64,000 bases of DNA from Ruegeria arenilitoris. GTDB lineage: Bacteria; Pseudomonadota; Alphaproteobacteria; Rhodobacterales; Rhodobacteraceae. Both the position numbers and the translations under genes were made by a program. Below the pieces are notes generated by a model. It was not told the origin of the DNA, did not search any database, and saw only the letters and a program-made list of their open reading frames with translations. The stretch is from NCBI RefSeq assembly GCF_013030265.1, contig NZ_WPZQ01000011.1, forward strand, positions 124,001 to 188,000, in the 5' to 3' direction. Of this stretch, positions 1-64,000 are shown one piece after another; the first letter of the stretch is position 1; every line of letters starts with the position of its first letter.

Positions 1-1149
1 GGGCATAGGTGGCAACGGGGCGAATTCGGGATGCAATGGGCCTACATGGTGGTTTTCGGCAGTTTCGCCGCGATTCCCGTAACCAAGTTCGAGCAGAACA
101 GCGTTTTTAACCGCCATTTGAATTGCCTTGCGCACCCGCTTGTCAGCATAAGGTTTGCTACCATTTACCTCTGCTTGCTGGTTGGGACGGATGACAATGG
201 TGCTCATGGTCAGCACTTCGGACTTTTCATAGCCGAGGCCATCCAGAACATCGATGAATTCTCCGACGGCCTCGTGAAGCATATCGACTTCGCCGGATTC
301 CAGCGCTGCCAGCCAAGCAGCCGGATCGGTGCCATAGTCGATGTATTCGATCTTTTCCAAAGCTGGTTTGCCGAACACCTCATCGCCCCACCATGGATGC
401 GCATCATTGCGTATCAGTGTGCATTTAACGCCCACCTCAAATTCATCGATCAGATACGGACCGGTGCCAATGGCACCTTTGACGTCGTTTTCATCGAAGG
501 ATTCATGCACGATTGCAGCAGGATAGTCAGACATTCCCGCAATCAGAGAAATATCCGAATCCGGTAGTGTGAGCTTTACCGTATGATCGCCTACGACTTT
601 GACCATGTCGGGGCTGGCTTTGTTCAGCGTCGGGTCAACCAGACTTGCAAAGCGACCGGCCATCGAGTTGGTTTCGACACTTCTGTCAGTCCATCCGCGA
701 ATATTCCGGGCTACATCCTGAGCCGTAAAATCGTCACCATTGTTCCACTTCACGCCCCTGCGGACATGAAGAGTGTATTCGGTGGCGTCATCATTAACCT
801 CCCAGCCTTCTAGCAGCATGGGCGTCAACGAACCATCAGGGTTGTATTGCACCAGATATTCAAGGGTGCCGCGGGTTTCGTTGCCCATTTCGGACCAGTC
901 ATAGGTACGCGGGTCCTTCAAAGCGCGCACGCTCATCTGAACGCGCACAACGCCGCCATCCTTTTTGATGACATCCGCACTTGCCGGTGCCGGCACACCA
1001 ATCAAACTGTAAGCAGCCGCAGCGCTAACCCCGAGGCCAGTGGCACGAGTCAAGAATTCGCGACGGCTAAGCTTTCCCTGATGATATTCACTGGCGTGCA
1101 TTTCGATCGCCCAGTGGATGTCAGATTGTTTTTTAGTCTTACTTTCCAA
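1..1149 (-). CDS. Tat-exported peptide-type ABC substrate-binding protein (partial)
   Basis: Periplasmic binding protein of the family 5 (dipeptide/oligopeptide/nickel, SBP_bac_5) ABC importers. 383 codons are visible and the C-terminus lies beyond the left window edge. The start is a TTG at 1149 with GGGAGG about 6 bases upstream; the next in-frame ATG (1101) has no ribosome site. Residues about 29-34 read SRREFL, a twin-arginine signal followed by a hydrophobic, Ala-rich segment, so export by Tat is likely. The mature part has family features: [17 protein letters not shown], a [14 protein letters not shown] stretch close to the usual V(K/R)F-hdG-p-tAeDV, and an IGTGPY loop. Permease and ATPase genes, if present, lie to the left outside the window. 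The ligand cannot be told from sequence. Confidence 0.85.
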
Positions 1150-1265
1150 TTTTTCCTCCCTTGGTGGGTGTTTCAATGCGAGGATCAACACGGCAAAATA
1201 ATTCGCCAAAGACGATCTTCGGTGCTGTCAGAACCTTCTCGTACCGGGGCTGACCGCCATCGAGT

Positions 1266-1300
1266 TGCCCTGCGTGAAATGATGAGAACCACGCAGGGCA
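1266..1300 (-). terminator. Strong hairpin downstream of yfdX
   Basis: Perfect 11-bp inverted repeat TGCCCTGCGTG (1266-1276) and CACGCAGGGCA (1290-1300) with a 13-base loop. It lies 22 bases past the yfdX stop and 117 bases before the binding-protein start. No T-tract follows on either strand, so it may be a weak terminator or a 3' end stabiliser rather than a classical intrinsic terminator. Confidence 0.5.
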
Positions 1301-1321
1301 CGTCTTCCGTGAGTGGTCAGT

Positions 1322-1975
1322 TCAACCCGGAAGTATGTCGGCCAGAGGATAACCTTGGGCAGGCAGATTGCCGGGCTTGAAGTCTTGGATCACCGTCGAG
1401 GTTTCCACCGCCTTAAGCGCCATATTGGCCTTATGAATCTGTCCTGCCTCGATATCGGTCAGTGCCTGTTCCAGATGTGTTGCGGTGGCGCCGACAGGCA
1501 ACATTACGACTGCGACATCCAATTCGACGCCAGCCTTCGACATGACCTTGATCGCTTCATCGACGCGACCCTCCTGAATCATGACCCCAGCTTGGGTTAT
1601 GCTAGCGCCATGCTGATCCGTGGGCTCAAACCCATCGGAGAACTTTAACCCGCTGTCGACGGGCAGCGCGTAACCCTTGCTATCACTCAGATGCACCGAG
1701 AATTTTGCCGCATGCTCGTCGATAGCGCCTCGTGAGGCGGACACGATCTCTTTGGCCTGATCAAGATTGCCATCGAACAAGGCCAGACGCGCAGCCCGCA
1801 CACCGTCCAGAATGAGCTTGCCGGTAGCAGGAATGCGGATGTGTTGTGTTTCAACCTCTCCAGCAGTTTCCGTTTCGCTGGTCACATCCGTGTCAGCAAA
1901 CGCAATCTGCGATAAACTTGTCGTGGCGAGGGCGAGGGCAACAATGGTGGCCACAGATTTCTTATTCGCTTTCAT
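1322..1975 (-). CDS. yfdX: YfdX family periplasmic protein
   Basis: 217-residue exported protein of the YfdX family (role uncertain; E. coli YfdX is tied to acid and stress responses). The ATG at 1975 is preferred over the one at 1981 because AGGAG then sits 6 bases upstream rather than adjacent. An N-terminal signal peptide ends around SQIAFA. The body has family features: an Ala-rich helical segment LDGVRAARLALFDGNLDQAK and a later repeat-like helix pair around LEQALTDIEAGQIHKANMALK. It lies 85 bases after the histidine kinase gene on the same strand, so it may be the output or partner of that two-component system. Function is not established here. Confidence 0.8.
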   Translation of the reverse strand: MKANKKSVATIVALALATTSLSQIAFADTDVTSETETAGEVETQHIRIPATGKLILDGVRAARLALFDGNLDQAKEIVSASRGAIDEHAAKFSVHLSDSKGYALPVDSGLKFSDGFEPTDQHGASITQAGVMIQEGRVDEAIKVMSKAGVELDVAVVMLPVGATATHLEQALTDIEAGQIHKANMALKAVETSTVIQDFKPGNLPAQGYPLADILPG

Positions 1976-2060
1976 GCTCATCTCCTGATCTTCTGCAACT
2001 TGGTCTGCTGCGATTGACCGGAAACTAGATTGTAAACTTCACCTCAGCTTGCGACGAAGT

Positions 2061-3422
2061 TTAAATTTTTTTGAACTCTCGAAAAATGATCGAAACACAC
2101 AGGCCCGGTTTGGCATCTGACAGCGTCAGCGTTGCGCCGTGACGGTCGACAACTGCTCGCACCAATGCCAGCCCAAGCCCGCTTCCGGGCGTGGTGCGGG
2201 CCGCATCCATCCGGACGAACGGTTGCAGCGCACGGTCCATGTCGTCCTCCGGAATTCCGGGGCCTGTGTCACGAACGACCAGTGTCGCACCTTGTTCAGT
2301 GGCGCTGATCTCAACATTAATCTCCGCGCCGCTTCCAGCATGGCTTGATGCGTTCATCACAAGGTTAACCAGAGCCTGCTTTATCATCGGAGCGTCAGCT
2401 TTGATCTGAACATCTTGCGATTTTACCACCAGGGTCTGATTGCTTTCTTCAGTCATCGGACGAACGAATTCTGCTACCTCTTCAACCAGGGGCCGAAGTG
2501 GGATCAATTGCAATCGCGATTGATCACGGTCAGCTTCGACCCGCGCGATTCGAAGCATGGTGTCGAAAATCGTACCCAGGGCCTCGGCTTCTGCGAGAGC
2601 TGCATCGATCTTGGGTACAGGGTCAGTCTGCTGGTCCACCGCATCTGCGATCTCGTGCAACGCAATTTGCAGATGTGAAAGTGGAGTTTTCAGATCATGC
2701 GCGATTGCAGAAGCGGTTGATTTCATTCCGGTAACCAAAAGCGTCAATCGATCGAGATTCTGGTTCACTCGCGTTGCAATACGGTCAAACTGATCGTCCC
2801 GATTATAAACGGGCAATCTGACATCTAGGTCACCATCCGAAACCCGTGAAAGCGCTGAGTTCATCTCTTGCAATCGGGTCATTGAGAAACGGCTTGCCCA
2901 AAGTCCCAAGGCCAGTATTGCGATGGTGTTTATCAGCCCAAACACCACTAACCCCCCCACAAGCCTCATGACAGCAAGTTGAATTGGCTCTCTGCTACGC
3001 CCAATAACCAATGTCATGTCATCAAGCTTGTGAATGCTCAAATGGTAATCGCCGACCACGCGACCGTTAGTCAATGTATCCAGATCCTGCCGTGCTACCC
3101 CGACAAAATCCGGGGCCAAGGCAAATGGACCTGTTAGGGTCACATTGTTCGCGTCCAGCAAAGACACAACGCGATTGGATGGCTCAGAAAGGCGATCCAT
3201 CTGATGCAGAGTGTCTACCAGGCCGGATTGCCCCTCGGCCTCATAAATATCACCTAGCAAAAGGCTTTCGCCTTCGCTTTGGGCATTGAGTTCGCTGACC
3301 AGCGTATTCTGCACGATCTGCACCAATGCCCATCCGCCAACCGTAAATATTGCCAGAAAGAAAAACAATGCCCTTAGTGTCGCTTTGAACGGTTGGCCGC
3401 TGATCAACTCACCGAGGCGCAC
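2061..3422 (-). CDS. Sensor histidine kinase (HAMP-HisKA-HATPase)
   Basis: 453-residue inner-membrane sensor kinase. Membrane segments at about 15-36 and 155-176 flank a periplasmic sensor region of about 115 residues. A HAMP linker follows (about 180-235), then the H-box SAIAHDLKTPLSH with His242 as predicted phosphoacceptor, and an ATPase domain with an N-box (NLVMNASSHA) and G-boxes (DTGPGIP, GSGLGLALVRAVVDRHGA). The start is GTG at 3422 and overlaps the end of the response-regulator gene by 14 bases, so the pair is translationally coupled. Its stimulus is unknown; yfdX downstream suggests a periplasmic stress signal (inference). Confidence 0.93.
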   Translation of the reverse strand: MRLGELISGQPFKATLRALFFFLAIFTVGGWALVQIVQNTLVSELNAQSEGESLLLGDIYEAEGQSGLVDTLHQMDRLSEPSNRVVSLLDANNVTLTGPFALAPDFVGVARQDLDTLTNGRVVGDYHLSIHKLDDMTLVIGRSREPIQLAVMRLVGGLVVFGLINTIAILALGLWASRFSMTRLQEMNSALSRVSDGDLDVRLPVYNRDDQFDRIATRVNQNLDRLTLLVTGMKSTASAIAHDLKTPLSHLQIALHEIADAVDQQTDPVPKIDAALAEAEALGTIFDTMLRIARVEADRDQSRLQLIPLRPLVEEVAEFVRPMTEESNQTLVVKSQDVQIKADAPMIKQALVNLVMNASSHAGSGAEINVEISATEQGATLVVRDTGPGIPEDDMDRALQPFVRMDAARTTPGSGLGLALVRAVVDRHGATLTLSDAKPGLCVSIIFREFKKI

Positions 3423-4086
3423 GGATCGTATATCCCATGTTACGTACCGTGTGTATCAGCGCAGTTTTGAACGGCTTATCCACTTTGTGTCGCAGTTTGC
3501 TGATGTGCGTTTCGACAATTGTGGTGCCGGGGTCAAAAGTGAAATCCCACACTTTCTCCAAGATCATTGTGCGACTGACAACTCTGCCCGGATGTTCCAT
3601 CAGATGCTGTAACAGAGCAAACTCCTTATTCAAAAGCTCAATCACCTGGCCCTGCCTGGTTGCTGTTCGGGTCAAGAGATCCAGACTCAGGTCATGAACC
3701 TCTAGAATGGTCTCCTGAGCGGTCTGGCCCGGGCGCCGGGAAAGAGCAGTAATCCGGGCAAGCAACTCTGAAAAGTGAAACGGCTTGACCATATAGTCAT
3801 CACCGCCAGCCAGCAGCCCTTCGACCCGATCATCCACATCCGAGAGAGCCGTCAGAAAGATGATTGGCAGATCGCTTTTCGATGCGCGTAGTGCCTTTAC
3901 AACTGACAACCCATCCATGCCAGGCAGCATCCGATCAACAATCGCAATGTCTACGCTATTGTAGAGGCAATAGGTCAGAGCCTCTCGCCCGTCTTCTACC
4001 CAGTCGACAACATATCCGTGTTCGGTCAGGCCTTTGCGGATATAGTCAGCCGATTTCACATCGTCTTCTGCCAAAAGAACTTTCAT
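3409..4086 (-). CDS. OmpR-family response regulator
   Basis: 225-residue DNA-binding response regulator. An N-terminal receiver (acidic ED at residues 8-9, phosphoacceptor Asp51 in IVDRMLPGMDG, Lys in VKPF) is followed by a C-terminal winged helix (about 125-222, ending VRNMGYTIRAPR). The ATG at 4086 starts the conserved MKVLLAEDD. The frame is open upstream to 4248, but that extension has no family similarity. It is the first gene of the regulator-kinase-yfdX group and is presumably activated by the kinase at 2061-3422. Confidence 0.93.
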   Translation of the reverse strand: MKVLLAEDDVKSADYIRKGLTEHGYVVDWVEDGREALTYCLYNSVDIAIVDRMLPGMDGLSVVKALRASKSDLPIIFLTALSDVDDRVEGLLAGGDDYMVKPFHFSELLARITALSRRPGQTAQETILEVHDLSLDLLTRTATRQGQVIELLNKEFALLQHLMEHPGRVVSRTMILEKVWDFTFDPGTTIVETHISKLRHKVDKPFKTALIHTVRNMGYTIRAPR

Positions 4087-4290
4087 ACCCCGTTGATACG
4101 TCAAATGCGCCTGCTCGAAAAGCGATCGCATGGTTGGGTTCTGATGAGCTGGTAGCGACAGGACGACCCGTCTTGCCGCGCAACTTTCTTGTACAAAAAA
4201 CTGGGGCACGATGTAACGGTTGACCCATCCATCCTGAAGCCAGTGCATGTCTGGCAGCGCGATCCATAATGATCGTGATCAGAACCGTGA

Positions 4291-4446
4291 TCATCGTTTG
4301 GTGAAACGGAGATCCTGCTCCACGATGTTGTTAAGGTATTTACGCGTCACCATCTCGATTGGTACTGGGCAGCCAAACCCTTAGAGTATTCTGTTGATAG
4401 CCTTGATGCATGCAGCATTGGCTCCGCTTTTGTCGATGCCAACTAC
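4291..4446 (-). pseudogene. IS6-family transposase C-terminal fragment
   Basis: A 52-codon reading frame on the minus strand encodes a decayed piece of an IS6 (IS26-like) DDE transposase. Recognisable blocks are IDKSGAN, then an internal TAA, then VTRKYLNNIVEQDLRF, which matches the family block YLNNI-EQDHR-. Neither terminus of the element nor the rest of the transposase is present. It sits 14 bases past the stop of the LacI-type gene, so an old insertion or rearrangement marks this junction. Confidence 0.7.
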
Positions 4447-4459
4447 TCTAAGAGAAGAC

Positions 4460-5488
4460 CTAATTTTCCAGCGCTGACTTTCGTATCGCAGAGTTTCTTT
4501 CGATCAACTGTGCCTCTAACTTTTCAGAATCTGGTCTCTCCTGGAAAGAAATCCAGCGGGCCAACGCGATGGCTGTACGTTCGCCCATTCTGGAAACTGG
4601 AAGATGAACCGTCGACAACGAGGGTACGGCGACGGCAGAACTGGGCAGATCATCCAGGCCCATCAACGATACGTCTTTCGGAACACTTACTCCCTTGGAT
4701 TGAAGACCAAACAAAACCCCTAGCGCGACGACGTCCGAAAGACACAAGACAGCGTCAGTCATGACCGCGTTGCTTACGATACGCGCAGCTGCTTCCGCAC
4801 CGCCGCGAAGGCTGATTTCAGTCTCAACAGTTGCAAGTTCGCCGTTCCAGTTCACAGCGCGCAACCCGGAAAGCCGCGCGAGTGTCCGGTCATTGTTATG
4901 AACCGGGCCGTGCACAACAGTGATTTTCTGATGCCCCAGGTCAATGAGGTGCTGCAGTGCCAATTGTGCCGCGGCCTTGTTGTCATACCCGATCGTTGGC
5001 AATGGATTGGAGCCGTCATAATAGGATGTGATGATTGTGGGTATCATCGTACGTTCGAGAAGTTCGTGGAACTCATCGGAATGGGTTGCGCCGGTAACGA
5101 TCAGGCCTTCTGCCCCAATATCGACAAGCCCCTTCGCCTTTTTAGCTTCGACCTGCAAGTCAGACTCAGTAGTGGCCACAATCAACGATAACCCATCTTC
5201 GGAAAGCTTTCGCTCCAGAGCGGCCAAGAACCGGGCAAAAATGGCATTGTCCAGTGTTGGAACCAGCGCACCTACAAAACGCGTACGGCCAGAATTAATT
5301 GCTCGGGCCGCCGCACTAGGGACGAAGCGAAGTTCAGTGATCGCTTTTTGAACTTTCTCCAGAGTGTCCTTTTTTACCACATCTGGTTCATTCAGTACTC
5401 GGGACACCGTCGCGACTGAAACGCCCGCTGCTTTTGCGACATCTCTGAGATTTGCGCGTTTTTTCAGCGCGGGGGCTTTTTGTGTCAC
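4460..5488 (-). CDS. LacI-family transcriptional repressor
   Basis: 342 residues. The N-terminal LacI helix-turn-helix (NLRDVAKAAGVSVATVSRVL, about 13-32) has the hinge region VPSAAARAINSGRTRFVG, followed by a periplasmic-binding-protein-like effector domain (about 65-335). The start is GTG at 5488; no strong ribosome site is visible. The gene is divergent from the DUF1989-GcvT/ABC operon, and two LacI-like quasi-palindromes lie in the shared 105-base intergenic region, so it most likely controls that operon and perhaps itself. LacI proteins usually bind sugars or related metabolites; the effector here is unknown and may be the imported compound (inference). Confidence 0.93.
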   Translation of the reverse strand: MTQKAPALKKRANLRDVAKAAGVSVATVSRVLNEPDVVKKDTLEKVQKAITELRFVPSAAARAINSGRTRFVGALVPTLDNAIFARFLAALERKLSEDGLSLIVATTESDLQVEAKKAKGLVDIGAEGLIVTGATHSDEFHELLERTMIPTIITSYYDGSNPLPTIGYDNKAAAQLALQHLIDLGHQKITVVHGPVHNNDRTLARLSGLRAVNWNGELATVETEISLRGGAEAAARIVSNAVMTDAVLCLSDVVALGVLFGLQSKGVSVPKDVSLMGLDDLPSSAVAVPSLSTVHLPVSRMGERTAIALARWISFQERPDSEKLEAQLIERNSAIRKSALEN

Positions 5489-5535
5489 CTGTATTTGCGT
5501 CCACTATTTTGAGTTTCAATGAAAGTGTTGACATA

Positions 5536-5572
5536 TGTAACTAGTTTCATCAACCTCTGTAACTAGTTTCAT
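5536..5572. promoter_or_regulatory. Twin LacI-type operators
   Basis: Two identical 15-base copies TGTAACTAGTTTCAT (5536-5550 and 5558-5572), 22 bases start to start, so on the same DNA face. The first 14 bases are a near-perfect palindrome around CTAG (TGWAACTAGTTWCA, one mismatched pair). A TTGACA hexamer (5528-5533) lies just upstream, so the first site would fall in the promoter spacer and the second over the start region of the operon beginning at 5594. No good -10 hexamer is evident. Geometry and position fit repression by the divergent LacI protein. Confidence 0.72.
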
Positions 5573-5593
5573 AACTGAGAATCCAACAGCGAT

Positions 5594-7918
5594 ATGCAAG
5601 GTTCTGCTGTCTTACACGAGTTCACGAATTCCGGGTTCGAAAGCCCGGGACGCAGATTCCCTGGGTTTCCGAAGGCTTCCGGGGTTCGAAAATATGTTCT
5701 GGCATCGCGGGAAGCGATCCGAGTGGTGTTGGATCCGGGTGATTTGCTATCCTTGGAAGCGGCGTCGCAGACGCAACCTCTGGACATTGTTGCATATCTC
5801 AACGGGCAGACGGCGCTTGCTCATCTGGGCTTAGAGGCAAACGGAGCGCTTGATCACTACGAATTCAACAGCGAGCCACTCGAGGGTTGGATCAGTGCGA
5901 ATGGCGGAAATCCAACGCAAACAATTCCATGCTACAAGGCAGTCGCGTCTGCAGATCCTTTGATCTTGCGTACAGACAATCGCATCACAGTTTGGCTGAT
6001 CCGACCAACTCCGAACACTGGATTGATCGAAGGGATTGGTTCTGGCTGCGTCGCGGTTTCTCATACGGTTGCAGCTTCAAGTGTGCCTTTATTGCCACCG
6101 CTTTTGGGTGATACGCGAGACGAATTCACTGTGCCGCGCGGTACGGGACTCGCATATGAGCTGAAAGCCGGTGAATTTGTTCAAATCATCGACGTCGAGG
6201 GGCAGCAGTGCTCTGACTTCATGGCACTTCGTTCCGACGGGTTGGATCGCGGAGACGAATGGATGATCGACTCGACCGCGACCCGGTCGATGGTGCGACG
6301 CGCCTATCCTGGCCCCGGTTTGCTTGACAAGTTTTACGACCGTGAGATGCGGCCTCTTCTCAATGTGGTGCAAGACACCTGTGGGCGTCATGATACATTT
6401 GGTCTGGCTTGCACCGCACGTGGCTATGAAGAGCGGGGCTTTCCCGGGCATGTGAACTGTTCAGATAATATGTCGAACGCGTTGGCTGCCTATGGTATAG
6501 CCCGTCGTTCTGCGTGGCCGGCCGTAAATTTCTTCTGGAGCACGTGGATTGATCCGGCAAGTCATCACATCCTGACCGAAGAATCCCATTCGCGTCCCGG
6601 CGACTACGTCGCCATGCGCGCAATGGAGAATCTGGTGTGCGTTTCAACTGCTTGCCCGGACGATATTGACCCGATCAATGGTTGGAACCCGACGGATGTG
6701 CATGTCCGTATCTACCGCCCGGAAACACCGATCCGCCGCGCGGTTGCCTATCGTGAAAAGGAAGATGCCCCGATGTCGATCAGTCAGGAGTCCGCGTTTC
6801 ATGACCGTCTGGCCCCACTGACCCAACAATTTGCACCTGCACGTGATCTATGGGCGCCAGTCAGCTTTCCCGCTTTCGGAACATTGGGCGAGTACTGGGC
6901 CTGTCGCGAGGCAGTGACGGTGCAGGACATGAGCGGGTTGCGCAAATTCGATATCGTTGGCCCAGATGCGGAGAAACTGCTCCAACAAGCAACAACCCGA
7001 AACGTAGCCAAGCTGCCGATCTGGCGCGGGTCCTACACTTTGATGTGCGACGAAAGCGGGTCGGTCATCGATGACGGCACGCTTTTTCGGCTTGCGCCCG
7101 AGATATTCCGCTGGTGCTGCGGCTCTGAAGAAAGTGGCCGCGCACTGCAGTCATTGGCCACGAATCTGGGCCTGCAGGTCCGTGTGCACGCCATGCAGAA
7201 CGCGATGCCTAACCTCGCGATTCAGGGGCCAAAATCGCGCGACCTATTGCGCAAGATCACCTTTACTCAACCACACGTTCCTTCGTTGGATGACCTGAAG
7301 TGGTTCGGGGTCACGATCGCCCGCCTCAACAATCGCGAGGGTGCGCCATTCATGCTCTCGCGCTCCGGATACACTGGGGAGCTGGGCTACGAAATCTTCT
7401 GTTCCAAGTCTGACGCGATTGAGATCTGGGACGCTGTCATGGAAGCGGGTCAGGAACTTGGAGTTACACCCATGGGCTCGGCAGCATTGGACATTATCCG
7501 GATCGAAGCCGGGTTGGCCGCGGCAAATGCTGAATTTGCACCCGGAGTAGATGCATTCGAAGCCGGGTTGGGCTTCGCCATCGATCTGAACAAAAACAAT
7601 TTTACGGGCAAAGCCGCGCTTGACAGAAACGCGCGAGAGCCGCGTCGCGCGCTCAAAGGCTTACTGATCGGCTGTGATGATGTACCTGCCCACGGCGCCC
7701 CTGTTTTTGTCGGTGAACGGCAGGTAGGCGTCGTCACTTCGGCCACCAGGTCACCGATGCTGGAACACGCCATCGCGATGGCGAGGGTGTCGGTCGAACA
7801 TTCCGAGAACGGGACACAGCTGGAAATCGGTCAACTTGACGGGCGGATGAAAAGGCTCGGCGCCACTGTCTCGGACATTCCATTCATAGACCCGCAACGA
7901 AAGCGGGCGCGCGCCTGA
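5594..7918 (+). CDS. DUF1989-GcvT fusion (aminomethyltransferase-like) protein
   Basis: 774-residue multidomain cytoplasmic protein. Residues about 30-165 resemble a degenerate first DUF1989-like unit. Residues about 175-380 are a clear DUF1989 (urea-carboxylase-associated) domain with IIDVEGQQCSDFMAL and the conserved TACPDDIDPING (352-363). Residues about 415-770 are a GcvT-type folate methyltransferase: VIDDGTLFRL with acidic D493/D494 at the folate-binding position, AIQGPKS (542-548), SGYTGELGYEIF (591-602) and a C-terminal barrel. The IDD motif is GcvT-like, whereas DmdA has LND. It leads an operon with a betaine-type ABC importer, so a role in tetrahydrofolate-linked demethylation or cleavage of an imported methylated compound is inferred. 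DUF1989 proteins are otherwise linked to urea/guanidine chemistry; the reaction is unknown. Confidence 0.88.
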   Translation: MQGSAVLHEFTNSGFESPGRRFPGFPKASGVRKYVLASREAIRVVLDPGDLLSLEAASQTQPLDIVAYLNGQTALAHLGLEANGALDHYEFNSEPLEGWISANGGNPTQTIPCYKAVASADPLILRTDNRITVWLIRPTPNTGLIEGIGSGCVAVSHTVAASSVPLLPPLLGDTRDEFTVPRGTGLAYELKAGEFVQIIDVEGQQCSDFMALRSDGLDRGDEWMIDSTATRSMVRRAYPGPGLLDKFYDREMRPLLNVVQDTCGRHDTFGLACTARGYEERGFPGHVNCSDNMSNALAAYGIARRSAWPAVNFFWSTWIDPASHHILTEESHSRPGDYVAMRAMENLVCVSTACPDDIDPINGWNPTDVHVRIYRPETPIRRAVAYREKEDAPMSISQESAFHDRLAPLTQQFAPARDLWAPVSFPAFGTLGEYWACREAVTVQDMSGLRKFDIVGPDAEKLLQQATTRNVAKLPIWRGSYTLMCDESGSVIDDGTLFRLAPEIFRWCCGSEESGRALQSLATNLGLQVRVHAMQNAMPNLAIQGPKSRDLLRKITFTQPHVPSLDDLKWFGVTIARLNNREGAPFMLSRSGYTGELGYEIFCSKSDAIEIWDAVMEAGQELGVTPMGSAALDIIRIEAGLAAANAEFAPGVDAFEAGLGFAIDLNKNNFTGKAALDRNAREPRRALKGLLIGCDDVPAHGAPVFVGERQVGVVTSATRSPMLEHAIAMARVSVEHSENGTQLEIGQLDGRMKRLGATVSDIPFIDPQRKRARA

Positions 7919-7952
7919 AGGCGCAAGCAACACTACGCAACAGGAGAACAAG

Positions 7953-8924
7953 ATGAAGCACTTTAATACACTGACTGCGTCGCTGGCATTGGCCTTGGGT
8001 GCCACCACTGCAATGGCGCAGGAAAAGGTTATGGTTGGTGAACCCAGCTGGCCTGGAGCCAAGATTATGAGCCGTGTGATCGGCCAAGTCATTGAAACCC
8101 GTCTTGGCGGTGAGGTCGGCTATGCGCCCGGCGCAAACGCAGTGATCTTTGCTGCGATGGATGGTGGGCGTGGTGACATTGACGTGCACCCCGATGTCTG
8201 GTTGCCAAACCAATCTTCGTTCACTGACGAATACGTGGACCAAAAGGGGACAGTTGGCCTGTCCGACGGTAGCTATGAAGGTCGTGCCGGAATTTGTGTT
8301 CCGACCTACATGGTCGAGGATCACAACATCAAATCGATCTATGATCTTGCCACACCGATGGCACAGGAGCTTTTTGACTCAGACGGCGATGGCATGGGCG
8401 AGGTCTGGGTTGGTGCTTCTGGTTGGGCATCTACCAATACATTTAAAGTACGGGTACGCGATTATGGCATCGAAACTTTCCTGACGCCGACCACCGAGGA
8501 TGAAACGGTATTCTATTCGCGTTTGAAGGATCAGATCGATCAGAAGAAAGGTGCAGCGTTCTACTGTTATGCACCGCATTACGTGCACGCACTTTATGAC
8601 GTCACCATTCTGGAAGAGCCCGAACATGATCCGGCCACCTACAAAATGGTACAACCCGATCAGGATGCTGATTGGTACAACCAGTCTCATGTCAGCACCG
8701 GCGAGCCGGTAAAGACGGTAACTGTTGCGCATTCCAAGTCTTTGGACCAGCGCAATCCGGCGGCCGCGTCATTCCTGAGCAGCATCAACATGGATGCCGC
8801 CCAGCTGAGCGGTCTGACTTATGAAGTCGTGGTCAAAGGGCGCGAGATCGATGAGGTTGTGGCCGAATGGATCGATGCCAATGGCGATACAGTTGATGGC
8901 TGGCTGGGCCTGAAAACCAACTGA
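7953..8924 (+). CDS. proX: Glycine betaine/proline-type ABC substrate-binding protein
   Basis: 323-residue periplasmic binding protein of the OpuAC/ProX (quaternary amine) family; the symbol is family level only. A signal peptide is cleaved about after TAMA (residues 1-22), and the mature protein starts QEKVMVGEPSWPGAK. Family blocks include DIDVHPDVWLPN and GVASW-like GASGWAST. AGGAG lies 7 bases before the ATG. Unusual: residues 142-150 (DSDGDGMGE) match an EF-hand-like calcium loop DxDxDGxxE. The preceding fusion gene ends 34 bases upstream. Ligand candidates are betaines, choline, proline betaine or DMSP-like compounds (inference). Confidence 0.92.
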   Translation: MKHFNTLTASLALALGATTAMAQEKVMVGEPSWPGAKIMSRVIGQVIETRLGGEVGYAPGANAVIFAAMDGGRGDIDVHPDVWLPNQSSFTDEYVDQKGTVGLSDGSYEGRAGICVPTYMVEDHNIKSIYDLATPMAQELFDSDGDGMGEVWVGASGWASTNTFKVRVRDYGIETFLTPTTEDETVFYSRLKDQIDQKKGAAFYCYAPHYVHALYDVTILEEPEHDPATYKMVQPDQDADWYNQSHVSTGEPVKTVTVAHSKSLDQRNPAAASFLSSINMDAAQLSGLTYEVVVKGREIDEVVAEWIDANGDTVDGWLGLKTN

Positions 8925-8930
8925 AGCAAC

Positions 8931-8962
8931 TGTGCCCCCGGCGTTTCTGGTTCGGGGGCGCA
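8931..8962 (+). terminator. Intercistronic hairpin after the binding-protein gene
   Basis: Inverted repeat TGTGCCCCCG (8931-8940) and CGGGGGCGCA (8953-8962), one G-T pair, 12-base loop, starting 6 bases after the proX-like stop. No T-tract follows. Such GC-rich hairpins after binding-protein genes often stabilise the upstream message and lower expression of the following ATPase and permease genes; that role is inferred here. Confidence 0.6.
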
Positions 8963-8992
8963 ATCCACAAGACCAACTATGGTGAGACCAGT

Positions 8993-10042
8993 ATGACAGC
9001 GGATATCGCAATCGATGCGCGTGGCGTGTGGAAAGTTTTCGGAGCAAAGGCGCAAGACGCGTTGATGGCCATTCACAATGAGGGGCTGAGCAAGGCGGAG
9101 GTACTTGAACGCTTCAACTGCGTTGTAGGTGTTGCCGATGCCAGTTTCGAGATCGAACGCGGTGAGCTGTTTTGCGTTATGGGTCTGTCCGGGTCGGGTA
9201 AGTCGACTCTGGTGCGCCACGTCAACCGTCTGCTGGAACCCACGGATGGCCATATCTACCTCGACGGCGATGACGTGATGGGCCTGAAGGACGAAGGCCT
9301 TCGTGATTTGCGCAATCGCCGCGTTGCGATGGTGTTCCAGAACTTTGGCCTGATGCCCCACCGTACTGTTCGTGACAACGTAGCTATGCCCCTGGAAATT
9401 CGCGGTACCGGCAAGGCGCGTCGCTGGGAAGAGGCGGATCGCGTTCTTGAACTGGTGGAACTGAGCGGCTGGGAAGACAAATACGCGCACGAACTGTCTG
9501 GTGGTATGCAGCAGCGGGTTGGTCTTGCCCGCGCTATCGCTGCGGACCCGGAGATTTTGTTGATGGACGAGCCGTTCTCGGCCCTTGACCCGCTGATCCG
9601 CAAACAGTTGCAGGATCAGTTCATGGAGCTCAGCAACAAACTCAACAAGACTACGATGTTTATCACGCACGATCTTGATGAAGCCATTCGTATCGGCCAT
9701 CGAATTGCGATTATGAAAGACGGGCGCATAGTTCAGATTGGCACGCCGGAAGAGATCATTCTGAATCCGGCAGATGACTATGTTGCTGACTTCGTTGCCG
9801 GGATTTCAAAACTCAACATGATCTTTGCCCATGCGGTGATGAAGCCGGTTGAAGAATTCGAGGCACATCACGGTGAGGTTCCGACAGACGCCAAAGAGGC
9901 ACATCCCGACATGGATTTGTCTGATCTCATGAACCTCTGCGTAGATGGTCACGGGGTTGTGGCTGTCACTCAGGACGGCAAGACCGTGGGCGTGATCAAC
10001 CGGGCGGGTCTGATCCGCGCCATTCAAGACAGTCAGGCATAA
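8993..10042 (+). CDS. proV: Quaternary-amine ABC transporter ATP-binding protein
   Basis: 349-residue ATPase of the ProV/OpuAA family (symbol at family level). The family-specific N-terminal helix NEGLSKAEVLERFNCVVGVADASF precedes Walker A GLSGSGKS (64-71), Q-loop (FQNFGLMPHRTV), signature LSGGMQQ (168-174) and Walker B ILLMDEP (188-194). A C-terminal extension (about 275-349) ends in one recognisable CBS-like segment (VVAVTQDGKTVGVINRAGLI), the place where ProV/OpuA carry ionic-strength-sensing CBS domains. The start has GGTGAG upstream. It powers the permease encoded 10 bases downstream. Confidence 0.94.
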   Translation: MTADIAIDARGVWKVFGAKAQDALMAIHNEGLSKAEVLERFNCVVGVADASFEIERGELFCVMGLSGSGKSTLVRHVNRLLEPTDGHIYLDGDDVMGLKDEGLRDLRNRRVAMVFQNFGLMPHRTVRDNVAMPLEIRGTGKARRWEEADRVLELVELSGWEDKYAHELSGGMQQRVGLARAIAADPEILLMDEPFSALDPLIRKQLQDQFMELSNKLNKTTMFITHDLDEAIRIGHRIAIMKDGRIVQIGTPEEIILNPADDYVADFVAGISKLNMIFAHAVMKPVEEFEAHHGEVPTDAKEAHPDMDLSDLMNLCVDGHGVVAVTQDGKTVGVINRAGLIRAIQDSQA

Positions 10043-10052
10043 GGGAACGGCG

Positions 10053-11570
10053 ATGAAACACGTTGACGTACAACAGGTCCAACCCGAGACCGCTGACCGC
10101 CTGAACGGCCTGATAGGTGATTTCGTCGGGCAGGGCGAGGCGTATTATCAGAAAACATTCTCCTACATGATGCAGGCACCGGGTTACCGGTTTACCCTGA
10201 ACAAGGCAGCTGCGATTCTTGGGCCGATCTGGTTTGGAGCGCGCGGTCTCTGGTCGTGGTTTCTGACTTTTCTGGTTCTTGAAACACTGGCTTACATACA
10301 GATAGGGCTGGGTCTTTTTGGTGATCTTGGGCGCGAATTTCGCGAACGGGCCGAGCAGATCGAACAAACCCTTGATCTTCGCCGACAACAGATCGAAGCG
10401 GCCGAACAATCGGGGGCCGCCTCGCTCGATTCCCTGAAACGTGCGGCAGAGTCGCTAGAGGGGGCTTTGGCCGGGGCTCAGGACGCTGCTCGAAGTGCCG
10501 ATTCAACGGGGATCACATATCTGGCAGCAGGCATCGTCCTGTTGCTGGTCGTAAAGTTTATCGCTGCGTCATTGGCCAACTGGACCTTAGAGGGTCAGTT
10601 CGCCCGCTGGCGATCAGATTCCAGCGTGGCTCATGGGTGGTCCATGGTACGGATGATTGTTGCATCGGCACTGACCCTGGTCGTTGTCATTCTGTCCGCA
10701 ATAAAATTTGCGCAACCCGATGCGTTTGCGATCCTCAAGACTTTTCCAACCAACCGTGACTGGCGATTGAATGTCGGGGATGGTGTGCAGGCAGTCTTTG
10801 AATGGACCAAAACTGCTGGTCGAGGTTTCTTTGACGGGCTGACATACGGGATGCGCACCCTGTTGGACTGGATCGAGGTGGTTCTGGTCGACACGCCCTG
10901 GCCAGTGGTTTCGCTGGTTATCATTATGTTGGCTTACCTTTCCGCGGGTGCGCGTGTTGCGATTTTCACCGGCGCTGCATTGGCCTATCTCGGGTTACTG
11001 GATTTCTGGGAAAAGGCGATGACCACTATCGCACTGTTGGGTGCTGCAGCGATGATCTCAATTACGCTGGGCATCCCACTTGGTATCTATTGTGCGCGTC
11101 GGCCCAGGGCCTTTGCCATCGTGCGGCCGATACTGGACTTCATGCAATCGATGCCATCCTTTGTTTATCTGATCCCGGTGGTCGCATTCATCGGATCCGG
11201 TAAACCCGCAGGTGTGGTCGCGACCATGATTTTTGGCAGTCCACCCGTCATTCGCTTTACCGTCCTTGGTTTGCAGCAGGTTCCCGAAACCGTGCGCGAG
11301 GCTGCTTTGGCATTTGGTGCCACCCCGCGCTATCTGCTTTGGCGCGTAGATCTTCCACTTGCGCACAAAACCATCATGGCAGGTGTCAATCAGACCATCC
11401 TGATGTCATTGGCCATGGTTGTTGTCGCATCGCTGATCGGGGCAAAGGGACTGGGCGAAGATGTTCTGGAGGCGTTGCAATATGCTGCGGCGGGGCAGGG
11501 TATATTGGCAGGCCTAGCCATTTTGTTTTGCGCTCTCATTCTGGATCGTATTGTGGCCGGTAAGAAGTGA
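10053..11570 (+). CDS. proW: Quaternary-amine ABC transporter permease with long N-terminal extension
   Basis: 505 residues; ordinary ProW-type permeases are about 280-390. The C-terminal half (about 290-500) is the transport domain, with several membrane helices and the coupling motif around EAALAFGATPRYLLWRVDLPLA. The N-terminal 240 residues hold two membrane segments (about 55-75 and 152-172) separated by a charged, probably coiled-coil helix of about 70 residues (REFRERAEQIEQTLDLRRQQ onward). Marine ProW-like permeases can have such extensions; their function is not known to me. It is the last gene of the operon; symbol at family level. Confidence 0.92.
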   Translation: MKHVDVQQVQPETADRLNGLIGDFVGQGEAYYQKTFSYMMQAPGYRFTLNKAAAILGPIWFGARGLWSWFLTFLVLETLAYIQIGLGLFGDLGREFRERAEQIEQTLDLRRQQIEAAEQSGAASLDSLKRAAESLEGALAGAQDAARSADSTGITYLAAGIVLLLVVKFIAASLANWTLEGQFARWRSDSSVAHGWSMVRMIVASALTLVVVILSAIKFAQPDAFAILKTFPTNRDWRLNVGDGVQAVFEWTKTAGRGFFDGLTYGMRTLLDWIEVVLVDTPWPVVSLVIIMLAYLSAGARVAIFTGAALAYLGLLDFWEKAMTTIALLGAAAMISITLGIPLGIYCARRPRAFAIVRPILDFMQSMPSFVYLIPVVAFIGSGKPAGVVATMIFGSPPVIRFTVLGLQQVPETVREAALAFGATPRYLLWRVDLPLAHKTIMAGVNQTILMSLAMVVVASLIGAKGLGEDVLEALQYAAAGQGILAGLAILFCALILDRIVAGKK

Positions 11571-12206
11571 GCCCTATTGCGAATTTGATATCAGCTAAAT
11601 CGTCCTGACTTCAAATCCCGTGGTGCAATGTCTTTTGAGCCGTGTGCACAAAAAGGATTCACTTCGGGCGACTGTCATGGCTCAAGCTGATGGCACTGTT
11701 GCCAACTGTCAGGTGATCTTCCACCTTTAGACATTGTGGGCGATGTGGTCAAAGTGGAGGTAAGGCGCTGGTTGCATGCGCACCCTTTCTAGCGGTGAAT
11801 ATGCTCATCTCGCTCGGGGAGAAAATCGACCAATTTTGAACAAGGGCCTGCTGCACACACATCCGGACAGTGAACAAAATGAAGACAGCGGGAAAGCGCT
11901 AACGTCTAGCCACTTGTTTGCGGTTCACATTTGGTTTTCCCGTCTAGCCTTCAGGAGCGGGGCCAGCGGTTGCTAAAGTCCAAGTGAAAATACAACTGAT
12001 ACAATCACTGGCGCTTCTCTGATACATTTCGAACCCAGAGTCTTCTCATCCCGCTGAACGCCAACGCGCTACAATCGCCCCGAGGAAGACCGGAATATGT
12101 CACACAAGCGACTGCCAAGCCTCGGTGCTGCCATCGCTCCTTTAGTAGGACAATTGTGGGTTGGTGAATTCAGAACCTGTCAGAGACGGATTTTCGAGTC
12201 GGTGGC
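11571..12206. other. Intergenic region, no supportable gene
   Basis: 636 bases between the ABC permease and a membrane-protein gene. The one modest open frame (11776-11976, plus) has no recognisable family and no good ribosome site. The recognisable element is the bipartite motif at 11994-12024. No clear intrinsic terminator was found after the permease stop. Confidence 0.6.
11994..12024 (+). promoter_or_regulatory. Bipartite motif, copy 1 (AACTGATACAA-N14-CTGATA)
   Basis: First of three plus-strand copies of AAYTGATACAW-N14-CTGAYA with identical 14-base spacing (others at 14964 and 19843). It ends 182 bases before the membrane-protein start at 12207. The halves could be -35 and -10 elements for a non-housekeeping sigma factor (TGATAC, 16 bases, CTGAYA) or a two-part operator. 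Inference from repetition and spacing only. Confidence 0.5.
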
Positions 12207-13484
12207 ATGACTGCCACCAGTATTGCTCTTTTCGCAGTCGGCATCGGTAGCGTCACTTTCGCATTCTGGGGGCATTATACCCACTCGGGCCAGCAGAGCT
12301 TTGAAGGCATGAGCGGAATGATCCCGATCGCCTCAGGGGTATTTGGTGGGCTACTCTTAGTTTCCGCCCTGCTGTTGACCGTATATCAGTTTTTGGTCCC
12401 CTCTATGGAACAGGATCTTGCCACGTTGTCGTTTCCAGAAGCTCCGCGGTACTCAGACTATAACCATTGGATTTGGTTATCGGTTACCGTAGCGATACTG
12501 GCTCTGTTCGACCTTTTCTGTCGCATGACAGTTGGCGTGTCTGGCATATTGATTGTGTTTTCATGGTTTGAGAGTGGGGCTTCTCGCTGGGGTTTGAGCA
12601 TACTCTTTCTGGGGGTCCTGACCGTACATACGTTGATGGTGACTGATACGATCGGAACGATCCATACTCGCTATTTTGGCCAACCAGACTCCTCGGTCGT
12701 GGTTGGTCATGATCTGCACAACGAGGTGTTTCGTCTTTATCCAACTATAGGGGGAGGTGAGATCGTGACTTCACATGGCGGTACCTACGAAGATAACGAC
12801 GTATTTGTCGACCGATTTGCCGATCTGCAATGGGAGAAAACTCTGCGGTTTGGTCAGCGTGAGCAGGATGTTTTGGGCTGGCAGTCTTTTACGACCAAGT
12901 CGGCGATCAAGGCCGGCGTGCTCCATTTTGCGACATTGGGTTTGCTTGGGTTGTTCTTCGTTGGACTAATCGGTTGGTCCGTTGACTATCAGGGCGAGCT
13001 TGAGACCGCTTCGGCCTCGGCTCTTGAGGCCGGATTCAGCTGGTTGTGGCAACATCATCGGGTCGTGTTTCTGGCAGCTGTGTTGGCAGGCGTCGGAACG
13101 ATGATCGGATTGGTGACCTGGGCTCATGACCCGAAGCTCGTTGAAAGACTTCAGCCGGGTGATGTATTTGCACCGCTGCCAGAGGCGATCCGACCTGGTA
13201 AGGTGATCAAAGGCATTGTTGTCGATCATTCGGCGGAACAGGCTCATTTCAATAATCAGTCTGGATCGAGAGTGTCGCATTACAATCTGTTAGTGCGGAT
13301 TGATGAAGTTTTCGCACATTCAATCTGGCTAAGGATCACTTTGGAGAACATCAAACCGGTCCGGGATTGGGTGAGTGAAGCGGTGTCGCTAAAGGGTGTA
13401 GCAGAGACATTCATCGTGCAGGATGATCTGTCCATCATACCGCAGAAACTACATCGTGCGGGGGTTCTATCGCATTCCTACTAG
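12207..13484 (+). CDS. Unknown multi-pass membrane protein
   Basis: 425 residues, no family recognised. Hydrophobic segments at about 4-22, 36-60, 88-107, 108-128 and 130-148 form an N-terminal membrane cluster. A soluble region follows (about 150-235, containing VVVGHDLHNEVFRLYPTIGGG), then two further segments (about 243-262 and 288-308) and a C-terminal soluble domain of about 115 residues. The ATG at 12207 has no strong ribosome site. It stands alone, preceded by motif copy 1 and followed by a hairpin terminator shared with the convergent neighbour. The length and open, uniform frame make it a genuine gene; the function is unknown. Confidence 0.75.
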   Translation: MTATSIALFAVGIGSVTFAFWGHYTHSGQQSFEGMSGMIPIASGVFGGLLLVSALLLTVYQFLVPSMEQDLATLSFPEAPRYSDYNHWIWLSVTVAILALFDLFCRMTVGVSGILIVFSWFESGASRWGLSILFLGVLTVHTLMVTDTIGTIHTRYFGQPDSSVVVGHDLHNEVFRLYPTIGGGEIVTSHGGTYEDNDVFVDRFADLQWEKTLRFGQREQDVLGWQSFTTKSAIKAGVLHFATLGLLGLFFVGLIGWSVDYQGELETASASALEAGFSWLWQHHRVVFLAAVLAGVGTMIGLVTWAHDPKLVERLQPGDVFAPLPEAIRPGKVIKGIVVDHSAEQAHFNNQSGSRVSHYNLLVRIDEVFAHSIWLRITLENIKPVRDWVSEAVSLKGVAETFIVQDDLSIIPQKLHRAGVLSHSY

Positions 13485-13540
13485 AAGGCGGCGTGCAAGA
13501 TTACTTCCTTCGGAAAATGCGTGCCATGAGTGAGAGAAAC

Positions 13541-13586
13541 AGCTCAGTGCAGGGTTTACGTCAGATCCCCTCTGCACTGAGTTATT
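13541..13586. terminator. Bidirectional terminator between convergent genes
   Basis: Perfect 10-bp stem CTCAGTGCAG (13543-13552) and CTGCACTGAG (13572-13581), loop 19 bases, followed by T-rich sequence on both strands (TTATTACTTT after the right arm; TGTTTCTCTC on the minus strand after the left). It serves the membrane-protein gene on the plus strand and the NTF2-like gene ending at 13601 on the minus strand. Confidence 0.68.
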
Positions 13587-13600
13587 ACTTTGGGAAAAAC

Positions 13601-14014
13601 CTACACTTCGACAACACTGGTAACCGTCTCGCGGAAGTAGTCCAGCAGACCATCCGCCTCGTGAGACAAGATATACGTAAGGCTTTTTACTTCCCTTTGT
13701 TGGACGCCGTAGAAAAACTGCTGGCGAAAGGAAGTCAGATACCAGCCATCACCTAGCTCTACGCAATTTGTGCCCAATGATTTTGTGCCCTCGGGGAACA
13801 CCTCTGCGCCCAATCGGCCAACGAGTACCATCAGCTCATCGCGGTTTTTTGCCTGCTGCCAACTGATGTCGGTATCATCGCGAAAGTGATCGATCCGAAA
13901 ATCAATATCCTGCGCGATCAGTTCAAACATCGTCGGATCACCAGCAACAAATTTGGCGATGACTTGTTCGATAACTGTTTCCTCAACAATCGCAGATTTC
14001 GGTTCCATGTTCAT
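13601..14014 (-). CDS. SnoaL/NTF2-like protein
   Basis: 137 residues with the pattern of a small NTF2-fold (SnoaL-like) protein: an N-terminal helix (EETVIEQVIAKFVAG), an early LIAQDIDFRIDHF strand-helix, and alternating beta strands such as GWYLTSFRQQFFYG. Members include small hydrolases, isomerases and ligand-binding proteins, so no activity can be assigned. It is divergent from a LysR-type gene 90 bases away; the dyads in between suggest that LysR protein controls it. Confidence 0.65.
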   Translation of the reverse strand: MNMEPKSAIVEETVIEQVIAKFVAGDPTMFELIAQDIDFRIDHFRDDTDISWQQAKNRDELMVLVGRLGAEVFPEGTKSLGTNCVELGDGWYLTSFRQQFFYGVQQREVKSLTYILSHEADGLLDYFRETVTSVVEV

Positions 14015-14071
14015 AGACTCCTCTTTGTTTAACGAATGGAGTCTGTCATCGCTGCATGGTAAAGGTAATTG

Positions 14072-14106
14072 CTATATCAATTATGAATGATATAGATATT
14101 ATCTAT
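14072..14106. promoter_or_regulatory. LysR-type dyad symmetries
   Basis: Two inverted repeats lie between the divergent NTF2-like and LysR genes. CTATATC (14072-14078) and GATATAG (14089-14095) are separated by 10 bases, close to LysR T-N11-A geometry. ATAGAT-ATT-ATCTAT (14092-14106) is perfect and overlaps the LysR start codon at 14105. They fit activation of the divergent gene with autorepression, as is common for LysR proteins. Confidence 0.5.
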
Positions 14107-14926
14107 GATAGAGCTAAACTCCTTACGCTATTTTGTCAGTGCCTATGAGGTCAGGACTTTTAGCAAAGCGGCACGAGAGAACGGCGTTAGCCAGCCAACA
14201 GTCTCGGCTGCGATTCAAAAGCTTGAAGATCGTCTTGGCGCATCTTTGTTTCTACGCTCAAAAACTGGCTTAACACCAACACCGCTAGGGACGCGGCTTT
14301 ACCATGACGCGCTGAACAGCGTCGCTCATCTCACAACACTCGAGAGCCGAATTCTAAATCAGCCGAAACAGAATGTCCGGATCCATTGCGCACCAGATAT
14401 GCTGATCAATAGCCTCGCGTCAGGACTCAGCAGTCTTCGCCACGAGTTTTCCGATCTGGCCTTCAGTTTTACAGCCGATGCGAAGGATAGCGACATCGCC
14501 TATACTACTGACGTCTGCCTTCCTGCTTCACATAGTTTCATTTTATTGGAGGAAGAGCCTTTTGGCTTGGCGTTCTCAAGTAAGCATCCGCTTGCCACCC
14601 TGAGCGAGGTGCGACTGGAGGATGTTTGTAGGCACCCAGTAATTCACAGGCCTTACTGCCCGAACGCTGATCATATGGATATGAATGCACTCAGCGCAGC
14701 GCCCGCTGCGCAGACTATGAACGACCCACAGTTGATGGATCTGGTTGCGGCGGATCTTGGCATCGCTTTCACCCCACGCTCACATGCCAGATACCGTGAA
14801 GATGTCGTCTGGGTACCACTTGCGGATAGAAACGCAGGAACACGTAAAGCCGGGATTTCCCATCGACGATCGGCGTTGGCCACCAAGCTGGCAAAGAAGC
14901 TGGCTGAGGTTATCAAAAGTGGCTGA
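14105..14926 (+). CDS. LysR-family transcriptional regulator
   Basis: 273 residues, somewhat short for the family (about 290-310). The N-terminal winged helix-turn-helix is clear (LNSLRYFVSAYEVRTFSKAARENGVSQPTVSAAIQKLEDRLGASLF, given here as its segments around residues 4-50). The effector-binding domain (about 90-270) is compact, with strands such as FGLAFSSKHPLA and VAADLGIAFTP. The divergent NTF2-like gene is the likely target. The inducer is unknown. Confidence 0.88.
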   Translation: MIELNSLRYFVSAYEVRTFSKAARENGVSQPTVSAAIQKLEDRLGASLFLRSKTGLTPTPLGTRLYHDALNSVAHLTTLESRILNQPKQNVRIHCAPDMLINSLASGLSSLRHEFSDLAFSFTADAKDSDIAYTTDVCLPASHSFILLEEEPFGLAFSSKHPLATLSEVRLEDVCRHPVIHRPYCPNADHMDMNALSAAPAAQTMNDPQLMDLVAADLGIAFTPRSHARYREDVVWVPLADRNAGTRKAGISHRRSALATKLAKKLAEVIKSG

Positions 14927-14963
14927 CCTTTTCATATAAAGGCGACCCTCTGGCAAATGATAC

Positions 14964-14994
14964 AATTGATACATCTTGCAATGTTTCTCTGACA
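14964..14994 (+). promoter_or_regulatory. Bipartite motif, copy 2 (AATTGATACAT-N14-CTGACA)
   Basis: Second copy of the AAYTGATACAW-N14-CTGAYA motif. It ends 83 bases before the secreted-protein start at 15078. The first half is preceded by another GATACA, giving a partial direct repeat TGATACAATTGATACAT at 14958-14974. Confidence 0.5.
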
Positions 14995-15077
14995 CAAACC
15001 GGCCTTAGCCTGATGGTTTGAGTAAATGGAACCTGTTGACCTGCCCAGGTTCACCTGCAGCGGGAGAGAGCGAGAGA

Positions 15078-15833
15078 ATGAGTGGCCAAAGTCGTACCGG
15101 ATTTGCATCAGCAGCACTGGTGTTACTGCTTTCCAAATCGGCACTGGGATGTCAGCCCATGCACCAAGTGAATTACAAGACAGATGGAGGCTACTTCGAC
15201 ATTCGACTGAACGGTGTTCTGGTAATGGCAGGAGATAGCTATTCAGGTGTTGTGAAACTCGATCAGGGTTTAATGGATGGTGAGAATACAATTACGGTTA
15301 CGTATGACGCCAAGGGCGCGCAGGATGTAGCTTATTTCGCAGTGCATGAAGGATGCGAGGGCGAATTTCCGAACGAACAATCTCTGGCTTCGGTGGAAAT
15401 TCACGGCGATGGAGAGCAAGAATTGGTCTTCGATAGCCAGAGCCCGGTTGAGGCTTTTTTTCCCGGGGCAGTTATAAGCGACGGCAAGGGCCTGCTTGAT
15501 GCGGTAAAAGAGCTACAGGCCGCAGTTCAAAGGCGAGATGTCGAAACCGTATTTGCTTTCCACGAACCTCTTCTGACCAAAATGGCTGAAAGCGGTGCTC
15601 CGATGGAGCGGATCAATGCTCATGTCACCAAGATGCTGACGGAAGGCGAAATTACCCTAATGCAAAACCTGACTTTGACACCGGTCTTGGATGGGTTGGC
15701 CTGGGAAGTTTTGGCCCCCTCCAGTCAGCCGCCTGTTGTTGTTCACCTTGAGCAGGATGGTGGGCAGTATGAATGGACCAGCGGAACGCGATGGGTTTTT
15801 GTTGATAACGCTTGGTACGTTATCGAACCGTGA
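15078..15833 (+). CDS. Unknown secreted protein
   Basis: About 251 residues from the ATG at 15078; an in-frame TTG at 15018 would add 20 residues but leaves the signal peptide internal. Residues 1-24 form a hydrophobic export signal ending SALGC, which may be a non-canonical lipobox or a normal cleavage site. The mature N-terminal part (about 30-125) looks like an all-beta domain (YFDIRLNGVLVMAGD, NTITVTYDAKG), and the C-terminal part (about 140-251) is mixed helix/strand ending WVFVDNAWYVIEP. No family recognised. It lies 112 bases before the hybrid kinase gene. Confidence 0.7.
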   Translation: MSGQSRTGFASAALVLLLSKSALGCQPMHQVNYKTDGGYFDIRLNGVLVMAGDSYSGVVKLDQGLMDGENTITVTYDAKGAQDVAYFAVHEGCEGEFPNEQSLASVEIHGDGEQELVFDSQSPVEAFFPGAVISDGKGLLDAVKELQAAVQRRDVETVFAFHEPLLTKMAESGAPMERINAHVTKMLTEGEITLMQNLTLTPVLDGLAWEVLAPSSQPPVVVHLEQDGGQYEWTSGTRWVFVDNAWYVIEP

Positions 15834-15945
15834 AGCTATCTTGTGGGTTCAGGTTATGGCTTGTCGGCTACCGCATCTCCCGACAAACTGATCTGAGCCA
15901 GCAAGTGCACCGCCTTGATCCAACCGGTCTTAGAGGACAGCGAAA

Positions 15946-18267
15946 ATGACGACAGCTCAGGATATGGCAACCTGTGTCGAGGGTAGTTCACAAATCGATG
16001 TCACCCAGTTCGAAGACCTGCTCAATGCCATGGACGAAGGGGTCGCACTATTTGATATCGATGGCAGTTTTCTTCTGTGTAATGACAAATACATGGAAAT
16101 GCTGGCGCCATCAGGTCATCCACGACCCGCTGAAGGAACCTCATCTCAACAGGTCGCGCTTGGCTTTTTTGGAACGGGCTATCTTCAGCCGGTAGATGGC
16201 ATGGATGAGGCGATGCTTTCGCGTTCTGTTGGAGTGCCTACTGATCCGGGGCAGGTATTTGAGTTCAGAAACGCGGACGGGTGCACCATTGCCGCCACTA
16301 CCAAAATTACCTTAGGCGGCAGGGCACTGGTGCGCTTGCAGTTTCTCGAGGAAGCGAAAACGCCCGATCAATCAGCGCGTGACATGTTGCTAGATGCGTT
16401 TCAGGCATTGGATGAAGGTCTCGTTCTTTGCGATGAGAACATGCGTTTCGTCTTTGCCAACACGGCGTGGAAGAACATGATGTATGGTGCGCGGCCGCAT
16501 CTTACTCCTGAACCCGGCGACGAAGTTGTCGAAAAGGTTATCGAGCTGGTCAAGGACGGCTTCTACGATATCCCTGCGGATCAGAGCCAAGAGGATTACA
16601 TCAATTGGCTGATGACCGAGATGTCCCAGCACGGGAAACAGGTAGAGATACGCACCGCAGAGGGCAAACACTATGTGGGTGCCTCACATTTGACCGCGTA
16701 CGGCGGATCCCTGTTGTTTGTACGCGATCTGACTAATCAGCGTAGGGCTGAGGCGACGCGGCTCGAAGCCGTGAACGGCGCTATCGATGCAGTGGACTAC
16801 CCTCTGGTTTTGTTTGATGCGGATGAGAAGTTCGTGCTGGCCAATAAGGCGTGGTACGCGATGATCGAGCCTACGGGGTTGGATCCGCAGCCTGGTGACC
16901 CTGGAAATGAGTTTTTCTGGTCCATTGTCGACTCTGATTATTACCTGCGCCCGGAGGGTATGAGTAAGGAAGACTACTTTGCCGCCGGAATGGCCTTAAT
17001 CTACAACTACGGACGCGAGTTTCCGCTGCAAACCTCTGATGGCAGGGTTTTTCTAGGAAGCTCGAATGTCACCGCGCTGGGTGGATTTCTGCTGTCCTAT
17101 CGGGAAATCACCGAACAGATCCGCGCCGAGGCAGAGCTGGAACAACAGCGTGAGGTGGCTCATCAGAACGAAAAGCTCTCGGCCCTTGGGGAACTGCTGG
17201 CCGGCGTTGCGCATGAGCTGAACAATCCATTGTCGGTGATTTTCGGATATAGCCAGATGTTGCAGGGCAAGGTGAGCGATCCCGTGCTGTCCGAACGGAT
17301 TGATCTGATGTGCCAGTCCGCCGAACGCGCGGGAAAGATCGTAAAAACCTTTCTTGCGATGGCACGTCAGCGTCCAACCCGGATAGATATCTGTTCGCTT
17401 AACGACGTCGTGGCGACAGCATTGGAGGTGTCGGGCTACTCGCTGAAAACCAACGGCACTGTTGTCGAGACTGATCTAGACGCGACCGCGCCTCCGATTG
17501 CGGGTGATTTCGATCAGCTGGCGCAGGTTTTCAGCAATCTCATTGTCAATGCTGGCCACGCTCTTCACGAACAGCGCGAGGAAGGCCGCATTCTTGTGCG
17601 GTCGTATCACGATGTCGACGAGAACCGAACCGTGGTCGAAATCCGCGACAACGGTCCGGGTATTCCTGCAGACATTCAGAACCGGGTTTTCGAACCATTC
17701 TTTACCACTAAGGAAGTCGGCGAAGGGACCGGCGTTGGGCTTGCCTTTAGCCATAAGATTATCGAAGGCCACGAAGGTGAGTTGTCATTGCGATCTGTTC
17801 CGGGTGAAGGCACAAGTTTTTACGTCAAGCTGAATGCGGTCCATGATGACAACACGCGGAACGAGCTGGATCGATTGGCCCCCACGCCGTCGAAGTCGCT
17901 GTCCTGTCTGGTGGTTGATGACGAGGCCGGCGTGGCGCAATTGCTTTCGGACATACTCACCGACGAAGGCCATTCGGTCGAAATGACGACCACGCCCCGT
18001 AAGGCGCTGCACATGGCCGAGGCCAGGGAATTTGATGTGATCCTGAGCGATTTCAAAATGCCCGATATGGATGGCGAAGCGTTCTATGAAGCCCTGCGCC
18101 TGATTTCACCGAATAGCGCCAATCGCGTGGGTTTCATAACCGGTGATGCCCTGAGTGAGAATGTCCGTGAATTCTTTGCACGATCAAAACGCCCCTATAT
18201 CGAAAAACCAATCATTAAACGCGAGCTTTTGACGTTGATCCGGCTCGTGCTCTACGAACTGGAATAG
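15946..18267 (+). CDS. Hybrid sensor histidine kinase, three PAS domains
   Basis: 773-residue hybrid kinase with no membrane segment, so cytosolic sensing is likely. Three PAS units are at about 21-135, 147-265 and 275-390; all share the pattern A-DEG--LFD-(x)-F-L-N--W. Then come HisKA (LSALGELLAGVAHELNNPLS, phosphoacceptor His423), an ATPase domain (N-box NLIVNAGHAL, G-boxes DNGPGIP and GTGVGLAFSHKI) and a C-terminal receiver with Asp702 in ILSDFKMPDMDG. The response-regulator gene begins 3 bases after its stop, so they form one operon. The ligand sensed by the PAS units is unknown. Confidence 0.93.
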   Translation: MTTAQDMATCVEGSSQIDVTQFEDLLNAMDEGVALFDIDGSFLLCNDKYMEMLAPSGHPRPAEGTSSQQVALGFFGTGYLQPVDGMDEAMLSRSVGVPTDPGQVFEFRNADGCTIAATTKITLGGRALVRLQFLEEAKTPDQSARDMLLDAFQALDEGLVLCDENMRFVFANTAWKNMMYGARPHLTPEPGDEVVEKVIELVKDGFYDIPADQSQEDYINWLMTEMSQHGKQVEIRTAEGKHYVGASHLTAYGGSLLFVRDLTNQRRAEATRLEAVNGAIDAVDYPLVLFDADEKFVLANKAWYAMIEPTGLDPQPGDPGNEFFWSIVDSDYYLRPEGMSKEDYFAAGMALIYNYGREFPLQTSDGRVFLGSSNVTALGGFLLSYREITEQIRAEAELEQQREVAHQNEKLSALGELLAGVAHELNNPLSVIFGYSQMLQGKVSDPVLSERIDLMCQSAERAGKIVKTFLAMARQRPTRIDICSLNDVVATALEVSGYSLKTNGTVVETDLDATAPPIAGDFDQLAQVFSNLIVNAGHALHEQREEGRILVRSYHDVDENRTVVEIRDNGPGIPADIQNRVFEPFFTTKEVGEGTGVGLAFSHKIIEGHEGELSLRSVPGEGTSFYVKLNAVHDDNTRNELDRLAPTPSKSLSCLVVDDEAGVAQLLSDILTDEGHSVEMTTTPRKALHMAEAREFDVILSDFKMPDMDGEAFYEALRLISPNSANRVGFITGDALSENVREFFARSKRPYIEKPIIKRELLTLIRLVLYELE

Positions 18268-18270
18268 CCT

Positions 18271-18972
18271 ATGTATCATTCCGTTATCATCTGCGACGAC
18301 GAAGCACCCTTGCGCAAGATGCTCGCAGATCACCTGAGCGAATGTGGCTATGCCGTGCAAGAGGTTGAAAACGCCGCAGAGCTAATGGCGCTTTTGGCCA
18401 AACAAGAACCCGATCTGGTGCTGTTGGATGTGCGTATGCCCGGTAAGGACGGTTTCACGGCCTTGCGGGATATCCGGATGGATTCTCAGGTGCCGGTGAT
18501 GATGCTGACAGCTGCCGGAGACGTAGTAGACAAGGTTCTGGGTCTGGAGTTCGGGGCCGATGACTATCTTGTCAAACCAGTTGATCTTCGCGAATTGCAA
18601 GCGCGGATCAAAGCGGCGATCCGGCGCAGCGCCATCCGGGAAACCGAGCAGGAAAAACATGATCGTCTCAGCGGCACGGTGCCCTTTGGGACCTGCCATC
18701 TTGACCTCGATAGCGCCCGCTTATTTGCCGAAGACGGTTCTGAAATTGCGATAACCGCCATGGAGTTTAGTCTGCTGAGGGTTTTTGCCGAAAATCGTGG
18801 TCGGATTCTGAACCGTGATCAACTGCTGGCCAAGGCGCATGATCGGGGTTGGGAACCATTCGATCGATCAATTGACCTCAGAATATCGCGCATCCGTCGC
18901 AAGGTCGAAAAAAACCCTGAAAAGCCCGAGGTGATCCGTACTGTTCACGGTATCGGCTATGTTTTTGGTTAA
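18271..18972 (+). CDS. OmpR-family response regulator
   Basis: 233 residues. The receiver has CDDEAPLRK at residues 8-16, phosphoacceptor Asp53 in LLDVRMPGKDG and VKPVDL, and a C-terminal winged helix ends VIRTVHGIGYVFG. It is co-transcribed with the PAS hybrid kinase (3-base gap), its presumed phosphodonor. It lies in the middle of the 12-22 kb stretch where three genes carry the bipartite upstream motif. A link between regulator and motif is only a hypothesis. Confidence 0.92.
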   Translation: MYHSVIICDDEAPLRKMLADHLSECGYAVQEVENAAELMALLAKQEPDLVLLDVRMPGKDGFTALRDIRMDSQVPVMMLTAAGDVVDKVLGLEFGADDYLVKPVDLRELQARIKAAIRRSAIRETEQEKHDRLSGTVPFGTCHLDLDSARLFAEDGSEIAITAMEFSLLRVFAENRGRILNRDQLLAKAHDRGWEPFDRSIDLRISRIRRKVEKNPEKPEVIRTVHGIGYVFG

Positions 18973-19131
18973 ATTGCTGCACCGAACACAGACCGATATG
19001 GTGCTGGTTTTTCTTACCACGCAACAGTATCCAATCATGAGCAATAGGAGTGCCCTGAAAGTGATCAAGTAAGTCCAATCACGCAGCCAGCCCAAACGGC
19101 AATAGTTGGATTAACTTTCTCGGAGCACACA

Positions 19132-19659
19132 ATGCATCCCATTATCTATGACGTCGCCGTCTCACTGGACGGGTTTATATCTGGTCCATCCGGTGACATC
19201 TCAATGTTCGCCAATGAAGGACCGGTCGTCGAAGACTACCATGCGCGTATGGCTACATACACGACGGCAATCATGGGCCGATCAACATATCAGTTTGGAT
19301 ACAAATATGGCCTGGAACCGGGTCAAAATCCTTATCCGCACATGGAGACGATCGTGTTTTCTCAGTCCATTGGTGATCTGAAAAACAGCGATGTGAAGAT
19401 ATGCAGGTCGGCAACAACCCATTTAATTAGGGAACTTAAATCGAATGCGAAGGGACCAATCTACCTTTGCGGAGGCGGTTTGTTTGCTGGATGGCTTTTG
19501 AAAGAAGGCCTGATCGATAGGGTCGTTCTTAAGCGCGCGCCTTTCGTTTATGGCGACGGTGTATCTCTTTTCGGTGGTAAGGTAAGTCCGCAACCATTCA
19601 GAAAGATCGCATCCAAGTCTTACCTGAGCGGGTACGTATTAGAAGAATACGAGACCTAA
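19132..19659 (+). CDS. Dihydrofolate-reductase-like (RibD C-terminal) protein
   Basis: 175 residues of the RibD C-terminal/DHFR-fold family (YyaP/YwjB type). Recognisable blocks are VAVSLDGFISGPSGD (N-terminal strand and loop), IMGRSTYQFG, the phosphate-binding IYLCGGGLFAGWLLKEGLIDRV and the closing FGGKV--QPF. These proteins bind NADPH-like cofactors; most are uncharacterised reductases. No GGAGG-type site precedes the ATG, though CTCGGAG lies 5 bases upstream. It appears monocistronic, with a hairpin downstream. Confidence 0.85.
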   Translation: MHPIIYDVAVSLDGFISGPSGDISMFANEGPVVEDYHARMATYTTAIMGRSTYQFGYKYGLEPGQNPYPHMETIVFSQSIGDLKNSDVKICRSATTHLIRELKSNAKGPIYLCGGGLFAGWLLKEGLIDRVVLKRAPFVYGDGVSLFGGKVSPQPFRKIASKSYLSGYVLEEYET

Positions 19660-19672
19660 GTGGTGATAGCGG

Positions 19673-19715
19673 TCCTGCTGCGGTCTCGACTGGGAATGTC
19701 CCGTCGTCAGCAGGA
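19673..19715 (+). terminator. Hairpin after the DHFR-like gene
   Basis: Stem TCCTGCTG (19673-19680) and CAGCAGGA (19708-19715), with an inner imperfect stem GACTGGGA/TCCCGTC. The T-tract is weak (ATTTT at 19722-19726). A second small palindrome CGATTT-TCG-AAATCG follows at 19721-19735. It probably terminates the transcript starting at 19132. Confidence 0.5.
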
Positions 19716-19842
19716 TCGCTCGATTTTCGAAATCGCGAAGACGACGACAATCCTGTTTGCCGTGTCGCACCAATCAATGACCAGAAAAACCTCTGCGTTT
19801 CTTAGAGTGCCTTCTTCCAAGAATTCAACAAGGTACTGACAT

Positions 19843-19873
19843 AATTGATACATTACCCGAAACAAGCCTGACA
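19843..19873 (+). promoter_or_regulatory. Bipartite motif, copy 3 (AATTGATACAT-N14-CTGACA)
   Basis: Third copy of AAYTGATACAW-N14-CTGAYA, ending 51 bases before the autotransporter start at 19924. It shares all 17 fixed positions with copy 2 and the same 14-base spacer length, while the spacer sequences are unrelated. Confidence 0.52.
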
Positions 19874-19923
19874 TGTCAGCATTCTATCGCTCCCTCAAAA
19901 TTGCAACGGGGAAGTGAGTACGC

Positions 19924-22389
19924 ATGTTTCCAGAGACACATCTGATCAAATTGTTCGGCAGTACATCAATTGCAGCGCTGCTTACGGTTGGGGTGGTTTC
20001 GGCGCAGGTGATCGTCGATCCCGGTGACACTCTGATTGTGAATCCAGGGGATGCGATAAACAATCAGGTATTGCTGTTTGATAACTCGACCTTGCATGTT
20101 GAAAGCGGTGGGACCGTATCCAACCTTGATAGTACTGTACTGGCAGGCGAAGCGGACGCAGCGCTTGAGGTCATCAACAACGGTAAAATACGTTCGGTCA
20201 ACTCTACAGCGCTCTGGTTGGCAACAAGTACGCTTCGACTCGAGAACTCTGGTGAAATTGTTGGCAATGTCGACGGGATACACTTCCTTTCACCCAGCTC
20301 ATCACTGACCTACCTTCATAATGATGCGACCGGTGTCATTAACGGCGTCTCCGGAACCGGGGTTCGGGTCGGAGGTACGAGCCAGACCGTTGTAAACGAC
20401 GGGTTGATACTAGGCGATGACGTCGGATTCCATGGAACAGGATCGATCGGCACGATCCAAAACACGGGTAAAATCCAAGGCACGGATGTTTTCGGAATAT
20501 TTGGTGAGGCTGACATTGGTCAGATCCTGAATTCCGGCGAGATACTGGGCACATTTAACGCCATTCGTTCCGTCGGGAATGTGGGCGAGCTCTCTAATCA
20601 AGGGGTCATTCGCGGGGGGCAAGGCGCGATCGCAATTGGTGGAGGTTTGGGGGTATTGAGAAATGATGGTTTCATCGAGTCGCTAAATAGTGACGGAGTA
20701 TCCATCGACGGCCAAGTCGCTCTATTGGACAATACTGGACAGATTATTTCTCATGATGGCAATGGTGTGACAGCCAGTAGCGGGATTTCGACATTTGCAA
20801 ATTCGGGCACAATAAGCGGCGCGCAAGTAGGTGTTCTTAGCGACGGAACCATGACATCGCTGAACAACAGCGGTGTGATTTACGGGAACGGCAGTGTCGG
20901 CCTTGCGCTCAGGGACGTCAAAAATTTCGTCAATACCGGCACTATTTCCAGCGATAACGCTTCGGGCGCGATTTCTGGACAAATCAAAACCTTTTTCAAT
21001 GCGGGTCGGATTGAAGGTCACGAACTCGGGCTTGGTATCGACGGAGACGTAGGCAGTTTCGAAAACCACGGTACCATTACGGGACGGCTCAACGCAGGCT
21101 TTGAAAACACCGGTGTCATATCCTCATTCGTTAATACCGGAACGATTTCAAGCAGAGATGACGTTGGTGTTGTTCTGAATGACGCCACAGCTTTCACCAA
21201 TAGCGGTTTGATCAAAGGCAACACCGTGGCGTTCGAAATCAATGCGAGCACTGGCACGGATCTCTTTCTGCGCCAAGGGTCCAACATCCAGGGCTTGATC
21301 GATATTGTCGGTTCGAGCACTCTGAACACTGATCCCGGAATGAACCTTGATCTGACGTTCAAGAACGATGTGCCTTCTGTTGGAGACACTGCAGGTTCGC
21401 CATTTGTTGTTAGTAATGACACGATTGTTGTGATCGACCCTGCCGGGTTCGCCGGATCTGACATCTTTGCCAACGATCTGGTTCGCTCAATTTCTGATGT
21501 CGCAGGCAACACTGGGACTCGTATTCCTTTGATCAGGCGCGAAAACGGGACCCAAAAAAATGTCTGGTTTACCGGTTTCGGAGGGCAAAATCAGGTATCA
21601 GGGGCCGGTATTCTTCAAGATAGCTATGGTGGCGTGATCGGTGGCGTGGACCTGCCTACAGCCTACGGCTCGCTGGTTGGTTTGTTCGGCGGTGTTGCAA
21701 CCGGTGACATAACCTCAGACAACTCAGGCAATTCGCTTACCACTAAATCTATTTTCGTCGGTGGTCGGTACCACAGCGACTTTGGATCCAACTACATTCG
21801 TGCATCGATTGTCGGGGGGCAGCTAAGTTCTGATGGCAACAGGCAAGTATTTAACAACCTGGCTGCAGGTGGGGTTGAGACCGGCACTTACGATTATGAT
21901 GGTTACTTCCTGTCGCCTTCTATCGAGTTTGGAGCTCGGCTCGATAATGTGCTGGCGAACAGACCGATTTTGGCCAGCCTGCAGCTCAGCTATCTACATA
22001 CGTCCGAAGATGGATACACCGAAACTGGGGTTGCCAGCCCAATCACGGTAGATGGCAGTCAGAGTGACTACGTGAATGCCCGGGCTCAGGTCACACTACC
22101 GCACGAGTTCTCTCTGGGCGCAGGTCCGGACGCGCTGTTGGAATTAACGGCGGGCATCGACGGGCAGTTCACACTGGGAGACGCGTCGCGAAACGCAAGT
22201 GTACTAGGCTCTGAGATTACCTTGAATCCAACCTATGATGACCAGCTCATTCGCGGGTTTATTGGGGGTGGGCTCCGCCAGCAGACACGCGATGGTCGCG
22301 GGGTATTCTCAGTGGGTGCGGACGGGTTTTTCGGCGGTAGCGACAACTACGAGATTCGTGGAACACTGTCCTTTCAATACGTCTTCTAG
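19924..22389 (+). CDS. Autotransporter (type Va secretion) protein
   Basis: 821 residues. A signal peptide ends near residue 28 (VGVVSAQ). The passenger (about 30-510) is a beta-helix of short repeats around N-G-I-G and FENHGTITG/FVNTGTISS-like turns, the usual pattern of surface-displayed beta-solenoids. The C-terminal beta-barrel (about 545-821) includes WFTGFGGQ, repeated aromatic strands and the terminal LSFQYVF with a final Phe, as needed for outer-membrane insertion. The passenger is simple and has no visible catalytic domain, so adhesion or surface structure is more likely than enzymatic activity. It is monocistronic and preceded by motif copy 3. Confidence 0.9.
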   Translation: MFPETHLIKLFGSTSIAALLTVGVVSAQVIVDPGDTLIVNPGDAINNQVLLFDNSTLHVESGGTVSNLDSTVLAGEADAALEVINNGKIRSVNSTALWLATSTLRLENSGEIVGNVDGIHFLSPSSSLTYLHNDATGVINGVSGTGVRVGGTSQTVVNDGLILGDDVGFHGTGSIGTIQNTGKIQGTDVFGIFGEADIGQILNSGEILGTFNAIRSVGNVGELSNQGVIRGGQGAIAIGGGLGVLRNDGFIESLNSDGVSIDGQVALLDNTGQIISHDGNGVTASSGISTFANSGTISGAQVGVLSDGTMTSLNNSGVIYGNGSVGLALRDVKNFVNTGTISSDNASGAISGQIKTFFNAGRIEGHELGLGIDGDVGSFENHGTITGRLNAGFENTGVISSFVNTGTISSRDDVGVVLNDATAFTNSGLIKGNTVAFEINASTGTDLFLRQGSNIQGLIDIVGSSTLNTDPGMNLDLTFKNDVPSVGDTAGSPFVVSNDTIVVIDPAGFAGSDIFANDLVRSISDVAGNTGTRIPLIRRENGTQKNVWFTGFGGQNQVSGAGILQDSYGGVIGGVDLPTAYGSLVGLFGGVATGDITSDNSGNSLTTKSIFVGGRYHSDFGSNYIRASIVGGQLSSDGNRQVFNNLAAGGVETGTYDYDGYFLSPSIEFGARLDNVLANRPILASLQLSYLHTSEDGYTETGVASPITVDGSQSDYVNARAQVTLPHEFSLGAGPDALLELTAGIDGQFTLGDASRNASVLGSEITLNPTYDDQLIRGFIGGGLRQQTRDGRGVFSVGADGFFGGSDNYEIRGTLSFQYVF

Positions 22390-22835
22390 GACGAACCAAA
22401 TCCTCCACCAATCGATCCATGTTTCAACAAGGAAAAAGTATGCTTACAGGATGTAACTGCTCTGGGTTACTTGGAATTCTGTTTGTACTTGCCACCAGTA
22501 CCAATTCTGACCGAGTCTGTGTTGGGCAAGTATGAGGTTGTTTCCGAATGCTCGAGGCGTCCAGCAGCAAGGAGTGATCATGTGTGCAAAGGTGGAAGCC
22601 CTGCCCAGTACCTCACCTCTGCATTCGCTTCGAGCCCAAAGCGGAGCTTGATAAGTAGCCTGAGTGTCAAGCGTGCAGCAAGTTACGAGCGGTGCAAATC
22701 AGATATTGGATGTGGAACAGAATAAAGGCGAATTATTGGACATTGCCGACATTGCACTCACGCAGCACTCTTCGCGGTCTAACCTGAGCAGTTGCAACAG
22801 ATTCCCTCGGCCCTGCTCATCAAATATTGGTTTGT
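22390..22835. other. Intergenic region, nothing recognised
   Basis: 446 bases between the autotransporter and the convergent GntR gene. Short open frames are present, but none has a ribosome site, a family match or coding-like composition. No clear hairpin terminator was seen. Confidence 0.55.
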
Positions 22836-23732
22836 TCACTTACTCGCCTCTTTGGCAGATAAGATATGCGCTCGCATCAAGTCCGAAGCCCGGTCCAGAT
22901 CGCCAGCATCGACGGCATCCAGAATGGCAACATGCTCGTGGCAGGCCTGCAGAGTGCGCACCTTGTTCTGGTAGTTTTGATACTCCTTTATCCGACCAGC
23001 TGGTTCATCGGAATCCAGCGCGCGTATGAAGAACCTGTTCCGGCAAAAAGAGATTAGGGTGCCGTGCAGGCGGATGTTGGACTCATATACCAATGTCAGG
23101 TCGAAATCTGTCATGATCGTGTCGATCAGGTGGGTCTGCTCAAGTCGGAGTTCGGCTATCCTCTCTGAGTCCACGGTGTATCCGGGTTCAAGGAAAACGG
23201 CTGGTTCCAGAAGCAGTCGAAACCGGAACATATCCTCCGCTTCTGCCTCGCGCGATTTTGCCAATGGTGTGACCTGCCATCCATAACCTGGATTCTGTCG
23301 CACTAAACCTTCGTTGGATAGGCGGAACAGGGCTTCTTGCAATGGAGCGCGCTCGGTCTGAAAGCGCCGCATCAGTTCGGCCTCACTGATCCGATCACAC
23401 AGGTCGCCTGCGAAATAGGCGTCGATAATTTTGTGATAAAGCTTGTAAGCCTGCTGACCGGTTGTCTGAAAGTCCAGATTGGGCAACTTGTCGGCATCAA
23501 TGCATAGAAAATACCCCCGGCGAGGCCGATGCTCGGCAACGCCGATTTCACATAAGAAATCCAACGCGGCTCGGACCGGAGTTCGAGACACCGATAGTTC
23601 CTTGGCAAATACAGATTCTCTCAGAGGGTCACCAGAATCCAGGCCCCGTTTTTCGGCAGTATCCATAATTTGTGCTGCCAACTCGCGTTGAAGATCCGAT
23701 ACCTTCCGAGCAGGAGGCGAAATATCTGACAT
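22836..23732 (-). CDS. GntR-family regulator (FCD type)
   Basis: 298 residues from the ATG at 23732 (MSDISPPARK); the open frame extends to 23930 but the extra part overlaps the divergent hydrolase gene and is not family-like. The N-terminal winged helix-turn-helix has SGDPLRESVFAKELSVSRTPVRAALDFL. A second GntR-like segment follows around ISEAELMRRFQTERAPLQEALFRLS, then an all-helical FCD-like effector domain (about 165-290) with its His-bearing helices. Two winged-helix-like stretches in one chain are unusual. The divergent alpha/beta hydrolase gene is the likely target. Confidence 0.85.
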   Translation of the reverse strand: MSDISPPARKVSDLQRELAAQIMDTAEKRGLDSGDPLRESVFAKELSVSRTPVRAALDFLCEIGVAEHRPRRGYFLCIDADKLPNLDFQTTGQQAYKLYHKIIDAYFAGDLCDRISEAELMRRFQTERAPLQEALFRLSNEGLVRQNPGYGWQVTPLAKSREAEAEDMFRFRLLLEPAVFLEPGYTVDSERIAELRLEQTHLIDTIMTDFDLTLVYESNIRLHGTLISFCRNRFFIRALDSDEPAGRIKEYQNYQNKVRTLQACHEHVAILDAVDAGDLDRASDLMRAHILSAKEASK

Positions 23733-23836
23733 GCTAATTTCTTTACGGTTTTCAAAGGTTAATCGCAAGTGTACTTTGTCGTGAAAAATGCAAATCACTG
23801 ACGAGCGCAGCGTGTAACCACCGGTGGAGAATGCAG

Positions 23837-24679
23837 ATGGAATCGAAGGCACAAGCCGCAAATGCGGCGTTACCGCTTGGGTACTACGATAAGGGGTACA
23901 CACCGTTTTATGCGCTCCAAAGCGAACCACGGCTCAGCTACTGCCTGTATGTGCCGATGGATTACAAAACAGATGATGACCGGATCTATCCGCTGGTGGT
24001 GCTAGTGCACGGTACGGAAAGAGGGGCACATCTGTATCGGGACGGGTTTGCCGAGTTTGCTGAACAGCAAAAAGCGATCGTGCTTGCACCTTTGTTTCCG
24101 TGCAATCTGTTGTTTGTTGGCGATCAGGAGAACTACAAACTGTTGCGGGCGCGGGATTTCCGGTTCGATCTTTCCCTGTTGTCGATGGTGGATGAGGTTG
24201 CCGCGCGTTACCGCGTTCAATCTGACAAGTTCTTGCTTCATGGCTTTTCCGGAGGCGGACATTTCGCCCATCGGTTTCTCTATGCACACCCCGACCGTCT
24301 GAGCGCTGTCTCAATTGGCGCACCCGGGGTGGTGACGCTGTGTAATCAAACCAAGCGGTATCCATTGGGATTGGAAGGAATGGCCGATTATCTGGGTGGT
24401 GAGATCAAGCCCGATCTGATCGAGCAAGTGCCGGTTCAATGCGTGGTTGGCTCGAAGGACACCGACACTTGGGAGATCACGGTAGAACCTGATGAGCTGT
24501 TCTGGACCCCAGGTATCAACGATACTGGACGTACCCGAATTGACAGGCTTCGCAGTTTGGCTACTTCGCTTGAAACAGCGGGGTGCTCTGTGCAGTTTGA
24601 TCTCATCTCCGGTGTGTCACATGACGAACGGGGCTTGGTGGCATCCGTACAAGCGTTCCTGAAGGACCACTTGCCCTGA
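23837..24679 (+). CDS. Alpha/beta hydrolase (esterase-like)
   Basis: About 280 residues. The ATG at 23837 is preferred because GGTGGAG lies 7 bases upstream; the ATG at 23831 is too close. The core has VVLVHGTERGAH (oxyanion HG motif), the nucleophile elbow GFSGGGH, and a late LISGVSHDERG likely to hold the catalytic His; the acid may be in VVGSKDTDTWE. There is no signal peptide, so it is cytoplasmic. Fold and triad are of the esterase/poly-hydroxybutyrate-depolymerase-like type; the substrate is unknown. It is divergent from the GntR regulator, which probably controls it. Confidence 0.85.
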   Translation: MESKAQAANAALPLGYYDKGYTPFYALQSEPRLSYCLYVPMDYKTDDDRIYPLVVLVHGTERGAHLYRDGFAEFAEQQKAIVLAPLFPCNLLFVGDQENYKLLRARDFRFDLSLLSMVDEVAARYRVQSDKFLLHGFSGGGHFAHRFLYAHPDRLSAVSIGAPGVVTLCNQTKRYPLGLEGMADYLGGEIKPDLIEQVPVQCVVGSKDTDTWEITVEPDELFWTPGINDTGRTRIDRLRSLATSLETAGCSVQFDLISGVSHDERGLVASVQAFLKDHLP

Positions 24680-24750
24680 ATAGGCCAAGACAAAACTGGC
24701 GCCTTGCTTTGCCGCCGCGGCAATCGACTAAGTCATCTGATGTGTTTCAA

Positions 24751-25503
24751 TCAGGCTTCAACCAACACCCTGTCCCCAACTCTGAGGATACGAGCGTCGG
24801 TTCGAAAGACCTGCTGCATCATAGCATCCGAAACTATGTCACCGGGAGTGCCGCAGGGGCCCAACCGCCCGTCAGTCAATGTAATCATGGTGTCTGCGTA
24901 GGCACATGCATAGTTGATGTCATGCAGTACGATCACCACGGTTCGACCGTGATCACGCGTGAGACCTTGCAGAGTCTGCATCAGAGAACGGCTGGCGGCA
25001 ATGTCGAGATTGTTTAGCGGCTCGTCCAGCAGCACATATTCGGTGTCCTGGGCGAAAACCATTGCCACAAATGCACGCTGGCGTTGGCCACCAGAAAGAC
25101 TGTCCAAGGGTCGATCGCGGAAATCTGTCAAATCAAATGTTTCAATTGCCTCATCGACTTTGGCAACGTCCTGCGGTCCTGGGCGCCCACGATGATGCGG
25201 GTAGCGTCCAAAGCCAACCAGTTCGGCGACTGTGAGGCGGGGGGTAACCTCGGTCGTTTGGGGCAGGATTGCCAATGTCCGGGCCATGTTCCGTGCAGGC
25301 GTGGTCTGCACGTCCAGTCCGTTGACCAAGACTTGCCCACTTTGCAAAGGTTGCAATCGTGCGATCAGACTGAGCAGCGTTGATTTTCCAGCCCCATTTG
25401 GACCGACCAGCGCCGTGATCCCGCCGCCGGGGATCTGAACGGAAACGTCTTTCAAAACTGGTTTTCCGTTATGCTGATGAGTGATGTTGGAGGCTGTAAT
25501 CAT
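24751..25503 (-). CDS. Siderophore ABC transporter ATP-binding protein
   Basis: 250-residue FepC/FecE-type ATPase. Walker A GPNGAGKST (about 33-41), Q-loop LPQTTEVTPRLTV, signature LSGGQRQR, Walker B YVLLDEPLNNLD and the H-loop LHDINYA are all present. The start overlaps the upstream permease stop by ATGA (25500-25503). It is the last gene of a four-gene iron-siderophore importer (binding protein, two permeases, ATPase), whose closest recognised type is YclNOPQ/CeuBCDE/FatBCD. Confidence 0.94.
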   Translation of the reverse strand: MITASNITHQHNGKPVLKDVSVQIPGGGITALVGPNGAGKSTLLSLIARLQPLQSGQVLVNGLDVQTTPARNMARTLAILPQTTEVTPRLTVAELVGFGRYPHHRGRPGPQDVAKVDEAIETFDLTDFRDRPLDSLSGGQRQRAFVAMVFAQDTEYVLLDEPLNNLDIAASRSLMQTLQGLTRDHGRTVVIVLHDINYACAYADTMITLTDGRLGPCGTPGDIVSDAMMQQVFRTDARILRVGDRVLVEA

Positions 25504-26444
25504 CTGCGTAAACTCTTCAGAATAAGGGTCAGGAACACCAGCCCACCGACAAGGTCAATGACCACTGACAAAGGTGTGACAAGGCGAAAAACACGCTCCA
25601 TCAGCAGTTGCCCTCCGACCAGCGTGATGGCCGAGATCAATGCAGCAACCGGTAAGAGATGGGAATGGTAAGGGCTGGGTAGGACAAACCGCGCCAAGGA
25701 CACAACCAGCAGGCCCAAAAAGGCCACGGGACCGACCAGAGCAGTGGATACCGAGACCAATACCGCCACCAGCAGCAAAGTCACTAGATATCCGCGATGA
25801 GGATTCTCACCCAAACCGATAGAGATGTTACGGCCTAGCATGAGTACATCCAGACGAAATCGCATAGACCAGGCGGAGACTACGGCGAGTGCCGTCAGCG
25901 GAGCTGCAATGGCCAGCGTGTCAATCGACAGATCGTTGAACCTCGCGTAGCTGGCCACCTGTATGAATGCAAATTCGTTGGGATCGACTATCCTTTGCAG
26001 GAATGAGGTAAGCGACCTGAATAATGTAGCCAGTATCACTCCGGTCAGGATCATGCGGAACAAATCCTGCCTGTTGTCCAGCAGCAGGGATCCAAAAAGC
26101 AGTAGAGAAACAACCACCATCATCGAGCCCGTTATCAGAAACGTCTTGATGGGTGCCAGATCAGCCACGACCAACCCGCCTAAAGCGTAAACCGATCCGG
26201 TCAGGATCAATACATAAAGTGCATCGAACCCCATGATCGACGGAGTGAGGATCTGGTTCCCCGAGATAGTTTGAAACAAAACGGTGGCGGTGCTGACAGC
26301 CACACCAACCACCACCAGCGCCAACAACTTGGTGCCACGAAACGGAAGGATAAAATCCCAACCCGCTTTGGCGTCAACGGTCATGTAAGCTACGCAAATC
26401 AAGGCGAAAGCCAGGCTCAGGCCGGCCAACAATTTAGTAGGCAC
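25500..26444 (-). CDS. Siderophore ABC transporter permease (FecCD family), second subunit
   Basis: 314-residue inner-membrane permease of the FecCD family with about nine or ten membrane segments. Family blocks include GNQILTPSIMGFDALYVL and GPVAFLGLLVVSLARFVLP. The start is GTG at 26444 and overlaps the preceding permease gene by 11 bases, indicating translational coupling. It forms a heterodimer with the product of 26434-27399. Confidence 0.93.
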   Translation of the reverse strand: MPTKLLAGLSLAFALICVAYMTVDAKAGWDFILPFRGTKLLALVVVGVAVSTATVLFQTISGNQILTPSIMGFDALYVLILTGSVYALGGLVVADLAPIKTFLITGSMMVVVSLLLFGSLLLDNRQDLFRMILTGVILATLFRSLTSFLQRIVDPNEFAFIQVASYARFNDLSIDTLAIAAPLTALAVVSAWSMRFRLDVLMLGRNISIGLGENPHRGYLVTLLLVAVLVSVSTALVGPVAFLGLLVVSLARFVLPSPYHSHLLPVAALISAITLVGGQLLMERVFRLVTPLSVVIDLVGGLVFLTLILKSLRR

Positions 26445-27399
26445 TGCGTGACCTCGAATACAGGATCATCAAGAAAAACACTGCTCCGATCACGCCAAAG
26501 ACCGAGCCCACTGGGATTTCGAAGGGAAAGCGCAGTATGCGCCCCAATATGTCAGAGATCAGCACCAGCCCGGCTCCGGTCAGCGCTACTAACGGCAGGG
26601 TCTGGCGCAGGTTGTCGCCATAGCGCCGCGAGATAATGTTGGGTACGACCAATCCTACAAATGGGATCATGCCCACGGTTACCACGGTCAGCGCCGTTAC
26701 CAGGGAAATCACCAGCAGCCCTGCCGCCATGATCTGCCAATAGTTCACACCCAACCCGGTCGCCATGGTTTGCCCCATACCGATGATCGCCAATTGATCT
26801 GCAATCAGATAGACTAGTCCCCCAGCCAACGCGGCCAGCCACAGCAGTTCGTAGCGGCCTTTCAGAACGCCGGAAAACTCACCCGTGGTCCAAATTGCAA
26901 TGCTTTGCTGCAAGTCAAACTGATAGGCGAAGAACACGGATACTGCCCCCAGGAGCGCACCATAGATCAGCCCTACCAGCGGCACCAACAAAGGTTGGGT
27001 TACTGGCAGACGCCGAACGATGGCCAGAAATCCCAGCGAAGCGGCCAAGGCGGTTGTTGCTGCCAATCCCATGCGCAGGATCAATGGCGCGGTCGGGATC
27101 AGAATTGTAGCCAACAGTATCCCCAAAGCTGCCCCTTGTCCGGTGCCCGTCGTCATGGGTTCTACGAACCGATTGCGAACGATGGCCTGCAGAATGATGC
27201 CAGCCATGGCAAGAACAGCGCCTGTGATAAGAACGGCCAGGGTGCGGGGTAGGCGGATGACAATCAGAACGCGTAGTGCTTCGGGATCACTAAATGCTTG
27301 TTCCCACGACAGCTTGATTACACCAACACCGAGCGAGACTACTGACAGGGCCAGAATTACACCTAGCCCTACCCATATTTCTAATCGCAGTGTGCGCAC
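26434..27399 (-). CDS. Siderophore ABC transporter permease (FecCD family), first subunit
   Basis: 321-residue FecCD-type permease. Family blocks: RLPRTLAVLITGAVLAMAGIILQAIVRN and GMIPFVGLVVPNIISRRYG. The start is GTG at 27399, 3 bases after the stop of the binding-protein gene. The second permease overlaps its 3' end. It belongs to the siderophore importer. Confidence 0.93.
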   Translation of the reverse strand: MRTLRLEIWVGLGVILALSVVSLGVGVIKLSWEQAFSDPEALRVLIVIRLPRTLAVLITGAVLAMAGIILQAIVRNRFVEPMTTGTGQGAALGILLATILIPTAPLILRMGLAATTALAASLGFLAIVRRLPVTQPLLVPLVGLIYGALLGAVSVFFAYQFDLQQSIAIWTTGEFSGVLKGRYELLWLAALAGGLVYLIADQLAIIGMGQTMATGLGVNYWQIMAAGLLVISLVTALTVVTVGMIPFVGLVVPNIISRRYGDNLRQTLPLVALTGAGLVLISDILGRILRFPFEIPVGSVFGVIGAVFFLMILYSRSRSAY

Positions 27400-27402
27400 A
27401 GA

Positions 27403-28293
27403 TTAATCAGCCTCAAATGCAGCTGCGATCTGATCCAAAGTCAGCGTCATGGATTGGATGCCGCCTGCCGCAATATAAAGCGGCGTGCTGTCGAGATAGA
27501 TGACCTTACCAGTCTCCCAGGCTTTGGTTTCCTGCACCAATGGGTTGTCCAGAACGGTCTGCGCGGCGTCACCATCTTGCCCGATGGCAGCCATGCGGTC
27601 GATTACAATCAGGACATCGGGATTGGCGTCATGGATAAACTCAAAACTGATCGCTTCACCATGGGTGGAGGATTCGATATTTTCGACAGCCGGCTTCAAC
27701 CCCACCGTGTCGTATAGCCAGCCAAAGCGTCCTTCAGGGCCATAGGCTGAGATTTTGGGGCCGTTGGTCATTACGACAAGAGCTGATCCTTGACCCGAGG
27801 TGGAATTGCGTGTCGCTTCAACTTTAGCTTCGAACGCTTGCGCAAGCGCGGCGGCCTCTGCCTGCTTGTCAAAGATTTCGCCATAAGCTTCCAAACGGTC
27901 CAGGCCCTGGCCCACTGTGTCTTCCCAGATCGTCATGTCGATTGTCGGGGCGATCTTGTTCAGCTTGGGCACAGCCTTGTAAGACCGACCGCCGGCTATC
28001 ACCAGATCAGGAGCAATTGCAGCGATTGCTTCGTAATCTGGCTCGAACAACGTACCGACATGCGCGGCGCTGTTGGTCGCCTCTGCCAAATAGTCCACAT
28101 AGACTGGGTGTATCGTGGCATCTGGTACGACTCCCAGAGCCAGCAGACTGTCCAGAGCAGCCATGTCAAACACAGCGATTTTGCCAGGTGTGACAGGTAC
28201 ATCCTGATGGCCACGATAGGTTTCGATTGAAACAGTTTGCGCCGAAAGTGGTGATGCCAGCAGACACAACGCAACAGCGAGCTTTTTGTACAT
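27403..28293 (-). CDS. Siderophore-binding periplasmic protein
   Basis: 296 residues from the ATG at 28293, chosen because GAGGA lies 7 bases upstream and the protein then begins with a proper signal peptide (MYKKLAVALCLLASPLSAQ). A TroA-fold binding protein: TPGKIAVFDMAALDSLLALGV, then LVIAGGRSYKAVPKLNKIAP, and KISAYGPEGRFGWLYDTVGL. These blocks resemble the YclQ/CeuE/FatB group that binds catecholate siderophores such as petrobactin or anguibactin. The actual ligand is not determined. It is the first gene of the importer operon, divergent from the TonB-dependent receptor. Confidence 0.9.
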   Translation of the reverse strand: MYKKLAVALCLLASPLSAQTVSIETYRGHQDVPVTPGKIAVFDMAALDSLLALGVVPDATIHPVYVDYLAEATNSAAHVGTLFEPDYEAIAAIAPDLVIAGGRSYKAVPKLNKIAPTIDMTIWEDTVGQGLDRLEAYGEIFDKQAEAAALAQAFEAKVEATRNSTSGQGSALVVMTNGPKISAYGPEGRFGWLYDTVGLKPAVENIESSTHGEAISFEFIHDANPDVLIVIDRMAAIGQDGDAAQTVLDNPLVQETKAWETGKVIYLDSTPLYIAAGGIQSMTLTLDQIAAAFEAD

Positions 28294-28436
28294 AACAGTC
28301 CTCATGATCAAGGCTTGGCTGTCACGATGACTGGCTGAGCGGGGGTCCATAGTGTTCTGGCACATGGGACAGTCCAGAACTAGGTCGGTTTTCTGAGTGA
28401 GTGATTTTAGCGTGGCAGGATCGGTGTTTCTTCCCT

Positions 28437-28465
28437 AATTGTATTTTATGTGTTGAAGTACAATT
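28437..28465. promoter_or_regulatory. Inverted repeat in the siderophore importer/receptor intergenic region
   Basis: AATTGTA (28437-28443) and TACAATT (28459-28465), perfect 7-base arms, 15-base spacer, lying between the divergent binding-protein gene and the receptor gene. The position suits an iron-responsive operator, but it matches no Fur, RirA or Irr consensus that I can assert. Confidence 0.4.
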
Positions 28466-28547
28466 TTGACTGTGCCAAATAACCGCAAATCGGTAGCCAT
28501 TCAACCACCTAGCCAAACGATAAAAATACAAAAGAACGGGTTAGGAC

Positions 28548-30524
28548 ATGAAAGCACACCGATATCTGGCCTATGTTGCCACTGGCTTGCTGCCGCTGGC
28601 AGCACATGCAGAAGATGACATATTCTTGGGGACAATTTTGATTTCAGCACCAACTCTGGAAGATCCGGAAGGTGAGGAAATCGATATCACCAGCGACGAA
28701 CTGGCACTTACCAATCCTTCTGATCTTTCTGAGTTGTTTGTGGCGGAGCCGACTGTACAGGTTGGCAGCTCGATCCCATTGTCTCAGAAACTCTACGTCA
28801 ACGGAATTGAGGAAAACAATCTGGCAATCTCTATCGACGGAGCGCGCCAGAACAATAAGATCTTCCACCACAACACGACGACTTTGGTCGATCCGGGGTT
28901 GCTCAAGGCCGCGCGGATTGATCCCGGTGTAGCCCCTGCGGACGCAGGTCCCGGTGCACTTGCGGGGGCCTTGGCCTACGAGACCAAGGATGTAGCGGAC
29001 CTGCTGTCCGAAGACGCCAATTTCGGGGGTAGGTACCGGTTCGAGTATCAGTCGAACGGTGACATCGTAGCCAACAGCCTCACGCTCTATGGCCAACAAA
29101 GTGGCTTCGAATACTTGGGCTACCTAAAATACGCGACCGGGAACACGCAAAAGGATGGTAGTGGAAACGAAATCATCGGGTCCGCCACAGACTTGTTAAG
29201 CGGATTGGTAAAAACCGCATATCAAACTGAGGAAGGCAGCCGGTTCGAGCTGTCGTATGAACGCGTCAGAGATGACGAAGTGCGACCCTATCGGGCTAAT
29301 ATCGGTCAAATCATTGGTGGGCGTCCCGTGCCACTCACACGCCCATATGATCTGAAACGCGAGAACGTGGTTTTCACTTATACCGAAGCCGAACCCAAGG
29401 GGTTGTGGGACCCCAAAGTTCTTCTTGCATATAGCAGTTCCGAACTGTTCCTGGACGAATCCGGTCTGCCGACGAACCAGACTGTTTCCGGCAAGACCGA
29501 CAGTTTCAACGGTGAGATCTCCAACCGCTTCGATTTTGGGTGGACCGAAATCAATGCCGGACTGGATTTCTACAATGATACTGCTGATACGGACTACAAG
29601 TCACTGCGGTTCTCAAATCGGGATGAAGCGGCTTCAGAGAAGCTGCGGAACATTGGTGTTTTTGCGCAGGTCCGTATGCGGCCCAATGATCGGACTGACC
29701 TTTCCTTCGGTCTGCGTGGCGATTTTCAAGACTTCACCGGAGTTGACGGTTCCAAACAGTCTACCAGCGGAATTTCGGGTAACTTTGCGGCGCAATACAA
29801 CATCACGGATCAATTCACCGTAAGCGCCGGATATTCGAATGTCTGGGGCGGTATCGAACTGGCTGAGAACTTCATCATGAACCCAGCCTGGAGCTATCCG
29901 GCAACAGGGATCGAAGATGTTACCTCCGAAAACGTGTTTGTCGCGGCCAAGTATGATGTTGGAGTCTGGGTGGCTAACGCCAAGTACTTCCATACTAAAA
30001 TTGACAATGCCCGCGCTGCATCCTATCGCGCCGGGCCAGCGGAGACAGCGGATCTTGAATCTAAGGGATACGAACTGGGCTTTGGATATGCGTGGAATGG
30101 TGGCTTCGTAAGAGTGGGCTATGCCAACATTGATACGGACATCAATGGCCGCACCGCGGACTCCTTCACCGGTAACTATCTGACTATGCCGATGGGCGAG
30201 TTTGTATCATTGCAAGCAGCGCATCAGTTCAACAACGGGGTTCTAATTGGTGGCGATGCACAAGTGGCGTTTGACTACGATGACACGTACGATTTCGCTA
30301 CAGGCGGGCGTGGTCCAGAACTGCCAGGTTACACCGTAGTCAACGTATTTGCTCAATACTCTCCGAAAAAGATGCAAAACCTGACCCTTCGGGCCGAGGT
30401 TAGCAATCTATTCGATGAGACTTATGCAAACCGCGCGACCTATGGGCAAGAATTCGTGGGTGAAGTGGTTGCTCTGAACGAACCAGGTCGTTCGCTGCGC
30501 CTCATGGCAGAGATCGAGTTCTGA
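28548..30524 (+). CDS. TonB-dependent siderophore receptor
   Basis: 658-residue outer-membrane receptor. Signal peptide residues 1-21 (ending AHA). A TonB-box-like segment TILISAP follows. The plug domain (about 45-145) contains QKLYVNGIEENNLAISIDGARQ. The C-terminal beta-barrel has a TonB-receptor terminal signature (LTLRAEVSNLFDETYANRATYG, final LRLMAEIEF with terminal Phe). It is divergent from the siderophore ABC importer, so it is the matching outer-membrane gate. The plug also resembles heme/hemoglobin receptors, so a heme ligand is an alternative. Confidence 0.92.
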   Translation: MKAHRYLAYVATGLLPLAAHAEDDIFLGTILISAPTLEDPEGEEIDITSDELALTNPSDLSELFVAEPTVQVGSSIPLSQKLYVNGIEENNLAISIDGARQNNKIFHHNTTTLVDPGLLKAARIDPGVAPADAGPGALAGALAYETKDVADLLSEDANFGGRYRFEYQSNGDIVANSLTLYGQQSGFEYLGYLKYATGNTQKDGSGNEIIGSATDLLSGLVKTAYQTEEGSRFELSYERVRDDEVRPYRANIGQIIGGRPVPLTRPYDLKRENVVFTYTEAEPKGLWDPKVLLAYSSSELFLDESGLPTNQTVSGKTDSFNGEISNRFDFGWTEINAGLDFYNDTADTDYKSLRFSNRDEAASEKLRNIGVFAQVRMRPNDRTDLSFGLRGDFQDFTGVDGSKQSTSGISGNFAAQYNITDQFTVSAGYSNVWGGIELAENFIMNPAWSYPATGIEDVTSENVFVAAKYDVGVWVANAKYFHTKIDNARAASYRAGPAETADLESKGYELGFGYAWNGGFVRVGYANIDTDINGRTADSFTGNYLTMPMGEFVSLQAAHQFNNGVLIGGDAQVAFDYDDTYDFATGGRGPELPGYTVVNVFAQYSPKKMQNLTLRAEVSNLFDETYANRATYGQEFVGEVVALNEPGRSLRLMAEIEF

Positions 30525-30545
30525 TACGTAATTGAGAGAAAAGAC

Positions 30546-30580
30546 GGGGTTGGCAATTGAATGTTGTCAGCCCCCATTTT
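30546..30580 (+). terminator. Intrinsic terminator after the TonB-dependent receptor
   Basis: An 11-bp stem with two G-T pairs (GGGGTTGGCAA, 30546-30556; TTGTCAGCCCC, 30564-30574), 7-base loop, followed by CATTTTC. It lies 22 bases after the receptor stop. The rest of the gap to 30893 holds no gene that I can support. Confidence 0.7.
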
Positions 30581-30893
30581 CGTTGCGTTCGGAGCTTTTT
30601 ACCAGTGCCTACCCGTGTCCGACCTTTAGAGATCGCATCCATGAATCTGATTGAGCTGGTACTGGTGAGTGAAGAGGTACTCGCCGTTGGTTGCAGCGCG
30701 GGTGCAATCGAAGAAACAGCCAACGCTGAAATTCTGGCCTATCAACGAAAACTATCTACGTGTTCTCGGCAAGCGGATGTACCTCTATCGGGCTGTCGAT
30801 AAAGCAGGGAAACACCGTTCCGTTAGGAACTAGATCATGAAATAGCCTGGGTTAAATGAAGGCGATTTACCCTAATTCGCCGGTGCTCAGTTC

Positions 30894-31907
30894 TTATGTA
30901 CGGTATGACCCAGGCGTTCGGTTTGTCCACTTTCGGAAGGCCCTATGAAAGTTCGCAGGGGCCGAGAAGCCCGTGTCAAACGCGATTTGATCTATGCTGT
31001 CCGTGCTTTGCTGAAGAGAACGGATCGCGATGTCTCGGCGCAGGGCATCTTTGATGTCCTGAAAGGATGTCCCCTCATCTTTCAAGCGTCTGTTCAAAGT
31101 CCGAGGCGTCATCTTAAGAGCCCGGGCAGCATCCGGAAGCTGGCAAGTCTGCCATGTCGCTCCATAAAGAAATGCTCGGACTCGAAGACTATTTGTATGG
31201 GCGCGTGAACCAGTAAAAATCCAATCCAGCGGCGCGCGTTCAAGAAACGCGGATGCCTCGGCAGGACTGCGGCTTATCAAACGGGTGAACTGGCGTGGGT
31301 CAAAGCGAATGCAGGTTTCTGGGGTATCGAACTCGACGGGGCACGGGAAGACAACCGAATAATCGGCTGCAAATTCCGGGCGGGCAAAGGCAAAGCAAAC
31401 CGTTTGCACCGGTGTTTCAGACCCGCTGAGCCAGGATAGCAGCCCATGCGCCAGCTTCAGGATCAGCATGTGGCCGAAACGCTGCGGCTGAGTTTCGCCT
31501 AAGTAAGGTACCAATGCCAACTCCACTTCGTCCGGTTTGTTCCGCAAGTCAAAGTAGAAGTCATCCAGAAGCAAGTTCCAGAACGTCGAGAACCGATAGA
31601 GAGCCGAGGTCAGGCTGCTCGCTCCGCGTTGAACCGTCACAAGATGCTGCAATGCGCGTGGCCGGATCGGTCGGCTCCAGAGACCCATCATTTCGTCCCC
31701 AGTCTCAGGCGCGGCAAGTTGATACAGCCGGGCTATTTCATTCAGTGTGACACGTTGAGTTGGTGCCATCGGACTGGTTTGAAGGCCCGAGCGTTCAAGC
31801 AGCGAATCCATCTCTTCCACAGTGCAACGAGACCCAAGTGCATCTAGCCAATCCTGAATAAATGCCGCTGAAACCGTCGTCAGAGAGATGGGGTCATTGC
31901 TGGTCAT
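30894..31907 (-). CDS. AraC-family transcriptional regulator
   Basis: 337 residues. The N-terminal part (about 15-210) is the arabinose-binding-like (OruR/ArgR type) effector domain. The C-terminal AraC helix-turn-helix pair (about 240-335) has LPDAARALKMTPRTLNRRLKDEG and the second motif IDQIAFDTGFSAPANFHRAFRKWTNRTPG. It is divergent from the dmdCDBA operon, 112 bases away, so it is the likely DMSP-pathway activator. The inducer could be DMSP or an intermediate such as acrylate or methylmercaptopropionate (inference). Confidence 0.92.
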   Translation of the reverse strand: MTSNDPISLTTVSAAFIQDWLDALGSRCTVEEMDSLLERSGLQTSPMAPTQRVTLNEIARLYQLAAPETGDEMMGLWSRPIRPRALQHLVTVQRGASSLTSALYRFSTFWNLLLDDFYFDLRNKPDEVELALVPYLGETQPQRFGHMLILKLAHGLLSWLSGSETPVQTVCFAFARPEFAADYSVVFPCPVEFDTPETCIRFDPRQFTRLISRSPAEASAFLERAPLDWIFTGSRAHTNSLRVRAFLYGATWQTCQLPDAARALKMTPRTLNRRLKDEGTSFQDIKDALRRDIAIRSLQQSTDSIDQIAFDTGFSAPANFHRAFRKWTNRTPGSYRT

Positions 31908-32019
31908 AAGAATCTCTGTTTGGCGTAATCGGATACTATTTTGTCAAGAAATGAGCTTATCGACAATCCATAGGGCAGATAAATGACGCGAAACCATAAT
32001 GACCGCCAGGGAGCCTGGA

Positions 32020-33783
32020 ATGTCCTATCAGCCGCCCGTTCAGGATTTGATGTTTTGTGTCGAGCACTTGTCCCACTGGGAGAAGGTGTCGTCGCTGGCC
32101 GCATATTCGGACTACGACTTGGAGGATATTGGTGCTGTTCTCGAAGGCTATGCCCGGTTCTGCGGTGAGCAGATCGCGCCTTTGTCCCATATTGGAGACA
32201 CTTTGGGGGCCCGGTTTGGCAACGGGCGCGTGACTATGCCTGAGGGCGACGCGCAGGCCTATGCACAGTTCGTCGAGATGGGTTGGCAGGCCCTGACCCA
32301 CCCGGTGGAATACGGTGGCATGGGGTTGCCGCGAACCGTCGGCGCAGCAGCCGTGGAAATGCTGAATGCCGCTGATATGAGCTTTGGCCTCTGCCCACTC
32401 CTGACTGATGGGGCCATTGAGGCGCTACTGCTGACGGGTTCGGATGATCAGAAAGCCATGTACCTTGAACCGCTGATTGCTGGACGCTGGTCCGGCACGA
32501 TGAACCTGACGGAACCACAAGCGGGCAGCGATCTGGGGCGCGTGGCGACCAAAGCGGTGCAACGTGCGGATGGCAGCTATGGCATCTCAGGAACGAAAAT
32601 TTTCATCACATATGGCGCTCATGATCTGACCGAGAACATCATCCATTTGGTATTGGCCCGTACACCCGACGCACCTGCCGGGCCTAAGGGGCTGAGCCTG
32701 TTCATCGTGCCGCAGAAGCTTGTGGAAGCGGACGGGACGGTAGGATCAGAAAATACGGTCAACTGTGTGAGCATCGAACACAAACTTGGTGTTCGCGCCA
32801 GCCCGACGGCGGTTCTGGAATACAATGATGCCACGGGGTTCTTGATCGGCGATGAAAATCGCGGGTTGGAATACATGTTCATCATGATGAACGCAGCGCG
32901 GTTCTCCGTTGGTGTGCAGGGTATTGCGACTTCTGAGCGGGCCTACCAACGTGCCCTGGCCTATGCACGCGAGCGGGTGCAAAGCCGTCCGGTGAATGGT
33001 CAGGCCAAAGATGCAGTCGCCATCATTGAACACCCGGATGTCCGCCGTATGCTCATGCGGATGCGCAGCCTGACGCAAGGCGGTCGGGCCATGGCAGCGG
33101 CGACCGCTGGGTTGTTGGACATCGCACATCATCAAGACAATCCGGAGATGGCTGCCCTGGCCGAATTCATGGTTCCGCTGGTCAAAGGTTTCTGCTCGGA
33201 ACGTGCAGTTGAGGTCGCATCGCTGGGCGTGCAAATCCATGGCGGCATGGGCTTTATCGAGGAAACCGGTGCCGCGCAGCATTACCGCGACGCACGCATT
33301 CTGCCGATTTACGAAGGCACCACCGCCATTCAGGCCAACGACCTTCTGGGACGCAAGGTAATGCGCGACGGCGGCGAAACTGCCCGCCGCTTCGCAGCTC
33401 GGATAAAGGCAACCGAAGCGGAACTGGCCGACGGTGACGCAACGGCGCAAGCTATCAGCACAAGTCTTGCGCAGGCGCGCGGCGCGTTTGAAACCGCATT
33501 GGATTGGTTGTTGGAAAACTGCCGAAAGGACATCGATGCAGCCTTTGCGGGCTCGGTCCCGTTCCTGATGTTGGCGGGTACGCTGGCGGCGGGATGGAAG
33601 CTGGCGAAGGGTGCGTTAGCCGCGCAGGATGCGCTGGATGCTGGACAGAAAACGCAATTCATGTCCCAGAAAATTGCCACCGCCCTTTTCTTTGCGCAGC
33701 ACATTTTGCCTGAATGCATGACCGAACACACTCGCATTCTGTACGGCTCGCGCAGCCTGCTTGATGCGGCTTTTGCCGAATAA
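32020..33783 (+). CDS. dmdC: Methylmercaptopropionyl-CoA dehydrogenase
   Basis: 587-residue FAD-dependent acyl-CoA dehydrogenase of the long DmdC type with a C-terminal extension. The ATG at 32020 has AGGGAG 6 bases upstream; the in-frame ATG at 31999 does not. Blocks: MNLTEPQAGSDLG (substrate/FAD side), FITYGAHDLTENIIHLVLAR, and IYEGTTAIQAND with Glu432 at the catalytic-base position. In the DMSP demethylation pathway DmdC oxidises 3-methylmercaptopropionyl-CoA to methylthioacryloyl-CoA. Assignment rests on family plus the adjacent dmdD, dmdB and dmdA genes; by itself it could be any FadE-like enzyme. Confidence 0.85.
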   Translation: MSYQPPVQDLMFCVEHLSHWEKVSSLAAYSDYDLEDIGAVLEGYARFCGEQIAPLSHIGDTLGARFGNGRVTMPEGDAQAYAQFVEMGWQALTHPVEYGGMGLPRTVGAAAVEMLNAADMSFGLCPLLTDGAIEALLLTGSDDQKAMYLEPLIAGRWSGTMNLTEPQAGSDLGRVATKAVQRADGSYGISGTKIFITYGAHDLTENIIHLVLARTPDAPAGPKGLSLFIVPQKLVEADGTVGSENTVNCVSIEHKLGVRASPTAVLEYNDATGFLIGDENRGLEYMFIMMNAARFSVGVQGIATSERAYQRALAYARERVQSRPVNGQAKDAVAIIEHPDVRRMLMRMRSLTQGGRAMAAATAGLLDIAHHQDNPEMAALAEFMVPLVKGFCSERAVEVASLGVQIHGGMGFIEETGAAQHYRDARILPIYEGTTAIQANDLLGRKVMRDGGETARRFAARIKATEAELADGDATAQAISTSLAQARGAFETALDWLLENCRKDIDAAFAGSVPFLMLAGTLAAGWKLAKGALAAQDALDAGQKTQFMSQKIATALFFAQHILPECMTEHTRILYGSRSLLDAAFAE

Positions 33784-33804
33784 TTCCTTGAAAGGACCTG
33801 ACCC

Positions 33805-34614
33805 ATGAATGATGTCGTGAACCCTGACACTTACGAAAACCTCGCGATTTCAGAGCGTGAGAACGGTCTGTACGTCGTAACTTTGAACCGCCCTTCAAAG
33901 CGCAATGCGCTGGATGTGGCCACAATCGAGGAACTGATCCGCTTTTTTAGCGGAGCACGTATGGCTGGGGTCAGAGCCGTGGTTCTCGCTGGTGAAGGCG
34001 ACCATTTCTGCGCGGGTCTTGATCTGGTTGAGCATTGGAAAGCCGACCGTAGCCCGGATGACTTCATGCATGTCTGCCTGCGTTGGCATGAGGCATTCAA
34101 TAAGATGGAGTATGGCGGTGTGCCGATCATTGCTGCACTCAAAGGTGCCGTTGTCGGCGGAGGACTGGAACTCGCCAGCGCGGCGCATATCCGGGTGATC
34201 GATCCGGGAACCTATTTCGCCCTGCCCGAAGGCCAGCGCGGGATTTTCACCGGTGGTGGAGCGACAATCCGTGTTTCAGACATGATCGGCAAGTACCGCA
34301 TGATCGACATGATCCTGACGGGCCGCGTCTATCAGGGACAAGAGGCCGTTGATCTGGGATTGGCGCAATACATCACCGAAGATGGCGGCAGCATGGCCAA
34401 GGCAATGGAGCTGGCAGAACAAATTGCGAAGAACCTGCCACTGACGAACTTTGCCATCTGTTCTGCGATTAGCCACTTGAACAACATGTCCGGCATGGAT
34501 GCCGCCTATGCAGAGGCTGTGGTGGGTGGAGTGGTCAATACCCAACCTGCGGCCCGTGCGCGCCTGGAAGCTTTTGCAAACAAAACCGCCGCCCGCGTGC
34601 GGCCCAACAGCTAA
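33805..34614 (+). CDS. dmdD: Methylthioacryloyl-CoA hydratase
   Basis: 269-residue crotonase-fold enzyme. The two catalytic glutamates of DmdD-type hydratases are present: Glu122 in GGGLELAS and Glu142 in ALPEGQRG. The oxyanion block [11 protein letters not shown] and an N-terminal [12 protein letters not shown] are also seen. In the pathway it hydrates methylthioacryloyl-CoA, releasing methanethiol and acetaldehyde. AAAGGA lies about 9 bases before the ATG. It begins 21 bases after dmdC. A general enoyl-CoA hydratase role is the alternative. Confidence 0.82.
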
Positions 34615-34630
34615 CTCAGGCGGAACCGGG

Positions 34631-36244
34631 ATGCGTCAGCAATTCGAAGCTCTTCAAAAGACGCGGGCAAACCATGTGCCCTTGTCACCGATATCTTTCC
34701 TGCGCCGCGCCGAAAATCTGCACGGCGCGCGAACGGCGGTGATCTATGGCGACATTCAAAGAACATGGGCCGAAACTGCAACCCGCATTCGCGCTGTGGC
34801 CGGTGGGCTGGTCGAACTTGGCGTGCAGAAAGGCGACACGGTTTCAGTGCTGAGCCCGAATGTCCCGGAACTCTTTGAGTTGCACTTTGCCCTACCGTTG
34901 ACGGGCGGTGTCCTCAACACACTGAACACGCGGCTGGAGCCGGAAACCATCGCCTACATTCTGGATCACGCGGACACGAAGCTGGTGATCGTGGATCAGG
35001 AGCTTGTACCGCTTTTGTCGAAAGCCTTTGAACTACTTGGTCGGACCTTGCCAGTGGTCGAAATCGTCGATCCTGCGGTCACCGGTGAGAGCCTTGGTGG
35101 GCAAACCTACGAGGCGTTGACTGAAGCCACACCGCTACCAATAGAACTGCCCGATGATGAATGGGATGCCATTGCGTTGAACTACACGTCCGGTACGTCC
35201 GGTCGCCCGAAAGGCGTTGTCTATCACCATCGCGGGGCCTATCTGGTGGCGCTCGGCACAGGGACAGCTTGGCAGATGCCGCCTTACCCGGTCTATCTGT
35301 CGGTGGTGCCGATGTTCCACTGCAACGGCTGGGGGCACCCGTGGTTGATGGCCATGCTTGGCGCGACTGTCGTGTTTACTCGTGTTCCGGCGGCAGACCG
35401 TATTCTGAACGCGATCCGTACCCATGGCGTGACTCATTTCGGTGCGGCGCCCATCGTGTTGCAAATGTTGGCCGAAGCCGCGAGCGACGCGGCCCCATTC
35501 GATCCTGCAATCCGCGTTTTGACGGCGGGTGCACCACCGCCGCCTTCGGTACTGGAAAAAACCCGCTCGATGGGGCTCGACGTCATGCAGGTCTACGGCC
35601 TGACAGAGACCTACGGCCATATCTCACAGTGTCTTTGGCAGGATGACTGGGACCAACTCAGTCCAGCGGAGCAAGCCGAATTGCAAGCGCAGCAAGGCAT
35701 CGCCTTTCCGATGGTCGAAGAGGTCACAGTGATCGACCGTAACAGTGACACACCCGTAACACGCGATGGTGTTACACAGGGCGAAATCGCCATTCGGGGC
35801 AACACGGTGATGGCGGGGTACTACAAGGACGCCGAGGCCACGTCGAAAGCTTTTGAGGACGGTTGGTTCTGGTCCGGCGACGGCGCTGTCTTACATGAAA
35901 ACGGCTACATCCAGATACGTGACCGCCTGAAAGACGTTATCATTTCCGGCGGAGAAAACATTTCTTCGGTCGAGGTCGAAGCAGTACTCTACCGCCATGA
36001 GGCCGTACAGGCCGCTGCCGTGGTTGCGATGCCACACGATAAATGGGGCGAAGTCCCCTGCGCCTTTGTCGAATTGCGCGAAGGTGCCGAAACAACATCT
36101 GACGAGATCATAGCCTTCTGCCGCGAGCATCTGGCCGGGTTCAAGGCCCCCAAAGTCGTCGTCTTCGAAACTCTTCCCAAAACCTCCACCGGTAAGATTC
36201 AGAAGTTCCAGCTTCGGGATCGCGCCAAAGCAATGGACCTTTGA
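34631..36244 (+). CDS. dmdB: Methylmercaptopropionate-CoA ligase
   Basis: 537 residues from the ATG at 34631; the frame is open upstream within dmdD, but only the shorter product is family-like. ANL-superfamily acyl-CoA synthetase with the AMP-binding P-loop YTSGTSGRPKGVVYHH (about 185-200), the aromatic motif QVYGLTETYGH, the hinge (SGDGAVLHENGYIQIRDR-KD) and the C-terminal Lys motif LPKTSTGKIQKFQLR. It activates methylmercaptopropionate, the product of DmdA, to its CoA thioester. It starts 17 bases after dmdD and is followed by dmdA with one intervening base. Confidence 0.85.
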   Translation: MRQQFEALQKTRANHVPLSPISFLRRAENLHGARTAVIYGDIQRTWAETATRIRAVAGGLVELGVQKGDTVSVLSPNVPELFELHFALPLTGGVLNTLNTRLEPETIAYILDHADTKLVIVDQELVPLLSKAFELLGRTLPVVEIVDPAVTGESLGGQTYEALTEATPLPIELPDDEWDAIALNYTSGTSGRPKGVVYHHRGAYLVALGTGTAWQMPPYPVYLSVVPMFHCNGWGHPWLMAMLGATVVFTRVPAADRILNAIRTHGVTHFGAAPIVLQMLAEAASDAAPFDPAIRVLTAGAPPPPSVLEKTRSMGLDVMQVYGLTETYGHISQCLWQDDWDQLSPAEQAELQAQQGIAFPMVEEVTVIDRNSDTPVTRDGVTQGEIAIRGNTVMAGYYKDAEATSKAFEDGWFWSGDGAVLHENGYIQIRDRLKDVIISGGENISSVEVEAVLYRHEAVQAAAVVAMPHDKWGEVPCAFVELREGAETTSDEIIAFCREHLAGFKAPKVVVFETLPKTSTGKIQKFQLRDRAKAMDL

Positions 36245-36245
36245 A

Positions 36246-37349
36246 ATGCGCCTGCTGTCCCAATCCCGTCGCCTGCGCCAGACACCTTTTTCAGAGGGCG
36301 TCGAAGACAAAGGCGTTACCGCCTACACCGTTTACAACCGGATGCTGCTGCCGACGGTTTTCGAAAGCGTCGAGGCCGACTATCGGCATCTCAAATCTCA
36401 TGTTCAGGTCTGGGATGTATCCTGCGAACGGCAAATCGAACTAAACGGCCCGGATGCTGGTCGCCTTATGCGGCGATTGACACCCCGAAATCTTGAGAAC
36501 ATGCAGGAAGACCAGTGCTACTACGTACCAATTGTTGATGAAAACGGTGGCATGCTGAACGACCCGGTGGCGATCAAACACAGCGAGGATCGCTGGTGGA
36601 TCTCAATCGCCGACAGCGATCTGTTATTGTGGATTAAGGGTTTGGCCGTTGGTGCGGGCATGGATGTACGCGTGTTTGAGCCTGACGTTTCACCCTTGGC
36701 AGTGCAAGGACCAAAATCAGATGACCTGATGGCCCGGGTCTTTGGCGAAGAGGTGCGCGACATCCGCTTTTTCAGGTATAAACGATTAGCGTTTCAGGAC
36801 ACGTCATTTGTGGTGGCGCGGTCTGGCTACTCGAAACAGGGCGGCTATGAGATCTATGTCGAAAATGGTGCCTACGGTATGCCACTGTGGAACGCCCTTT
36901 TCGAAGCCGGAGATGATCTGAATGTTCGTCCGGGATGTCCAAATTTGATCGAACGGATCGAAGGCGGATTGTTGAGCTATGGCAACGATATGACCATGGA
37001 AAACTCGCCGCTGGAGTGCGGATTGGGCAAATTCTGCAAACCGAACGAGAACAGTGACCACATTGGCAAGCAAGCACTTGCCAGCGAAGTTGAAACTGGC
37101 TCGACCCGACAGATCCGCGCGATTTCCATTCCAGGAGATCCCGTGCCCCCAGCTCGCTCGGCTTGGCCTCTGTTCGACGGTCGAAAGCGAGTTGGTCAAG
37201 TTACTTCAGCTGCTTGGTCGCCAGACTTCGATACAAACGTCGCAATTGGAATGGTGGATGCCGGTTACTGGGACTCCGGTACGGAGCTTGAAGTACAAAC
37301 TCCAACGGGTTTCCGACGAGCAGATGTACGAGGTTCGTTCTGGATATAG
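36246..37349 (+). CDS. dmdA: DMSP demethylase
   Basis: 367 residues, the usual DmdA length. GcvT-fold tetrahydrofolate-dependent demethylase. The N-terminus (SRRLRQTPFSEGVEDKGVTA, TVYNRMLLP, VQVWDVSCERQIEL) and SGYSKQGGYEIYV, PLAVQGPKSDDLMARVFGE, NLIERIEGGLLSYGNDM are typical of DmdA. The folate-site motif reads MLNDP (103-107), as in DmdA, instead of the IDD of glycine-cleavage T-proteins. It removes a methyl from DMSP to give methylmercaptopropionate. Last gene of the operon, directly following dmdB. A DmdA-like paralogue acting on another substrate remains possible. Confidence 0.85.
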   Translation: MRLLSQSRRLRQTPFSEGVEDKGVTAYTVYNRMLLPTVFESVEADYRHLKSHVQVWDVSCERQIELNGPDAGRLMRRLTPRNLENMQEDQCYYVPIVDENGGMLNDPVAIKHSEDRWWISIADSDLLLWIKGLAVGAGMDVRVFEPDVSPLAVQGPKSDDLMARVFGEEVRDIRFFRYKRLAFQDTSFVVARSGYSKQGGYEIYVENGAYGMPLWNALFEAGDDLNVRPGCPNLIERIEGGLLSYGNDMTMENSPLECGLGKFCKPNENSDHIGKQALASEVETGSTRQIRAISIPGDPVPPARSAWPLFDGRKRVGQVTSAAWSPDFDTNVAIGMVDAGYWDSGTELEVQTPTGFRRADVRGSFWI

Positions 37350-37379
37350 TCTAGGTTGGTTGCGAGAGAGTGCGGAACC

Positions 37380-37685
37380 CTAAGCCAAGCGAAAGCTGTG
37401 AGCGATACTTAAGCTGCAACACCTGTCGATAGTCAGGGTAGGGGCCTCATCGCTTTCCTCTAGCATTTTTTCCGGAAACACCTCTGAGGGCGTCTTGCAT
37501 CTCAGGCACTTTCTTTGTGTCGCATTGAGGCGGTCACAGATCATCTTCAATTCAAGATCTGAGACCGTCCGGATGTCACGCTTAGTCAAACCAATCAGAT
37601 ATGCCAGCTGTTGAAAATTGATCCGCTCGAAGCGCGGTAAAGAGCCGACTACATATCCAGAATGGCTTCTAGGTGGCTGGGTCAA
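37380..37685 (-). pseudogene. IS30-family transposase C-terminal fragment
   Basis: A 101-codon minus-strand frame. Residues about 40-68 (SDLELKMICDRLN, RKCLRCKTPSEVF) match the end of IS30 transposases (block LN-TPRKCLGYKTPAEVF), but the catalytic DDE region is missing and the N-terminal part is unlike the family. It is a remnant lying just after dmdA and marks the start of a patchy accessory stretch. Confidence 0.65.
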
Positions 37686-37778
37686 TCACTTGACCCGACC
37701 ACCTTTGATTAAAAACCTAGTTCCGTTTCATTGTAATCTTCACGCGCACTAAAGCTGTGACCAAGAACGAAACGCTTA

Positions 37779-38441
37779 TTAGCTCTGATTTGTCTCAAAT
37801 TGAGCAGTATGCGCTGCTCTTGTATTTCCGATAGGGCGGCCGATTGGCGGTTTGTTGGGGTTATCTTTCCATGCATTGAACTTGAGGGCTCCGGTTATGG
37901 CTTTCCCAAACGCATCAATGTACTGACCAGCGGACATGTCTTGAATTTTCTGCTCTGCGTCCTGTGTGATGGCTCCATCAGTGGCACCGACACGCGCGTT
38001 CGTCTCAGTTGAGCCGTTTTCAATATCCGTGCTGGCTGACAGGAAATGTGCTTCACCATCAAGGTAGAAATCACTGTCCGCACTCAGTGACCCGCCCGTA
38101 TCAAGAGGACCTGTGCCCACATTCTGCGATGCGTCTAGCGGGGAGAGGTTTGTGATACGATTGACCATTTTGCCAGTGACAGTCGGAAATTCCTGGGCGT
38201 TTCCCATATCTTGCGTCGCTTCCAATGGTGAGAGGTTAGCAATTTTCCGTGTGACGGTTGTCGAAGTATTCGCTGCATCATATGCCATGTCCCGGGGCGT
38301 CTCAGATCGGCCAATTTGGGTGCTTTGATTAGCAGTGCCATCCGAGTGTTCACCCGGTCCTGCCATGGCCGATCCTGCCGTCAGTGCAATCACCAGTGCG
38401 GGTACGACACTGAGGTTTTTGATTGTGCTGAAGCGTTCCAT
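37779..38441 (-). CDS. Unknown secreted protein with an internal repeat
   Basis: 220 residues from the ATG at 38441 (AAGGAG 6 bases upstream; the ATG at 38447 is too close). A signal peptide ends near GSAMA. The mature protein is polar and likely flexible. Two approximate repeats are visible: IANLSPLEATQDMG and ITNLSPLDASQNVG, 29 residues apart. The C-terminal region is rich in Asp, Asn and Pro. No family recognised. Confidence 0.6.
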   Translation of the reverse strand: MERFSTIKNLSVVPALVIALTAGSAMAGPGEHSDGTANQSTQIGRSETPRDMAYDAANTSTTVTRKIANLSPLEATQDMGNAQEFPTVTGKMVNRITNLSPLDASQNVGTGPLDTGGSLSADSDFYLDGEAHFLSASTDIENGSTETNARVGATDGAITQDAEQKIQDMSAGQYIDAFGKAITGALKFNAWKDNPNKPPIGRPIGNTRAAHTAQFETNQS

Positions 38442-39057
38442 TTCCATCTCCTTATCTTGTGGTTACAACTCCAACTTAGGAACGAGACAGCTTTGGTTAT
38501 TGTGAGAAGAGCTCAGTTTTTTGGGGCTTTTCATCAACCAGCCACGCTGTGACTTGGCCGGTGATTTTGTCGTATGTAGTTCTTCGGGGGCATTCGGCTC
38601 GTTAATCTGGCGCCGCTCCGCCTCAAATTTCACAAGGTCGATCGGAAAGTCCGCTTTCTGCGCATGGTTGTCGTTAGTTTCACTCAATCCTGCAAATGCG
38701 GCGAACTGCAGCTTTGTGGCCGTTTTGGTGGGCCAACCAGCTCTAGAGGCTGCATTTTCCGGTATTGACCGGTATGAAGCGCCGCGCCACATCAATCGTT
38801 GCTTGGGGTAAATGGCAGTTTTGAGCCGCAATTGATGGCGATCCTGATGACCCCACGAACAGGAGTTGCTCTGCCTACAAGGCCAGCTATAAGACCCGAG
38901 CTGACGTTGGTTTCAAATTAGGATACCGCCAGTCTACTGGAAAGATGGCACGACAGTTTCACAATGAGGCACAGATGGGGTCGTCATTGGAGACAACTGG
39001 AAAAAAGGGGCTGGCTGAGGCAATCTGAAGATCCACGCCTAAGCACGAGGTCTTAGA
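38442..39057. other. Intergenic region without a confident gene
   Basis: 616 bases. A minus-strand frame (38463-38831) begins with TTG and lacks a ribosome site; its product resembles no family, and the DNA reads like a roseobacter intergenic stretch. I do not call it a gene. The AT content is higher than in the flanks. Confidence 0.5.
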
Positions 39058-39285
39058 ATGCCCCTTTATAATGACATGTTCGAACTGTCGGTCGAGGACA
39101 TTGATCTTATCGAAACCTCTCTGCGACGCGCAATGGCTTCACTATCTCATGAAACAACCGGTGAGCTTGAGGGTGAAAGATTGGAACGGGAAGAGTCATT
39201 ACGCCGTATTCAATCGCTCTTAGGCAGGCTTCATGATCAGAAGATTTTCTACCGACCCAAGAGCGGTGTTTACGTGGGAGGATAA
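39058..39285 (+). CDS. Small unknown protein
   Basis: 75 residues, ATG at 39058 with GAGGTC about 6 bases upstream. Predicted mostly helical and acidic/basic (IDLIETSLRRAMASLSHE, LEREESLRRIQSLLGRLHDQK), ending GVYVGG. It has the look of a small conserved alphaproteobacterial protein but I cannot name a family. Confidence 0.6.
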   Translation: MPLYNDMFELSVEDIDLIETSLRRAMASLSHETTGELEGERLEREESLRRIQSLLGRLHDQKIFYRPKSGVYVGG

Positions 39286-39423
39286 ATTGCACCCCCCACC
39301 GCTGCGCCTGATGTTAGGTTGATGCGGTAAGAAGCCTCCATCACACTAGCGCCTCGGATATCGAGCTGTTGCCAGTTCTTTAGATCAGTGGGCGTTTCAA
39401 CGCGTGCCGACATTACTGGCAAT

Positions 39424-39575
39424 GCTTGGATCGTCGAAACATGAAAAAAGGGCATAAATTCTAAGGTGTTGCATTCAATGCAGGTGAGTCTCAACAATTC
39501 GGGCTCACTATTTACGTTCTCCGACAATGGTTGCCGGATCACCTTAAGGATCAGACTGCGGCTACGACAAAACTG
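39424..39575. repeat. Dispersed repeat, copy A (most complete)
   Basis: About 150 bases resembling 55671-55778 (copy B) and 62052-62160 (copy C). Common blocks are GGTGTTG-ATTCAATG, ATTTACGT-CTC-GACAA and CTCCGACAATGGTTGCCGGA. AAGGTG (39463-39468) and CACCTT (39540-39545) form short inverted ends. One frame in copies A and B reads LRQWLP(D/E)HL, so it may derive from a coding segment of a mobile element. The rest of the 377-base gap (39286-39662) contains no supportable gene. Confidence 0.6.
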
Positions 39576-39662
39576 GGTAGGGTTACCAACACATCCAAAG
39601 GGAGATTGCGTTGCAAGCCAACAATACTTAGGCATAAAACAAGTACATTTCGGTGATACATA

Positions 39663-40829
39663 ATGTTCGTAAGATATTTGGCTTCGATCTCAGCCCTGAT
39701 TTGTGTTGTTGGGCTTATTCTTGCGTTGGTTCTGTTCTACGATCCAATTCGCGCGAAATGGATGGGCACTAAAAATTCGAGCACTGCAACTACCGTAAAA
39801 ACCGTTATCGAGGTCGGACCCCAACCAGTCGCTGGAAAAATTTACCCACACCTGAACGCATATGTACGTTTTCAGACGGGTAACAAAGGAACTCAGGAGT
39901 TTTCATACCAGTTACGAATGCTTGAAGATTTCAAATTTGCAACTGAAAACCCTCAGAGTCTCTGGCTCGAAACTATGCGCCCTGACTGGCCCCAGCACCC
40001 CGATGTTTCGCCCATCATTGGAAATTCGTGCTTAGAACCGCATCGTGGCGAGGCACTGACGAACGACAAAGACCTCGCGCTTGCTTATTCAAATTATGTG
40101 GTCTGCCGTGTTGTCGCCGAGAAACCTGATGGGTTTGATGGCATCTATGACCAAGATGCATCTCCCAAAGCGGTCATTGGGCTGCTCTGGGGCGCACCTA
40201 ATCATCAACCAGTTTCTTTGTCGCGAGAACGCTGTACTGCCGAAGCACGCATTTGGGCAACCACGATTGCGCATCCCGATGACAAGTTCATTCTATGTGT
40301 CATGGTTGTGGATGCCGCAGAAGGTGTCGTTGAAAGCTATGCCTACGAACTGTCATCAGATTATGTTTTTACCTTGCCACAAAATGAGTCCGAGATGACA
40401 TCGCGGTGGCGGCGCAATCCGACCAAGCAGCGAGCTTCGGCCAACCTGCAAACGTATCTCCAGATTCAGGATTGGATCAAAAACGATAGTGGCCGAGAAC
40501 AAGCACTGAGAGAATCTGGGCCAGGCATCTTGTCTGCGGCTTCAGAAACACGACCGTCGCGAGATTTCAGCTTTATCGGGGGCGCCATCTCAGATCAGAT
40601 GATCACGCTGACGATTGAAGTTCGAAGACCGAACGAGTTTCGGACTTGGACAGGCAACATGGCGGCTCGCAAAGCGGCAAGCTGGCTGCGAAAACCATTG
40701 TGTAATTCGGAACATGGCGCGGCTCTATTAGCATATCAGCAAAATGTAACGAGCTTCCGCGCGACTTTTGTAAAACCGGACCAGTCCCCGCTAAGAGAAA
40801 CATGGCTACCGCCAATGCTCTGTATCTGA
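39663..40829 (+). CDS. Unknown membrane-anchored protein
   Basis: 388 residues. One N-terminal membrane segment (about 7-27) and a long soluble domain, probably periplasmic. Cysteines recur in the soluble part (SCLEPHRGE, VVCRVV, RERCTAEA, FILCVMV, KPLCNSEHG). No family recognised. The ATG has GGTGATACATA upstream, a weak ribosome site. Neighbours are repeat copy A and a region of uncertain short frames, so it may be part of the accessory DNA here. Confidence 0.6.
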   Translation: MFVRYLASISALICVVGLILALVLFYDPIRAKWMGTKNSSTATTVKTVIEVGPQPVAGKIYPHLNAYVRFQTGNKGTQEFSYQLRMLEDFKFATENPQSLWLETMRPDWPQHPDVSPIIGNSCLEPHRGEALTNDKDLALAYSNYVVCRVVAEKPDGFDGIYDQDASPKAVIGLLWGAPNHQPVSLSRERCTAEARIWATTIAHPDDKFILCVMVVDAAEGVVESYAYELSSDYVFTLPQNESEMTSRWRRNPTKQRASANLQTYLQIQDWIKNDSGREQALRESGPGILSAASETRPSRDFSFIGGAISDQMITLTIEVRRPNEFRTWTGNMAARKAASWLRKPLCNSEHGAALLAYQQNVTSFRATFVKPDQSPLRETWLPPMLCI

Positions 40830-41240
40830 GGCTCGATGATTGGGGAGTTTTATGTCGACGACAACTTTGTCCGCCCAGCCTCAGTTCGTGCACGACGTAG
40901 CGAAATACGGGTGCGTCCTGGGCTGGTCACTCGTATCCAATGCGGCGAGTTGGCGGAACGAGCCTGATATTACCGAATACTGCAGTTCGGTCGAATGGCG
41001 GTTTATTCACATGCTTGGAAATTTTTTGGACACACTCGTATTGACGATACTTGGAACGAAGACTAGGTGCGTCGCATACTTGAGGCAGATCGCCTCTCGT
41101 TATGGAGATTTTATGAAAGAGTCCCGGGCCTAACGCCCGTTCCTGGCGAAGCGAATGCAGGAACACCAACATTGATAGGCACACTCACGCGCTACGCTGA
41201 GTGACCTGTTTCTGTACCTTCATAAAATCGAGACATCCCA
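40830..41240. other. Intergenic region with one doubtful short frame
   Basis: 411 bases. A 97-codon frame (40840-41133, plus) is present, but no family was recognised and its ribosome site is weak. Not called as a gene. Confidence 0.45.
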
Positions 41241-41498
41241 ATGAACATTTCAAAGCACGAGCAACGTGTTTTGCATGAACTCGCCTTAGGTGGCGAGATT
41301 AAATATACGCGCGCCGACAACGGAAAAGTGAAATCCGTTCAGTGTTTTACCCGCGACGGCTTTGTCTTCTCGGCCTGCACAATGGACGTATTCAAACGTC
41401 TCAAGGACAAGCGCTTCATCAAATCAAGAAATGGCGGTCCCTACCGGATTACCCATTTGGGCAACCAATCCGTTCGCGCACAAATGAACCAAAGATAG
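41241..41498 (+). CDS. yjhX: YjhX-family (TopAI) toxin, UPF0386
   Basis: 85 residues, full length for the family. The N-terminal LSRQEQR-like SKHEQRVLHELALGGEI, the middle VQCFTRDGFVFSACTMDVFKRL and the end GGPYRITHLGNQSVRAQ match YjhX. E. coli YjhX (TopAI) binds and inhibits topoisomerase I and is paired with the antitoxin YjhQ. Here the gene is followed 8 bases later by a GNAT gene in the same order as in E. coli, supporting a toxin-antitoxin pair. Toxicity in this host is unproved. Confidence 0.85.
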   Translation: MNISKHEQRVLHELALGGEIKYTRADNGKVKSVQCFTRDGFVFSACTMDVFKRLKDKRFIKSRNGGPYRITHLGNQSVRAQMNQR

Positions 41499-41506
41499 GA
41501 ATGAAA

Positions 41507-42028
41507 ATGCACCACGCAGAAATTGAAGCCATCGTGGAAGTCCACCGACAGGCGTTTGGCGAGGCTGAAGGAGCAGAAATAGCTCAGCTCGCGAGAGATT
41601 TTCTCGACCAATCAAAGACAATCTCGATCAGTGCAGAGCGTGATGGGAAGATCGCGGGCAACGTGTTGTTCACACCGTTTGTTTTCAAAGACCACCCTGA
41701 CACAAGTTGCTACTTGCTGGCACCTTGCGGGGTCTCGCCGAAGTATCAAGGCCATGGTGTTGGCAAGGAGATCATGGAAGCCAGCATAAATCACCTCAAA
41801 TCCATAGGAACAGACGCTTTATTCGTGTTGGGAGTGCCGTCATTCTACCCCCGTTTTGGGTTTACCCCGACCGACAAGCAGACGCCGTATCCAGATCTCC
41901 TGACAACACCGGAGGCATGGATGACACTGGAGCTAACTGCAGGTTCGGTCGAAAAGCTGAGCGGTAAAACGATAGCGATCACACCGTTCATGCACTCACA
42001 TTGGTGGGACACGTCGCAGCACGGGTGA
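41507..42028 (+). CDS. yjhQ: YjhQ-like GNAT acetyltransferase (probable antitoxin)
   Basis: 173 residues from the ATG at 41507, with AGGA 6 bases upstream; ATG 41501 is a less likely start. A GNAT-fold protein with the acetyl-CoA P-loop YQGHGVGKEIM (80-90) and the closing FYPRFGFTP. Similar to YhbS/YjhQ-type N-acetyltransferases. Adjacent to yjhX in the E. coli arrangement, where YjhQ acts as antitoxin. Acetylation activity is possible but not shown. Confidence 0.8.
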   Translation: MHHAEIEAIVEVHRQAFGEAEGAEIAQLARDFLDQSKTISISAERDGKIAGNVLFTPFVFKDHPDTSCYLLAPCGVSPKYQGHGVGKEIMEASINHLKSIGTDALFVLGVPSFYPRFGFTPTDKQTPYPDLLTTPEAWMTLELTAGSVEKLSGKTIAITPFMHSHWWDTSQHG

Positions 42029-42358
42029 AACCATATTTCATCCTCAACTCAAGCAATAACCAGACGTTCAATTTCGCAAGTTGAATGTCTGGTTCATCCG
42101 CGCAGCCCACATTTGCTAGCTATCGTGAATTCGCATGTCCAGAACGAGCCCCAGAGCCAACATTGACCGATATTTTGAACCTGGTTCATGGGGCACATCG
42201 CAAACAAACACAAAACAGACGTTGGACATATTGAAGAACAAAGGAGAATTCGCAGACAGAGTGGTCATCTGTCATAGCGTCGAGATCTGACGTGCCGGAA
42301 GCATGGACACTCCACGTCTCTCGATGTAGCGCCAAACAAACCTTTGCCCGGAACCAAA
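42029..42358. other. Intergenic region
   Basis: 330 bases between yjhQ-like and hemolysin III genes. Apart from the hairpin at 42058-42094, no gene or site is recognised. Confidence 0.5.
42058..42094 (+). terminator. Hairpin after the YjhX/YjhQ pair
   Basis: Fourteen-bp stem AACCAGACGTTCAA (42058-42071) and TTGAATGTCTGGTT (42081-42094), one G-T pair, 9-base loop, 30 bases after the yjhQ-like stop. No T-tract, so termination is likely Rho-assisted or the hairpin is protective. Confidence 0.55.
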
Positions 42359-43006
42359 ATGACGGAAACGACATATCCAAGCCCTGTCAAAGCGCACCGC
42401 CGTGCCGACATTGTCGTCCATGCGATCGGGTTGGTGGCAATCCTGATGGCAGGCGGGTTACTTATTTATAAGTCCATCCTCGGTCTAGAACCTAAACTGG
42501 TTCTTGCGGTCGTGGTTTATGTGCTTTGTGCGCTGTCGTCCAATCTGGCATCCGTCGCCTATCACTTTTCCACATGGCACCACAGGCGCAGACTATTGCG
42601 ACGCATTGATCACGCCGCGATCTACTCCAGCATTTCGGGTACCTTCACTCCTTTTTTCGTCTTAGCAGACACGACGTGGACGATGGCGCTGCTGTGGATT
42701 TGTTGGGGGCTGACAGCCGTGGCCGTCTGGAACAAAATCACAAACGAAACGGTCAAGTCTCGATGGTCTACCGCATCCTACCTTGGACTGGGTGCAATTG
42801 GGTTGAGTGCCCTTCCTGACCTCACGAATGTACCTATCACGACGCTGTGGTGCATCCTGGCTGGGTCTGTCGCCTACGTCATTGGAACGGTGTTTTACGC
42901 CCAAAAAACTTTGCCTTACCGGTATGCTGTTTGGCACACATGGGTAAACATTGGCGGAGCCCTGATGTTTGCGGGCATATGGATAGCCTTATCCACTCAA
43001 TGGTAA
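42359..43006 (+). CDS. Hemolysin III family membrane protein
   Basis: 215 residues from the ATG at 42359 (an in-frame TTG at 42344 is the alternative). Seven predicted membrane segments and the Hly-III/PAQR pattern: SNLASVAYHFSTWHHRRRLLRRIDHAAIYSSISGTFTPF, given here as the key residues (SxxYHxxxxxxxxxxxxxIDHxxI near residues 60-90), and the late WHTWVNIGGALMF His. These are zinc-linked PAQR proteins of unknown physiological role in bacteria; the name comes from a Bacillus homologue. Confidence 0.9.
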   Translation: MTETTYPSPVKAHRRADIVVHAIGLVAILMAGGLLIYKSILGLEPKLVLAVVVYVLCALSSNLASVAYHFSTWHHRRRLLRRIDHAAIYSSISGTFTPFFVLADTTWTMALLWICWGLTAVAVWNKITNETVKSRWSTASYLGLGAIGLSALPDLTNVPITTLWCILAGSVAYVIGTVFYAQKTLPYRYAVWHTWVNIGGALMFAGIWIALSTQW

Positions 43007-43177
43007 ATTTTGCAGAGGCAGGGAGTAACTGTTTCGCAACCGGTATGCTGGATACTACAGGGGAAAACAGGTCTGCTTAGGACTCATAGGACCTGTTGTG
43101 TCTCACAGCAGAGAACAGCTTCATTAAGCCCATAGCCGCCATCGCCATTCCGTCGAGACGCCGCAACACGGCAACCC

Positions 43178-43437
43178 CTATCGGTGAATTAGATGGCCAG
43201 CGATCGTTTCATCGCGATCGCTCGGGCCTGAACCAGACAGTAAAATGACTGCTGAAAACGGTCCTTCTGCTGGCAGTTTGGTAAACTCTCCATCAAAGGT
43301 GGCGCTGCCACCCCCGGCAAATTCAACCTGTTCGACTAGGTAGTGCTGCGCTCTTGGGTCTTGAGGACGCGGCATGCGAAGAAAACTGCGCGGCCAGCCT
43401 GAAAACCGATGCCAGAAAGGACAATGGCGCGTTTCAT
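43178..43437 (-). pseudogene. Truncated secreted alpha/beta hydrolase
   Basis: The segment LVEQVEFAGGG...EGPFSAVILLSGSGPSDRDETIAGH matches the N-terminal part of a large secreted alpha/beta hydrolase family (ISGSGPQDRDETIAGHKPF), but the frame stops right after it and the nucleophile, acid and His are missing. The signal-peptide region (from the ATG at 43437) is in a different frame, so a frameshift separates them. The ATG overlaps the stop of the fatty-acid hydroxylase by ATGA, so it was once an operon partner. Confidence 0.6.
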
Positions 43438-44318
43438 CTTTGTGCTGGTTTCTTTCCGTCTTGCCGGTCCTCTGCGCGCCAACCGGGTGAACGAAAAAGG
43501 TATCCTACGCCATCGGTCCAACTTTCGGCATGACGCATATCCCGCCAGATGTTTGTGTATTCCTTGAAGTTGATCACAAGAGGATTGTGGGAATTGACTG
43601 GTGTTGTGATGCCATAAGCGACAGGTTCGACCTCGGGCTGATAGGTGCCAAACATACGATCCCAAATGATGAGGATGCCGCCGTAGTTCTTGTCGATGTA
43701 TCTTGCGTTCGATCCATGATGAACACGATGAACCGAAGGTGTATTCAAAACCCCTTCAAGCCACCCCAGCTTGCCGACCTTTTCGGTGTGGATCCAGCTC
43801 TGGTAGGCGACAACAACGACCAGGCCAACAACTGTTTCGGCGACGCTGAAGCCGAGCAGGATCATGGGGATGAAGAAAACCCATTCTATGAGTGCATCCA
43901 TCCATGAGATACGCAGAGCTGTTGAGAAGTTAAACTCGGGTGATGAATGATGAACGCTGTGGTTTGCCCAGAACAAGCGCACTTCATGTTCGCAGCGATG
44001 CATCCAGTAGTAAGTAAAATCCGCCACGAGCACCGCGACCGGAATTGTCCACCAGCCCTGGGGTACATGGAACACCGCCAGAGGTGTCGCAATCAGCAAG
44101 CCGACAACAAAAACCAGACCATAGGCCGTTCTTTCAAGAAGCGCACTAACGATGGCAATAGACCCGTTTGCCAGAGTTTCACCATAGGATTTACGGCGTC
44201 CTCGCGCGACATCCCAAACGGTCTCGGACACGACGGAGAAGAGAAACGCGAGCCCGAGTATCCCAGTGGCCTGGAAAACTGCTTCGTAAACGGCAAATTC
44301 TGATTCAAGTTGATCCAT
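43434..44318 (-). CDS. Fatty acid hydroxylase (sterol desaturase) family protein
   Basis: 294-residue membrane di-iron oxygenase-like protein. His clusters HRCEH (about residue 112), HSVHHSS, and HRVHHGSN are present, with four to six membrane segments. Such enzymes hydroxylate or desaturate fatty acids, sterols or carotenoids; the substrate here is unknown. GAGAG lies about 7 bases before the ATG. The final four bases overlap the start of the truncated hydrolase. Confidence 0.9.
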   Translation of the reverse strand: MDQLESEFAVYEAVFQATGILGLAFLFSVVSETVWDVARGRRKSYGETLANGSIAIVSALLERTAYGLVFVVGLLIATPLAVFHVPQGWWTIPVAVLVADFTYYWMHRCEHEVRLFWANHSVHHSSPEFNFSTALRISWMDALIEWVFFIPMILLGFSVAETVVGLVVVVAYQSWIHTEKVGKLGWLEGVLNTPSVHRVHHGSNARYIDKNYGGILIIWDRMFGTYQPEVEPVAYGITTPVNSHNPLVINFKEYTNIWRDMRHAESWTDGVGYLFRSPGWRAEDRQDGKKPAQR

Positions 44319-44382
44319 AATGTACTCTCAACACTCAGTTGATTTCCAGCCGTAAGGGGCTGCTCAGATTAGTGGCCGTTAC

Positions 44383-45432
44383 TCAAAACTGGTGCTGAGC
44401 CGATGAGACCCACCGGGCAACGAGACCGGGCGCGTCATTGGCAAAAGCATCCGCGCCGAACAGGTCGATCGCAATCAATCGTTTTGTCAAAGCCGGACCC
44501 GTGGTTACCAGCCGTTCAGTTTCCGTTGGAAGCAGTGAGTGATCCGCTCTGGGCAATACAACAATGCGATCAGCTCCAGGTGTTCGCGTAAGAATGTCGC
44601 GATAGACCGAGGCACTTTCCGCGTAGTCCACATTCAGGTCTTTATCCCCGAACAGCGCAAGAACGGGCACATCTACCTTACGCAGATCTGCCCGCACGTC
44701 GCTCTGGAAGTTCGTTTTGACGAAGTGCCATCTGTCCTCTGACATAGAATCGCGGCAGCAAGCTGGGGCATCCTTCACGAAACGGCTATAGGTCCGATAA
44801 TCCGCGTCTTCGTCCATCATCGCCACGATCATATGGTCGAAAACGAGGGCTTTCTGGATTTCCGCATTGGTGGCACCTTCCAGTCGAAGTCTGTTACGGG
44901 TCGTGTATTTTGATTGATCAATCCAGTTGATCGCACCGGAAACGGAAACCATAAAAGTGAAACCAGAATGCTGGGCGATAGCTTTCGGCATGACCCAACC
45001 CGCCTGACTGAACCCCATGAGCCCGATCCTTTCCGGCTGAACCCGTGCATCACTGCGTAATTTGGCAGCAGCCGTCGCGACCTCATCGGCGCGGTCCTGC
45101 ATGGACTGATTCAACCAGTTGCCCGTGGAGTCGCCAACACCGGGCTTGTCCCAGGAGTAAACTGCAAAGCCGGCATCGTTGAGGGCTTGGATGAAAGGTT
45201 TATAGTAACCGTAGGCGTCCCAGCGGAGGGCTCCGTCGCCATGCACTAATATGACTGCCGGATGGGGCCCGGGTGTCTCAGGCAGAAGGAGCCTTCCGGC
45301 AAGCGTATCATCTGAATGCCTGAAATTCAGCCGCTCTGTGCCTGCCGCGTCAGACCACGCACCCTGCAGCAAAAGCAAGCAGCCCAAAAACGCGATAAAC
45401 ACACCACAGGCAACGTGACTCGAAAAAGACAT
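44383..45432 (-). CDS. Secreted alpha/beta hydrolase
   Basis: 349 residues from the ATG at 45432 (AGGAG 7 bases upstream); longer frames upstream lack a signal. A signal/anchor segment (about 8-28) is followed by the hydrolase fold with the oxyanion HGDG (VILVHGDGALRWD), nucleophile elbow GFSQAG, acid in FGDKDLNVDY and His in PRADHSLLPT. Exported esterase/peptidase-like enzyme; the substrate is unknown. It lies on the minus strand, upstream of the hydroxylase gene, and is divergent from the response-regulator gene. Confidence 0.87.
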   Translation of the reverse strand: MSFSSHVACGVFIAFLGCLLLLQGAWSDAAGTERLNFRHSDDTLAGRLLLPETPGPHPAVILVHGDGALRWDAYGYYKPFIQALNDAGFAVYSWDKPGVGDSTGNWLNQSMQDRADEVATAAAKLRSDARVQPERIGLMGFSQAGWVMPKAIAQHSGFTFMVSVSGAINWIDQSKYTTRNRLRLEGATNAEIQKALVFDHMIVAMMDEDADYRTYSRFVKDAPACCRDSMSEDRWHFVKTNFQSDVRADLRKVDVPVLALFGDKDLNVDYAESASVYRDILTRTPGADRIVVLPRADHSLLPTETERLVTTGPALTKRLIAIDLFGADAFANDAPGLVARWVSSAQHQF

Positions 45433-45661
45433 GTCCGGTCTCCTAATTTGGTCTCTCGGTGCGGGTTGCTGCGCTGCCTTCACCGACTTCGCCAATCAAG
45501 TTGTCAGCCAAGGAGATGGCCACTGATCATCCAACGGCGGCGGAGAAACGGTCCAGATTTGGTGGAGAGCTGCGCCCTGTCTTCACCAAATCTCCACAAT
45601 GCGTGGTTAAGGACTACACGCGCGCGGGGTAGGGTGGCGGCAACCAGAAGGGAAATTGACC

Positions 45662-46360
45662 ATGAGCAATGATCTGATCCTCATCGCCGAGGACGAGCGC
45701 GAGATTGCAGAGATAATCAAAGCCTATCTGGAGCGCGCCGGATTCCGCACCGTAACTGCGGCAGATGGTGATCTCGCATTGTCTCATTTTCGCCAGCTCA
45801 AGCCCGCGCTCGCCCTGCTGGATGTCAAGATGCCGAAAAAGGACGGTATCGAGGTACTGCGCGTGATCCGGCAGAGCTCGGACACGCCGGTTATCATGGT
45901 CACCGCAATGGCCGAAGACATTGAGAAGATATCGGCGCTCCGGCTGGGCGCGGATGACTATGTGGTCAAGCCCTTCAATGCTCTGGAGGTGGTGGAGCGG
46001 GTCAAGGCCGTGCTGCGCCGTTCGGGCCCGGACGTCTGGCCAGAGGAACGACCGGTGACAGTCGGCGCACTAGTCATTGACAAGAGCGCTTACTCTGTCT
46101 TCGCGATTGACGATGACACACGCGCACCTGTCCCGCTCACACAGACGGAATATGCAATCATTGCTCATATGTGTCGCACGCCCCAGCGCGCATTTTCCCG
46201 CGCAGAGCTGATCGATGCCTGTGTGCCCGAAGGCGATGTGTTGGAACGCACGATTGACAGCCACATCTCAAATGCGCGCCGCAAACTCGAAGAGGCAGGC
46301 GTTTTAGGTTTTCTGGAAACGGTTCGTGGCGTCGGCTACCGGCTGGAACCGTTGACATGA
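45662..46360 (+). CDS. OmpR-family response regulator (BaeR-like)
   Basis: 232 residues from the ATG at 45662 (AGAAGGGAAA upstream). The receiver has Asp54 in LLDVKMPKKDG and VKPFNAL. The winged-helix domain ends FLETVRGVGYRLEPLT. The kinase gene overlaps its stop by ATGA, giving a standard pair. The BaeR-like label is by overall resemblance only. Confidence 0.92.
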   Translation: MSNDLILIAEDEREIAEIIKAYLERAGFRTVTAADGDLALSHFRQLKPALALLDVKMPKKDGIEVLRVIRQSSDTPVIMVTAMAEDIEKISALRLGADDYVVKPFNALEVVERVKAVLRRSGPDVWPEERPVTVGALVIDKSAYSVFAIDDDTRAPVPLTQTEYAIIAHMCRTPQRAFSRAELIDACVPEGDVLERTIDSHISNARRKLEEAGVLGFLETVRGVGYRLEPLT

Positions 46361-47469
46361 GCAGCCGTCAGTGGAAGCTCCGCACCCGACTGTCGCTCTC
46401 GATGATTTTTATCGCTCTGACTGCGCTTGGAGTTTTCATCGTTGGCATGGTCACCTTCTATTTGGCCGCGCAAGATATTTGGCTTACCAGTCTCAGTGTT
46501 GCAAACCAGGCCACACTGCAGGCCCTGATCAGGGACGAAACCATCTCGCCTGACGCCCTGACATCTCTCGTTAGTGCGTTTTCGATCTATTGGGGCGAAG
46601 GCGGGTATGCGCAGGCGGAGTTTGCCGCTCTGATTGCGCTGGTTACAATTGCTGCGCTTGTGTCTGTCGTGACTGGAATGTTGGTTGCGCGCAGGTTGAG
46701 CGCACCAATTGAAAGCGTAACGCGCGCCGCGCATGAAATCGCGCAAGGCAACCTCAGGCTGGATATTCCCGAAATCGAAGGCGGAGCCTCCGAAACGCAG
46801 GAGCTGCTGGCCGCTTTTCGAGTTATGACACAAGGCCTGGAAAAGGCCGAGCGTGAAGCCACGGAGTCTTCTGCTGCAATCGCACATGAGTTGCGAACGC
46901 CTCTTACCATTTTGCGTGGCCGTCTCCAGGGCCTTGGTGATGGGGCTTTCTCGCTGTCGAAGGAAATGACTGACGGGCTGATCGCGCAGGTAGACTCTCT
47001 CTCTCGGATTGTCGACGAACTCGGCCTGCTCTCGCGACTGAGTGCAGGTCGTTTCGTTCCGCAAAGTATTGAGGTGGACCTTGTTGAAGAGGTCGAGCGG
47101 GTGATAACAACGATGCGCCCCGATCTGGACCGGCTTGGAATGCGGATGGAGTTTTCGCTGAAACCGGTGGATCTGCTTGCTGATCCAGTCCTTATTCGTC
47201 GAGCGCTGGCAGCTCTGATCGAAAATGCGAGCCGATATGCAGCTTGTGGTGAATATCTAAAGATAGGGACGTTTGCTGACGGCCAATTCGCCTATCTCTC
47301 GGTCGCTGACTGTGGCCCCGGGATCGCCCCCTCTGATCGCAATAAGGTTTTCGAGCGCTGGTGGCGTGGCGAAGCGTCTCGCAACCGCTCAGAAGGAGGA
47401 ACAGGGTTAGGATTGTCGGTGGTTCGGGCGATTTCCAGGGCGCATGGAGGTGACACTGAAGCACAGTGA
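46357..47469 (+). CDS. Sensor histidine kinase, truncated by an in-frame TGA
   Basis: 370 residues: two membrane segments (about 12-36 and 88-110), HAMP (about 111-165), H-box SSAAIAHELRTPLTIL with His177, and ATPase boxes (NASRYA, DCGPGIAP, GGTGLGLSVVRAIS). The frame stops at TGA 47467-47469, but the same frame continues beyond it with NGERGAVFILKLPLQ, the normal kinase C-terminus, to a second stop at 47575-47577. So the last beta strand is lost, either by a nonsense mutation or through a sequencing error. Function may be weakened. Confidence 0.85.
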   Translation: MSSRQWKLRTRLSLSMIFIALTALGVFIVGMVTFYLAAQDIWLTSLSVANQATLQALIRDETISPDALTSLVSAFSIYWGEGGYAQAEFAALIALVTIAALVSVVTGMLVARRLSAPIESVTRAAHEIAQGNLRLDIPEIEGGASETQELLAAFRVMTQGLEKAEREATESSAAIAHELRTPLTILRGRLQGLGDGAFSLSKEMTDGLIAQVDSLSRIVDELGLLSRLSAGRFVPQSIEVDLVEEVERVITTMRPDLDRLGMRMEFSLKPVDLLADPVLIRRALAALIENASRYAACGEYLKIGTFADGQFAYLSVADCGPGIAPSDRNKVFERWWRGEASRNRSEGGTGLGLSVVRAISRAHGGDTEAQ

Positions 47470-47699
47470 AACGGTGAACGAGGAGCGGTGTTTATATTGA
47501 AACTTCCATTGCAGTCTTCAGCGGAAGGCTGTGAGAAGAAGATTGCAAAACCGCATCGCTTTTTTGGGTTTAGATGAAACGATCGATTTGCCAAATCGCA
47601 TAAGCACACATCTCCACACAACCTCCACCAGGTCTGGGCAACCTCCTAACGCTCCGCCGCTATTTTGCAGGAAACTCGGCGCGTTGGAGGGAATGAGCC

Positions 47700-48314
47700 A
47701 TGAAGATCGGCGCAAGATGGTACAGACCAAGGCAGAACAATCCCGTTCGAGACATGGCACTTGTCGCGTCAATTGCCCTTGGTGCCTGCGCCCAAGCGGA
47801 CCAGGACACGGGAATGGTGTCAAGAAACCCAAGTCCATTAGAAGGTTACTGGGGCTTGGGGGAGACACCTAACACTGTTTTTCTGGAACCCTGCAAAGCC
47901 GGGTCAGAAAAACTCTGCGGCAAACTTGTTGTCTTCGAAGGCGATCCAGACGCGCGCGACGTGCTGAACCCAGACCTCCTCAGCTGGGGGCAAAAGATCT
48001 GCAACAGCGTTATTGTCTTTGATCTGACCCCCTCAGAGGAAACACAAATTTACACTGGGCGACTGTATGATCCTGACGAGGGAGAAGTACTGAATCTCAT
48101 CGTTTTGGTGAAATCCGCCGACGTTATCGAAGCGCGAGCCTTTCACGGCGCTAGCGTAGATGAGGCCGTTAATCTGGTCGTATCCGCTGTCACCGGTGAG
48201 TTGCCAATCTTTGAAACTATTTCCATTGCCACCCGCGCAAGCATCGGCAAGAAGCATCTGGGAAAAAACTACACCTGGACACGTGTGGAGCCACCCCAAC
48301 ATCAGTGCAGTTGA
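47700..48314 (+). CDS. DUF2147 family lipoprotein
   Basis: 204 residues. An N-terminal segment leads to a lipobox LGAC (Cys30), so a lipoprotein. The DUF2147-like body: GYWGLGETPNTVFLEPCKAGSEKLCGKLVVF at about 49-79 (key residues here), then W-QKICNSVIVFDL, and YTGRLYDPDEGEVLNLIV. Such proteins are small periplasmic beta-barrel proteins of unknown function. GGAGGG lies 9 bases before the ATG; an internal ATG at 47754 could also start it. Confidence 0.75.
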   Translation: MKIGARWYRPRQNNPVRDMALVASIALGACAQADQDTGMVSRNPSPLEGYWGLGETPNTVFLEPCKAGSEKLCGKLVVFEGDPDARDVLNPDLLSWGQKICNSVIVFDLTPSEETQIYTGRLYDPDEGEVLNLIVLVKSADVIEARAFHGASVDEAVNLVVSAVTGELPIFETISIATRASIGKKHLGKNYTWTRVEPPQHQCS

Positions 48315-48817
48315 GCAAAGGAACACGATTCTGAATGCCGCGCCATTCTTCCAGTAAGAAAACACAGCCGTTTATAATACTTACGGCTCACTCATTTGGA
48401 CGCAATTAGGTATACCCAACACGTCTTCATCGTCCGTCTTGGAGCTGCGTGACAACCATCATGTGCAGATAGCCTGGATTGAGGTACTCCACTTGAAATT
48501 GACGCTTGAAAAGGGTCTGTCGGAGCGATCACATACCAAGAACAAAAGCGAATTCAGAGACTTCGCTATGGGATTTGCCAATGCTCTGATGAAATCAATC
48601 CGACTAGGCCACGCACCAATAGACCACTTTTCTAGTGTCGCGTTCCCGTCAAAGTGGTTTTGAATACGACGGGCGGTTTGCGGACCTTCTCCGCAACTTC
48701 GATATCTCCTGACGTCACACAAGGAAGCTGACGGCCGGGCGTTCATGTTAGCTTGTACTATCGTACCCCGCTGCCAAGTACAGGTTCACTAGGAGAGAGA
48801 CGGGGATATGTAGCCCG
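48315..48817. other. Intergenic region, nothing recognised
   Basis: 503 bases between convergent genes. Overlapping short frames on both strands (48439-48663 plus; 48459-48746 minus) have no family match or ribosome site. No clear terminator. Confidence 0.5.
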
Positions 48818-49648
48818 TCATTCCGGCTCTCTGGCAAATTCGGCGAGCAGACGGTTGAATTCTGCGGCCCGCTCGATGTTGACCAAATGGCCAGTCCCGG
48901 GAAACCGGTGCCATACCGAGTTGGGCAAAGTGTCTTTTAGAAAGGCATTTGTCTCGCCAACCAGGTAGTAGTCCTCGTCCCCGGTCACCAGAAGCACCGG
49001 CTTTTCGAAGGCTTTCAACCGGGCCTCATCCTCAAATAGGGATCGCCGGTTCCAATGCACGGTCGATAGCACATGAACAGCGCCTTCGGCAGATTGGTTG
49101 CGCAGGTTCGACGCATAGATGGCCCAATTCTCGGAATCGTTTCTCTGGAAGCTCTGATAGGCAGGATCGTCTTCGAGTACCGAAACTGCGCCATCACCGC
49201 CGAGCTCTTCGCGCAGATTAGCTTCATGGCTGACCCATTCCCCCCTGTAGCGGATCCGCTCCTTCTCATCGCGCGGGCCGGAGCTGTTGCCGACAAGGGT
49301 AGCGCTGGCGACGCGGTCAGGATGGTTCAACGCGAAGTCGAGGCCGGTGAAGCTGCCCATGGACGTCCCGACGATGTTGGCCTTTTCCAGTCCGAGGTGA
49401 TCCATCAGGGCCAGCAGGTCGCCTGTGGACTGGGATTGCCCGTATTGGCTGCGTTTCTCCGGAACGGCCGAGGGCAGAAAACCGCGCGCGCTAAAGGTGA
49501 TGCAGCGGAAGGATCGTCTCAGTTCCTCTACCTGCAGGTGCCAGCTGCGGTAGTCGCCGCCGAATTCGTGGACAAAGACAATGGGGGCGCCGACCCCGGC
49601 CTCTTCGTAGTAGATTGAAATGCCGTCAAAGGATTGAAATTCGGGCAT
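48818..49648 (-). CDS. Alpha/beta hydrolase
   Basis: 276 residues. Oxyanion HEFGGDYRSW, nucleophile elbow GTSMGS, acid in VTGDEDYY and His in GTGHLVNIE. A cytosolic hydrolase of the haloperoxidase/epoxide hydrolase-like group. It lies 22 bases after the CoA-transferase gene and is probably the last gene of the Rieske operon. A role in hydrolysing an ester, lactone or thioester intermediate is plausible (inference). Confidence 0.87.
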   Translation of the reverse strand: MPEFQSFDGISIYYEEAGVGAPIVFVHEFGGDYRSWHLQVEELRRSFRCITFSARGFLPSAVPEKRSQYGQSQSTGDLLALMDHLGLEKANIVGTSMGSFTGLDFALNHPDRVASATLVGNSSGPRDEKERIRYRGEWVSHEANLREELGGDGAVSVLEDDPAYQSFQRNDSENWAIYASNLRNQSAEGAVHVLSTVHWNRRSLFEDEARLKAFEKPVLLVTGDEDYYLVGETNAFLKDTLPNSVWHRFPGTGHLVNIERAAEFNRLLAEFAREPE

Positions 49649-49670
49649 GTACTGTGTCCTGAGTTTGCCG

Positions 49671-50831
49671 TTAGGAATTTTCTTCAGTCAGTGTGTCGAT
49701 TGCAGCCGCGGCATAGCCCAGTTCTGCCAGAATCTCGCGGGTGTGCTCTCCCAGCTGCGGCGCCGGACTTTCCTGCAAATCCTTTTCTGCAATTGGGTTG
49801 CGCGCGAATTGCATGTGGCGCCCATTCGCATTCACAGTGGAAAAGGCAACATATTCCTTGGCAATTGGACTGTCGGCGATAGTCTGGATATTTTCAACCA
49901 CCGAACAGGGGATCGAGTTGCCAATCAGGACCTTTGTCCAATAGGCCGAAGGATGCTGTTTTAGGTGCGCGCCCAGAACGCCGTCCAAAGCATCGCGGTT
50001 GGCAAGCCGCGCTTCGTCGCCCTGAAACCGCTCATCCTCCAACAGTTCAGGATAGCCGATTGCCTCGCAGAAGCGCGGCCAATCCTTTTCGCTGCCCAAT
50101 CCGATGACGATGTCGCGGTCGGCGGTCGGATAAGGTTCAAACGGTGTCATCGACGGGTGGCGCGAGCCGATTGGCCCCGGGACAATGCCGGCATTAAGAT
50201 AACGGGCAAAGGCGTTTTCCAGGCACACCCACTGGCAAGCCAGCATGGAGACATCCAAATGGCTGGTTTCCTGCGCCTCCTTGGCATCGCGCTCATAGAG
50301 GCGCTGGATAATGCCGATGGTGGTGAACAGCGCGGCGGCGATGTCGCCAACAGAGAAGCCGACACGGGTCGGGTCGCCGTCCAATTCGCCGTTGATACTC
50401 ATCATGCCGCTCATCGCCTGCACCACGATGTCGTATGCCGGGCGGTGCGATAGGCTGCCGGTCTGACCGAAGCCACTGATCGAGGCGGATATCAGCCGCG
50501 GATTGATCCGCTGGAGATCAGCGTCACTGCAGCCCAACCGGTCGCGCACCCCGGGGCGCATGTTCTCGACAAAGACGTCCGAGTTGGCCAGTAGCTTGTG
50601 CAGGGCTTCCTTGCCTTCAGCGGTCTTCAGGTCCAGTTTCATCGACCGTTTGTTACGGTTCAGCGAGGCAAAATAAAGGCTGATGCCGTCCTCAAACGGC
50701 GGCGTATAGCGGGCCAGGTCACCGTTCGGGTTCTCTACCTTGATCACATCAGCGCCGAGGCTGGCGAGCAGCCAGGTGCAGAACGGGCCGGACAACACCG
50801 AGGTCATATCAACAACGCGGATGCCTTTCAT
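49671..50831 (-). CDS. CaiB/BaiF-type (class III) CoA-transferase
   Basis: 386 residues, one domain set of the family III CoA-transferases. Family blocks: VVDMTSVLSGPFCTWLLASLGADVIKVE, FASLNRNKRSMKLDLK, VENMRPGV and DIVVQAMSGMMSING. The probable catalytic Asp is D163 in VGDIAAALF. It would move CoA from a donor acyl-CoA to a carboxylic acid acceptor, a step shared by carnitine, oxalate and aromatic pathways. It is not DddD, which has two such domains. Its ATG overlaps the crotonase stop by ATGA. Confidence 0.92.
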   Translation of the reverse strand: MKGIRVVDMTSVLSGPFCTWLLASLGADVIKVENPNGDLARYTPPFEDGISLYFASLNRNKRSMKLDLKTAEGKEALHKLLANSDVFVENMRPGVRDRLGCSDADLQRINPRLISASISGFGQTGSLSHRPAYDIVVQAMSGMMSINGELDGDPTRVGFSVGDIAAALFTTIGIIQRLYERDAKEAQETSHLDVSMLACQWVCLENAFARYLNAGIVPGPIGSRHPSMTPFEPYPTADRDIVIGLGSEKDWPRFCEAIGYPELLEDERFQGDEARLANRDALDGVLGAHLKQHPSAYWTKVLIGNSIPCSVVENIQTIADSPIAKEYVAFSTVNANGRHMQFARNPIAEKDLQESPAPQLGEHTREILAELGYAAAAIDTLTEENS

Positions 50832-51475
50832 GATGCAGCTCCTCGCAGCATGGACTTAAGTGTTTTAAGATTTGCGCCCTCGGCGGCCAGCGCTGTGGCG
50901 CAGAGGCTGCGGCACGTGTCTTCCAGAGCCTCACGCGGCGCCAACCGATCCACCAGCCCCCAGGCGGTGGCGTCTTCAGCGCTCACAACGTCACCGCCAA
51001 GCAGAATTGCGGCGCTGCGGCCCGGGCCGGTCAGCGCCTGCAATTTGTCAACGTCATATTGACCGGGCAGCACGTTGTTTTTGAGGACGGGGTAGGAAAA
51101 ATGGGCTTCGTGTACGCAGACGCGAATGTCGCAGCCAAGCGCCAGAGTCAGCCCACCGCCGATGCAGGGCCCGTTGATAGCCGCCACGGTCAGCACCGGC
51201 ACAGCGCGCAGCGCTGCGGCCATTTCGTCCCAGAGATCGGGGCCGTCCTGTTCGGCGTAAAGCGTGTTCAGATCCGCGCCGGCACAAAACACCCGTTCAC
51301 CGGCTCCAGTTATGATGATGGCCCGCAGCTCTTCATCACTGGCAGCCCCGCGGAAGATATCCCGCAGCCCGGTCAGCATGTCTGTAGTCAGCGAATTAGC
51401 CTTACCTGGCCGATTGATGGTCACCATCAGGCACGCGTCCTCGCGGCGGGTAAGGATCAGGCTGTCTTCGTTCAT
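50828..51475 (-). CDS. Crotonase-fold protein (enoyl-CoA hydratase/isomerase family)
   Basis: 215 residues from the ATG at 51475, shorter than the usual 255-270. Oxyanion FCAGADLNTLY is present, but the two hydratase glutamates are replaced: GGGLTLALGC has Thr and FSYPVLKNN has Val where Glu is usual. So a simple hydratase is unlikely; an isomerase, hydrolase, decarboxylase or lyase variant fits better. ATGA overlaps couple it to the aldolase and the CoA-transferase. Confidence 0.88.
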   Translation of the reverse strand: MNEDSLILTRREDACLMVTINRPGKANSLTTDMLTGLRDIFRGAASDEELRAIIITGAGERVFCAGADLNTLYAEQDGPDLWDEMAAALRAVPVLTVAAINGPCIGGGLTLALGCDIRVCVHEAHFSYPVLKNNVLPGQYDVDKLQALTGPGRSAAILLGGDVVSAEDATAWGLVDRLAPREALEDTCRSLCATALAAEGANLKTLKSMLRGAAS

Positions 51476-52200
51476 GAACAGTACTCCGGAACCGTGCGCT
51501 CCAGCATCCGGATGAGCGAGGGCCATTGTACCCCGCCGTGGGGTCCGTTTTCCGGCGCGCCCCAATCATGCAGGGCGGCCATGGCGTCTTTGGTGATGGC
51601 GGTAGGCTTGTCCGTAGCCCCCAGAATATCCACTTGAATCTTGCAAGCCATCTCAAGGTAGTAATGATAGGTAAAGGCCTCAGCTGCGGTGCGTCCTACC
51701 GCTAGCAGCCCGTGATTCTGCAGCAGCATGGCAAAATTGCTACCCAAGTCGCGGGCCAACAGCGCGCCTTCGTCTTCGACCGCAGTGGAGTCTTGGTAGG
51801 GGTGACTGGACAAGGTGCCGAGCACAAATCCGGCGTGCTGAGACAGCGGCAGCAGTCCCTGGGGCATCGCCGAGACCGCGACACCTGCGCGGGTGTGGCT
51901 GTGGATCACGTAGTTCACATCAGGGCGAGCATTCAGAATGCCGGAATGGATGATATGCCCGGCCAGATTGATGATCCTGCCGCTGCCGGGCTGATCATCC
52001 ACCGCCTCGCCATCAAACGACATGCGGGTCAGGTTCGAGGCGGTGATCTCATCAAACATCAAGTCATGCGAGTTCAGAAGGTAATGCTCCGGATCCTGCG
52101 GCAGGCGCGCTGAGATATGGGTGGAGGTCAGGTCGGTCCAGCCATAGTGATGTGCCAGCCGGTAAAGAGCGGCCAATTCCTGGCGGATTGCAGTGCTCAT
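51472..52200 (-). CDS. Class II aldolase/adducin family protein
   Basis: 242 residues. Zinc ligands expected at His100 and His102 (IHSHTRAG) and His163 (LLQNHGLLAVG). The fold also includes AGHIIHSGILNARPDV. Family members cleave or epimerise sugar phosphates; others act as decarboxylases or dehydratases. Its start overlaps the Rieske gene's stop by ATGA. The pathway role is unknown. Confidence 0.9.
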   Translation of the reverse strand: MSTAIRQELAALYRLAHHYGWTDLTSTHISARLPQDPEHYLLNSHDLMFDEITASNLTRMSFDGEAVDDQPGSGRIINLAGHIIHSGILNARPDVNYVIHSHTRAGVAVSAMPQGLLPLSQHAGFVLGTLSSHPYQDSTAVEDEGALLARDLGSNFAMLLQNHGLLAVGRTAAEAFTYHYYLEMACKIQVDILGATDKPTAITKDAMAALHDWGAPENGPHGGVQWPSLIRMLERTVPEYCS

Positions 52201-53288
52201 TCGCTCTCTCCCAAAGCATCCCGGTAGAGGTTGTGAAAATGGCGCAAACCGACCTCGCTCATCGCGCCGCAACCATCGCCGATGACATATGGCCCCGGCT
52301 CAAAAGCACGGCTTTGCATACCTTTCTGGATCTTCGAGACAACAACCTCATCTTCGGCTCCGGTGGTTGCCTTGTGCTTGTGCATCAGCGCGATCACGTC
52401 CTCGTCCGCAATATCGCCGCTAGAGAACCAGCGGTAGCGATAGACCGTCTTGTTCCAGGCTATGGGCAGAAACTGGCGGATGGTGAAATAGCCGCCCGGA
52501 TAGCAGCACATCGAGACATTTGGAAAAATCCAATAAGCTCCGTAGTCACCTGCCCGCGGGCTGGCCGTGAGATCGTAGTCGTATTGCTTTTCGTTTCTGG
52601 TCTGCGCTTTGCCATCATGCCAAATCGTCTTGCCCTTGGGAATGGTGGTATAACCTTCCATCTCAAGCACGCCATGGGTCAGAGAGGAGGCATGCACCGT
52701 TGGGCAATGGTAGCACTCGTTGTAGTTCTCAACCGAAAGCTTCCAGTTGCTGTCATGCGCGATCTCGGTTTCGCAGACGAACTTCAGCTTGGTTGGGTCG
52801 GGGTGAAAGCTGAGCATATTCTGGCGATAATCTTCCAACTCTTCCCCCATTGGCGCAGCATCTTCGTCAAGGTTGACAAAGACAAAGCCACAAAACTCCT
52901 CGACCCTGATCTTGCGTAGGTTGATCTGGTCACAGCTCAGCCCGTCGCTCTCAACCGATCCCGGCGCGCGGCGCAGCCTGCCGTTAATCTCATAGGTCCA
53001 GGCGTGATAGGGGCAGACCAACACCCGCTTGCCTTTGCCGCTGTCTTCGACAATCGGATGCCCGCGGTGGCGGCAGATGTTGTAGTAGGCCTTGATCCCG
53101 CCGTCCGGCGCACGGATGACAAAGACATCCTCATCAACGATGGTAAAGGTTTTGAAATCACCCGGTTCCGCGATCTCAGAAACATGGCAGACACATTGCC
53201 AGCTGCGGAAAAAGATCCGCTCCTTGTCCCGCTCGAAATATTCCTGCTCGACGTAATACCGCGCCGGCAATGGCGTATCCCGTGACAT
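52197..53288 (-). CDS. Rieske non-heme iron oxygenase, alpha subunit (quaternary-amine type)
   Basis: 363 residues. Rieske 2Fe-2S cluster: Cys72, His74 (CRHRGHP), Cys92, His95 (CPYHAWTY). Mononuclear iron site: NWKLSVENYNECYHCPTVH, with His193 and His198 and Glu190 in the bridging position usually held by Asp. The Glu-x2-His-x4-His pattern is known from CntA-type carnitine oxygenases and related GbcA-like betaine enzymes, so a quaternary amine or related substrate is a fair guess. GGAGG lies 6 bases before the ATG. No reductase gene lies next to it. First gene of a five-gene operon. Confidence 0.93.
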   Translation of the reverse strand: MSRDTPLPARYYVEQEYFERDKERIFFRSWQCVCHVSEIAEPGDFKTFTIVDEDVFVIRAPDGGIKAYYNICRHRGHPIVEDSGKGKRVLVCPYHAWTYEINGRLRRAPGSVESDGLSCDQINLRKIRVEEFCGFVFVNLDEDAAPMGEELEDYRQNMLSFHPDPTKLKFVCETEIAHDSNWKLSVENYNECYHCPTVHASSLTHGVLEMEGYTTIPKGKTIWHDGKAQTRNEKQYDYDLTASPRAGDYGAYWIFPNVSMCCYPGGYFTIRQFLPIAWNKTVYRYRWFSSGDIADEDVIALMHKHKATTGAEDEVVVSKIQKGMQSRAFEPGPYVIGDGCGAMSEVGLRHFHNLYRDALGESE

Positions 53289-53393
53289 CTGCCCTCCGCT
53301 TCTGGCGGATATATCCCGCCTCCGCCGCGTTGCTTGTTCCCTGTCGAGCCACAGCCTGCCTTGTTGCAGTCGATGTGAATAGATAGAAAGATT

Positions 53394-53408
53394 TTACACC
53401 TAGGGTAA
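53394..53408. promoter_or_regulatory. Candidate LysR box (TTAC-N7-GTAA)
   Basis: TTAC (53394-53397) and GTAA (53405-53408) with a 7-base spacer ACCTAGG, fitting the LysR T-N11-A pattern. It lies between the divergent Rieske and LysR genes, 18 bases before the LysR start. Confidence 0.45.
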
Positions 53409-53426
53409 TTCAAAGTTGGCCTATCC

Positions 53427-54326
53427 ATGTTGAACCCCTCAGATCAGGCTCCACTCGGAGCGGTACGTGTCTTTGCTGTTGCAGCGCGCTTTGAGAACTT
53501 CAAGCGCGCCGCAGCTGAACTGAGAGTGACGCCAACGGCCGTCAGTTCCCAGATCAAATCGCTTGAGGCCTATCTCGGCTGCCAGCTGTTTGATCGCAAC
53601 GCCCAGTCCGTCACGCTGAACGAGACCGGCCGGCAGTTCGCAGAGGCCTGCGACGCGGTCTTTGCGCGGCTGGACAAGGCCGTGCAAGAGGTGCGCCAAT
53701 CCGCCAGCCGCACTTCGATCACGGTGGGGGTCGGCGCGTTGATCGGCTCGCAATGGCTGTCCAAACGGTTGTACAGTTTCTGGCAGCGCTTTCCCGAGAC
53801 CGGGCTGCACCTGCAGTATTCCCCCGGCGGGGTGGAATTTTCGGACGGACAGACGGACATGATGCTCGCCTGGGGCGACGGCCGCTGGCCCGGGTTGATC
53901 TCCGAACCATTGCTGCGGTTCAATACCTCGCCGGTAATCAGCCCATCCCTGTTGGCGGGCAAAACGAATCTAACCGATCCGGCTGACTTGCTGACTCGGC
54001 CATTACTGCATTGGAAAGATCAGTTCGATTGGCTGGAATGGTTCGCCGCTATGGGGGTCGAAACCAATGGACACTTGCCCGGTGTCGTAATTGACGACTC
54101 CAGTGTTCTGTTGCGGGCAGTCCTGTCGGGGCAGGGGGTTTCGCTTGGGTTGCTTCCTCTTGTTCAAAACGAATTGCACTCTGGGCAGTTGATACGGCCA
54201 TTCAGCGATGAATTTACTCCGTCACGGTCCTACCACCTGGTCTACCCACCCGATGCCATGGATCAACCGCAACTGAAGGCTTTCCGGAATTGGATTATTG
54301 ATGAAGCCGGTTTGAAACAATCCTAG
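53427..54326 (+). CDS. LysR-family regulator (GcvA-like)
   Basis: 299 residues. N-terminal winged helix: LGAVRVFAVAARFENFKRAA onward, RVTPTAVSSQIKSLEAYLG, and LFDRNAQSVTLNETG. The effector domain is of the GcvA/DsdC-like type (LQYSPGGVEFSDGQTDMML, LLRAVLSGQGVSLGLLP). It is divergent from the Rieske operon, which it most likely activates. The inducer is unknown. Confidence 0.92.
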   Translation: MLNPSDQAPLGAVRVFAVAARFENFKRAAAELRVTPTAVSSQIKSLEAYLGCQLFDRNAQSVTLNETGRQFAEACDAVFARLDKAVQEVRQSASRTSITVGVGALIGSQWLSKRLYSFWQRFPETGLHLQYSPGGVEFSDGQTDMMLAWGDGRWPGLISEPLLRFNTSPVISPSLLAGKTNLTDPADLLTRPLLHWKDQFDWLEWFAAMGVETNGHLPGVVIDDSSVLLRAVLSGQGVSLGLLPLVQNELHSGQLIRPFSDEFTPSRSYHLVYPPDAMDQPQLKAFRNWIIDEAGLKQS

Positions 54327-54620
54327 CCAGCATGATTGGATAGCGCATTTAGCCTGTGAGCCCTTGGCATCAAAAGGCTTGTCCATGCTTGTAACTAGCT
54401 CCCGCAGTGAACGACTGGACAGTCCCGGATGCGTGAGTTCGCCTAATCCCGAAACATGCACCAGCAACGAATGTCACCTCTGGCGGACCGCATCGCAATA
54501 CCCGGTTGCTGTGGCAAGCGACCGCAATGGGCAGACCGTTTCCAACACTGTGATTTCCTGCCGAAGCGAAGAGGGACGGTCAAGAAGCCCTCAGAACACA
54601 GAACTTAAGATCCTAAAAAG
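54327..54620. other. Intergenic region
   Basis: 294 bases between the LysR gene and a convergent secreted-protein gene. No supportable gene and no clear terminator. Confidence 0.5.
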
Positions 54621-55556
54621 TCATGAACAGGCACTTGTGTAGCTTAGCTCTGCCACGCGGCTTCCGAAGACAACCTGATGCCGCTCTCTTAGCCGCGTAA
54701 CATCCTGTTGAACCCAATCTGCCAAAATCCCAGAATACGTTCCTTGTTGAGCACCAAAGATATGCACATCATCGCCCCACATTTGCGCGGCAAATGGCAG
54801 ACCTGTACTGACTTCAATCGCAATGTAGCCGTGTCGCGAACCACCTTGGCTTGGCCACATGCCACTGGCGAACAAGTACCCATCTTTCAGCTCAAATTCT
54901 GTTCCAAGACTGGTCGATGTCCTCAGACAATTTAGTGCTTCCTCCGGCATGATCTGACGGAACCTGTTACGTTCGGCCCCATCTTCCCAAAACTCGCTGG
55001 GGCGGTGTCCCAACCACTTTGAAACCTCAATATCTGCGCCGGCTATCCCTGCGTCGCCGTCATCCTCATAGACCGTTCGAATGTTGGTTGTTTCACCATC
55101 GAACATTACCTCCTGATGGTCGATTGTGGCTGGAAAGTCGCGTTCTAATCTAAATGAAATTCCTTCTTCGGAGACTCTGAACATGCTTGGGGTGTGCCCA
55201 TAAGCGCCAAACTCGTCTGAGAAAGTGACGTCGTCTGCTTTGAGTGACAATAAAACGTAGCCGGTACAGCAATGCGCTCCGCCAGACCAATTGCGCACAA
55301 GAACAACATCTTTGTCTTCTCCCCATTGAAAAACACGTAAAAACTCGGGTGCTACGCGATTGCTGTGTGTCCAGAGCTTTTTACCGTCCAACAAGGTCGT
55401 TGCATGCTCAAGGCAGACATCTCCAGTGCGGTTGCATCCTACTTCAATACCTTCTTCGAGTGTTCCAAAGCGCGTTTGCAGAGGGAGAGGTAGTGCGTCC
55501 TGAGCCGCTGCACTGTTCACAACTAAACACAATACAAAAAAACAAATTAGACGCAT
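54621..55556 (-). CDS. Unknown secreted protein
   Basis: 311 residues from the ATG at 55556 (AGGAGG 8 bases upstream). Signal peptide ends AAAQ (about residue 19). The mature part contains FQWGEDKDVVLVRNWSGGAHCC and VLLSLKADDVTFSDEFG, a beta-rich pattern with paired Cys residues (GGAHCC, EVGCNRTGDVC). No family named. Translation is well supported by its start, but the role is unknown. Confidence 0.75.
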   Translation of the reverse strand: MRLICFFVLCLVVNSAAAQDALPLPLQTRFGTLEEGIEVGCNRTGDVCLEHATTLLDGKKLWTHSNRVAPEFLRVFQWGEDKDVVLVRNWSGGAHCCTGYVLLSLKADDVTFSDEFGAYGHTPSMFRVSEEGISFRLERDFPATIDHQEVMFDGETTNIRTVYEDDGDAGIAGADIEVSKWLGHRPSEFWEDGAERNRFRQIMPEEALNCLRTSTSLGTEFELKDGYLFASGMWPSQGGSRHGYIAIEVSTGLPFAAQMWGDDVHIFGAQQGTYSGILADWVQQDVTRLRERHQVVFGSRVAELSYTSACS

Positions 55557-55670
55557 TGAGTTAGCCTCCTGCCTCAAAGGCAAATCTATTATAACTGCAC
55601 GGACGCAAATTAGATCCCTTAGATCACCAATACATGAAAAGCTCCCGGCGAGAAGGGAGGACAGAGTTTG

Positions 55671-55778
55671 CGTTGAATCCAATGGGAGGCGAGTCTTAAT
55701 AATTTAGCACCATTGTTTTTGCACTCCGACAATGGTTGCCGGAGCACCTTAATGGTGAGGCTGCGGTTACAGCAAAAT
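55671..55778. repeat. Dispersed repeat, copy B
   Basis: Matches the right two-thirds of copy A: TTGAATCCAATGG, then ATGGTTGCCGGAGCACCTTAA and GCTGCGGTTACAGC. It abuts the broken end of the tyrB fragment at 55778, so the insertion or rearrangement that carried it probably truncated tyrB. Confidence 0.58.
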
Positions 55779-55936
55779 CAGCAACTTAGAGTTTTGAATT
55801 TTTCAGGCGCTTGGCCCTGTTCGTCCTGATAAATACCAACGATCAGGTTGTGTTTGTCCTTGCGAGGATCAGCAGCGAAATAGTCAGCGCCGATCATGAT
55901 GGGATCGACGGGATAGTGCTCAACCTTTTCAAACAT
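55778..55936 (-). pseudogene. tyrB: tyrB N-terminal fragment (aromatic amino acid aminotransferase)
   Basis: 52 codons encoding the start of a TyrB/AspC-type aminotransferase: MFEKVEHYPVDPIMIG, then ADPRKDKHNLIVGIYQDEQG. The frame then reads a few unrelated residues and stops at 55778. The active-site lysine and PLP region are missing. It begins 3 bases after the end of the proC remnant on the same strand. Confidence 0.7.
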
Positions 55937-55939
55937 GGC

Positions 55940-56350
55940 CTATCCCTTTCCCAGCTCGACGGTGACGTAAATCCCGAAGGCCTCAATGACCTACTTGAGC
56001 AGCCACGCGTTGCGCTTCGGTTGTGCGACCGTTCACATAGAGCCCTGTCGCGCCCAGTCCAAGAAAAGCGGTCGTATTGAGCACAGTGCGTGCGATGGCC
56101 ACCGGAACAATGAGGTCTTCAATCGTGATCCCGGCTGCAATGCTGAAGATCAGTTTGCCGGATAGGTCTGTGTTTATTTGCTTGGCAACGGCGGCGATGA
56201 TCTGCGGCTTGACCCCCAGTACGATGCTTATTTGCCAACCCGTTCCGTTGGTCCGGGTTCGGATCGACAACCGTAGTCCGCAAAGGCACACATCCACTTG
56301 CAATCAAGCCCCCGATGATGATCGACGCAGATGAATGCTATCTTGTCCAT
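55940..56350 (-). pseudogene. proC: proC remnant (pyrroline-5-carboxylate reductase)
   Basis: Broken into several frames: the start MDKIAF at 56350, then GLIASGCVPLRTTVVDPNPDQR in a shifted frame, then IVLGVKPQIIAAVAKQINTDL and FSIAAGITIEDL in another, and finally VIEAFGIYVTVELG. All match P5C reductase blocks. The C-terminal dimerisation domain is missing. The start overlaps the alcohol dehydrogenase 3' end, which begins at 56354. Non-functional. Confidence 0.72.
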
Positions 56351-56353
56351 GGC

Positions 56354-57388
56354 TCAGAAGTTCGTGATCACGGTTGCGCCGATGGACTGGAACTTGTCCA
56401 TGTTCATGAGCGCCTCGGGAGCCGCGTCGATGCTAATTTTGTCGCCAACCAGCCGGGCCGGGTCGAGTTTGCCGTTCTCGACCATATCGAGCATCGCACC
56501 ATAGCGATGCGCCTGCATCCCATGGGAACCGAGCAGTTCGATCTCTTGGCTCACGATCTTAGGCATTGGCACAGCAGGGGCTGCATGATCACCTAGCATA
56601 AGGCCGACCTGGATATGCTTGCCACGTGGCCGCAGGCAAAGGATCGAATTGGTCATCGTCGCCGGATGCCCAAGCGCATCCAGCGAAACATGCGCGCCGC
56701 CTTGGGTGATTTCTTTGATCGCTTCGATCACGTCGCCCTTGCCATCAATAGCCGCAACCGCACCAAGTTTTTTGGCGAGTGTCAATTTTGCCGGGTCCAG
56801 ATCAACTCCGATCACATTCGCCCCTGCCGCACTGGCGATCATCACAGCAGACAATCCGACGCCGCCACAGCCATGGACGGCAACCCACTGGCCCGCGCCG
56901 ACTTTGCCTTGGTCGATCACGGCCCGAAACGATGTGGCGAACCGGCATCCCAAACTTGCTGCGGTGGCGAAATCCATCGCCTCGGGCAATGCGACCACGT
57001 TTAGGTCAGCCTGGTGGATCGGCACATATTCCGCAAAGCTGCCCCAATGGGTGAAACCAGGCTGCTCCTGATGCAGGCACACTTGTTGATGACCCGCATG
57101 GCATTCGCTACACGACCCGCAACCACAGATGAACGGCACGGTGACCCGGTCGCCCACCTTCCAGTTCTTCACGTCCTTTCCTACTGCCTCGACAACACCC
57201 GCGAGCTCGTGGCCGGGGATATGTGGAAGCTCGATATCGCTGTCGTGTCCCATCCAACCGTGCCAGTCGCTGCGACACACACCGGTGGCTTCGACCTTAA
57301 GCACAACACCATGCGGTTCCGGTGACGGGTCTGCCACGCTCACGACCTTGGGGGTTTCTTGGAACTTCTCGAACAGGACAGCTTTCAT
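56354..57388 (-). CDS. Zinc-dependent alcohol dehydrogenase
   Basis: 344 residues of the medium-chain dehydrogenase family. Catalytic zinc ligands expected at Cys38 and His60-Glu61 ([15 protein letters not shown]). Structural zinc Cys cluster [17 protein letters not shown] (88-104). NAD(P)-binding [10 protein letters not shown] at about 174-183. An Asp at the beta-2 end (GVDLDPAKL) suggests NAD. The substrate (alcohol, polyol or amino alcohol) is unknown. Divergent from the Lrp gene 101 bases away, which may regulate it. Confidence 0.92.
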
Positions 57389-57489
57389 GGTAGGGTCTTT
57401 CGGTTGTGTCGATAAACTAAGTGGAAGCTATCAAACACTGACGAAATTGACTTGCTAATCTGCCTCATTTTAAGAGCATCTTGAGCAGA

Positions 57490-58005
57490 ATGCTCTCTCC
57501 ACTGGAGAAATTAGAGGAAAACCTTCCCTTGCACAGTATCGACACAGTCAACGCACAGATTCTTGAATTACTTCAAAGCGACGGGCGCATGACCAATGCT
57601 AAACTGGCCGAGCACCTGAACATGAGTGAAACGCCCTGTTGGCGGCGGCTGAAGAAACTGGAAGAGACGGGTATCATTGAGGGCTATCAGGCCCACCTCA
57701 ATCGCCGCAAGCTGGGGCTCGGCGTCATGGCCTTTGTTCAACTTAGTTGCTCAGAGCATGATCAGACCGCTACAGACGAATTCCAACGTATTATCGAGAT
57801 CACGCCCAATATTCTCGCCTGCCATAACACCACGGGCGAGGACGATTTCTTACTTATCGTGGTCGCTCGTGATTTGGACGATTACAGCGCCTTTGTTGAC
57901 AGCACTTTGCGGCGCCTGCCGGGTGTGACCAGCATTCGCTCAAACCTTTCACTCAAAGAGATGAAGGCATCGAGCAAGCTGCCTGTACGTGTTTCAGAGC
58001 AATGA
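57490..58005 (+). CDS. Lrp/AsnC-family regulator
   Basis: 171 residues from the ATG at 57490. Winged helix (NAQILELLQSDGRMTNAKLAEHLNMSETPCWRRLKKLEETG) and C-terminal RAM ligand domain (ACHNTTGEDDFLLIVVARDL, LPGVTSIRSNLSLKEMK). Feast/famine-type regulators commonly bind amino acids. It probably controls the divergent alcohol dehydrogenase, and the decayed tyrB/proC genes next to it hint at a former amino-acid locus. Confidence 0.92.
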   Translation: MLSPLEKLEENLPLHSIDTVNAQILELLQSDGRMTNAKLAEHLNMSETPCWRRLKKLEETGIIEGYQAHLNRRKLGLGVMAFVQLSCSEHDQTATDEFQRIIEITPNILACHNTTGEDDFLLIVVARDLDDYSAFVDSTLRRLPGVTSIRSNLSLKEMKASSKLPVRVSEQ

Positions 58006-58199
58006 TCAACACGTCGCTCAGACAGCAGACATTTGTGCATACTCATTTAAATGCAGCTCCGACCCGCATTCCGGAGTTGCGCTGCAGCTGCAAATCCATT
58101 GCGATATGCAAGCTGGAGAAACCGTCAATTAGATTTGAATAATCTCTGGCCGATTCATTAAAAGATTTGATTGTATGTATTTGTTGGTATGGTGGCCTT

Positions 58200-58526
58200 A
58201 TGAACTCACTAACCAGAATAACACGAGGGATAGGCGTCGCCCTAAAGGATGGCAGGGTTAAAGGCCTTCTTGCCTTTACGATTGGTATGATCTTTTGGGC
58301 CTCGGTTTTTTATCATTATGTTGAAGGGTGGAGTTGGCTCGATTCTATCTATTTTTCCGTTGTGACCATATCGACTGTAGGATTTGGAGACTTTTCTCCT
58401 GAAACCGCTGCGGGGAAAATTTTTACTATGATCTATATCATCGTGGGCCTCGGAATCTTCGTAACTGCGGCTACCACTGTGGCAGATACAATATTGTCCC
58501 AGAGCGATGATAAGGCGGACGATTGA
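58200..58526 (+). CDS. Two-helix potassium channel (Ion_trans_2 type)
   Basis: 108 residues from the ATG at 58200 (GGTGG upstream). Helix 1 about 22-40, pore helix with selectivity filter TVGFGD (59-64), helix 2 about 75-100. No RCK/TrkA-N gating domain follows, so it is a minimal KcsA-like pore subunit that would assemble as a tetramer. Regulated opening is unknown. Confidence 0.87.
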   Translation: MNSLTRITRGIGVALKDGRVKGLLAFTIGMIFWASVFYHYVEGWSWLDSIYFSVVTISTVGFGDFSPETAAGKIFTMIYIIVGLGIFVTAATTVADTILSQSDDKADD

Positions 58527-58705
58527 GTGACTCCCAATCGAACCAAGGTGAATTTCTATACAGGTATTACTCTGAACAAGCAGCCTAAGCCGCAACCCGG
58601 TTTCATCGGGGTTTTTAAGATGTTGCAGGAACCTCCATGGAATAAAAATATACATATCACGTTATTTGAGTGTAATATTTAGAAAACTGATAATGGAGGG
58701 ATGGT

Positions 58706-59785
58706 ATGGAAAAGACCCAGGACGCGAAGATTGTCGATCTCGCGATACGATTGTTGTTTCTTGGACTATTCCTCTACAGCGCCCTGGTCATGGTTGCCCC
58801 GCTCGCAAGCGTGGTCATCTGGGCTACGATACTCTGCGTCGCGCTCTATCCGGTTTTCGATTGGCTGCAGTCCAAGTTGGGTGGCAGGAAGAAACTGGCC
58901 ACGACAATCTTGGTTTTGTTGGGCCTCGTTCTGACCCTGGGTCCGGTCGCAACGGCGGTATCCGGAGCTGCAGAACTTGGATCCGAATTTGCGGAACAAG
59001 CTGACAAAGGAGAGCTGAACATACCGCCCGCTCCTGAAGGCTTAAAGGAATTGCCGTTAGTAGGGGACAAAATAGCTGACGTCTGGGGCTTGTTCGAACG
59101 AAATCTGGATGGCGCGCTTGCCAAATATGGCGCACAGATTTTGGAGATCACCAAGTCCCTCTTCGGAAAGGTTTTGGGTATAGGAATTGGACTTTTGGGA
59201 CTGGCTTTGTCCGTGTTGATCATGGGAGCACTGTTCAGCCCCGGGCCAAGTCTTGTGCAAGGCCTCCAGCGCTTTGCCAACCGTGTCTTCGCTCCGCGCG
59301 GTGGCGAGTTTGTGACACTGGCCGGGGCGACGATACGCAATGTGACAAAAGGCGTGATCGGCGTGGCTGCCATTCAGGCAGTCGTCGTTTGGTTACTGTT
59401 GGTGCTGTTCGGGATTAACTCGGCCGCTACGTTGGCATTTATCTGCCTGATCCTGTCAATTATCCAGATCGGGCCTGGTTTGGTGCTATTGCCGGTAATC
59501 ATTTACGCTTGGAGCACTATGTCCGGCGGCACAGCGTTGATCTTCACCATACTTGCCGTTCCCGTCACAATAATGGATAGTTTCTTACGGCCTGTGTTCA
59601 TCTCGAAAGGGCTTGAAACACCTATGCTGGTCATCCTCATTGGTGTTCTTGGCGGCATGATGGCTTACGGTTTGATCGGAATCTTCATGGGGCCGGTTCT
59701 GTTCGCCGTCTTTTACGAGCTGTTCAAGGTATGGATCGACGCGCCTGTCGAAACCGAAACCGCCGCTGAAGGAGCGGCGAAATGA
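58706..59785 (+). CDS. AI-2E family transporter
   Basis: 359 residues of the AI-2E (YdiK/PerM) family with about eight membrane segments. Blocks: ATILCVALYPVFDWLQSKLGG, a long amphipathic linker and the C-terminal ILIGVLGGMMAYGLIGIFMGPVL. GGAGGG lies 8 bases before the ATG. Family members are proposed exporters (AI-2, sodium/proton antiport), with no clear substrate here. It overlaps the following HlyD gene by ATGA. Confidence 0.88.
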   Translation: MEKTQDAKIVDLAIRLLFLGLFLYSALVMVAPLASVVIWATILCVALYPVFDWLQSKLGGRKKLATTILVLLGLVLTLGPVATAVSGAAELGSEFAEQADKGELNIPPAPEGLKELPLVGDKIADVWGLFERNLDGALAKYGAQILEITKSLFGKVLGIGIGLLGLALSVLIMGALFSPGPSLVQGLQRFANRVFAPRGGEFVTLAGATIRNVTKGVIGVAAIQAVVVWLLLVLFGINSAATLAFICLILSIIQIGPGLVLLPVIIYAWSTMSGGTALIFTILAVPVTIMDSFLRPVFISKGLETPMLVILIGVLGGMMAYGLIGIFMGPVLFAVFYELFKVWIDAPVETETAAEGAAK

Positions 59786-60846
59786 GAAAGACGATTTGGA
59801 CCACTTTGGCCGTCATTCTTGTCTTCCTGATCTGGTACCTTGTCGCTGACCGAAAGACACCGTTTACCGGGAACGCCAGAGTAAAGGCCATAGCGACCCA
59901 GATCGTCCCACAGGTCACTGGAACAGTGACAGAGGTTCTTGTCGAAAATGGTCAGGTTGTCTCGGCAGGTGATGTTTTGGTTCGGATCGACTCCAGGCCA
60001 TACGAAATTCAACGCGACAAGGCGCAAGCTGATCTTGAGGCAGCAACTCAAGAGGTGGGAGCATCCTCGGCTGAGGTGAGTGCTGCACAAGCCAAACTGG
60101 CACGCGCCCAAAGTGACCTCGACACCATGCGCATTCAAACTGAGCGAGTATTTGCGCTGGAGAAGAAAGGTTTGATCGCCGTCTCAAAGGCCGATGATGC
60201 CCGAGGTCAGCTGGCGGAGTCTGAGGCGAACTATGAAAACGCCAGAGCGGATCTGGAAAAAGCAAAGCAGAGGTTGGGTGACGAAGGGATCGAAAACCCG
60301 AAGATCCAGCGCGCACTGGCGGCCTTGGCGGATGCAGAATTAAACATTGAATGGACTGAGCTTCGTGCGCCGGCGACAGGTGTAATATCTAATCTGTTGA
60401 TTGCCCCCGGAACCTATGCCCGATCCGGTCAGGACCTTTTGACATTCCTTGATGCAACAGACGTTTGGATCGAGGCGTATTTCACCGAAAACAACCTTGG
60501 CCGGGCCGCGGTAGGTTCTCCTGTTGATGTCGTATTGGATATGCACCCCGGTCAAATTGTTCCGGGTGTCATTGAGAGCTTCAGCGCGGCGGTATCCCTG
60601 AGCGGTGGAGATGAGCCCGGCCAGTTGGCGAGCCCGCCAAGCACCAAAGGCTTCTTGCGCGAACCAGAGCGGTTCCCTGTTCGGATCGTACTGCCGGGAT
60701 ATGAGGCCGGAAGTGCCGAAGACGATCTGCGCTTCCAGCTTAATGGGCAGGCTGATGTGATCATGTATCTGAGCGACAATTCTCTGCTGAACGCGGTCGG
60801 TCGGACCTATATCCGTTTGGTTTCAATCCTGTCCTATGCCTACTGA
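59782..60846 (+). CDS. HlyD/EmrA-family membrane fusion protein
   Basis: 354 residues. One N-terminal membrane segment (about 6-24), a lipoyl/biotinyl half (VPQVTGTVTEVLVENGQVVSAGDVLVRID), a coiled-coil hairpin (about 75-180), the second lipoyl half (APATGVISNLLIAPGTYAR) and a beta-barrel. It links an inner-membrane pump to the periplasm, here presumably the DUF2955 protein encoded next. The paired arrangement resembles EmrA/AaeA with an FUSC-like partner. Confidence 0.92.
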   Translation: MRKTIWTTLAVILVFLIWYLVADRKTPFTGNARVKAIATQIVPQVTGTVTEVLVENGQVVSAGDVLVRIDSRPYEIQRDKAQADLEAATQEVGASSAEVSAAQAKLARAQSDLDTMRIQTERVFALEKKGLIAVSKADDARGQLAESEANYENARADLEKAKQRLGDEGIENPKIQRALAALADAELNIEWTELRAPATGVISNLLIAPGTYARSGQDLLTFLDATDVWIEAYFTENNLGRAAVGSPVDVVLDMHPGQIVPGVIESFSAAVSLSGGDEPGQLASPPSTKGFLREPERFPVRIVLPGYEAGSAEDDLRFQLNGQADVIMYLSDNSLLNAVGRTYIRLVSILSYAY

Positions 60847-61843
60847 AGACCGAAAATCCGTTGCTCGGCTCGCGCTGGGTGTAACCGGCGTTTTTGCCTT
60901 GGGCCTGTTTCTGGGGTGGCCATTGGCGGTGGTCGGGGCAGTTTTCACCGCGCTGTTCCTACAAGCGCCCGCCGCGCTGCCGTTGGCGGCATTTGCGAAG
61001 CTGTTCGTTTTCTCAATAGGATTGATGTTCATCTCATTCCTACTATCGTCGGTCTTCGCGCCCTATCCCGTAGTATTCCTTATTCTGGTTGCCATCGGGA
61101 TCATCCTGTCCTTCATATGGTCAGTTTCAGGTGCCGGTGTTTTGCCCGGTGTCATAGCGCTCATGGGGGCATTGATGATCCCGAACCTAGTTTTGCAATC
61201 GCAGGATCTGGCTCTGGTGCTCGTATTTTGGATACCAATGAACCTGCTATTTGCTGGGTTCGTATCGACGCTGATGTTTGTGCTGATACCAGCTGAACCT
61301 TTGACAGCCGCTCAGAAGAAAACTGATACGCCACCAGACTTTGACCCACACCGCCGCATTGTCAGAATGTCGCTTGTAACAGTTCCATTTGCCATGGCGT
61401 TTTTTGTGTCCGGTGCCTCAGCTTTGTTGGTTCTGTTCTTTGTCGCCCTTCTCAGCCAACAACTGGCAGCCATGCCATCTATGGGCAAAGCCGTCGCCAA
61501 AGCGATGCTTACGGCAAACCTGCTTGGGGCGATGATTTCGATCATCTGCTACGAGGTGAACGTGATCGCACCGGTTATCCTGACGCCCATTTTATTGTGC
61601 CTGCTCTTCTGTTTTGCACTTGGGGCGCTTGGAAAATCTCAGATCCCGCTCGCCGCCGCGGCTGGCTCGGCGCTAACAACGGTTCTGATCGTTTATGGCG
61701 GATCGATTGCACCGTTTTCGGATGAGGCTGACGTCAAAAGCATCACACGCGTTTTGCAAGTCGCTGGCGCCGCCTTCTTCGTGATTGTTGCGTATGTCAT
61801 AGTGGACGAGTTCTGGCCTGAGAGAAAAAAGCAGGTTTCTTGA
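60836..61843 (+). CDS. DUF2955 (FUSC-like) inner-membrane protein
   Basis: 335 residues with about nine or ten membrane segments. The N-terminal RLALGVTGVFALGLFLGWPLAVVGAVFTALFL resembles the AaeB/FUSC-type DUF2955 pump. It overlaps the HlyD gene by 11 bases. AI-2E + HlyD + DUF2955 make an apparent efflux unit; the cargo is unknown, possibly aromatic acids as for AaeAB (inference). Confidence 0.85.
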   Translation: MPTEDRKSVARLALGVTGVFALGLFLGWPLAVVGAVFTALFLQAPAALPLAAFAKLFVFSIGLMFISFLLSSVFAPYPVVFLILVAIGIILSFIWSVSGAGVLPGVIALMGALMIPNLVLQSQDLALVLVFWIPMNLLFAGFVSTLMFVLIPAEPLTAAQKKTDTPPDFDPHRRIVRMSLVTVPFAMAFFVSGASALLVLFFVALLSQQLAAMPSMGKAVAKAMLTANLLGAMISIICYEVNVIAPVILTPILLCLLFCFALGALGKSQIPLAAAAGSALTTVLIVYGGSIAPFSDEADVKSITRVLQVAGAAFFVIVAYVIVDEFWPERKKQVS

Positions 61844-62538
61844 GTTGTCTGAAGAAAGATGCCCAGTTGTCCACTACATTGACAAGTAAGCGGCAAGTTT
61901 ACCCTTCGATATCAGCGTTACGGTCCGCGCTAGTATTGGGTTTGGGCCGACTGCTGGGGCAGGGTATTCTGCTGATCAACTAAGCCCAAATAAGACCCAC
62001 TGCGCCGGTTTCCAAATTGCGAAGCGGCTCATCGGCTTACTGTTTGACGTAGGCTTAAACCGACGAAACACTCAAAAAAGCACAAAAATCTTAGGGTGTT
62101 GAATTCAATGGGAAGCGAGTCCCAATAATTCAGCCCCATTATTTACGTACTCAGACAAATAGAAAGACAGTCCCTCATTTAACGCGCTAAGAACCGCCTG
62201 AAAGAGCCCTTAACAGTCTTTCGCCAGCAGCCCGGGCTTCGCGCGTTCAGCAGGTCACGAACCGCCCATTCCCGACATTAAGCGTGTCGTCACAATGCTG
62301 CGATGCATCCCATCTAAGCAGCCGTTTAGACTCCAACGCCGCGCTAGAGGTGCTCAACGTCGGTTCGGCGGGACAAAGCCGTCATTGGAAAACAATATAT
62401 CTTCGAAGGGTAGCCCCGCTGCTACGGCACGTACTTTTCATCCAACCAAATATTCGCAAGAGAGCCCCACGAAATCCAAGAACAAACCCTGTCGGGCGGA
62501 AATCCGGGCAGCCATGGTACAACTGCCCGGAATTGAGC
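61844..62538. other. Intergenic region between convergent genes
   Basis: 695 bases separating the DUF2955 gene and the BCCT gene. It holds repeat copy C at 62052-62160. Several short frames (for example 62284-62571) lack family matches. No supportable gene and no clear terminator. Confidence 0.55.
62052..62160. repeat. Dispersed repeat, copy C
   Basis: Matches the left part of copy A: GCTTAAACCGACGAAAC, GGTGTTGAATTCAATGG, CCAATAATTCAGCCCCATTA, ATTTACGTACTCAGACAA. Similarity ends near 62160, where copy A continues with ATGGTTGCCGGA. So C is truncated on the side opposite to copy B. Confidence 0.57.
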
Positions 62539-64000
62539 CTACTCAGCCGGGGCTGTCAGTTTCTGGCGTAAACCATCGCGGTATAGGGCCTTGGCGAGAG
62601 CCACGCACATTAGCCCCATGACCATCGTGAAGGGCAGGGCACCGATGATCATCGCGTTCCGCAAAGCATCCATCGGGTTGTTCTCGCCAGCTGCAAGGAT
62701 CAGCGCACCAATCACCGCGGTCAGGATCAGACCCCAGATGATCTTGTGCTTGTTACCGATGTTCTGATCGCCACCCGACATGATGGTGTTCATCACCAGA
62801 ATGCCCGAGTCCGCCGATGTGACCAGGAAGGTCATGATCAGAACAACACACATCACTGTAATACCCGACAGCAAACCACCGGTAACCATCTCTTGCAGCG
62901 TGACAAACAGCTTGGCTGTGTTCGACGCGCCGATGATCGCACCTTCGGCTGTGCCGTTCAGCTCAAGATCAATTGCTGTGCCTCCCAGTATGGTCATCCA
63001 TGCAAAGCAGACCAGCGCTGGTGCAAACACGCAGCCGATGATGAACTCACGGACCGAGCGACCTTTGGAGATACGCGCCAGGAACAAGCCGACGAAGGGC
63101 GAGAACGCGATCCACCAGGCCCAATAGAACGTGGTCCAACCAGCCTGCCAGCCGAACTGACGGCCTGGATCGCCTGCGGCGTAGACCGAAGCAAGAACCG
63201 ATTCCGGCAACGCTGCAGCATCGCCTTCCAGGCCCGACACGAACCCGTCGAACGATCCCCAAGGATTGGTCGCACCGGCATAAAGCGCGTCGGCAAACGG
63301 CGCGGCCTCGCTGGGCAGAGCCGCATCAAACGCTGTTGCCGATTGCGGGTTGAAAGCACCAAAGCTGAGCGAGATGAAGTGCAGGATGTAGTCTACAAAC
63401 GCTGTTGCATAGGTGGTCATCGCAAACAGGAACGACCCAAAGACAACGAAGACCAGAAGCAGGATCAGCGACAGTACCAGATTAAGGTTCGACAGGTACT
63501 TAACGCCTCGCCCAACCCCCGAGACCGCCGAAATGATCGACAGACCCATGATCACGATCAGACCTGCCAGCAGGCCAACGGTGCTGGGTGCAGGTGCGTC
63601 TCCAGTCATGTCCATCATCCATTCCATGCCCGAGATGGCATAAAGGCCGTCAATGAATTGCGAGACGCCGTAACCGATGGTCACCGACACACCCAAAATG
63701 GTCGCAACCACGCCAAGTACATCAACCACATGGCCCAGAAGACCATTCATAAGCTTGCCGAACAATGGTGTCAGCGCGGTACGGATGGTCAGTGGCATGT
63801 CACGCGTATAGGCGTAGTATGCCAGCGAAAGGCCGGTCACCACATAGATCGACCAGGCATGAAACCCGTAGTGCAGGAAGGTATAACGATACCCGGACTG
63901 CAACGCTTCTTCGGTGTTGCCGGGGACGTCTCCGGCAATAACGACCGGGTTCGATCCCCACAGGCCCAGAGGTTCGGCGGTCGCAAAGACCATCAAACCA
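62539..64000 (-). CDS. BCCT-family betaine/carnitine/choline transporter (partial)
   Basis: 487 codons visible; the N-terminus lies beyond the right window edge. Many membrane segments with the family core: WTTFYWAWWIAFSPFVGLFLARISKGRSVREFI (residues around the substrate and gating helix), NAMIIGALPFTMVMGLMCVALAKAL and LVTSADSGILVMN. A long loop (about 60 residues, acidic, between LSFGAFN and FGWQAGW) is inserted ahead of the FYWAWW helix, as in some marine relatives. Members carry glycine betaine, choline, carnitine or DMSP; which one cannot be told. It fits the methylated-osmolyte theme of the window. Confidence 0.92.
   Translation of the reverse strand, partial: GLMVFATAEPLGLWGSNPVVIAGDVPGNTEEALQSGYRYTFLHYGFHAWSIYVVTGLSLAYYAYTRDMPLTIRTALTPLFGKLMNGLLGHVVDVLGVVATILGVSVTIGYGVSQFIDGLYAISGMEWMMDMTGDAPAPSTVGLLAGLIVIMGLSIISAVSGVGRGVKYLSNLNLVLSLILLLVFVVFGSFLFAMTTYATAFVDYILHFISLSFGAFNPQSATAFDAALPSEAAPFADALYAGATNPWGSFDGFVSGLEGDAAALPESVLASVYAAGDPGRQFGWQAGWTTFYWAWWIAFSPFVGLFLARISKGRSVREFIIGCVFAPALVCFAWMTILGGTAIDLELNGTAEGAIIGASNTAKLFVTLQEMVTGGLLSGITVMCVVLIMTFLVTSADSGILVMNTIMSGGDQNIGNKHKIIWGLILTAVIGALILAAGENNPMDALRNAMIIGALPFTMVMGLMCVALAKALYRDGLRQKLTAPAE

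Follow-up and report, generated by a model that had tools for sequence, protein, structure and literature searches.

What is achieved by a bacterium that encodes, on a single protein, a DUF1989 domain joined to a GcvT-like domain, next to an importer and a regulator? The locus lies within the window, i.e., the whole stretch of 64,000 nucleotides of Ruegeria arenilitoris DNA that was analysed. The original prediction was that it may specify an undescribed pathway, with a reaction not previously known, for uptake and tetrahydrofolate-linked demethylation or C–N cleavage of a methylated, probably nitrogen-containing osmolyte. Uptake and C–N demethylation of a methylated nitrogen compound is still, we infer, the likeliest function; the pathway can no longer be called undescribed, as its architecture is known. 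The DUF1989-GcvT architecture is that of TMAO demethylase (Tdm), for which there are solved structures and an NCBI model and for which the reaction, from TMAO to dimethylamine and formaldehyde, is known (PDB 9q59; NF053776; PMC12560246). The protein of the window is here called Tdm2. The features of the locus are as follows.

4460–5488, minus strand: LacI-family regulator, divergent from the operon (LacI HTH 62.7 bits; Peripla_BP domains over cut-off)
5528–5533, plus strand: possible -35 element, TTGACA, immediately ahead of the first operator copy (read from the sequence)
5536–5549, plus strand: operator copy 1, TGTAACTAGTTTCA (motif TGWAACNNGTTWCA)
5558–5571, plus strand: operator copy 2, TGTAACTAGTTTCA, 22 bp from copy 1
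5594–7918, plus strand: tdm2, 774 aa, comprising an N-terminal domain, a DUF1989 metal domain (residues 179–348) and a GcvT-like domain (residues 403–766)
7953–8924, plus strand: periplasmic substrate-binding protein (SBP), type 1 (OpuAC 145.3 bits, cut-off 21.2)
8993–10042, plus strand: ABC ATPase, ProV/ChoV-like (TIGR01186 proV 357.3 bits, cut-off 326.6)
10053–11570, plus strand: ABC permease, ProW/ChoW-like at residues about 236–501 (BPD_transp_1 82.6 bits, cut-off 26.4)

Tdm2 and its relation to TMAO demethylase

Both domains proposed for the 774-residue protein were confirmed by Pfam models: DUF1989 (PF09347) scores 147.2 bits against a cut-off of 27, and GCV_T (PF01571) scores 198.2 bits against a cut-off of 25.6 at residues 403–662, followed by GCV_T_C at residues 685–766 (62.5 bits, cut-off 25.9). 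The IDD motif of the GcvT-type domain is likewise present, reading VIDDGT, with D493 and D494 invariant in 42 aligned Tdm2 sequences; L632 is leucine in 42/42 of these and F498 is phenylalanine in 40/42. A second, degenerate DUF1989 domain at the N-terminus finds no support by sequence: there is no Pfam domain before residue 179, and HHalign comparison of residues 1–165 with the DUF1989 part gives a probability of 6% (own DUF1989) or 7.5% (canonical DUF1989). The canonical Tdm N-terminus reaches 30% over 56 columns in the same test, and its AlphaFold model has been described as a DUF1989-like fold without zinc cysteines (PMC12560246). A structure search with the predicted structure of Tdm2 (pLDDT 77.8) matches GcvT-type and DUF1989 structures; 9q59 is not among the 50 structure matches listed.

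Tdm2 shares its three-part architecture with Tdm (NF053776; PDB 9q59, 9q5l and 9q5a; that of M. silvestris in PMC12560246), and once this homology is seen, the link from DUF1989 to urea and guanidine chemistry adds nothing. The TMAO demethylase equivalog model NF053776 can be aligned almost end to end with the protein (residues 26–774 with model positions 8–763 of 763), scoring 1064.9 bits, which is below the cut-off of 1100. Five other Tdm2 proteins score 1021.4–1046.8 bits, so that six of the six tested fall below the cut-off, whereas five canonical Tdm proteins score 1157.2–1236.6 bits. The solved TMAO demethylase 9q59 matches the window protein with 618 bits over residues 167–773. Tdm2 proteins form a monophyletic clade, sister to Tdm, with about 41% identity to Tdm. 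The N-terminal domains of the two are homologous (HHalign 93.5%, 14% identity; about 15% identity overall in this region), and the DUF1989 parts are far closer (HHalign 100%, 58% identity). The residues proposed as metal ligands in M. silvestris Tdm (C263, C279, C343, H276, D346 and D198; PMC12560246) correspond, when mapped by motif spacing, to C273, C289, C354, H286, D357 and D208 of Tdm2. None of the six varies among 29 sequences spanning both subfamilies; in the larger set of 42 Tdm2 sequences five are invariant and D357 is aspartate in 40 and glutamate in two. A leucine replaces the THF-binding arginine of GcvT in both Tdm and Tdm2. There are 24 positions fixed differently between Tdm and Tdm2 (at least 90% in each group), nine of them within residues 165–375 around DUF1989; R213, F247, F283, S294, A307 and I361 are among the fixed differences. 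Because all six Tdm2 proteins tested fall below the NF053776 cut-off and no more than about 15% of the N-terminal domain is identical to that of Tdm, it is unsafe to assume that Tdm2 has the substrate of Tdm. A literature search for DUF1989 with GcvT or aminomethyltransferase found only PMC12560246, and among the titles and abstract starts listed there was no paper on the Tdm2 clade.

A recurrent operon with a conserved operator

The ProXVW-type importer and the LacI gene expected at the operon are both there, the importer genes on the same strand as tdm2. Moreover, the expected recurrence of the fusion next to proXVW was found: among 64 named loci with enough flank, all three ABC subunits lie downstream of tdm2 in 59, a divergent LacI gene is present in 59, and both features occur together in 57. 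Thus, the pairing of enzyme and importer is real and recurrent; the domain profiles hold, and the pair is not found mainly away from an importer. Tdm2 loci are known from Ruegeria, Leisingera, Roseibium, Paracoccus and others, and are rare outside the family, as a draw of 376 genomes from the class added only one genome (G636) besides the window's own and one other (G210). Viral contigs were scanned as well, with 40 matches to the pattern but no relative among them.

The divergent LacI protein is probably the repressor of the operon. The motif occurs near the tdm2 start in 64/68 loci with a divergent LacI gene and in 1/12 loci without, counted in the same loci from which it was derived; at the one exception (L096), a LacI gene lies some 6 kb downstream. 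Elsewhere in 1.51 Mb there are two matches, both in one locus (L122) and close to its tdm2 start, and in the whole genome of the window (4.62 Mb) the operator occurs at two places, both of them here. Such a single-operon regulon is what one would expect of a pathway for which an importer and one enzyme suffice. A promoter scan gave no pairs and found no -10 partner for the TTGACA hexamer.

Clustering of open reading frames (ORFs) across 80 Tdm2 loci recovered LacI and the importer, but no other pathway gene that the loci share. Other ORF clusters found in at least 10 loci were read as overlapping non-genes, being short and offset over operon genes. Neighbours were also considered as clues to the substrate and rejected, since they disagree among loci: PfkB kinase, SGL, kynureninase, FAA hydrolase, a Hint domain and a sensor kinase at loci without an importer; glyoxalase, PrpF, CobW, amidohydrolase, APH, enolase, mannitol dehydrogenase and SDR at the divergent loci L052–L054, in the last of which a LacI gene adjoins tdm2.

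The importer and its relatives

The SBP of the window falls in a family of onium and zwitterion binders, and its residues W33, W83, W158, Y204 and Y206 are invariant in 12 aligned sequences (10 of type 1, two of type 3). At the C-terminus of the ATPase a CBS domain is matched weakly, short of the cut-off; the best NCBIfam models for the permease are choline/betaine permeases, with scores below their cut-offs, and its N-terminal extension has a marginal DUF2628 match. The importer exists in three versions among the 64 well-flanked loci: 43 are type 1 (SBP-ATPase-permease), 14 type 2 (ATPase-permease-SBP) and two type 3, and in five no importer is near. On a midpoint-rooted tree with 48 typed leaves, the type changes five times.

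The TMAO importer of Ruegeria pomeroyi, TmoXWV, belongs to the same ProXVW superfamily, and W55, W102 and W177 of TmoX can be aligned with tryptophans of the window SBP (phmmer pairing; residue names from PMC8918994). However, the window SBP is distant from TmoX (E 1.6e-5 to structure 4xz6), whereas another SBP elsewhere in the genome is much closer (E 6.4e-55); by sequence comparison, then, the window SBP does not appear to be an ortholog of TmoX. TmoX Glu131, which hydrogen-bonds the TMAO oxygen, is paired by phmmer with an alanine (A112 by count), with E109 near; the predicted structure of the SBP, with a mean pLDDT of 60.7, is too poor to decide between these residues or to be used in a search by fold. 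The nearest SBP group outside Tdm2 loci has a cysteate-type (CuyA-like) gene, not methylamine genes, close by in 12/16 fetched loci. The SBPs of CuyA-linked ABC importers of Rhodobacteraceae (the type-3 SBP group) are 46–52% identical to that of the window, and two that were aligned share its invariant aromatic residues and the DVHPDVWLPNQ motif but differ in a second motif (PHAVW versus PHYVH). In R. pomeroyi, the cysteate importer has been named experimentally as cuyTUVW, SPO3040–3043 (PMC10130141).

Substrate and biological meaning

The likeliest substrate of Tdm2 would be TMAO or some other small methylated amine (N-oxide). Tdm2 may be a plain TMAO demethylase with a non-orthologous TMAO importer, using TMAO as a C1 or energy source and excreting dimethylamine, a reading to which we would give a real chance, somewhat short of even. 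The architecture and the conserved proposed metal ligands are those of Tdm, only nine of the 24 differently fixed positions lie around DUF1989, and the title of Lidbury et al. 2014b, as given in a reference list, points the same way. Against this, the genetic setting differs: that of Tdm is tmm/dmm/gmaS, and that of Tdm2 is a LacI operon with an importer. In 295 genomes, those with Tdm have trimethylamine monooxygenase (tmm) in 64/68, a DmmA-class gene in 39/68 and GmaS in 60/68, whereas those with Tdm2 only have tmm in 0/12, a DmmA-class gene in 0/12 and GmaS in 2/12, the last being the same rate as in genomes with neither enzyme (35/215). Tdm2 therefore looks to be outside the known TMA/TMAO nitrogen pathway. 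Neither trimethylamine monooxygenase nor GmaS nor a DmmA-class gene was found in searches of the window's genome; were TMAO the substrate, none of these would be there to use its nitrogen. Six genomes have both Tdm and Tdm2 (4.1 expected by chance, Fisher p 0.38), which would be redundant if Tdm2 also acted on TMAO. The distance of the SBP from TmoX argues in the same direction.

About as likely, and as tentative, is the reading that some methylated amine other than TMAO is the substrate of Tdm2 (a further N-oxide, or an aminosulfonate or amino acid bearing methyl groups), with a product that ordinary enzymes can use. This would suit the decoupling of Tdm2 from the TMA pathway, its distinct clade with a divergent N-terminal domain, and its single-operon regulon without downstream enzymes. 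Furthermore, a midpoint-rooted tree places the type-1 SBPs as sister to a group in which some SBPs neighbour CuyA/CuyB cysteate genes; downstream of tdm2, two loci (L050 and L129) carry a LysR-CuyA-importer cassette, and in a third (L094) an importer of this cassette type directly follows tdm2. However, with a LysR of its own the CuyA cassette may be a mere neighbour (an apparent gene of 337 aa between tdm2 and CuyA in L050 proved to be the antisense of a LysR-like gene), and apart from LacI and the importer no pathway gene common to most Tdm2 loci was found. As to ordinary enzymes, the genome of the window has 19 further GcvT-type matches, 16 of them in open frames of 796–1012 aa, probably dimethylglycine/sarcosine dehydrogenase-type fusions; yet GcvT-type long ORFs lie near tdm2 in 9/80 loci, close to the estimated 6–8 that genome density would give. 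A third reading is very unlikely: that the fusion would be a THF methyltransferase of the DmdA or glycine-cleavage kind, with betaine, choline or DMSP as its substrate and DUF1989 as an accessory. The GcvT fold, common to Tdm2 and the DMSP demethylase DmdA, and the DD motif would allow this, but the best whole-length match is Tdm; the DmdA model (145.8 of 410) and the gcvT model (178.7 of 235.85) both fall below cut-off, the THF-binding arginine is replaced, and DmdA, unlike Tdm2, has no DUF1989 domain and is encoded separately in the window at 36246–37349 (611 bits, cut-off 410).

We consider it rather probable that these genes work as a self-contained, substrate-inducible module for import and demethylation, in which the enzyme comes from a clade that is sister to TMAO demethylase. 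The analysis directly supports the homology, the conservation of the proposed metal ligands, the clade, the operon with its operator, the recurrence of the arrangement and its independence from TMA-DMA-MMA genes. When substrate is absent, LacI bound to the two TGTAACnnGTTwCA operators would block transcription, as operator conservation suggests; when substrate is present, the SBP, ATPase and permease would bring a small methylated amine into the cell. Tdm2 would then break a methyl C–N bond at the DUF1989 metal site, presumably by N-oxide-type chemistry, and formaldehyde may be released or handed to tetrahydrofolate at the GcvT-like domain. The demethylated amine may exit the cell or join general metabolism.

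In our view there is a nearly even chance, falling just short of it, that the substrate of Tdm2 is not TMAO, in which case the operon would be a new route by which marine alphaproteobacteria break down a methylated nitrogen compound. The route would then consist of one enzyme, one private repressor and an importer of its own, for which any of three types can serve; its substrate might be a further methylated amine oxide or else an aminosulfonate that carries methyl groups. Of the dissolved organic nitrogen in the sea, methylated amines form an important fraction (PMC13390433), and here a recurrent, regulated operon resembles TMAO use yet lacks the genes of that pathway. With a regulon of a single operon and a binding protein to work with, the substrate can be tested directly. 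One outcome would weaken the inference, in genomes and metagenomes, that a tdm-like gene means use of TMAO for nitrogen; the other would reveal a so far unassigned compound eaten by these bacteria.

Operon architecture and enzyme identity

At the tdm2 locus, a known enzyme architecture stands in an unusual, well-conserved setting.

4460-5488, LacI-family gene, divergent from tdm2
5594-7918, tdm2 (774 aa), with DUF1989 at residues 179-348, GCV_T at 403-662 and GCV_T_C at 685-766, each above its Pfam cut-off

Downstream of tdm2 follow, in this order, an OpuAC-type substrate-binding protein (SBP), a ProV/ChoV-like ATPase and a ProW/ChoW-like permease, the successive intergenic gaps being 34, 68 and 10 bases (ORF coordinates). 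The original prediction had placed DUF1989 and GcvT-type domains in one protein, beside a ProXVW-type importer and a LacI regulator; both parts are borne out, by the Pfam scores within the single ORF and by the domain and family matches of the adjoining genes. The sequence gives no support for the degenerate second DUF1989 proposed at the N-terminus. The architecture is already described: it is that of TMAO demethylase (Tdm), since the NCBIfam model NF053776 aligns over residues 26-774 (1064.9 bits; curated cut-off 1100) and the solved enzyme 9q59 over residues 167-773 (618 bits). PMC12560246 describes Tdm as three domains, of which the N-terminal one is DUF1989-like and has no zinc cysteines.

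The window protein itself departs from plain Tdm. Among 295 genomes of the family of Ruegeria arenilitoris, 80 have matches at E <= 1e-150: a higher-identity group (Tdm2) in 18 genomes has 53-100% identity to the window protein and at least 848 bits, all other matches have at most 50% identity and 674 bits, and six genomes contain both kinds. In a class-wide draw of 376 genomes, lower-group matches go up to 52% identity (708 bits), and those of the upper group start from 63%. NF053776 gives 1157-1237 bits for five canonical proteins and 1021-1047 for five further Tdm2 proteins. In a midpoint-rooted FastTree tree of 59 Tdm2 and 11 canonical rows, some being one gene taken from two collections, each group is monophyletic (support 1.0); in this set Tdm2 rows share a median 62.5% identity with one another and Tdm rows 62.4%, against 40.8% across the two groups and 14.6% across their N-terminal domains.

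The six proposed metal ligands, carried over by our own reading of motif spacing from the numbering in PMC12560246, are invariant in 29 sequences spanning Tdm and Tdm2. A set of 42 Tdm2 rows keeps five of them without exception; the sixth, D357, is conserved in 40 rows and replaced by E in the other two. We take the Arg of GARD in B. subtilis GcvT to be the THF-binding Arg named in PMC12560246. The window protein and 9q59 both have Leu at this position, as do 42/42 Tdm2 rows and 10/11 canonical ones.

A Tdm2 gene carried by a plasmid of Paracoccus seriniphilus has just the PGAP name 'aminomethyltransferase family protein', and a canonical one in Ponticoccus is named 'trimethylamine-oxide aldolase Tdm'. 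The annotation of this Paracoccus plasmid (p599725, L187) splits tdm2 into two overlapping CDS, one for a short hypothetical protein and one for an aminomethyltransferase, perhaps because the gene is broken, perhaps as an annotation effect. Rhizobium accounts for 94/137 matching plasmid records; on Rhizobium johnstonii pRL11 (L188), a Tdm-family gene labelled just DUF1989 domain-containing protein has genes for DUF3445 and a DmmA-family dimethylamine monooxygenase some 6 kb away. Searched with the Tdm model, the window's genome yields, apart from tdm2, 19 GcvT-type matches, of which 16 fall in open frames 796-1012 aa long; one further match, on contig C14, covers DUF1989 only.

Importer pairing and a probable LacI operator

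The best 80 of 201 relatives (60-90% identity) come, by record title, mostly from Rhodobacteraceae/Roseobacteraceae, with Roseibium/Labrenzia, Granulosicoccus, Geminicoccaceae and Rhodovibrionaceae also represented. A divergent LacI gene is present in 68 of these loci, all three ABC subunits in 65 and both in 60. For the 64 well-flanked loci (1.3 kb or more upstream, 6 kb or more downstream) the figures are 59, 59 and 57, and so the fusion is not found mostly away from importers. Seventeen further loci, several of them genes already in the 80-locus set, have LacI and three subunits in 10 cases.

The importer of the 64 loci is type 1 (SBP-ATPase-permease, as in the window) in 43, type 2 (ATPase-permease-SBP) in 14, type 3 (grouping with CuyA-linked importers) in two and absent in five. 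Importer type changes five times on the Tdm2 tree (Fitch parsimony, 48 typed leaves), and this re-pairing of the enzyme with different importer types argues for a functional link between the two. The window permease has a long N-terminal extension (10053-10760) ahead of its ProW-like region; DUF2628 matches it marginally, at 23.6 bits against a cut-off of 23. Long permeases also occur in L050 (type 3, 513 aa) and in type 2 (about 600 aa).

From a palindrome seen in tdm2 intergenic regions the more general motif TGWAACNNGTTWCA was drawn up. It is found close to the start of tdm2 in 64/68 loci with divergent LacI (at least two copies in 42) and in 1/12 without, several of which end at contig ends; the exception, L096, has a LacI gene about 6 kb downstream, and counted by any LacI ORF in the locus the tally is 64/69 with and 0/11 without. 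Elsewhere in the 1.51 Mb of these loci it occurs twice, each time in L122 (positions +22 and +43 relative to the estimated start). As the motif was derived from those very loci, these counts are descriptive. A more independent check is the scan of the window's genome (4.62 Mb), where TGWAACNNGTTWCA occurs in two places only, 5536-5549 and 5558-5571, and the reversed motif has zero matches. Since the motif occurs nowhere else in the genome, the LacI regulator seems to serve the tdm2 operon alone.

Candidate substrates of the module

Import followed by demethylation is the likely mechanism class, and the candidate substrates are TMAO, used solely for its methyl carbon, and something other than TMAO. 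Tdm2 seems to stand outside the TMA pathway, judging by the gene content of the 295 genomes, counted for trimethylamine monooxygenase (NF058570), GmaS (query L055:17614-18927, E <= 1e-150, assigned only by position in the canonical cluster) and DmmA-class HODM (PF11927 above a self-set score gap).

Genomes with trimethylamine monooxygenase, GmaS and DmmA-class genes, respectively
Tdm only (n = 62): 58, 55, 37
Tdm and Tdm2 (n = 6): 6, 5, 2
Tdm2 only (n = 12): 0, 2, 0
Neither (n = 215): 2, 35, 2

Tdm2-only genomes thus resemble the genomes that lack both enzymes (Fisher p 1.0 for each gene) and differ from Tdm genomes (p 3e-11, 1.4e-6 and 2e-4, respectively), canonical status being set by identity and confirmed by model score in five cases only. 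None of the three genes is found in the window's genome (99.99% complete), whose best match to TIGR03105 (type III glutamine synthetase, the PGAP name used in the Ponticoccus cluster) has 232.8 bits against a cut-off of 469.6. The operon SBP is distant from TmoX (E 1.6e-5), to which another SBP of the genome is far closer (6.4e-55), and a third is far closer to ProX (1.1e-88).

In a midpoint-rooted tree of 107 SBP rows, type 1 forms a group of 53 rows (support 100/98), including L147, which is on a long branch, unsurely placed and from a genome without a Tdm2 match. Its sister is a 31-row group (95/76; joined at 96/91) whose members include importers adjoining genes for CuyA; the annotation of CuyA is D-cysteate sulfo-lyase, and the three proteins tested score 485.1 to 493.9 bits (cut-off 450). 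A CuyA-like gene is nearby in 12/16 type-3-like loci fetched, of roughly 33 found, and at L171 a CuyA-like gene is accompanied by genes for a HisD-like protein and the cysteate racemase CuyB (250.3, cut-off 190). The sister group has mixed ligands, because L164 and L167 adjoin allantoate/N-carbamoyl amidohydrolase (carbamoylase)-type genes, which suggests that the importer family has one more class of ligand. Downstream of tdm2, L050 and L129 have a LysR-CuyA-importer cassette, and L094 has an importer of this type directly after tdm2, without CuyA. Residues W33, W83, W158, Y204 and Y206 of the SBP are invariant in the 12 rows aligned, 10 of type 1 and two of type 3. Together these observations favour a small zwitterion or onium compound as substrate, with TMAO, other N-oxides and methylated aminosulfonates as candidates.

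In genomes of the family of Ruegeria arenilitoris, betaine-type ABC importers adjoin CuyA-like genes at L143, L144, L146, L148-L151, L153-L157, L168 and L171 (CuyA model score checked only at L143 and L148), a candidate aminosulfonate uptake system. In the window, 31999-37349 encodes an acyl-CoA dehydrogenase, enoyl-CoA hydratase, acyl-CoA ligase and DmdA (NF009133 611 bits, cut-off 410), a probable DMSP demethylation cluster.

The tdm2 operon looks like a dedicated import-and-demethylate module under a private regulator, its enzyme an unnamed sister of Tdm.
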